DNA from: a virus
IMG/VR virus record: IMGVR_UViG_3300025413_000887
Coordinates: 1-26,900 of that record
Length of the DNA stretch: 26,900 nucleotides
Strand: one strand, 5' to 3'
Part shown: positions 1 through 26,900 of the stretch, in pieces
Layout: every line of letters starts with the position of its first letter
Numbering within the stretch: position 1 is the stretch's first letter
The notes under the pieces: generated by a model
Databases searched by the model: none
What the model was told of the DNA's origin: nothing
Seen by the model: the letters and a program-made list of their open reading frames with translations, nothing else
Made by a program: the position numbers and the translations under genes

Positions 1-513
1 TTTGAAGATTGTTTGGATAAAACAAAATACAATAACAAATATTTCCTAGACAACCGCTTAGGTCAGACCAAGTTCCTAAACGTGCTACAAGGTGGCGACT
101 GGGATCGTGCTGAACAATGGTATAATGGTGTTAAAGAATTTAGCGATCCTAAGATATGGGGCGACAAAGCCGCTGAAGGCTGGGCCATGGGCGGTGCTAA
201 TATGAGCATGATGGATGTTACTCTTAAACGTCTAATGACAATGAGAGACGACGGCATGCTAGTGGGTAAAGACTGGATGCACTTTTTGGGTACAGCACAA
301 TTAGATTGGGCCTGCTACTTAACTTTGATTCAACGACAAATTAGGAAACATATCAATGAAAACTTCACCATCTCTTTTGATTGCGCCTCACCGTTTATCG
401 CAACAGCACACGGACTTGTCTACACAAACCCACAGTTCTCGCCAAAACGGTGGAGTACTATTATGGAAAAAGCCACAGACAACAAACAGGACTCCTTTCC
501 CCTGGGAAAGTGA
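1..513 (+). CDS. dpdA: DpdA-like DNA guanine transglycosylase, N-terminal part (5' truncated, frameshifted)
   Basis: The reading frame is open from base 1, so the true start lies upstream. The TTG at 13 is only an internal codon. The protein matches the tRNA-guanine transglycosylase fold. It has a VLQGG strand, then GWAMGG (compare GYAVGG in bacterial Tgt), a MRDDG turn, HFLGTAQLDWA, and a SFDCASPF segment around base 379 that aligns with the FDCVMPTR nucleophile motif of Tgt. The Asp codon at 379-381 is therefore the likely catalytic nucleophile. Phage DpdA proteins replace guanine in DNA with a 7-deazaguanine base. The frame ends at TGA 511-513, but homologous-looking sequence continues in the +1 frame from about base 490-503. 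The co-oriented QueE and QueD-family genes support a DNA-modification role over tRNA modification. The family call is firm; the DpdA subfamily is not resolved. Confidence 0.8.
   Translation, partial: FEDCLDKTKYNNKYFLDNRLGQTKFLNVLQGGDWDRAEQWYNGVKEFSDPKIWGDKAAEGWAMGGANMSMMDVTLKRLMTMRDDGMLVGKDWMHFLGTAQLDWACYLTLIQRQIRKHINENFTISFDCASPFIATAHGLVYTNPQFSPKRWSTIMEKATDNKQDSFPLGK
489..502 (+). other. +1 frameshift zone within dpdA
   Basis: The zero frame reads through QDSFPLGK to TGA 511-513. The +1 frame carries the expected PFPWESEIG continuation. The zone contains a GG pair (489-490), TTT (496-498) and CCCC (499-502). CCC-C lets tRNA-Pro re-pair one base forward, which is a known type of +1 slip. However, no stop codon sits directly after the slip codon, so a recoding signal is not obvious. 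Confidence 0.55.
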
Positions 514-1024
514 AATTGGAAGCCGCTTGACAATGGGTGATATCTGCTGGTATCAGCCAGGCATGTTAAACAAGATTGGCAAAGAAGGCAAAACATCATG
601 GGATAGTTTTAGCTATGCTCTTATGATGGCACATAATGTTAACAGTCACATTTCCAGTGTACAACGTGCTAATCATTTAGTAGATATCGAATGTACAAGA
701 TATCAGCCAAATTGGAAGTTATGGGGAATTGAAGGTAAGAAAGAAAAAGAATACAGTGACTGGGTTCCACGTAGGATTTTATACTTTAGCCGTTTTATCA
801 AAGAGCTGTTTGAAACAACATCAAAACAAGAAGCATTTGATATGATTGAAGAAGGTATTGGATTTTTACGTAGCCTAGAAGGCACACGTAGCCAAGATGG
901 TATGGCACGTAATACATTCTTTAATTTATTTGAAGAAGAAGCTAAAGATGAAAATGATTTAGACTTGTCTAATCCCGACGATGACGAATTACGTGCTTTA
1001 GAAGAAAGTGTTGACAGTGAATAA
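500..1024 (+). CDS. dpdA: DpdA-like transglycosylase, C-terminal part in the +1 frame
   Basis: This frame continues the preceding protein without a credible start of its own. It reads PFPWESEIGSRLTMGDICW and continues to an acidic C-terminus rich in Asp and Glu, ending at TAA 1022-1024. The open frame extends back to about 356, but residues before the PFPWES block do not look protein-like. A shift anywhere between about 489 and 502 joins the two parts, for example at the CCCC run 499-502 (slip from CCC 499-501 to CCC 500-502) or one extra G at 489-490. An internal ATG at 535 could in principle give a short separate product, but that would lack the nucleophile. It overlaps the next gene by a few bases, as expected for an intact operon. 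Whether this is programmed frameshifting, a real lesion or an assembly error cannot be told from one sequence. Confidence 0.7.
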   Translation, partial: PWESEIGSRLTMGDICWYQPGMLNKIGKEGKTSWDSFSYALMMAHNVNSHISSVQRANHLVDIECTRYQPNWKLWGIEGKKEKEYSDWVPRRILYFSRFIKELFETTSKQEAFDMIEEGIGFLRSLEGTRSQDGMARNTFFNLFEEEAKDENDLDLSNPDDDELRALEESVDSE

Positions 1025-1493
1025 ATTTACAGATTTTCCAGAACAACCTAGAGTAATGCGTGACGCAGAGGGCGAAGCATATTTTAGTATTATGCTGGCC
1101 CAAATTGCAGATTTCAATCCTAACGAAATCATTGCTGTGGCACGTAGCGGATTTAGTTATGCTATGTGGGTAGCGCAAATGCTTAAATTACCATTAGGTG
1201 CTTATTGGGCAGAGCGAGGTGAACTGGTCACCGGCAGTGATCCAGAACGTATTGTATTTGTAGATGACAATATTGTATCTGGTAGTACATATAAAGATAC
1301 AAAACTTTTTATGGAACGGTATTATCCCAATACTGAATGGCGTTGGGCTGTATTATTTACTGACTGGCATACTCCGAAAGAAATATGCGATGAAGTCATT
1401 CAAGGTGTAAAACTTCCTTACTTTGCTGAAGAGCCAATGTGGGGTAGCAAAAAAATTAGTCAAGATTATGGCATAAGGTACAGAGATGAATAA
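1017..1493 (+). CDS. Phosphoribosyltransferase-family protein
   Basis: This is a type I phosphoribosyltransferase-like protein of about 158 residues. It has an IIAVARSGF strand near residue 38-46 and a PRPP-binding loop RIVFVDDNIVSGST at about 78-91, the diagnostic acidic-acidic loop of the fold. Such enzymes join or release a base and PRPP; the substrate cannot be read here. GTG 1017 is chosen because a GAAGAAAG ribosome site lies about 8 bases upstream. GTG 1008 and TTG 1011 are in frame and also possible. It overlaps the dpdA stop by 8 bases and the next gene by 8, so it belongs to the same operon. It may act in base or nucleotide handling for the modification pathway or in salvage; some phosphoribosyltransferase-fold proteins are regulatory. 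Confidence 0.75.
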   Translation: MNKFTDFPEQPRVMRDAEGEAYFSIMLAQIADFNPNEIIAVARSGFSYAMWVAQMLKLPLGAYWAERGELVTGSDPERIVFVDDNIVSGSTYKDTKLFMERYYPNTEWRWAVLFTDWHTPKEICDEVIQGVKLPYFAEEPMWGSKKISQDYGIRYRDE

Positions 1494-1902
1494 TATTAGA
1501 ATCGCATTTGATATGGACGGGGTATTACTACCCGATTTTCATAAAATTCCTCAGTTAAATGATGATGAATTTTTCGAGCATACATTATATGCTAGGCCCA
1601 TGTTTTCGCCAGTTGGTGTTTTTGATGTGGTCACTGCCCGTACAGAAGATCGTCGGCCAGTTACACTAGAATGGCTCAAACAGTTATCCACTCCGCCACA
1701 AAATTTGTTTATGAAGCCTGTGAATAGTGATGAAACTCCAGCTGAATACAAATATCGTAAGTGTATTGAAGAAGGTTATAAAATTTTTGTAGAAAGCGAA
1801 CCCAGTATTGTTTTAGAAATGCGTGAAATGGCATTGATTGATAACACAGACTTAATGGTTATTCATTTTTCTGGTTTCGTTTCAAGAGGATTTGAATTGT
1901 GA
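1486..1902 (+). CDS. HAD-superfamily hydrolase (small, capless)
   Basis: The N-terminus RIAFDMDGVLL carries HAD motif I, with the nucleophile and acid/base Asp pair in DMDGV. VVTAR supplies motif II (Thr), a Lys in FMKP could be motif III, and FVESEPS may stand in for the acidic motif IV. At 138 residues there is no room for a large cap domain, so it resembles small 5'-nucleotidase or phosphatase types that accept large or nucleotide substrates. ATG 1486 overlaps the upstream stop by 8 bases. Removal of a phosphate from a nucleotide or sugar-phosphate intermediate fits the operon, but the substrate is not shown by the sequence. Confidence 0.72.
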   Translation: MNNIRIAFDMDGVLLPDFHKIPQLNDDEFFEHTLYARPMFSPVGVFDVVTARTEDRRPVTLEWLKQLSTPPQNLFMKPVNSDETPAEYKYRKCIEEGYKIFVESEPSIVLEMREMALIDNTDLMVIHFSGFVSRGFEL

Positions 1903-2780
1903 AAAGTCTAATCGTAGGTATGGGGATTGGCAATCTCTACAAAGCAGTATTAACTAATTTAGGACACGAAGTTGTTACTGTGGATATCAATCCATCAGCA
2001 AATGCTGACTATCCCACAATTGGAGACGCTTGCCTTAAGCACAAACATTTTGATACCGCACACATTTGTACTCCAAATTATCTACATAATATTCATGCTA
2101 GGTCTGCGGCCAATTGTGCTAAAATTATATTTGTGGAAAAACCAGGTGTTGCTAATGCCAAAGATTGGTTGGAGTTAGTCAGCTATTTTCCTAAAACAAG
2201 ATTCATGATGGTTAAAAATAACCAATGGCGAGATAATATTGAACGTATGCGTGAATTGATGATTGACTCAGATTCAATATCAATTGATTGGTTAAATCAA
2301 GATCGTGTGCCCAATCCTGGAACATGGTTTACCACAAAACACTTGGCATATGGCGGAGTTAGTAGAGATTTAATGCCTCACTTGTTGAGCTTGTTTATGG
2401 CTTTAGACCCAGAATACATGACATCACGTGAATTAGAAAGATCGATTGACCGTAAATGGAAATTGTGTGATCTCACAAAGACAGATTATGGCAGAGTTAA
2501 CGAACATGGCACATATGATGTCGATGACTACTTTAAATTAAATTTCATGTGTAATGATCGAGCTTGGAGTTTGACCGCAGACTGGCGTACTCTAAAAGAA
2601 GATCGTAGAGCTATTACATTTAATTTAAAAGATGGCGGTGCTGAAGTTATTGAATTAGGATTATGTCCAGAAGAAGCATACCAAGTCATGATCAAAGATG
2701 CTATTGATAATTTAGAAAATAATTTATTTTGGAATAACCAATTACTACAGGATTACTGGATTCACAGTAAGATAGAATGA
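1899..2780 (+). CDS. Gfo/Idh/MocA-family oxidoreductase
   Basis: The N-terminal Rossmann fold has a glycine-rich VGMGIGNLY turn at residues 6-14. It is followed by HICTPNYLH (55-63) and the family signature FVEKPG (79-83), whose Lys is the usual catalytic residue. A GGVSRDLMPH segment in the second half matches the conserved Asp/His site of the substrate domain. Family members oxidise or reduce sugars and related alcohols with NAD(P). The length, 293 residues, is slightly short for the family. The start is GTG 1899 with AGAGGA 8 bases upstream, overlapping the HAD stop; the end overlaps the next ATG by 4 bases. Sitting next to a second dehydrogenase and near a glycosyltransferase, it may prepare or modify a sugar or side chain. 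The substrate is unknown. Confidence 0.8.
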   Translation: MKSLIVGMGIGNLYKAVLTNLGHEVVTVDINPSANADYPTIGDACLKHKHFDTAHICTPNYLHNIHARSAANCAKIIFVEKPGVANAKDWLELVSYFPKTRFMMVKNNQWRDNIERMRELMIDSDSISIDWLNQDRVPNPGTWFTTKHLAYGGVSRDLMPHLLSLFMALDPEYMTSRELERSIDRKWKLCDLTKTDYGRVNEHGTYDVDDYFKLNFMCNDRAWSLTADWRTLKEDRRAITFNLKDGGAEVIELGLCPEEAYQVMIKDAIDNLENNLFWNNQLLQDYWIHSKIE

Positions 2781-3670
2781 ACGTAAGACTACTACATACT
2801 ACCGGAAACGGAATATTTGAAGAAACCATTTGGGAAAAGCCTGAACCTTCTGATAACGAAATTGAAGTACGTGCTGTTATGACAGGTGTTTGCCGAAGCG
2901 ACATCGACATGATGATGGGCAATTTTGGGCCACTACCATTACACATGCAGGGGCATGAAGGATTGGGCATAGTAACCAAAGTTGGTAGTGATATCACTGA
3001 TATTGCCATTGGAAATTTTGTTGCTACACGCGGTGAACCCGCTTATGCAGATTTTTATAATGTACGCAACACTGAATACACATGGGTTCCTGAACTACAC
3101 CCTCGCTATATTATTGAGCCAGTAGCCTGCGGTATCAATATTATAGATCAAGCATGGCAACAAATTAGAGAAAGATCTAATGGAAAAATACTAATCATAG
3201 GCAGTGGATTCCTTGCCTGGGTGGCGTTTAATAGATTAAAATCACAACGATCAAATGCCAGTGTTGATGTATTAGGATCAAGTAATTTAGAATTATGGGG
3301 AGATCAACTGCTGTTAGGAACCAGTGAAAGTTATGATGTGGTCATTGACCTAACTGGAAAATATGCGTTAGGCTTAGACATTAAACTAAACAACAACGCA
3401 ATAATTATAGACGGCGTTGGCAAAGCAATTAGTAGAGAGGAAGCACAGCAACAACTTTGGAAAGCCTGTACTACAATTCGTCCAAGTCCTCGAAATCCAA
3501 AATTTCATCAATGTATGAAAGAAGCAGTTTGGATGATTGAAAATTATCATTTAGCTATTGACAATTTCTGGACTAAAGCGTATAATAGAGATACAGAATG
3601 GCAACAAGCGTTTGCGGATGGTAAGGATCGTCCAAACGGTTATAGCCGAGGTTACATTGTATGGGATTGA
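2777..3670 (+). CDS. Zinc-type medium-chain dehydrogenase/reductase (alcohol dehydrogenase-like)
   Basis: The GroES-like catalytic domain is clear. GVCRSD gives the zinc Cys (residue 39), and GHEGLGIV gives the His-Glu pair (60-61) with the typical G-rich turn. EPVACGI around 114 is the inter-domain motif. A Rossmann segment KILIIGSGFLAW follows. At 297 residues it is shorter than the usual 340 or more, and the four-Cys structural zinc lobe of many alcohol dehydrogenases is absent. The last Gly of the nucleotide motif is Ala. The ATGA overlap with the upstream oxidoreductase implies coupled translation, so the pair probably act on the same or successive intermediates. Family call secure; reaction unknown. 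Confidence 0.8.
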   Translation: MNVRLLHTTGNGIFEETIWEKPEPSDNEIEVRAVMTGVCRSDIDMMMGNFGPLPLHMQGHEGLGIVTKVGSDITDIAIGNFVATRGEPAYADFYNVRNTEYTWVPELHPRYIIEPVACGINIIDQAWQQIRERSNGKILIIGSGFLAWVAFNRLKSQRSNASVDVLGSSNLELWGDQLLLGTSESYDVVIDLTGKYALGLDIKLNNNAIIIDGVGKAISREEAQQQLWKACTTIRPSPRNPKFHQCMKEAVWMIENYHLAIDNFWTKAYNRDTEWQQAFADGKDRPNGYSRGYIVWD

Positions 3671-4200
3671 ATACTGAAGAACGACAAGGAGTCGTTTACT
3701 TTACAGGTTATGAAGTAGAACATACTATTTGTCATGGTATGTATACATTGTTTGTTGTAGGCACACCTCCTGTAGAAGATATCCTACGTATTGCCAACGA
3801 CTCACAAGCAATGTTAGACGAGTCTAAACGTATCAAACATATCTACTTTGGTACTAGCCAAAGTTTTAATCCTCAAGGTATTACATTTCAAGAATACCGG
3901 GCATGGGACGATGTCATTCTTCCATGTTTAAAAGCAGACTACTGGGTGACATTAGACTTTGATGTCAAACACGCCGAAGGAGTGCTCGAATCTGGATATT
4001 CTGAATATCCTAGATTTGTTCCGATGATTAGTGTTAAGCTACCTTACATTAATCAATTTAACTATAACGCCACACTTAAACTGGACGACCTCACATGGGG
4101 TAAGACTAATCCGGGTGTGTGGACTCATCAACTACATGATCTAATGAGTAAAGACAAATATACTTACTGGGATCAATATACACAGGACACAGAACTATGA
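3661..4200 (+). CDS. Conserved-looking phage protein of unknown function, next to QueD-like gene
   Basis: This soluble-looking protein of 179 residues has no recognised catalytic motif. Visible features are FTGYEVEHTICHGMYTLF near the start, KHIYFGTSQSFN in the middle, a VTLDFDVKH strand, and PMISVKLPYI followed by NPGVWTHQLHDLM near the end. The several His, Asp and Cys residues in such blocks look like conserved functional segments, but I cannot assign a fold. ATG 3661 overlaps the dehydrogenase by 10 bases, and the end overlaps the QueD-like ATG by 4. Its tight coupling to the QueD-family gene suggests a role in the same pathway. It could equally be a structural partner. Confidence 0.6.
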   Translation: MGLNTEERQGVVYFTGYEVEHTICHGMYTLFVVGTPPVEDILRIANDSQAMLDESKRIKHIYFGTSQSFNPQGITFQEYRAWDDVILPCLKADYWVTLDFDVKHAEGVLESGYSEYPRFVPMISVKLPYINQFNYNATLKLDDLTWGKTNPGVWTHQLHDLMSKDKYTYWDQYTQDTEL

Positions 4201-4562
4201 CAACAAATACATATATCAAAATTCGCACAGAATTTGAAGGTTTTCATTTTTACCCCGACGCAGGTAAAATTGATCCACGCATTGAATTTTTAGAACACGA
4301 ACATCGCCATATGTTCAAGGTCGAAGTTAAAATCTCTGTCACGCATTTGGATCGTGAACTAGAGTTCTTCCTTGTCAAATGGGCACTACAAGATTTTATC
4401 CGAGCAGGCGACCAAAATCATAAGTCCTGCGAAATGATAGCAACAGATATTTTGCAGGACCATTTAATTCCTCTTTACGGACCAAATCGATCTTATGAGA
4501 TCGTAGTATCCGAAGATGGGGAATCAGATGGTATTGTGGAATATACTCCGTCTTTTCATTAA
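4197..4562 (+). CDS. QueD/6-pyruvoyl-tetrahydropterin synthase superfamily protein lacking canonical catalytic residues
   Basis: The T-fold pattern of QueD/PTPS proteins is visible. There is an N-terminal strand with His17 in GFHFYP, then HEHRHMFKVEV with His36 and His38 as the other two likely zinc ligands. NHKSCEMIATDIL replaces the usual segment ending in NPTSE, and VVSEDGESDG holds the late Glu (about 106). The catalytic Cys four residues before the HxH pair in E. coli QueD is a Leu here, and the Asp-His of the central loop is missing. It is therefore unlikely to be a normal carboxy-tetrahydropterin synthase. A 7-deazaguanine tailoring role, such as the DpdL-type CDG decarboxylase described for phages, is a possibility I cannot confirm. 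Length 121 is typical of the superfamily. Confidence 0.72.
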   Translation: MTTNTYIKIRTEFEGFHFYPDAGKIDPRIEFLEHEHRHMFKVEVKISVTHLDRELEFFLVKWALQDFIRAGDQNHKSCEMIATDILQDHLIPLYGPNRSYEIVVSEDGESDGIVEYTPSFH

Positions 4563-4588
4563 CTCCTATTTTAACAGGAAAATTTAAA

Positions 4589-4852
4589 ATGGCATTGCCA
4601 AACTATATTACAAAAACTCTTCAACTGAAGCCCGAAGTCAACAAGATCTTTAATGATCTAGATCGTTGGTTGGATCACTGTAGGATTAACCTACTGCCCT
4701 ATAACCCTGCGGACTTGTATCGTAGTCCAGAGTATAGGAAGTTCCAACAGGAGCAAGAGTACTTAGAACGTAAAGCACGTCGTGAACGTGAAGGACGTCC
4801 AGAGCCAGTTAAACAACGCGAATTCCGCGGCAACTTCAAGCCACGGTATTGA
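4589..4852 (+). CDS. Small basic protein, function unknown
   Basis: This is an 87-residue protein with a good ribosome site (ACAGGAAAA) upstream of ATG 4589. The C-terminal half is highly charged and probably helical, with runs such as QEQEYLERKARREREGR, and ends in an Arg/Lys-rich tail that could bind nucleic acid. No family is recognised. It ends one base before the ATG of the glycosyltransferase, so it is part of the operon. Confidence 0.6.
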   Translation: MALPNYITKTLQLKPEVNKIFNDLDRWLDHCRINLLPYNPADLYRSPEYRKFQQEQEYLERKARREREGRPEPVKQREFRGNFKPRY

Positions 4853-4853
4853 T

Positions 4854-5921
4854 ATGGCAAATATCTTTCTAATCGATTTAGAAAGTGTAGAAACTAGGTA
4901 CACGGGGCAATGGAAGTCCCATGTACCTAATATCTTACGAAAGGCAGGACACGATGTTAGAGTTATTTCCGGACCTGGAGATATTCCTCCAGCAACTACG
5001 CCAGGAGCTTTTCTTAACTTTGGTGGCACCAATATATACAAGGCTAATCAAGTTGAACAGATTAGTCGTTTGTTTTGCTCCGGAGCAGTCAAGCCTGGCG
5101 ATCATTTTTTGTTCACAGATGCTTGGCATCCCGGAATCATAAATTTAAAATACATGAGTGAACTACTGGGAATCCCAGTAACTACACACGGCTTATGGCA
5201 TGCTGGCAGTTATGATCCTCAAGATTTTCTTGGACGTCTTGTAGGAGATAAGCCATGGGTAAGACATGCTGAGAAAAGTTTTTATGAAGCATTTGATCAT
5301 AACTACTTTGCCACACAGTTCCATATTGATATGTTCTGTGAAAATTTGTTAGATCGTAAATCTGATATCACCATCTATTTTGCCAAAGATAAAATTGTTC
5401 GCACAGGTTGGCCCATGGAGTATATGGATGAATTATTGGGCGGAGGAGGCCCGTATGCCAAAGACAACCTAATTGTATTCCCGCACCGTATTGCTCCAGA
5501 GAAGCAGGTAGAAATTTTTAGAGATTTGGCTAATCATTTACCAGAATATGAATTTGTTGTTTGCCAGGATCAATCACTGACTAAGAATGAATACCATACC
5601 TTGTTGAAACGTGCTAAGATTGTGTTCAGTGCTAACCTACAGGAAACACTAGGTATCAGTTGCTACGAAGGTGCTATGGTAGATACTATTCCCATGGTGC
5701 CTGATAGATTAAGCTACACAGAAATGTATTATGATACTTTCAAATATCCAAGCAAATGGACTGAAAGTTTTGAAGCATATCAATCATATCGTCCGCAACT
5801 TTGCTATAAATTGGTCAATTACTTAAAAAATTACGAAAAGTTTTTACCACAACTACACAAACAAACTCAAGACTTAACAGAAAGATTTTTCTCATGTCAA
5901 AACTTGCTGACAAAATTTTAA
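4854..5921 (+). CDS. GT-B fold glycosyltransferase (GT4-like)
   Basis: Start ATG 4854, just after the preceding TGA, gives MANIFLIDLESVE, a natural N-terminal strand. The longer frame back to 4782 reads through the basic gene and is rejected. The protein of about 355 residues has the two-domain GT-B layout. An N-terminal domain precedes RTGWPMEY, then a second nucleotide-sugar-binding domain begins at DNLIVFPHRIAPEKQVEIF and includes KRAKIVFSAN and ETLGISCYEGAM. The last is the E-x7-E donor-binding motif of retaining GT4-type enzymes. It would transfer a sugar from a nucleotide donor. The acceptor could be modified DNA bases or a surface glycan; the operon context makes DNA plausible but does not prove it. 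Confidence 0.75.
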   Translation: MANIFLIDLESVETRYTGQWKSHVPNILRKAGHDVRVISGPGDIPPATTPGAFLNFGGTNIYKANQVEQISRLFCSGAVKPGDHFLFTDAWHPGIINLKYMSELLGIPVTTHGLWHAGSYDPQDFLGRLVGDKPWVRHAEKSFYEAFDHNYFATQFHIDMFCENLLDRKSDITIYFAKDKIVRTGWPMEYMDELLGGGGPYAKDNLIVFPHRIAPEKQVEIFRDLANHLPEYEFVVCQDQSLTKNEYHTLLKRAKIVFSANLQETLGISCYEGAMVDTIPMVPDRLSYTEMYYDTFKYPSKWTESFEAYQSYRPQLCYKLVNYLKNYEKFLPQLHKQTQDLTERFFSCQNLLTKF

Positions 5922-6373
5922 ATTTGCTCGACCAAATGGGTCGTAAACGTGTTGTACTAGATCGAGAAGGAAATGAACCTTATCTTATACGCTATTATGT
6001 CTTTCTCAAAGACCGAAAGTTATTTCCATTTAATGTGTTTTTACACAAGTTTCTTAAGTCAGACCCCGATGATGTGCATGATCATCCTTGGCCTTACGCT
6101 ACACTAATTTTACGAGGTGGATATTACGAATGGATTCCAAAATTTAATGACAAAAAAGAAATGATTGGTGAAATTCGTAAATGGAGAGGCCCTGGTCATT
6201 TTCGTATATCTCGACCATCAAGCTATCATCGTATTGAATTACAAGAAGGAGTTACTCCTTGGACTCTGTTTATGCCTGGACCACAACAGCGTGAATGGGG
6301 ATTTTTAGTTAATAATCAGTGGATACATAATGAACAATATTTGAAGGAAAGAAATGAACAAGCTCATACTTAA
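5894..6373 (+). CDS. Cupin-like metal-binding protein
   Basis: This 159-residue protein has a DDVHDHPW motif near residues 56-63, then ILRGGYYEWIP and GHFRISRPSSYHRIEL. That is the two-motif pattern of a cupin beta-barrel, with His residues able to bind a metal. WTLFMPGPQQREWGF closes the barrel. It overlaps the glycosyltransferase by 28 bases and the next gene by 20. Proteins of this type are known in phages and bacteria mostly without an assigned reaction. It could be an oxygenase, an isomerase or a binding protein. Confidence 0.68.
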   Translation: MSKLADKILNLLDQMGRKRVVLDREGNEPYLIRYYVFLKDRKLFPFNVFLHKFLKSDPDDVHDHPWPYATLILRGGYYEWIPKFNDKKEMIGEIRKWRGPGHFRISRPSSYHRIELQEGVTPWTLFMPGPQQREWGFLVNNQWIHNEQYLKERNEQAHT

Positions 6374-6854
6374 TGATCAGGAGTACAAAGGCCTTGTTGG
6401 CAAAATATGTCGGGATATCGCCGTTAGCGGTTGGCGCCCGGATTATATTGTAGGCATCGGTCGTGGTGGGTTGTTGCCTGCTGTCATGATCAGTCAATAT
6501 TTTGGTATCAAAATGTGTAGTTTAGATATCAGTCTGCGTGATGGTGGCGATACTGTTAGTAATTTTAGTATGAGTGAAGATGCGTTTAGCGGCAAAAAAA
6601 TTCTAATCGTCGACGACATCAACGATACAGGAGCTACAATTAACTGGCTAATGAATGACTGGCGTAGCTCATGCCAACCCGAGCATCAGGTATGGGACGA
6701 AGGTGTGTGGAATGACAATGTTAAATTTGCTGTGGTTGTGGATAACTGGAGTAGCGCATGTCAAGTCACTATGGATTTCACAGGGATGGAAGTAAACAAA
6801 TCAGAACAAGACGTATGGATTGAATTTCCTTACGAGGAATGGTGGACCAAATGA
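6354..6854 (+). CDS. Phosphoribosyltransferase (xanthine/hypoxanthine-type)
   Basis: This second type I phosphoribosyltransferase of the operon is closer to bacterial Gpt-like enzymes. YIVGIGRGGLLPAVMIS (31-47) provides the pyrophosphate-binding loop, and KKILIVDDINDTGATI (81-96) is the PRPP loop. The region between holds a flexible-loop-like segment with SLRDGG. It may salvage a purine or a deazapurine. ATG 6354 has a GAAGGAAAGAA ribosome site. It overlaps the HIT gene by 4 bases. Two phosphoribosyltransferases in one operon are unusual and suggest that ribosylated intermediates matter. Confidence 0.8.
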   Translation: MNKLILNDQEYKGLVGKICRDIAVSGWRPDYIVGIGRGGLLPAVMISQYFGIKMCSLDISLRDGGDTVSNFSMSEDAFSGKKILIVDDINDTGATINWLMNDWRSSCQPEHQVWDEGVWNDNVKFAVVVDNWSSACQVTMDFTGMEVNKSEQDVWIEFPYEEWWTK

Positions 6855-7261
6855 AAAAGACTGTACAGGATAAAATCTTTGATGGGCCGGATCATATCGA
6901 TTGGGCTGATACCCCATGGACTGACTTAGAACGTGATGATTTTCATGTGGCTATCTACAGAGACAAATACCCCTGTACACCCGGACATTTATTGTTTGTG
7001 CCTAAATACAATACCATAGGAGTACTAAATGATGCGTTTGAAGATGCTGTTAGATACGGCAAAAAAATGGTGGAAACCGGAGAATGGGACGGTTACAATA
7101 TTGGACTTAATATGGGCCAGGCTGCTGGACAAACTATCAACTGGCCTCATGTCCATCTTATACCACGTAGGCGAGGTGACGTCGACGATCCGACGGGCGG
7201 CGTCAGAAATACAATACCAGGCAAAGGCAATTATAAATCGCCGGACTTTAGAGCAGATTAA
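6851..7261 (+). CDS. HIT-family nucleotide hydrolase/transferase
   Basis: The start is ATG 6851, overlapping the previous TGA as ATGA. An in-frame GTG upstream at 6839 is less likely. The 136-residue protein has CTPGHLLFVPK near 42-52 and GQTINWPHVHLIPRR at about 93-107. The usual triad HxHxH is altered: the first His is Trp98, while the middle, nucleophilic His100 and the third, His102, are kept. A DDPTGGVRNTIPGKGNY tail is typical of HIT proteins. HIT enzymes cleave or transfer nucleoside monophosphates from phosphoramidate, dinucleotide or nucleotide-sugar bonds. In an operon with a glycosyltransferase and phosphoribosyltransferases, nucleotide-sugar processing is one option. Confidence 0.8.
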   Translation: MKKTVQDKIFDGPDHIDWADTPWTDLERDDFHVAIYRDKYPCTPGHLLFVPKYNTIGVLNDAFEDAVRYGKKMVETGEWDGYNIGLNMGQAAGQTINWPHVHLIPRRRGDVDDPTGGVRNTIPGKGNYKSPDFRAD

Positions 7262-7304
7262 TCCTATTGAGTATGAATGGAGCTCTAATAACCATACAGG
7301 ATTT

Positions 7305-7697
7305 ATGGCGCAAACTATTGGACCAGCCTATGGATATTATAATACAGCAGTTGGTAGTCAAGCAGGTCATAGTTATCAACCTAATAATGTACAGTTTAAT
7401 TCCAGTGGGCCTAAGACTGTGTTAACCATTACCGGAGACGGTGATGTTATTTGGACAGGAAAACCCAGTGAGGCCGCAGACATTCTAGTACGTAGTTTTC
7501 AAATGTCTGTAGAAGATGCCAAGGGTGTTACTAAAGCCGCTCGTCGCAGATATTATGCTCTAGCCTGTCGCAATATTTTGAGCAAAGCAGAAGATATGGA
7601 ATATGAAGAGTTCCTTGCTTTCCTAAATAGAGAAGTGTATAATAGAGAACGTAAGGTCATTTTAGATTCATTAAAAGGAGAAGACAATGCTACATGA
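7305..7697 (+). CDS. Phage protein of unknown function
   Basis: About 130 residues from ATG 7305, which has CAGG five bases upstream. The open frame extends further upstream, but that part lies inside the HIT gene and looks like its shadow. About 15 codons before 7305 (reading EYEWSSNN) look protein-like, so a non-ATG start near 7256-7290 is possible. Visible parts are an N-terminal Tyr/Gly-rich segment, LTITGDGDVIWTGKPSEAA in the middle, then a helical, Arg-rich region VTKAARRRYYALACRNI and a C-terminal helix. No family recognised. It overlaps the next gene by 11 bases. Confidence 0.6.
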   Translation: MAQTIGPAYGYYNTAVGSQAGHSYQPNNVQFNSSGPKTVLTITGDGDVIWTGKPSEAADILVRSFQMSVEDAKGVTKAARRRYYALACRNILSKAEDMEYEEFLAFLNREVYNRERKVILDSLKGEDNAT

Positions 7698-7917
7698 TTC
7701 AATTAAAAATACATATAAAGAAATGGTCATTAAAGAAGATTCAGGATTTCGACTGGTGTTGAAGAAACATGAAGTGTTGAGTCCTAAAGGTCTTTTTAGT
7801 GTTAATTTAGAACAACAAAATTTACGAGATGGTGAAATCTCAGATGTTTCAACATATAACTTCTTTATGACCAAAGAAGAAATTCAAGCACTAGCACATG
7901 GATTAACACATGAGTAA
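7687..7917 (+). CDS. Small hypothetical protein
   Basis: This 76-residue protein has a strong ribosome site (AAAAGGAGAAG) before ATG 7687. It is soluble and charged. The end, FFMTKEEIQALAHGLTHE, looks like a helix and overlaps the queE start by 8 bases. No family recognised. Its position directly ahead of queE suggests co-translation only. Confidence 0.6.
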   Translation: MLHDSIKNTYKEMVIKEDSGFRLVLKKHEVLSPKGLFSVNLEQQNLRDGEISDVSTYNFFMTKEEIQALAHGLTHE

Positions 7918-8761
7918 GATTAAAATAGCAGAACTATTTTATAGTATACAGGGAGAAGGACGTTATATGGGCGTACCAAGTATCTTCTTAAGGACTTTCG
8001 GCTGCAATTTCCGCTGTGCAGGATTTGGTATGCCTAAAGGGCAATTGAGCGCAGAAGCAGAAGACATTGCCACCGTAGTGCATTTATATAACAAATATGA
8101 AGATTTGCCGCTAGTATCAACTGGTTGTGATAGTTATGCTAGTTGGCATCCTGATTTTAAAAACCTAAGTCCTATGTTGACTACGGATGCTATTGTTGAA
8201 CGCATCATGGAGATATTGCCCTTCAATGAGTGGCGCAATGAACATCTTGTTATCACAGGTGGTGAACCGCTATTAGGTTGGCAACGTGCTTATCCTGACC
8301 TGTTGGATCATCCTAAAATGTCTAAACTAAAAGAAATTACATTTGAAACAAATGGTACTCAAAAGTTAACACAAGATTTTAAAAATTATCTTGGAGTATG
8401 GAATGGCTTACCTAGGCAAAAACGAGAAATTACATTCAGTGTAAGTGCTAAGTTGCCAGCAAGTGGTGAAAAGTGGGAAGAAGCTATTCTTCCAGAAGTT
8501 GTTTGTGAATATGAAGAAGTAGGCACAGCATATCTTAAATTTGTGGTAGCCACAGAAGAGGACGTTAAAGATGCAGAACAAGCAATTGAACAATATAGAG
8601 CGGCTGGCTTTAAAGGTCACATATATCTTATGCCTGTTGGCGGTGTTGAGTCTGTTTACAATCTCAATGCTAAATCCGTTGCCCTTGCCGCAATGAAACG
8701 CGGCCTACGTTATAGTGATCGACTACAAGTGCCCTTGTTCAAGAACGAGTGGGGCACTTGA
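7910..8761 (+). CDS. queE: QueE, 7-carboxy-7-deazaguanine synthase (radical SAM), phage type
   Basis: QueE converts 6-carboxy-tetrahydropterin to 7-carboxy-7-deazaguanine (CDG). The N-terminus AELFYSIQGEGRYMGVPSIFLR is the family signature. Two iron-sulphur Cys are at 32 and 36 (GCNFRC). The third Cys of a normal CX3CX2C motif is Phe39; the likely third ligand is Cys73 in TGCDSYASW, after a roughly 36-residue insertion. VITGGEPLLGWQ gives the SAM-binding GGEP motif, and ITFETNGTQ is the next conserved strand. At 283 residues it is longer than typical QueE, consistent with the insertion. It overlaps the upstream gene by 8 bases. No QueC, QueF or FolE is in this window, so later steps must come from elsewhere or be absent. 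Confidence 0.88.
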   Translation: MSKIKIAELFYSIQGEGRYMGVPSIFLRTFGCNFRCAGFGMPKGQLSAEAEDIATVVHLYNKYEDLPLVSTGCDSYASWHPDFKNLSPMLTTDAIVERIMEILPFNEWRNEHLVITGGEPLLGWQRAYPDLLDHPKMSKLKEITFETNGTQKLTQDFKNYLGVWNGLPRQKREITFSVSAKLPASGEKWEEAILPEVVCEYEEVGTAYLKFVVATEEDVKDAEQAIEQYRAAGFKGHIYLMPVGGVESVYNLNAKSVALAAMKRGLRYSDRLQVPLFKNEWGT

Positions 8762-9048
8762 TGATGGGAGTAGGATACTACGGAAAAAAGGCTATGTCAC
8801 ATGATCGCCGGGGTGATGAAGTACAACAATCACCACCATCTGAAGACTGGGGATTACGCAGAGCACAATATTGGAAACTTAAACTATGTTGGCTTCCAAA
8901 AAAGTGTTTTCTAACAAATAAGCCTCTTTGGGGTAAACTTGCGTATCACGGTGAAAACTGGATTACTGGTCCAGGTGATCCTGTTGTTAATCACTACTGG
9001 ATAGAAAAAAATGAATTCTTAATGTGGAATTTGAGAGGAAGAAGATGA
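8761..9048 (+). CDS. Conserved phage protein of unknown function
   Basis: ATG 8761 overlaps the queE stop (TGATG). ATG 8764 and GTG 8749 are in-frame alternatives. The protein of about 95 residues is rich in Trp and Tyr, with WKLKLCWLPKKCFLTNKPLW and HGENWITGPGDPVVNHYW. It looks like a compact conserved domain with two Cys but not a clear zinc finger. I recall similar small proteins in other large phages, without function. It ends by overlapping the next ATG. Confidence 0.62.
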   Translation: MMGVGYYGKKAMSHDRRGDEVQQSPPSEDWGLRRAQYWKLKLCWLPKKCFLTNKPLWGKLAYHGENWITGPGDPVVNHYWIEKNEFLMWNLRGRR

Positions 9049-9470
9049 ACAATTTATGGAAAAAGTTGACAGGCATTGACAAGATTGAAAAAGAACGTGC
9101 TGATGCTGAAGCAGTACGGGAAGCCGCAAAACAGGCCGCGGCTGAAGCATTAGAAGCCGCTCGCATTGCCAAATTAACGCCAAAAGAAATTGCCACGGAG
9201 AAAAAAGAACCATGGGTCGCTGTATTAGACACGCATGTCAATATGGAAAATCTTAGAAACGGTTTCTTTGAACTTGACTGGAATGAGTACTTTGTAGTAC
9301 AATTAAGAAGCGCTGGTTACGTAGGTGAAACAGACGAAGCAGTGGTTGATTCCTGGTTTACTGAATTATGTCGTAATTTAGGATCAGAAGAAGGTGTTGA
9401 TATGAGCCGTAGAGGATCAGGTTATATCAATATAAACAATTTAGGTGGCGGAAGATCGGAAATTTCTTAA
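9045..9470 (+). CDS. Conserved T4-like phage protein with coiled-coil N-terminus
   Basis: ATG 9045 overlaps the previous TGA and has GAGGAAGAAG upstream; the longer frame from 9024 is rejected. Residues about 10-50 form an Ala/Glu/Lys-rich coiled coil, then a domain with RNGFFELDWNEYFVVQLR and DSWFTELCRNL. The second part resembles unnamed proteins I recall from T4-like cyanophages. Role unknown. It is followed immediately by the nuclease gene, with an overlap of the stop and ATG. Confidence 0.65.
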   Translation: MNNLWKKLTGIDKIEKERADAEAVREAAKQAAAEALEAARIAKLTPKEIATEKKEPWVAVLDTHVNMENLRNGFFELDWNEYFVVQLRSAGYVGETDEAVVDSWFTELCRNLGSEEGVDMSRRGSGYININNLGGGRSEIS

Positions 9471-10462
9471 TGACAAAAACATATATTCTTGTAGATACAG
9501 CTAACACATTCTTCCGTGCTAGACACGTGATTAGGGGTGACCTTAACGATAAAATTGGTATGAGTATTCATACTGTGTTAGGCAGTGTACGCAAAGCATG
9601 GCGTGATTTCAAAGGCGATCATGTGGTGTTCTGCCTTGAGGGTCGAAGCTGGCGCAAAGACTATTATGCTCCCTACAAACGCCAACGTGCTGAAGGACGT
9701 GCAGCGATGAGTCCCAGCGAGCAAGAAGAAGAAAGAGTATTTTGGGAAACCTTTGATAATTTCAAAGACTTTATTATCAACAAGACCAACACCACCGTGC
9801 TTCAACATCCACAACTTGAAGCAGATGATTTAATTGCTGGTTTTATTCAAGCCCACCCCAATGACCATCATGTGATTATTTCAACAGATGGTGATTTTGC
9901 ACAATTGATTGCGCCTAACGTAAAACAATATAATGGGGTAATGGAAATTACGACTACACATGAAGGATACTTTGATGCCAAGGGTAAACGTGTCGTTGAT
10001 AAGAAAACTAAACAAGACAAGCCCGCGCCGGATCCGTCCTGGTTACTATTTGAGAAGTGTATGCGTGGCGACACCTCCGACAATGTCTTTAGTGCTTATC
10101 CAGGAGTTCGTACTAAAGGGACAAAGAATAAAGTTGGTCTCCAGGAGGCCTATGCCGACAGAAACACACGGGGATTCAATTGGAACAACATGATGTTGCA
10201 ACGCTGGGTTGACCATAATGGTGAAGAACATCGTGTGTTGGATGACTATAATCGAAATGTCACACTGTGCGACTTGACAGCACAACCTGAAAATATTAAA
10301 GTTTTAATTAAAGAAACAATCACAACGGCAACTACCGCAGATAAAGATATTCCGCAGGTTGGTGTTAGATTGTTGAAATTCTGTGCTGAATATGACATGC
10401 AGAAAATCAGTGAGCAGGTTCAGAGTTACGCAGAACCATTAAACGCAAGGTATGTAAAATAA
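9470..10462 (+). CDS. FEN-family 5' nuclease (T4 RNase H-like)
   Basis: This 330-residue protein carries the acidic metal-binding residues of the 5'-3' exonuclease/flap endonuclease family. Asp9 is in ILVDTANTFF, the QLEADDLIAGF motif is at 115-125 and STDGDFAQL at 138-146. A downstream GDTSDN segment near 205 leads into the helix-hairpin-helix region (YPGVRTKGTKNKVG). Such enzymes remove RNA primers and 5' flaps at the replication fork. T4 RNase H (305 residues) is the closest type by layout. ATG 9470 overlaps the previous stop; the gene ends overlapping the next start. Confidence 0.85.
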   Translation: MTKTYILVDTANTFFRARHVIRGDLNDKIGMSIHTVLGSVRKAWRDFKGDHVVFCLEGRSWRKDYYAPYKRQRAEGRAAMSPSEQEEERVFWETFDNFKDFIINKTNTTVLQHPQLEADDLIAGFIQAHPNDHHVIISTDGDFAQLIAPNVKQYNGVMEITTTHEGYFDAKGKRVVDKKTKQDKPAPDPSWLLFEKCMRGDTSDNVFSAYPGVRTKGTKNKVGLQEAYADRNTRGFNWNNMMLQRWVDHNGEEHRVLDDYNRNVTLCDLTAQPENIKVLIKETITTATTADKDIPQVGVRLLKFCAEYDMQKISEQVQSYAEPLNARYVK

Positions 10463-10953
10463 TGATAACAAATGCCAAAATATTGATTCCAGAAAAAGAA
10501 TGGTTAATTAAAAATGGTGACGAAAAATTAGGTAGCATTAGCAAAGTTAAAAAAGGTTACCTAGTTCTACATCAAGGACAGGCTATCCCCTTTAAAGATC
10601 TATCTGAGATAAAAGCCAAACTTGGTATAGCATTGTTTGAAGAAAGTATTAAGAAAGCCAAAAAAGATCTTGGTGAACCTATATCATACAGTATCTACGA
10701 TTTTCCTTGTAAAAGTAAACCCTACGAACCCGTATACAATGTTCAAAAGAAACTGCCATTATATACCAAGCGTTCTAAAAGCAAAAGCCAGCATTGCGCT
10801 GGGCACTATATTATTAAATTCCGTAAAGGATGGGTCAAAAGTTTTTGCCCTAAGTTGATCACTTTGGAAAGATACCCCTACAAAGGTCCTTGGAAAACTG
10901 AAGAAGAATCAAAAATAGAACTAAGGAAAGCCAATCATAATGAAACAACTTAA
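10462..10953 (+). CDS. Conserved T4-like phage protein, unknown function
   Basis: This 163-residue basic protein has an N-terminal small beta domain (GSISKVKKGYLVLHQGQ) and a C-terminal block QHCAGHYIIKFRKGW then KSFCPKLITLERYPYKGP. The last block resembles unnamed proteins of marine T4-like phages as I remember them. The Cys/His residues are suggestive but do not form a recognised zinc motif. It overlaps the nuclease by one base and the next gene by 14. Confidence 0.62.
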   Translation: MITNAKILIPEKEWLIKNGDEKLGSISKVKKGYLVLHQGQAIPFKDLSEIKAKLGIALFEESIKKAKKDLGEPISYSIYDFPCKSKPYEPVYNVQKKLPLYTKRSKSKSQHCAGHYIIKFRKGWVKSFCPKLITLERYPYKGPWKTEEESKIELRKANHNETT

Positions 10954-11170
10954 TACATTACCTATTGAAGATTTTTTGGATCGTGCTAGAGTAGCAATTA
11001 AGACCAATCAAAAAAATGTCACGTTAACCATTAAAGAAGCCACTGATTTACAAAATAGTTTGGCAGTGGTAATGACCAGATTATCTGGTGAGTTGGATCA
11101 GCTTGTATCTTCTGCTGGTACAGCACAATCAGATACTATTCAAGTAAAAATGGACGGCGGAACTTTTTAA
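10940..11170 (+). CDS. Small conserved phage protein
   Basis: This 76-residue protein is mostly helical. It has VTLTIKEATDLQNSLAVVMTRL in the middle and an IQVKMDGGTF C-terminus. The KMDGG tail resembles short proteins I recall from pelagiphages and cyanophages. Function unknown. The nearest downstream gene starts 45 bases later, after a late-promoter-like octamer, so this may be the end of the long operon. Confidence 0.6.
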   Translation: MKQLNTLPIEDFLDRARVAIKTNQKNVTLTIKEATDLQNSLAVVMTRLSGELDQLVSSAGTAQSDTIQVKMDGGTF

Positions 11171-11177
11171 CATTCTG

Positions 11178-11185
11178 GATAAATA
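11178..11185 (+). promoter_or_regulatory. Late-promoter-like octamer GATAAATA
   Basis: GATAAATA lies in the largest gap of this region, 30 bases upstream of GTG 11215. It differs by one base from the T4 late core TATAAATA. The same octamer occurs on the minus strand at 22837-22844 before a virion gene. Expected transcript start is about 11192. A run of TATATA follows, so chance is possible in AT-rich DNA. Confidence 0.4.
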
Positions 11186-11214
11186 TATATACGCATATTT
11201 GGAGCGTATATAAA

Positions 11215-11514
11215 GTGAGCAGACCTAAACCAACCGTTTTGTTAGAAATAACTAATAAAAAGACTTATAAAACTGAACAGGTTTTAGAAGCAGAGGCGAT
11301 TTGGGCCGTATTTTATAAAGATCTCCCAATTAATCTAAAAATTACCAGTTTGGTGGTACAACAATTAGGCCCAAAATATAAAAAAGTTAGTTTTAGTAAT
11401 GCCGGACATGCCCTTAATCTTGCTAAAAAACTCAACAAACTATTTGGATGCCAGGACTTCTCTGTTTTTAAATTAACCACAGGTGAGAAGTTAATTGATG
11501 ATTCAAAAAATTGA
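11215..11514 (+). CDS. Conserved T4-like phage protein
   Basis: The start is GTG 11215 with TTGGAGCG upstream. The 99-residue protein reads SRPKPTVLLEITNKKTYKTE, then ILEAEAIWAVFY-like and LGPKYKKVSFSNAGHALNLA segments. I recall this pattern in unnamed T4-like cyanophage proteins. It is basic with a possible small alpha/beta fold. Overlap with the next gene is 17 bases. Confidence 0.62.
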   Translation: MSRPKPTVLLEITNKKTYKTEQVLEAEAIWAVFYKDLPINLKITSLVVQQLGPKYKKVSFSNAGHALNLAKKLNKLFGCQDFSVFKLTTGEKLIDDSKN

Positions 11515-11890
11515 AATAACCAAATACATCGCAGATCAATATAAGCTGGCTAGTGATGAAAAATCACTGAGAAAACTAGTGTCATTATGGTGGGTAAATC
11601 CTAGGAAAAAAGCCAAAGGTGGCTTGAGATTGACTGATGAAGGATTTGCTCGATTATCAGCACATATCAAATTCCATAAAGTTAAATTTACCGAAGGTCC
11701 TATTGAGTATAACAATCAGTTAATACTTCAATTAGATAATTTTATCAACTGCCCTTGGTATACGACCAAAAAAGAAATATTTGTGACCAATGACAAGATG
11801 GCTGTACAGTTGGTGTTGTTTTCTGGTAACATTGCTCGATTTAGTCATGCCAAGGCAAAAAGCATTAAAAATCATTTGACAGAACCCTAA
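11498..11890 (+). CDS. Conserved phage protein, unknown function
   Basis: ATG 11498 is preferred over the in-frame TTG 11495. The 130-residue protein is basic and contains SLRKLVSLWWVNPRKKAKGGLRLTDEGFARLS, a helical segment with a phage-conserved look. INCPWYTTKKEIFV follows in the second half. No enzyme motif seen. Its last codons contain the -35 box of the following promoter. Confidence 0.62.
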   Translation: MIQKIEITKYIADQYKLASDEKSLRKLVSLWWVNPRKKAKGGLRLTDEGFARLSAHIKFHKVKFTEGPIEYNNQLILQLDNFINCPWYTTKKEIFVTNDKMAVQLVLFSGNIARFSHAKAKSIKNHLTEP

Positions 11891-11904
11891 AATCCCTGTA
11901 TAAT
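11876..11904 (+). promoter_or_regulatory. Consensus sigma70 promoter for the MoxR gene
   Basis: TTGACA (11876-11881) and TATAAT (11899-11904) are both exact consensus with an optimal 17-base spacer. Predicted start is about 11911, giving a leader of about 55 bases before ATG 11966. The -35 box overlaps the end of the preceding coding region. Confidence 0.85.
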
Positions 11905-11910
11905 TACTAT

Positions 11911-11938
11911 ATATTGAAACACTAATGCACTTCAATAT
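11911..11938 (+). promoter_or_regulatory. Leader inverted repeat at the predicted transcript start
   Basis: ATATTGAA (11911-11918) and TTCAATAT (11931-11938) form a perfect 8-bp inverted repeat with a 12-base loop, followed by five T. It starts where transcription from the consensus promoter should begin. It could be a 5' stabilising hairpin, a weak attenuator or an operator. The stem is AT-rich. Confidence 0.4.
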
Positions 11939-11965
11939 TTTTTCAACTTTATAGAAAGAGATTTT

Positions 11966-13048
11966 ATGGCAGAGCAAATTAGCACTAATCGCACAGTTAC
12001 GCCAAATGATGCTAAACGTAGCATTCGTAAGTGTATCAAAATCCAGCGCCCTGTATTCATGTGGGGGCCTCCGGGTATTGGTAAATCCGATATTGTTAAA
12101 CAAATTGGCGACGAACAAGGACGTGAAGTCATTGACGTTCGTTTGAGTCTTTGGGAACCTACTGACATCAAAGGTATCCCCTATTACAACAGTAATTCAA
12201 ATACCATGACTTGGGCGCCGCCTGCCGAATTGCCCACAGATCCAGAATCAACTGCTATTTTGTTCCTAGACGAACTTAATTCCGCGGCTCCTGCTACGCA
12301 AGCCGCGGCTTTCCAATTGGTATTGAATCGCCGTGTTGGTACATATCAATTGCCTAAAGGTGTTAGTATTGTTGCCGCAGGTAACCGTGAAACTGACAAG
12401 GGTGTTACTTATCGTATGCCTGCTCCATTGGCCAATCGTTTTGTACACTTGGAACTCAAGAGCGATTACGATGACTGGTTGGAATGGGCTGTTAACAACA
12501 AGGTTCACGAACAAGTTGTTGGCTATGTTGGCTTTGCTAAACAGGATTTGTACGACTTTGATCCTAAGAGTGCAAGTCGTGCGTTTGCTACTCCACGTAG
12601 CTGGAGTTTTGTCAGTGACCTGCTTAAAGATGACGACCTTTCAGAAGGCACATTGACCGATTTGGTTGCTGGTGCTATTGGTGAAGGTCTTGCTGTTAAG
12701 TTTATGGCTCATCGTCGTGTTGCCAAACAGATGCCCAAACCAGAAGATATTTTGACAGGCAAAATTACTAAGTGTGATATCAAAGAAATCTCAGCAATGT
12801 ATTCTTTGACTGTGTCCATGTGCTATGAGCTCCAATCCTCTGACCAAAAGAAGGTCAAGAATTGGGATAATATGGCAGATAACTTCTTTGCGTTCATGAT
12901 GGATAACTTCCCAACTGAATTGGTTGTTATGGGTGCTAAGGTAGCATTGACCAGCTATAACTTGCCGTTTGATGCTAGTAAATTGAAGCATTTTGATCGC
13001 TTCCATGAGAAGTACGGCAAATATATTATCCAAGCAATGGAGAATTGA
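11966..13048 (+). CDS. MoxR-type AAA+ ATPase
   Basis: This 360-residue AAA+ ATPase has Walker A GPPGIGKS (34-41), Walker B ILFLDEL (98-104), a sensor 1 Asn in AAGNRETD (140), and an Arg-finger candidate in ANRF (158). The order and the DIKGIP segment fit the MoxR branch, which remodels or activates VWA-domain partners. The next gene encodes such a partner, so they probably act together in the phage-infected cell. Expression is from its own consensus sigma70 promoter, with AGAAAGAG as ribosome site, and it ends just before a strong terminator. Family call is solid; the target process is unknown. Confidence 0.87.
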   Translation: MAEQISTNRTVTPNDAKRSIRKCIKIQRPVFMWGPPGIGKSDIVKQIGDEQGREVIDVRLSLWEPTDIKGIPYYNSNSNTMTWAPPAELPTDPESTAILFLDELNSAAPATQAAAFQLVLNRRVGTYQLPKGVSIVAAGNRETDKGVTYRMPAPLANRFVHLELKSDYDDWLEWAVNNKVHEQVVGYVGFAKQDLYDFDPKSASRAFATPRSWSFVSDLLKDDDLSEGTLTDLVAGAIGEGLAVKFMAHRRVAKQMPKPEDILTGKITKCDIKEISAMYSLTVSMCYELQSSDQKKVKNWDNMADNFFAFMMDNFPTELVVMGAKVALTSYNLPFDASKLKHFDRFHEKYGKYIIQAMEN

Positions 13049-13049
13049 T

Positions 13050-13071
13050 AAAAAGCCCCTAGGGGCTTTTT
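13050..13071 (+). terminator. Rho-independent terminator after the MoxR gene
   Basis: AAAAAGCCCCT and AGGGGCTTTTT form a perfect self-complementary 22-base palindrome two bases after the stop, followed by TATTT. The core GCCCC/GGGGC stem with flanking A and T runs is a classic terminator and would also work on the minus strand. Confidence 0.88.
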
Positions 13072-13073
13072 AT

Positions 13074-13102
13074 TTGACTTTCAGGATAAATTCATGTATA
13101 AT
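13074..13102 (+). promoter_or_regulatory. Sigma70 promoter for the VWA-peptidase gene
   Basis: TTGACT (13074-13079, one mismatch) and TATAAT (13097-13102, exact) are 17 bases apart. Predicted start near 13109 gives a leader of about 14 bases to ATG 13123, with AGAAGGG as ribosome site. It lies directly after the terminator, so the two partner genes are transcribed separately. Confidence 0.82.
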
Positions 13103-13122
13103 AGTATTTTAGAAGGGTAAAA

Positions 13123-14376
13123 ATGTCAAACACTACAGCAAACAAAAAATTTAAACTTCCTGAAAAGCGGGAATTCACACAATCAGAAAAAAACAAGATT
13201 GTTGAAAAACTAATCACTGCTCGTGTGGGCTTGTTATTGCGCCATCCATTTTTTGGTAATATGGCCACACGTTTGAAATTGGTTGATGCTAGTGATTGGT
13301 GTAGCACACTGGCCACAGATGGTCGTACATTTTATTACAGCAACGATTTTGTAAACATGCTGACTCCAAAACAGTGCGAGTTTGGCTTCGCTCACGAAGT
13401 TCTACATAATGTGTTTGATCACTTGAGCCGACGTGAAAATCGAGATAGAAACCTCAGTAACATTGCCGCAGACTATGCTGTTAATCAAATCTTAAAAGAT
13501 GAACGCATCGGTGAAGTTCCTAGCATGATTCAAATTTTCCAAGATAACAAATATCGAGGAATGAGCTATGAACAAATTTATGACGATTTGGAACAAAAAG
13601 CTATCAAAATCAATATCAATGATCTAGGCGAGTTGCTCGACGATCACTTGGATGGCGACGATGAAGGCGGTGGTGGAGACGGCGAGCAAGTTGACGGAAA
13701 TGGTAAAGGCCGTCCTAAACTTACCGCAGAAGAAAAGAAACAGATTCGAGACGAAATTAAAGAAGCTATGGTTGCAGCCGCACAGGCCGCAGGAGCAGGA
13801 CGTGTACCAGCTGGCGTGTCAAGAATGATTCAAATCTTTACAGAGCCAAAAATGGACTGGCGCCAAATGTTGCGTATGAATATCCAAAGTATTCTAAAAA
13901 GCAACTTCAGTTTCAGCCGTCCAAATCGTAAAAGTCAACATTGCGGTGCTGTACTTCCAGGTATGATGAACGAAGAAACCATTGATGTCAGTGTAGCAAT
14001 TGACATGTCAGGTAGTATTAGTGATAAAATGGCCATGGACTTCCTAAGCGAAGTCAAAGGTATCATGGAAGAATACAAAGACTTTAAGTTAGATTTGTTC
14101 TGCTTTGATACCGAAGTGTATAACTACGCACAATTTACTGGCGATAACGCAGATGATATCATGAGCTACGAATGCAAAGGTGGCGGTGGCACCGACTTTG
14201 ATGCCTGCTATAACTTTATGAAAGAAAATAGTATTGAGCCAAAGCGGTTCATTATGTTTACAGACGGATATCCATGCGGTAGCTGGGGCGATGAGAATTA
14301 TTGCGATACGCTGTTCATTGTACATGGCAACGATAGCATTGAAGCTCCATTTGGGCAAACTGCCCATTATAAATAA
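13123..14376 (+). CDS. VWA-domain protein with zinc-peptidase-like N-terminus (MoxR partner)
   Basis: The 417-residue protein has two domains. Residues 20-135 resemble the putative metallopeptidase domain found ahead of VWA domains in bacteria, with HEVLHNVFDH (91-100) as HExxH and IAADYAVNQIL (114-124) as a likely extra metal-ligand segment. A linker of about 160-235 is acidic, then Gly- and Ala-rich. Residues 285-400 form a VWA domain with DMSGS (294-298), GGGGTD (353-358) and FTDG (379-382) completing the MIDAS metal site. Such proteins work with MoxR ATPases, here the immediate upstream gene. Peptidase activity is inferred from the motif alone. It could act on a host or virion protein complex. 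Confidence 0.82.
   Translation: MSNTTANKKFKLPEKREFTQSEKNKIVEKLITARVGLLLRHPFFGNMATRLKLVDASDWCSTLATDGRTFYYSNDFVNMLTPKQCEFGFAHEVLHNVFDHLSRRENRDRNLSNIAADYAVNQILKDERIGEVPSMIQIFQDNKYRGMSYEQIYDDLEQKAIKININDLGELLDDHLDGDDEGGGGDGEQVDGNGKGRPKLTAEEKKQIRDEIKEAMVAAAQAAGAGRVPAGVSRMIQIFTEPKMDWRQMLRMNIQSILKSNFSFSRPNRKSQHCGAVLPGMMNEETIDVSVAIDMSGSISDKMAMDFLSEVKGIMEEYKDFKLDLFCFDTEVYNYAQFTGDNADDIMSYECKGGGGTDFDACYNFMKENSIEPKRFIMFTDGYPCGSWGDENYCDTLFIVHGNDSIEAPFGQTAHYK
14368..14375 (+). promoter_or_regulatory. T4 late-promoter-like octamer TATAAATA
   Basis: TATAAATA is an exact match to the T4 late core and overlaps the stop of the VWA gene. The expected start near 14382 leaves only about 6 bases before ATG 14388, so it would serve that gene with almost no leader. 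It may better serve the genes after it, or be a chance match. Confidence 0.35.
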
Positions 14377-14387
14377 GTGAGTAGTTA

Positions 14388-14672
14388 ATGGCATTAAGTA
14401 GAGGTGAACTCAATCCGCTAAGTGTTTTAAAATTGAGGAAGTTATCCTTTATACCCAATCACTTTGCCCGAATCACTATCAAAATACCAGAAACTGATAC
14501 CAAGATATTAGATCAGTGGATTAACTACAACTTAAATAGTAGGTACGCTATAAAGAAAACGTTCACCTTAGATAACTCAAATAAAATGATTGAGGTATTA
14601 GAAGTTGGAATGGAAGATCCCAAAGAGATTACCATGTTTTCTTTAGGGTGTCCTTATATACATAAACAATAA
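14388..14672 (+). CDS. Small conserved phage protein
   Basis: This 94-residue protein is basic in its first half. FARITIKIPETDTKILDQWI suggests a beta strand then a helix, with LEVGMEDPKEITMFSLGCPY near the end. No family recognised. Weak ribosome site (AGTGAGTAG). Confidence 0.58.
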   Translation: MALSRGELNPLSVLKLRKLSFIPNHFARITIKIPETDTKILDQWINYNLNSRYAIKKTFTLDNSNKMIEVLEVGMEDPKEITMFSLGCPYIHKQ

Positions 14673-14683
14673 AAGGAAATAAA

Positions 14684-14923
14684 ATGAGTGAAGATAACAC
14701 AGCACAAGTCGCAAGTACAGCAGTTGGCGGAGATGCTACTGCCGTTCCAGAACAACCACAATTGAGTATCACTGACCTACAAAACCTACGTGCTATTGTA
14801 GATGTATCAGTTAAGCGTGGGGCATTTGGCGCATCAGAAATCAGCGCAGTTGGAGCAACGTTTGACAAGCTAAACGCATTTTTAAATGCTGTAGCACCTC
14901 AAACTGACGCACCAACAGCTTAA
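14684..14923 (+). CDS. Small conserved phage protein
   Basis: This 79-residue acidic protein has a strong ribosome site (AAAAGGAAA). The core ITDLQNLRAIVDVSVKRGAF followed by GATFDKLNAFL is helical and resembles short unnamed proteins of T4-like marine phages as I remember them. An Ala/Thr/Pro-rich N-terminus and C-terminus look disordered. Function unknown. Confidence 0.62.
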   Translation: MSEDNTAQVASTAVGGDATAVPEQPQLSITDLQNLRAIVDVSVKRGAFGASEISAVGATFDKLNAFLNAVAPQTDAPTA

Positions 14924-14935
14924 TAGGAGAACACA

Positions 14936-15577
14936 ATGAAACATACCGGCAAAATGAGTAATAACGGCGCTAAAGTCGTTATCGCTTACAGAACATTACC
15001 TGGAGATTCAAATAGTGCGTTAGTAATTGGCACCAATAATCTAGGTGACACATATCATGACGCAATTATGAATTTACTACAAGATGTTAGCGGGCAACAA
15101 GCCAACGAATTTGCCGATATTCTTGCTGTTCGTAAATTCCCAGATGGCGCTGGAATGTTAGAATGGCTACATACTCGTGGCCATCTAAAGAAGGTTCCAA
15201 CCAAAATGGTCATTGTAACACCTAACAATCAAACATCTATTCCATTAAATGAACTAAATGAATTGATTGCTCAACAAAAGGGTATCAGTGTAGACGAACT
15301 AGCAATCACTGATGGCAAAACTCCAAACAAGAAAACTGCGCCCAAAGACGATCCAACTAAGACCACAAGTGCTACTGTAAACGCTGGCGAAGAAGATGTT
15401 ACTACTGATCCAACTCCAGTGGCAGCAAAAGCAGTGGTGGAAGATATTAGTGACCTAACACCAACCCAATTGCGTTCACGTGCTGATAAATTATTTAAAG
15501 AAGCACAGACATTGCGTAAGCAAGCTGACGCAATTGATCCTCCTAAAAAACGAACCAAGACTGTTGAAACTGTTTAA
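14936..15577 (+). CDS. Conserved T4-like phage protein with disordered C-terminus
   Basis: The 213-residue protein begins after TAGGAGAACACA. Residues 1-110 form a conserved-looking domain (VVIAYRTLPGDSNSALVIG, YHDAIMNLL, GAGMLEWLHTRGHLKKV) with VIVTPNN and IPLNELNEL strands. I recall similar domains in T4-like cyanophages. From about 120 on it is rich in Lys, Asp, Thr and Pro, probably disordered, ending in a helix with RADKLFKEAQTLRKQAD and a basic tail. Function unknown; it overlaps thyA by one base. Confidence 0.62.
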   Translation: MKHTGKMSNNGAKVVIAYRTLPGDSNSALVIGTNNLGDTYHDAIMNLLQDVSGQQANEFADILAVRKFPDGAGMLEWLHTRGHLKKVPTKMVIVTPNNQTSIPLNELNELIAQQKGISVDELAITDGKTPNKKTAPKDDPTKTTSATVNAGEEDVTTDPTPVAAKAVVEDISDLTPTQLRSRADKLFKEAQTLRKQADAIDPPKKRTKTVETV

Positions 15578-16461
15578 TGAGTAATTCTGAAAAAGTATAT
15601 CTAAACGCATTACGAGACATTTTAGAAAACGGCGATGACCGACCTGATCGTACAGGGGTAGGTACACGCAGTATCTTTGGTCTCCAAATGCGTTTTGATT
15701 TAAGCGAAGGATTCCCTGCCATCACCACCAAAAAACTAGCATGGAAGGCCTGTGTTAGTGAATTACTTTGGTTTATTGAAGGTTCGGGTGATGAACGAAG
15801 ACTTGCTGAAATTTTACATGGTACACGTAACCCAAATATGAAAACTATTTGGACTGACAATGTTACCGCAGATTATTGGATTAAAAAACGTCACCAACGA
15901 AATGCCGCAGATTTAGGCCGTGTTTACGGGGTACAATGGCGTCGTTGGCGTAAACCGTTAATACGCATTAATAAAGTTGTTCTTCAAAATCATGATCAGT
16001 TACTGGAATTGATTGCAGGTATTAAAGATGATCCATATGGACGTAGACATATTATATCAGCTTGGAATCCTGGAGAACTTGATTTAATGGCATTACCACC
16101 ATGTCATATGATGGCACAATTTTATGTCAGCAATGGTAGATTGAGTTGTCATATGTATCAACGTAGTGCTGATTTTGGATTAGGTGTTCCATTCAACATT
16201 GCTTCTTATGCCTTGTTTACTCATATGTTAGCACAAGTATGTTATTTAGAAGTAGGTGATTTAATTATCTCTTTTGGTGACGCACATATCTACAGCAATC
16301 ACATCGAACAGATCAAAGAACAGTTAAAACGAGAACCACTGCCATTGCCCCAATTAAAGTTGAACCCAGATATTAGGGTTATTACCGATTTTGAAATGGA
16401 AGATATTGAATTAGTTGGATATGAAAGTCATCCCGCTATTACAATGCCAATGGCAGTATAA
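15577..16461 (+). CDS. thyA: Thymidylate synthase
   Basis: ThyA methylates dUMP to dTMP with methylene-tetrahydrofolate. The folate- and phosphate-binding start DRPDRTGVGTRSIFG (21-35) is typical. The catalytic Cys176 lies in LPPCHMMAQF, RSADFGLGVPFNIASY (196-211) holds the conserved Asn207, and GDAHIYSNH follows. The Asn favours dUMP over dCMP, since dCMP hydroxymethylases carry Asp there, so plain thymine synthesis is expected. Length 294 is normal. It boosts dTTP for phage DNA. It is the last gene of the + strand block, sharing its ATG with the preceding TAA. Confidence 0.93.
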   Translation: MSNSEKVYLNALRDILENGDDRPDRTGVGTRSIFGLQMRFDLSEGFPAITTKKLAWKACVSELLWFIEGSGDERRLAEILHGTRNPNMKTIWTDNVTADYWIKKRHQRNAADLGRVYGVQWRRWRKPLIRINKVVLQNHDQLLELIAGIKDDPYGRRHIISAWNPGELDLMALPPCHMMAQFYVSNGRLSCHMYQRSADFGLGVPFNIASYALFTHMLAQVCYLEVGDLIISFGDAHIYSNHIEQIKEQLKREPLPLPQLKLNPDIRVITDFEMEDIELVGYESHPAITMPMAV

Positions 16462-16477
16462 TAATTAATGAATTAAC

Positions 16478-17689
16478 TTAAAGAACTAAAACTTCAATAA
16501 CCGCAGGACCATACGCATTAGTGCCTATGGCTTTGGCAAATACTGCGTTAAGTTCATCACCCCCAGAAATATATGCTTCTGCGTATCCTGGCATCCAGCT
16601 AGTAACTAACAAGTCACCTTTATTAATTGGCCCTAAAACCTGGCATGGAACACGGCCTTTTAGGGCAATAGCGGGGTGAGTTTCGTCATTTCCAGCGTCT
16701 TTATTCATTAAATAGGCCGGATTTGTAGACACTATACCTATTACTGTGGTATCAGCATGATTATTAGTAACAGTAACTTCGTTAGATCCACCTAAACATA
16801 AAACAGTACCCGGAGCATAAACAGCATCTGCCCAATAACGTTCTGCTAGGTCAGCATATTGTGCCGCTGTGGCTGTTGCGTTTAATACCTGTGTAGATAC
16901 ATTGTAATTAAATGTGCTGGTAGATAATATTGTCTGGGATCCAGTGGCCTGCACTAATGGAACATTCAGCACACCAGATGAAGTTGTAGATACCGTTACC
17001 TGAGATGCTAGATTGGCTGTAAGTGCTTCGGCGGCAGTTCCCCAAAGATAAAATCCACTGGCCTGTGTTGATCCAGAACCGTTGGCATCTTTCAAGGTTA
17101 TACCAGCTACTACGCCATTAACAAAGTTTGAATATAAGTCTGAAGTTGTTTTTGGTTCAAAAGACGAATTAGATATCACTGCCACTGGGTTTGACCCAAT
17201 GTAGCCTTTTAAAATATTATAGGTATTTCCATCTGCTCCAATTTCAGCAACAGGTTGCCAGGATGCCACTGACTCAACTGAGTTATATGGTCCAATAGTA
17301 ATCCATCTACCGTATTCTGAGCTCCAAGAATTTAATTGTACTGATTGAGTATTCCACCAAAGATCACCATCCAATGGTGTAGCAGTGATAGCCGGGTCCG
17401 TACTTTGGCTGGTGATATTGGCCAAAGGTTTAAAATTTATACCGTCGTAGCATACATTTAAATTACGTTCATTGGTGTTATTATTGAACCAGAGTTGACC
17501 TTGGACAGGCTTACTTGGAGCTGTACTATTGGCAAAACTTTCCAACAAGTATATAAAATTTTGGTTTTGTATTTGGCCATATCCGCTGTAATTACGACCA
17601 ACAAACGATAGGCTGGTAGATTCGTCGACTGATCCGTCATCAACAGTGACTAATTTGCTTCCATTTGAATTGTATAATATGTATGGCAT
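16478..17689 (-). CDS. Tail fibre protein with DLAERY-type C-terminal domain
   Basis: The 403-residue protein is the last gene of the minus-strand virion block. Residues about 1-70 carry the shared scaffold (STSLSFVGRNYSGYGQ, NFIYLLESF, VQGQLWFNN). A second LWWNT repeat follows near 105 and a NPVAVISNSSFEP module near 170-182. The C-terminal 120 residues contain ADLAERYWADAVYAPGTVLC, then IGIVSTNPAYLMN and KGRVPCQVLGPINKGDLL. This domain occurs at the end of many phage tail or fibre proteins and resembles Peptidase_G2-like intramolecular chaperones, which I infer rather than know. Ribosome site AGGATTTAGAA. It likely forms a receptor-binding or assembly tip. Confidence 0.72.
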   Translation of the reverse strand: MPYILYNSNGSKLVTVDDGSVDESTSLSFVGRNYSGYGQIQNQNFIYLLESFANSTAPSKPVQGQLWFNNNTNERNLNVCYDGINFKPLANITSQSTDPAITATPLDGDLWWNTQSVQLNSWSSEYGRWITIGPYNSVESVASWQPVAEIGADGNTYNILKGYIGSNPVAVISNSSFEPKTTSDLYSNFVNGVVAGITLKDANGSGSTQASGFYLWGTAAEALTANLASQVTVSTTSSGVLNVPLVQATGSQTILSTSTFNYNVSTQVLNATATAAQYADLAERYWADAVYAPGTVLCLGGSNEVTVTNNHADTTVIGIVSTNPAYLMNKDAGNDETHPAIALKGRVPCQVLGPINKGDLLVTSWMPGYAEAYISGGDELNAVFAKAIGTNAYGPAVIEVLVL

Positions 17690-17699
17690 TTCTAAATCC

Positions 17700-19346
17700 T
17701 TAAGTTTTAATTATTCCGTAGAGGGCGATATTTTTTGGACGTGTTTCACCAACATCCGCAATAGGATTACCAGCTGCATCTTCAGCATTGCCAGTTAACC
17801 ACATCTGTGCTCCGCCACCGTAACTGGATCTAGCATCATAATTAAATGGACCAACTGATGTGCCTGGCCAGTTGCTTGATCCAGCGGCACCTGTCAATTG
17901 ATCATCGCCCGGAAATACATGGTAGTGCGATTTTATAACAGCATTGTCTGATTGTATAGTTGAGTACAACCTACCAGGATCTCTGCCAGCACCATGATCG
18001 GCACCCCGTACAAAATAACCTCGAAGATCTGGTAGAGTAAAACTTGCGCCGTTGGCCCCGTAAGGGCTGGTAGCACCGCCCAAAGCAATATATAAATTGT
18101 AATATTGATCAACGCCTACAGATGAACCGTCTGCTAATAGGAATCCTGCTGGCACAGTTCCACCAGCAATGTACATGATCGTTCCTGGTGGTATTGGTGT
18201 ATACCCAGCTGCCAATGATGAAATTTGTAATTGTAAAGTTGCTATAGTTGCCGACAAGGTTGCCGCGACTGTATCAACATAAGTCTTTGTGGCTTTTTGT
18301 GTTGCTAGATTTCCGTCCGAATCTGCTGATAAAGTACCGTCTGTATCAAATTTACTAATTGTTTGATTGTTACTGGCCGATATTAAATTGGTAAATGTTG
18401 CCGATGATAATATGACACCATTAACATTTAAACTATTTGAAGAAATATTTTGTGAATGAACGCTGTTGGTCCAAACTGTGCCCCATGTTAGACTTTGGGA
18501 TCCTAAATTTACAGCATTAGTAGTTGATGGAGTAATTGAAGTATCAGCGAACCAAGATCCAGCCAAAATACCAGCATTATTAAAACTAGTTAGTTTAGAT
18601 GCGGTCAAACCGTTGACCGAAGTATTTCCTGATGAATTTCTTTGTACAATTGATGCGCCTGCCGATATAGATGATGCTGTGAGATAGGTCGACTGAGTTT
18701 CATCTAATAAAGCGTTTGAAGACCCGCTAGTTTGAGAGTATCCAAAAAGTTCCACATCACTGCTGGCATAATTTTTAAATGTAATGCCTCTATTCAATGA
18801 AGGGAATCCGTCCACAGCATTTACATAGGAAATGTTAAAAGCATCTCGGCTTATAATGGCAATTACTTCGCCGTTTATTACACATTCAATAACAGCATGG
18901 GCAACATTGTTAGTGTCCATTAATTCCACTGAACTAAACTTTGTTGTACTAAATCCAGAAACACCTTCTGGACCAATATTGATAAACCCGGTGCCTGTAT
19001 TAATTTTTAAAATTTGATTGCTAGTATCAAACCAAAGATTGCCTTGTATTGATACAATGGGCGGAATTGCGTCATAGGTAATAACACCCAAAGTTTGCCA
19101 ACCATTATTATAAACATTTAAAGAATTATTAGTAGTATCAAACCATAATTGCCCAACTAATGGACTAACTGGTGGCACTCCGTAGGCAAAATTTTCCAAC
19201 ATATGGATAAAATCAGAATTTTGAGCTTGGCCGAACCCAACAACATTTTTGCCAATAAGAGAAATACTAGACGATATACTGTCAATTGTACCATCAGCTA
19301 TTTCAGTTAATACAGTTCCGTCAGATTTTAAAATTTGATATGACAT
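17700..19346 (-). CDS. Tail fibre protein with tail-collar C-terminal domain
   Basis: The 548-residue protein has the shared N-terminal scaffold (SISLIGKNVVGFGQ, DFIHMLENF, LVGQLWFDTTNNSLNVY), a second GNLWFDTSNQILK repeat and an IAIISRDAF module near 165. A middle Ser/Thr/Asn-rich beta region follows. A short helix, TKTYVDTVAATLSATIATLQ, probably trimerises the fibre. Residues 386-548 form a tail-collar domain, PPGTIMYIAGGTVPAGFLLADG, then LPDLRGYFVRGADHGAGRD and a His-bearing SHYH segment. Tail-collar tips often bind host receptors. The start follows GGAAAAGTA. The gene lies 10 bases from its neighbours in the same operon. Confidence 0.8.
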   Translation of the reverse strand: MSYQILKSDGTVLTEIADGTIDSISSSISLIGKNVVGFGQAQNSDFIHMLENFAYGVPPVSPLVGQLWFDTTNNSLNVYNNGWQTLGVITYDAIPPIVSIQGNLWFDTSNQILKINTGTGFINIGPEGVSGFSTTKFSSVELMDTNNVAHAVIECVINGEVIAIISRDAFNISYVNAVDGFPSLNRGITFKNYASSDVELFGYSQTSGSSNALLDETQSTYLTASSISAGASIVQRNSSGNTSVNGLTASKLTSFNNAGILAGSWFADTSITPSTTNAVNLGSQSLTWGTVWTNSVHSQNISSNSLNVNGVILSSATFTNLISASNNQTISKFDTDGTLSADSDGNLATQKATKTYVDTVAATLSATIATLQLQISSLAAGYTPIPPGTIMYIAGGTVPAGFLLADGSSVGVDQYYNLYIALGGATSPYGANGASFTLPDLRGYFVRGADHGAGRDPGRLYSTIQSDNAVIKSHYHVFPGDDQLTGAAGSSNWPGTSVGPFNYDARSSYGGGAQMWLTGNAEDAAGNPIADVGETRPKNIALYGIIKT

Positions 19347-19355
19347 TACTTTTCC

Positions 19356-20369
19356 TTACATTACCACGTTGACCGTAGCAGTTGTTATTACACTGTAATA
19401 TTTTGTTCCTGTAGAATAAATTTCAACTGGTTGCCAGCTAATACCTTGTAGGCTATTATTTTGAATTTGGAATCTACGAACTTGTGTACCAACACCGCTG
19501 TTACCAGTTGCTCCTGATTTACTAAATGAGCAAATTACTCTGGCTTCAGATCCTAAAGGAATTCCAACCTCATTGGTTGATGTGGAAACAGATACTGGAT
19601 ACATTAGTTTTAAGACACTGGTAATTGCTTGATTTTGTAATTGGTAGGACACATATAATGATACATTATGTGAATCACTAGTTGTTAATACTGATGGATC
19701 TAAAGAATCAATGCTAACTGATGCCGATAAGTATCTATTAAATACCTGTCCCGATACCTTTAGGTCACCGTTAATTGTCAAACCGGCAACTACTGTAGCA
19801 GTACTGGTACTAAAATATGTTTGGGCGGCTGCTGGAGTCATTGAAAAAGCAGAGTTGCTTAATACCCCAACTGTTGTTCCATAGTTGTTTAATAATGTAA
19901 CCTGTTGCGTCGCCAATGTAGTAGCATCAACCAATGTGGCAGCAGGTAATACCCATCCGTTACTGCCCACTGATTGTGGGAATACAGGACCAACAGTGTA
20001 TAATACATTATCATTGAATAATTTTAATTGACTATTTGTACTATCCCACCAAAATGCTCCAGAATTTAAAATACCAGGCTGTGTTCCAGAGACAATAGCA
20101 CCGCTAACTGGGTTAAAACCATTATCATAAACATATAATCGTTGAGCAGTAGTATTATACCATAATTGTCCAGTTACTGGATTTGCTGGGGGATTTCCAT
20201 AGGTACTGGAAAAACTTTCTAATAATTTTACAAAGTTATTGTTGATATACTGTCCATAATTACTGACATTTTTACCAACTAAAGAAAGGCTAGTTGTAAC
20301 ATTGTCTACTGAATTATCTGACAATAATAATAGCGTGGTTCCGTCTGAATTTAAAATTGTATATGCCAT
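19356..20369 (-). CDS. Tail fibre-like virion protein (scaffold paralogue)
   Basis: This is the shortest of the four paralogues (337 residues). The scaffold TSLSLVGKNVSNYGQ, NFVKLLESF, VTGQLWYNTTAQRLYVYDNG and a second AFWWDSTNSQLKLF repeat are present, then a VGVLSNSAFSMTP module near 170. The C-terminal part is a compact beta-rich domain (VSLYVSYQLQNQA, ARVICSFSKSG, ISWQPVEIYSTG) that I do not recognise. It has no tail-collar end. It may be a short fibre or connector rather than a receptor tip. Confidence 0.7.
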   Translation of the reverse strand: MAYTILNSDGTTLLLLSDNSVDNVTTSLSLVGKNVSNYGQYINNNFVKLLESFSSTYGNPPANPVTGQLWYNTTAQRLYVYDNGFNPVSGAIVSGTQPGILNSGAFWWDSTNSQLKLFNDNVLYTVGPVFPQSVGSNGWVLPAATLVDATTLATQQVTLLNNYGTTVGVLSNSAFSMTPAAAQTYFSTSTATVVAGLTINGDLKVSGQVFNRYLSASVSIDSLDPSVLTTSDSHNVSLYVSYQLQNQAITSVLKLMYPVSVSTSTNEVGIPLGSEARVICSFSKSGATGNSGVGTQVRRFQIQNNSLQGISWQPVEIYSTGTKYYSVITTATVNVVM

Positions 20370-20370
20370 T

Positions 20371-22182
20371 TTAGTACTTTATTATATAGTTGACGTAGCC
20401 GGTCTCAGTACCGGGTACTTTGTATACTGCTGTTGCTGTTCTTAAATCAGGAACATTAAAATTAGGAACAACTCCTCCATAGATAAAATTACCAGCACCT
20501 TGATATTGTAGCGCGGCAGCTAGATTAGGGTATGATGATATAGCATGACTTGATCCGTCACACAATAACCAACCTGCTGGGGGAATATTATTTCCATGCA
20601 TGATTATCATTCCTGCAGAGTAAAATCCTTGATTTAACTGATTTATACTAATTTTTTGAAGGCCTGTGTAACTAGCATTAGTAGATGTATCAACCACCAT
20701 TAATGTCATGTTATTTGATGTATATGTTGCAGTATGCTGGGCTGTAATTGCGCTAGCAGTCAATGTTGTATTAAATGTTGCCGTTGAACCATTTCCATAA
20801 AACACAACATTAGTGGCGGTTACCTGTCCTTGTATTTTAAAATTAGTACCATAAGCCAATGCGGTAGCCGGGCCATTGAATACCCCAAATACCTGTGTAC
20901 TAGTAGTACCAATTGCGTTGGCATAAATTCTGTTAAACTGTGCTGATGCGGATCCTATGTCATAAGTACTAGTCACTGATGGTAAAATTCCGGCACCAGC
21001 TTGCGGATTACCATTTCCATCTAACCAATTTACATAAATTTGTCCGTCAACTGTTATATCATCGCCAAATACTGATGTGCCACCAACACTTAATGTGCCA
21101 GATGTGGCAACATTGCCAGTTATTGTAGTAGAACCGCCTACACTAAGGCCAAGAGACACACTGGCCGGTCCATTAACTACTAAACTAGGATTATTAATGG
21201 ATGTTGTTGTATTGATTGTAACGACCCCATCAGCAACTACCACTGTGTTGTTTGGCAAACTACTGATGCCATTAGTTGTTTTAATGACAATGTTACCACC
21301 GGCAGTGTTGTTTAGCAACACAGCATCGTTAATGTATTTGTATAATTGTATATAGTTGCTACTATTAGATCCAGCTATATTAATAACTACCCCGTCGCGC
21401 CCTTGTGATCCAGATTGATTATTAGCATTGGGTGTTGAAAATAGTAGTCGACCTGTGATTACTTGACCGTTTACTGAATTATCATTTTTTCTTAAAAAAC
21501 TACCGGCACTATATAACGAATTATTAACAGTTAAATTGGCCGCACTAACTGATACGCCATTTAAAAATGATCCTGAAACAACATTAACTCCAGGATATAT
21601 TCCGGTAAAACCAGAAATTATTGGATTTGGAATAAAAGTTTCATTTGCTAGTATCGTTACTCGAGATCCGTTGACATAAGTAGATGTGATTTGATGATTA
21701 GTGCCTGTAGTATCTACTACAGTTTCAACAACAGGGCCATTCAATTCGCCAGTTCCAGCATTTCCAACAGCAATCCAACTACCAGCATTGTAAATGTTAA
21801 GCTGGCTTAATTGAGTGTTAACCCAAATATCTCCAGATTTTAATGTAGTGGTTAATGATGGATCAGTGGCCTGCTGATAAATTCCGTTTGCGCTGGCCCA
21901 ATTAACAGCACCAGCTGTGCCATCCATTATGCGTAATACTTTATTACCAGGATTGCTGGTGTCGTACCATAACTGACCTTCAATAGGATTGGCAGGCGGT
22001 AACGAACTAGAAAAGTTTTCTAAAAGACTTAGGAAATTTTGATCAATTGCTTGTCCAAAATTTGGGTATCCTTTTCCAACCAAAGTTAAACTAGTATCAA
22101 CAGTATTAACACCTGGAGGCATATCTGGAACTGTAATAGCAGTAATTTTACTTGGGTCTGAAAAATTAAGTGTATATGGCAT
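20371..22182 (-). CDS. Long tail fibre protein with short tail-collar tip
   Basis: This is the largest paralogue (603 residues). The scaffold occupies the N-terminus (DTSLTLVGKGYPNFGQ, NFLSLLENF, IEGQLWYDTS), followed by a GDIWVNTQLSQLNIY repeat and an RVTILANETFIPN module near 175-187. A long Ser/Thr/Val-rich repetitive beta region, probably a triple-stranded shaft, runs to about residue 520. The last 80 residues are a tail-collar domain (GMIIMHGNNIPPAGWLLCDG then NFNVPDLRTAT). The GGGAA ribosome site is 8-9 bases before ATG. The next upstream gene ends 2 bases away. Confidence 0.8.
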   Translation of the reverse strand: MPYTLNFSDPSKITAITVPDMPPGVNTVDTSLTLVGKGYPNFGQAIDQNFLSLLENFSSSLPPANPIEGQLWYDTSNPGNKVLRIMDGTAGAVNWASANGIYQQATDPSLTTTLKSGDIWVNTQLSQLNIYNAGSWIAVGNAGTGELNGPVVETVVDTTGTNHQITSTYVNGSRVTILANETFIPNPIISGFTGIYPGVNVVSGSFLNGVSVSAANLTVNNSLYSAGSFLRKNDNSVNGQVITGRLLFSTPNANNQSGSQGRDGVVINIAGSNSSNYIQLYKYINDAVLLNNTAGGNIVIKTTNGISSLPNNTVVVADGVVTINTTTSINNPSLVVNGPASVSLGLSVGGSTTITGNVATSGTLSVGGTSVFGDDITVDGQIYVNWLDGNGNPQAGAGILPSVTSTYDIGSASAQFNRIYANAIGTTSTQVFGVFNGPATALAYGTNFKIQGQVTATNVVFYGNGSTATFNTTLTASAITAQHTATYTSNNMTLMVVDTSTNASYTGLQKISINQLNQGFYSAGMIIMHGNNIPPAGWLLCDGSSHAISSYPNLAAALQYQGAGNFIYGGVVPNFNVPDLRTATAVYKVPGTETGYVNYIIKY

Positions 22183-22184
22183 GA

Positions 22185-22814
22185 TTAATTCCCGCTGTTG
22201 CTAAGACTTTGAACCCTAACTGTATAATCAATTTGAATCATTCTATTCAATGATTTTTGTACTGGATGGAATATGACATGTGTTAATAACATTCCTGTGC
22301 CCGGTCCATTTGGACTATAACTTAATAAACCTAATTCATCAAATACATAAGTTCCATTAGAATTAGTAGCATTGTCAAATGCTGTTTGACCGTTGGGTTC
22401 GCCAAAATCTAATAGACAGCTTACTAAAATATCGCTATAAGCAGTACCAGTAATATGACGTACCTGCATGTAGTTATTTGTGGGATTTAAATCAGTAGTT
22501 TGCTGTGCGTCTACGGTTTTATAATAAGTTTGATTGTACAAACTAGCGCTGGTGCCAATTGTATTTGGAGTTAGATATGTAATAATTCCAGTATCATCAA
22601 CTCGTGTGCCGCCATTGCCAAACGCCATTTCATAGATAGTACCATATCCTTGATTACTCAAACTCTGCGCCATAGCAAGACTAAAATTTTCGTAATGGAT
22701 CGCATTCTTTTTATCAATGAACACTTCTTTAGTATTAGGGTCAAATATCTTAATATGCCCTTGTACTCGCATATTGCCCTGTTCATTGGGCTTTTGTTGT
22801 GGGTAGTTTGTCAT
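22185..22814 (-). CDS. Conserved virion structural protein of T4-like marine phages
   Basis: Two in-frame ATG codons exist, at 22832 and 22814. The minus-strand GATAAATA octamer at 22837-22844 predicts transcription starting near 22830, which would place the first ATG at or before the start, so 22814 is chosen (209 residues). The protein reads GHIKIFDPNTKEVFIDKKNA then IHYENFSLAMAQSL, and EMAFGNGGTRVDDTGIITYL. I remember this set of motifs from conserved unnamed virion genes of marine T4-like phages. It lies between the sedolisin and fibre genes, so it is probably a tail or baseplate component. No enzyme motif. Confidence 0.7.
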   Translation of the reverse strand: MTNYPQQKPNEQGNMRVQGHIKIFDPNTKEVFIDKKNAIHYENFSLAMAQSLSNQGYGTIYEMAFGNGGTRVDDTGIITYLTPNTIGTSASLYNQTYYKTVDAQQTTDLNPTNNYMQVRHITGTAYSDILVSCLLDFGEPNGQTAFDNATNSNGTYVFDELGLLSYSPNGPGTGMLLTHVIFHPVQKSLNRMIQIDYTVRVQSLSNSGN

Positions 22815-22836
22815 TGTTGAGCTCTGTTTCATATGA

Positions 22837-22844
22837 TATTTATC
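22837..22844 (-). promoter_or_regulatory. Late-promoter-like octamer GATAAATA (minus strand)
   Basis: Read on the minus strand, GATAAATA is identical to the octamer at 11178-11185 and one base from the T4 late core. It sits in the 24-42 base gap before the conserved virion gene, the largest gap in the virion block, at suitable distance from ATG 22814. Confidence 0.5.
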
Positions 22845-22855
22845 TATGTATTTTC

Positions 22856-24133
22856 TTAGTGTTTAAATCGTGTATTGGATCTCGGAAATGTCTGCCCTTG
22901 ATTAGGTCGAATACTAGACTGTCTTGGAAATGTCATACCTTGGTTTGATCGAAGACTTTGAATAAGACTCAGTAAAGAATACCCGTTTGGCGCTCCCATA
23001 CCTGTAACAGGATCCCAACCAACTCGTGATGCGTATCCTTGGGCTATGGCTGTGGCATTGGTACCTGTAGTGATATCGTAAAATGCAGTTGGATTGGCAT
23101 AAAACAGTTGATTGTATGCTACTGATCCCAATGCTTTACCAGTTAATGCCTTGATTCTAGCTATCATGCCTGCCATAACAGGAGTGGATGCGCTAGTACC
23201 ACCAACACCGCTTAGAGTTCCGCTAGTATAAAACGCATAGGCGTTGGCCATTGGACCAGAAATGTCTGGAATACCCCTCGCAGTCACAGATGTTAATGCT
23301 CCGGTAACGTGAGTCGAACTATTATATGTTTGATATTGTAGCCCACTTTGCCAGCTAGGAGCTGAAAATATTGAACTAAATCCGCCGCCACTACCAAAAG
23401 TACTACCAAAAGTAGAGTCGTCTTGTTCGGTTGTTTCTGTTAAACGAGTATTGGTTCCTGTGTTTATGGTAAGATGAGTCCCACCAACAGCAATCATATA
23501 GGGACTAGACGGCGGATAGTTGACTGCCAATACATTTCCCGAATCAGAACCAAGGTCTCCCGAACTGTTTACAAAAGCAATATTATTGGAATTAGCTGAT
23601 TGTAGCTGTGATGATAAAAAATCTCCACCAGATTCACTGAATGTCCAACTCATTGATATTACATCACACCCATCAGAAACAGCTCTAGCAATAGTACTTC
23701 GAACATTAGCCACTGTAGTAGAACTGGTGTTTATGTAAATGGTAATATTGGCCTGAGGGACTAATGTGGCAATACATGTGATATCTAATATATTTTCTCC
23801 GTCAGCATTGCTGTCACTAGTGCCAGTTGCGCCATTTAACAATACCTGCGTTATAGTTGGTGCTGATACTGATGCTGGAAGAATACCCCTTGTTTTATAA
23901 TCTGAAAATGTTGAATTAAGATCGCTTTGAAGGAAAGTTCCACCAAAACTAATAATTCCAACCTTAATACCTGCTCCAGAATGATACGGCATATTATATG
24001 CTGTAGCAATTTGAGGGGGTGTAAGATATACATAATTACCACTATAATAGTAGCCAGTATTTGTGTGTACTGATTCATCAATTGGCGTTACAGTTAAATC
24101 CGCAAGCTGGGCGACTATTTGTTCATCAGACAT
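22856..24133 (-). CDS. S53 sedolisin/kumamolisin-type serine peptidase in the tail block
   Basis: The 425-residue protein matches the sedolisin catalytic domain over almost its whole length. LTPPQIATAYNMPY (37-50) opens it. DGENILDITC places the catalytic Glu113 and Asp117 four apart, SSGDLGS holds Asp193 as the likely oxyanion Asp, GSGGGFSSIFSAPSWQ is the conserved turn, and GGTSASTP carries Ser314. Glu-to-Ser spacing of 201 agrees with kumamolisin (200). Asp353 (FYDITTG) and Asp374 (GWDPVTG) fit the calcium site. The propeptide domain of secreted sedolisins is absent; about 30 residues precede the fold. A short repeat NQGMTFPR / NQGQTFPR ends the protein. A virion-bound enzyme that trims host surface protein or processes fibres is plausible. 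Confidence 0.85.
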   Translation of the reverse strand: MSDEQIVAQLADLTVTPIDESVHTNTGYYYSGNYVYLTPPQIATAYNMPYHSGAGIKVGIISFGGTFLQSDLNSTFSDYKTRGILPASVSAPTITQVLLNGATGTSDSNADGENILDITCIATLVPQANITIYINTSSTTVANVRSTIARAVSDGCDVISMSWTFSESGGDFLSSQLQSANSNNIAFVNSSGDLGSDSGNVLAVNYPPSSPYMIAVGGTHLTINTGTNTRLTETTEQDDSTFGSTFGSGGGFSSIFSAPSWQSGLQYQTYNSSTHVTGALTSVTARGIPDISGPMANAYAFYTSGTLSGVGGTSASTPVMAGMIARIKALTGKALGSVAYNQLFYANPTAFYDITTGTNATAIAQGYASRVGWDPVTGMGAPNGYSLLSLIQSLRSNQGMTFPRQSSIRPNQGQTFPRSNTRFKH

Positions 24134-26900
24134 TATTGTTCTAATCCTAATAGTGTTAATGTTACATTAACTGCTGACGAACTTCCAGAGTTATTTGTAA
24201 CTGCCAGATAGACTGTACTATTTGTTATAGTATCATTATTAAATCCAACAACTCCTGGGGTAATTAATTGTGTTAACGATCCAGAAGTTGTAATAACATC
24301 TGCTATCACTCCAGATCCTGCTGTAGGATCAGTACTTTGATTTCTAGAACTGTCATTGGATAAACTAGTTGCGTCAGTATAGATTCTAACCCATGCTGGC
24401 TGATCAGTTACAACTTTTGACAACACATAAGATTTGTATCCTAATACGATAGTTGTAGCAGTAGTTCCTGCCGCTAAAACGCTGGTTGCTGTTGTAACTG
24501 TTACTCTAGTACCTGCTCCTGCTGATCCAGAATAACCTACTGGTCCAACACTACCAGCATAGCCTATTGGACCACTGACTGTGCTTGCTGATCCAGTATA
24601 ACCTGTTGCTCCAGCGCTGCCAGCGTAGCCTAAGCCACTTGATCCAGTATAACCTGTAGTCCCAATGCTTCCAGTGTATCCACCTGGGTCACCTTTGCTA
24701 CCTGTAAATCCAATAGAAGCATAAGCACCCTGAGATCCAGAATAACCACGTGGTCCTTGTACCGTACTTGCTGATCCAGTATATCCACCAGCATCGCCTT
24801 TACTTCCAGCAAACCCCTGTGTACCAAAACTACCAGTAAATCCTGTTATACCTTGACTACCAGCATAACCAACTGATCCCCAATAGCCAACGCTGCCAGC
24901 GTAACCTTGACTACCAGAATACCCCAATCCGCCAATTGATCCTGAATAGCCCTGTGGTCCAATACTTCCAGCATAGCCAGTACTGCCAGCATAGCCATTT
25001 TTGCCAACTACCCCGCTTAATATAAATTGCCAACTTGTAAATGTTCCAGATCCGTAGACTGAATAAACTTGGGTAGTTACTGTTGTTCCAGTAATACTGG
25101 TAATGATACTTGAAATATAATTAGCAGGATTAACTACTCCGCCTGGAGAGGACAATAATACTATAGATTGACTTGTGGTATACGCTGATAATGCAATGTT
25201 GGTAGCAGTAAAGCTGAATGTGGTTCCAGGAGAAACAAGAGCAATATTAGTTGCCGTACTTGTTGCTGTGGTAACAAGGAATCCTAATCCTATACTGCCA
25301 GTATATCCCACTGATCCAGAATATCCTTGGCTACCAGTAAAACCAGTAACGCCAAAGCTGCCAGTAAAACCGGTAATGCCTTGGCTACCTGTGTAGCCAA
25401 CACTTCCCCAATAACCAGCACTTCCCCAATAGCCAACGCTACCAGTGTAACCTTGACTACCAGTATATCCACCTGGATTACCTTGAGCACCAACACTACC
25501 AGTATACCCGATTTGGCTTGCCGCACCAATTGACCCAGAGAATCCTCTACTACCCGTAAATCCATTAGGACCCTGTGGGCCACTTACGTTACTAGCAGAG
25601 CCAGTATAACCAACACTACCAGTATACCCTAAGCTACCGCTGTATCCCAATGGACCGCTTACGCTACTAGCGGATCCAGTATAACCTTGCGGACCTTGCG
25701 GACCAAAACTGCCTGTAAAGCCAGTTGATCCTGAATAGCCTGTTGGGCCAATTACATTACTAGCAGATCCAGTATAACCTTGTGGGCCCACACTGCCAGT
25801 AAAACCAACTGATCCAGTATAGCCCAACGGTCCACTCACACTACTAGCAGACCCAGTAAAACCCTGTGGACCAATGCTACCTGTATAGCCCAAGCTACCA
25901 GCATATCCTTGACTACCAGCATATCCCTGTGGTCCTTGCGGGCCTACAGAACCAGTATATCCGCCAGCATCACCTTTACTTCCACTAAACCCTTGGAAAC
26001 CCTGTGGTCCAGATACAGTACTTGCTGATCCAGTATAGCCAATACTTCCGCTGTAGCCTAAACTACCTGTATAGCCCTGTGGTCCTTGAGCCCCAACCGA
26101 ACCAGTATAACCTCCTGGTGGTCCTTGTGGGCCAGTTGGTCCAGGTACTTCACTGACACTACCTGTAAATCCAGTTTTACCAATATTACCAACACTACCT
26201 GTGTATCCTCTAGGACCTTGCGGACCGCTTACATTACTGGCTGAACCAGTATAGCCGCCTGGAGGTCCTTGCGGGCCTGGAACAGAACTTGCTGATCCAG
26301 TAAAACCAATAGATCCAACACTGCCTGTATACCCTAAATTTCCAATACTACCACTGTAGCCAATACGACCAACACTACCAGTATATCCGGAGGCACCTAT
26401 ACTGCCTGTATAACCACCCGGAGTTCCTGGAGCACCAGCACTGCCTGTATAGCCGCCTGGGTCACCTTTACTACCCGTGTAGCCAATTCCCACATTAGAA
26501 ATGTTGATTACACCGTTCATGCTAGGCAAATTATTAGTTTGATATGCTAGAGTATCAGGAGCGTTCATTGGCACACTAAATGTTACTGTACCAACCGTTG
26601 CTCCATTATTTGTTACTCCAGTAGTGTATGGGGCACTATTATTGTCAGTATAATGGTCAACTATGTAAAAACCATGACTTGGGCTATTAACAGTAAAATA
26701 ATAAGTGAATCCACGGGCTAGATTAATAATGTTGGTATTAAGGCCATTGATTAAAAAACTGCCCAATCCACTATCTGTTATAGAAATATAAAGTCCTGCT
26801 AATTGCCCGGCACTACCAGTGTATCCTTTACTGCCAGTAAATCCAAAACTACCGTTATATCCAATAACTCCTGCGCTACCAGCATATCCTGTACTGCCAG
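24133..26900 (-). CDS. Collagen-like Gly-X-Y tail fibre protein (5' truncated at the window edge)
   Basis: The frame is open to the right edge, so the start is outside the window; the TTG at 26766 is internal. Reading from the N-terminal side, bases 26900-26809 are Gly-X-Y repeats. Bases about 26800-26490 encode a beta domain (GFTYYFTVNSPSHGFYIVDH, GVTNNGATVGTVTFSVP, NLPSMNGVINI) resembling phage cupredoxin-like modules. Bases about 26490-25292 are a long collagen region built on GYTGSxG units. A beta spacer spans about 25291-25010, a second collagen region about 25010-24530. A C-terminal beta domain ending NNSGSSSAVNVTLTLLG follows. Trimeric collagen stalks are a known way to extend phage fibres. 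The C-terminus overlaps the sedolisin start. Confidence 0.82.
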   Translation of the reverse strand, partial: GSTGYAGSAGVIGYNGSFGFTGSKGYTGSAGQLAGLYISITDSGLGSFLINGLNTNIINLARGFTYYFTVNSPSHGFYIVDHYTDNNSAPYTTGVTNNGATVGTVTFSVPMNAPDTLAYQTNNLPSMNGVINISNVGIGYTGSKGDPGGYTGSAGAPGTPGGYTGSIGASGYTGSVGRIGYSGSIGNLGYTGSVGSIGFTGSASSVPGPQGPPGGYTGSASNVSGPQGPRGYTGSVGNIGKTGFTGSVSEVPGPTGPQGPPGGYTGSVGAQGPQGYTGSLGYSGSIGYTGSASTVSGPQGFQGFSGSKGDAGGYTGSVGPQGPQGYAGSQGYAGSLGYTGSIGPQGFTGSASSVSGPLGYTGSVGFTGSVGPQGYTGSASNVIGPTGYSGSTGFTGSFGPQGPQGYTGSASSVSGPLGYSGSLGYTGSVGYTGSASNVSGPQGPNGFTGSRGFSGSIGAASQIGYTGSVGAQGNPGGYTGSQGYTGSVGYWGSAGYWGSVGYTGSQGITGFTGSFGVTGFTGSQGYSGSVGYTGSIGLGFLVTTATSTATNIALVSPGTTFSFTATNIALSAYTTSQSIVLLSSPGGVVNPANYISSIITSITGTTVTTQVYSVYGSGTFTSWQFILSGVVGKNGYAGSTGYAGSIGPQGYSGSIGGLGYSGSQGYAGSVGYWGSVGYAGSQGITGFTGSFGTQGFAGSKGDAGGYTGSASTVQGPRGYSGSQGAYASIGFTGSKGDPGGYTGSIGTTGYTGSSGLGYAGSAGATGYTGSASTVSGPIGYAGSVGPVGYSGSAGAGTRVTVTTATSVLAAGTTATTIVLGYKSYVLSKVVTDQPAWVRIYTDATSLSNDSSRNQSTDPTAGSGVIADVITTSGSLTQLITPGVVGFNNDTITNSTVYLAVTNNSGSSSAVNVTLTLLGLEQ
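24530..26490 (-). repeat. Degenerate Gly-X-Y coding repeats (collagen stalk)
   Basis: Both sides of the 25010-25291 spacer consist of 9- to 18-base repeats encoding Gly-Tyr-Thr-Gly-Ser-Val and variants (GPQGPQGYTGS, GSASSVSGP). About every third residue is Gly. The units vary in third-base choice, so they are not recent copies. Such DNA is prone to slippage and length change. Confidence 0.85.

What the first reader, a model, noticed from the sequence alone, without database searches (positions are those of the whole stretch)
1..1024. DpdA transglycosylase split by a +1 frameshift
The two halves of a DpdA-like enzyme lie in adjacent frames with no gap. The zero frame carries the nucleophile-like FDC motif, the +1 frame carries the rest, and the switch lies between about 489 and 502, including a CCCC run. 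This is either programmed +1 frameshifting controlling a DNA-modifying enzyme, a real inactivation, or one inserted base in the assembly. The operon after it stays intact and coupled, and the +1 part has no stop for 170 codons, which argues against an old dead gene.
Basis: partly seen in the sequence, partly recalled or inferred. Interest (0 to 1): 0.7.

Follow-up and report, generated by a model that had tools for sequence, protein, structure and literature searches.

The report
Broken phage DpdA gene, likely misassembly
A phage gene for a DNA-base-swapping enzyme looks split in this one contig, but three otherwise identical contigs and all other relatives examined carry it whole, so the split is almost certainly an assembly error or a private mutation and not a regulated frameshift.

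Summary
The frame break is present in the letters, but it is not a one-base +1 event. Across all 26,900 bases the window is identical to a 156,630-bp IMG/VR contig except at one spot, window 486-489. In those three contigs the gene is one intact 512-codon ORF. Of 160 related loci, 158 cross the junction in a single open frame; the other two stop only because their contig ends. The window's junction was found in no other viral contig. The CCCC run is ordinary Pro coding and is not conserved (7 of 82 distinct contexts). Programmed frameshifting is not supported. The lesion lies 485 bases from the contig end and is the only difference in 26.9 kb, so I favour a local assembly error (about 0.75) over a rare real null allele (about 0.22). 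The enzyme call holds up: invariant GDSGG and FDC motifs, a predicted fold matching tRNA-guanine transglycosylases (Z about 17), and 7-deazaguanine genes nearby. It belongs to a DpdA-like group annotated 'hypothetical protein' in PA5oct-like Pseudomonas phages.

The parts
1..513 (+). Upstream part of the dpdA-like gene (residues 168-329 of the 512-aa protein, then 8 residues out of register and a TGA); 5' end cut by the contig start; carries the FDC motif
   Evidence: Open frame; 100% identical to the intact copies up to base 485
486..489 (+). The lesion: 4 bases (ACAG) where three otherwise identical contigs have 18; net -14, frame lost
   Evidence: Alignment and whole-window comparison; junction absent from other viral contigs
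490..1024 (+). Downstream part of the dpdA-like gene, in the next frame, to its normal stop
   Evidence: Identical to the intact copies from base 490 on
7910..8761 (+). QueE-like (7-carboxy-7-deazaguanine synthase) radical SAM gene, a probable partner in 7-deazaguanine synthesis
   Evidence: NCBIfam QueE models at E 8e-17 and weaker, all below their curated cut-offs

Best explanation
The phage carries an ordinary, single-frame gene for a DpdA-type (TGT-fold) transglycosylase, which by analogy exchanges guanine in phage DNA for a 7-deazaguanine such as preQ0 (inferred, not shown). In this contig alone, 18 bases around codon 328 were replaced by 4, which puts the downstream part in another frame. 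Most likely this is a local assembly error close to the contig end, at a short direct repeat. The shift itself has no function.
For: One difference in 26,900 bases from a 156-kb contig, and the same single difference from two more contigs. It lies 485 bases from the contig end. Intact 512-aa ORF in all three. 158 of 160 related loci (97 distinct proteins) span the junction in one open frame; the other two end at a contig edge. The window's junction occurs in no other viral contig, the intact sequence in three. The intact sequence holds a 7-bp direct repeat CAACAAG spaced 14 bp, the same length as the loss. Local assembly errors are known to put incorrect protein-coding sequences into databases (PMC7111523).
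Against: No reads are held, so the error is inferred. A clean repeat collapse does not explain the two remaining base differences at 486 and 489. How independent the three sister assemblies are of each other is unknown.
Confidence: 0.75

Rival explanations
1. A real, rare null allele: a deletion between the CAACAAG repeats, with two adjacent substitutions, in the sampled phage population truncates DpdA at about residue 337 and abolishes DNA modification in that lineage.
For: The loss equals the spacing of a direct repeat; no other damage in the gene, as a very recent mutation would show.
Against: Private to this contig, compound rather than a simple deletion, close to the contig end, and in a strongly conserved gene.
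Confidence: 0.22
2. Programmed +1 frameshifting at the CCCC run joins the two halves and controls the amount of active DpdA.
For: The upstream frame reads TTT CCC CTG GGA AAG TGA, so a +1 slip on CCC-C could reach the downstream frame before the stop.
Against: All spanning relatives, including three otherwise identical phages, encode the protein in one frame. CCCC occurs in only 7 of 82 distinct contexts, as in-frame Pro coding. A slipped product would still lack five residues relative to the intact copies.
Confidence: 0.02

Closest known systems
Phage DpdA / DpdA2, 7-deazaguanine DNA transglycosylases (Hutinet et al. 2019, PMC6884629)
   Same: TGT fold, conserved Asp motifs, and neighbouring genes for 7-deazaguanine synthesis in the window (QueE-like) and in cultured relatives.
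   Different: No sequence-level match to any Pfam, PHROG or NCBIfam model. Whether it falls in DpdA2 or in another subgroup was not tested; base-exchange activity is not shown.
tRNA-guanine transglycosylase (TGT / arcTGT)
   Same: Predicted fold: VIA-align Z about 17, rmsd 4.4-5.2, about 300 aligned residues, all 50 rows shown are TGTs; GDSGG and FDC motifs invariant.
   Different: About 14% identity and no TGT Pfam match; extra C-terminal part of low model confidence.
Hypothetical protein EST35_0316 of Pseudomonas phage PA5oct and its relatives
   Same: About 41% identity over 99% of the length in eleven records; in PA5oct it lies between a DNA polymerase and a 7-carboxy-7-deazaguanine synthase, followed by RNaseH.
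   Different: Intact single frame there; unannotated as to function.

Membership tests
DpdA-type DNA transglycosylase (phage) | TGT fold | tested here: met
   AF2 model of the intact homologue (pLDDT 73, pTM 0.79) matches TGTs: Foldseek E 7e-5, VIA Z 17.7, rmsd 5.2, 321 residues
DpdA-type DNA transglycosylase (phage) | Catalytic Asp motifs of the TGT superfamily (DSGG and the nucleophile FDC) | tested here: met
   D104-S-G-G and F-D294-C invariant in 33 relatives; their catalytic role is taken from knowledge of TGTs
DpdA-type DNA transglycosylase (phage) | Encoded with preQ0 / 7-deazaguanine synthesis genes | tested here: met
   QueE-like gene in the window; homologues beside 7-cyano-7-deazaguanine reductase, queuosine biosynthesis and GTP cyclohydrolase I genes and 7-carboxy-7-deazaguanine synthase. 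QueC and FolE Pfam models found nothing in the sister contig, which may be incomplete
DpdA-type DNA transglycosylase (phage) | Inserts 7-deazaguanine into DNA, not tRNA | not testable with these tools
   Needs biochemistry
Programmed +1 frameshifting | Shift conserved in homologues | tested here: not met
   No frame break in 158 spanning loci
Programmed +1 frameshifting | Conserved slip sequence | tested here: not met
   CCCC in 7 of 82 distinct contexts
Local assembly error | Sequence not supported by reads | not testable with these tools
   No reads held; single private difference near the contig end is circumstantial

The most novel reading that the evidence does not exclude
A subpopulation of this phage really carries a truncated dpdA, so that loss of a DNA-modification enzyme segregates within an otherwise clonal phage population.
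Probability: 0.2. Interest if true: 0.3.

Novelty: not a real feature. Interest (0 to 1): 0.1.

Why it matters
It removes a false lead for recoding in a DNA-modification enzyme. It also shows that a gene common in uncultivated phages and in PA5oct-like Pseudomonas phages, so far 'hypothetical protein', has the fold, motifs and gene neighbourhood of DpdA.

Tried and rejected
Pfam, PHROGs, NCBIfam and PDB sequence searches gave no family match for the protein, nor PDB for the profile of 33 relatives; its identity came from fold and gene context. QueC, FolE, PTPS and TGT Pfam models found nothing in the 156-kb sister contig; it may be a fragment, so this is no evidence of absence. I looked for a donor of the inserted ACAG in the sister contigs and found only a 10-base chance match. 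A divergent relative (L011) does read AACAAACAG at this point, so mixing of strain sequences during assembly is possible but unproven. The small ORF at 4197-4562 looked QueD-like to me, but no model matched it. A literature search on assembler gap closing gave nothing specific.

Full report
What the letters show. Frame 1 is open from the contig start to a TGA at 511-513. Frame 2 is open from 329 to the TAA at 1022-1024, and the homology passes from one to the other between 485 and 490. So the observation of a split gene is correct to within a few bases.

What the difference is. The window is a 26,900-bp viral contig record. I compared it with three near-identical IMG/VR contigs. Against 3300025379_000003 (156,630 bp) all 26,900 bases align with one difference; against 3300006103_000741 and 3300025430_000882 the overlapping 11.8 and 11.1 kb align with the same single difference. 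The difference is at window 486-489: ACAG in place of GGCACTCGCAACAAGCAA. That is 18 bases replaced by 4, net -14, which shifts the frame as an inserted base would.

Relatives. In the sister contig examined (L003) the gene is one 512-codon ORF, and the other two have the same sequence. Among 160 loci fetched by searching with each half separately (about 130 contigs; 97 distinct proteins), 158 span the junction in one frame with no internal stop. The other two simply end at a contig edge. The halves were searched independently, so the set is not selected for intact genes. The window's junction was not found in any other viral contig, while the intact sequence was found in three. CCCC occurs in 7 of 82 distinct contexts, as in-frame Pro coding. 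Programmed frameshifting therefore has no comparative support.

Error or allele. The only difference in 26.9 kb is a compound indel 485 bases from the contig end. The lost length equals the 14-bp spacing of a 7-bp direct repeat CAACAAG, but two base differences remain that a clean repeat deletion would not give. Local assembly errors are known to put incorrect protein-coding sequences into databases (PMC7111523). I weigh assembly error at 0.75, a real private null allele at 0.22 and recoding at 0.02; these are judgements, and reads would decide. If the lesion were real, the product would stop near residue 337, keep the FDC motif and lose the C-terminal third.

Identity of the enzyme. No sequence model recognises it. 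In an alignment of 33 relatives GDSGG (D104) and FDC (D294) are invariant. The AF2 model (pLDDT 73) matches tRNA-guanine transglycosylases: Foldseek E 7e-5, VIA Z 17.7 (rmsd 5.2, 321 residues), with all 50 rows shown being TGTs. A QueE-like gene lies at 7910-8761. The homologue in Vibrio phage 2.275.O is next to 7-cyano-7-deazaguanine reductase, queuosine biosynthesis and GTP cyclohydrolase I genes. The PA5oct homologue (41% identity) lies upstream of a 7-carboxy-7-deazaguanine synthase. Hutinet et al. 2019 (PMC6884629) describe DpdA and a divergent DpdA2 that 9g DpdA does not find by PSI-BLAST but that HHpred links to TGT; this group resembles that situation. Whether it is DpdA2 or a further subgroup was not tested.

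Verdict. The split is present in the record but is not a regulated feature. The gene is an ordinary, divergent DpdA-like transglycosylase gene of a phage lineage known mostly from metagenomes.

Noticed in passing
window 22856-24133 (-): A 425-aa subtilase-family serine protease (Peptidase_S8, E 5e-16) sits among tail-collar and collagen-like repeat proteins on the minus strand, an unusual companion for phage tail genes.
   Followed up: partly
window 24133-26898 (-): A long open frame of collagen-like GxxGYTGSxG repeats runs off the contig end; related repeats occur elsewhere in the sister contig, near 69-70 kb.
   Followed up: no
window 1008-6854 (+): Downstream of dpdA lies a run of short overlapping genes with two phosphoribosyltransferase-like proteins, a GFO/IDH/MocA oxidoreductase, an alcohol-dehydrogenase-like protein and a possible glycosyltransferase, perhaps nucleotide or sugar metabolism.
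   Followed up: partly
L063, L018, L057, L140, L087 (alignment A2 columns 368-400): Five relatives carry an in-frame insertion of about 25-35 residues just after the GDIxxY motif, close to the lesion site but without frame change.
   Followed up: no
PA5oct MK797984.1 222985-224607 and ten related records: The DpdA-like protein is annotated 'hypothetical protein' in eleven PA5oct-like Pseudomonas phage records, with QueE annotated nearby in PA5oct.
   Followed up: partly
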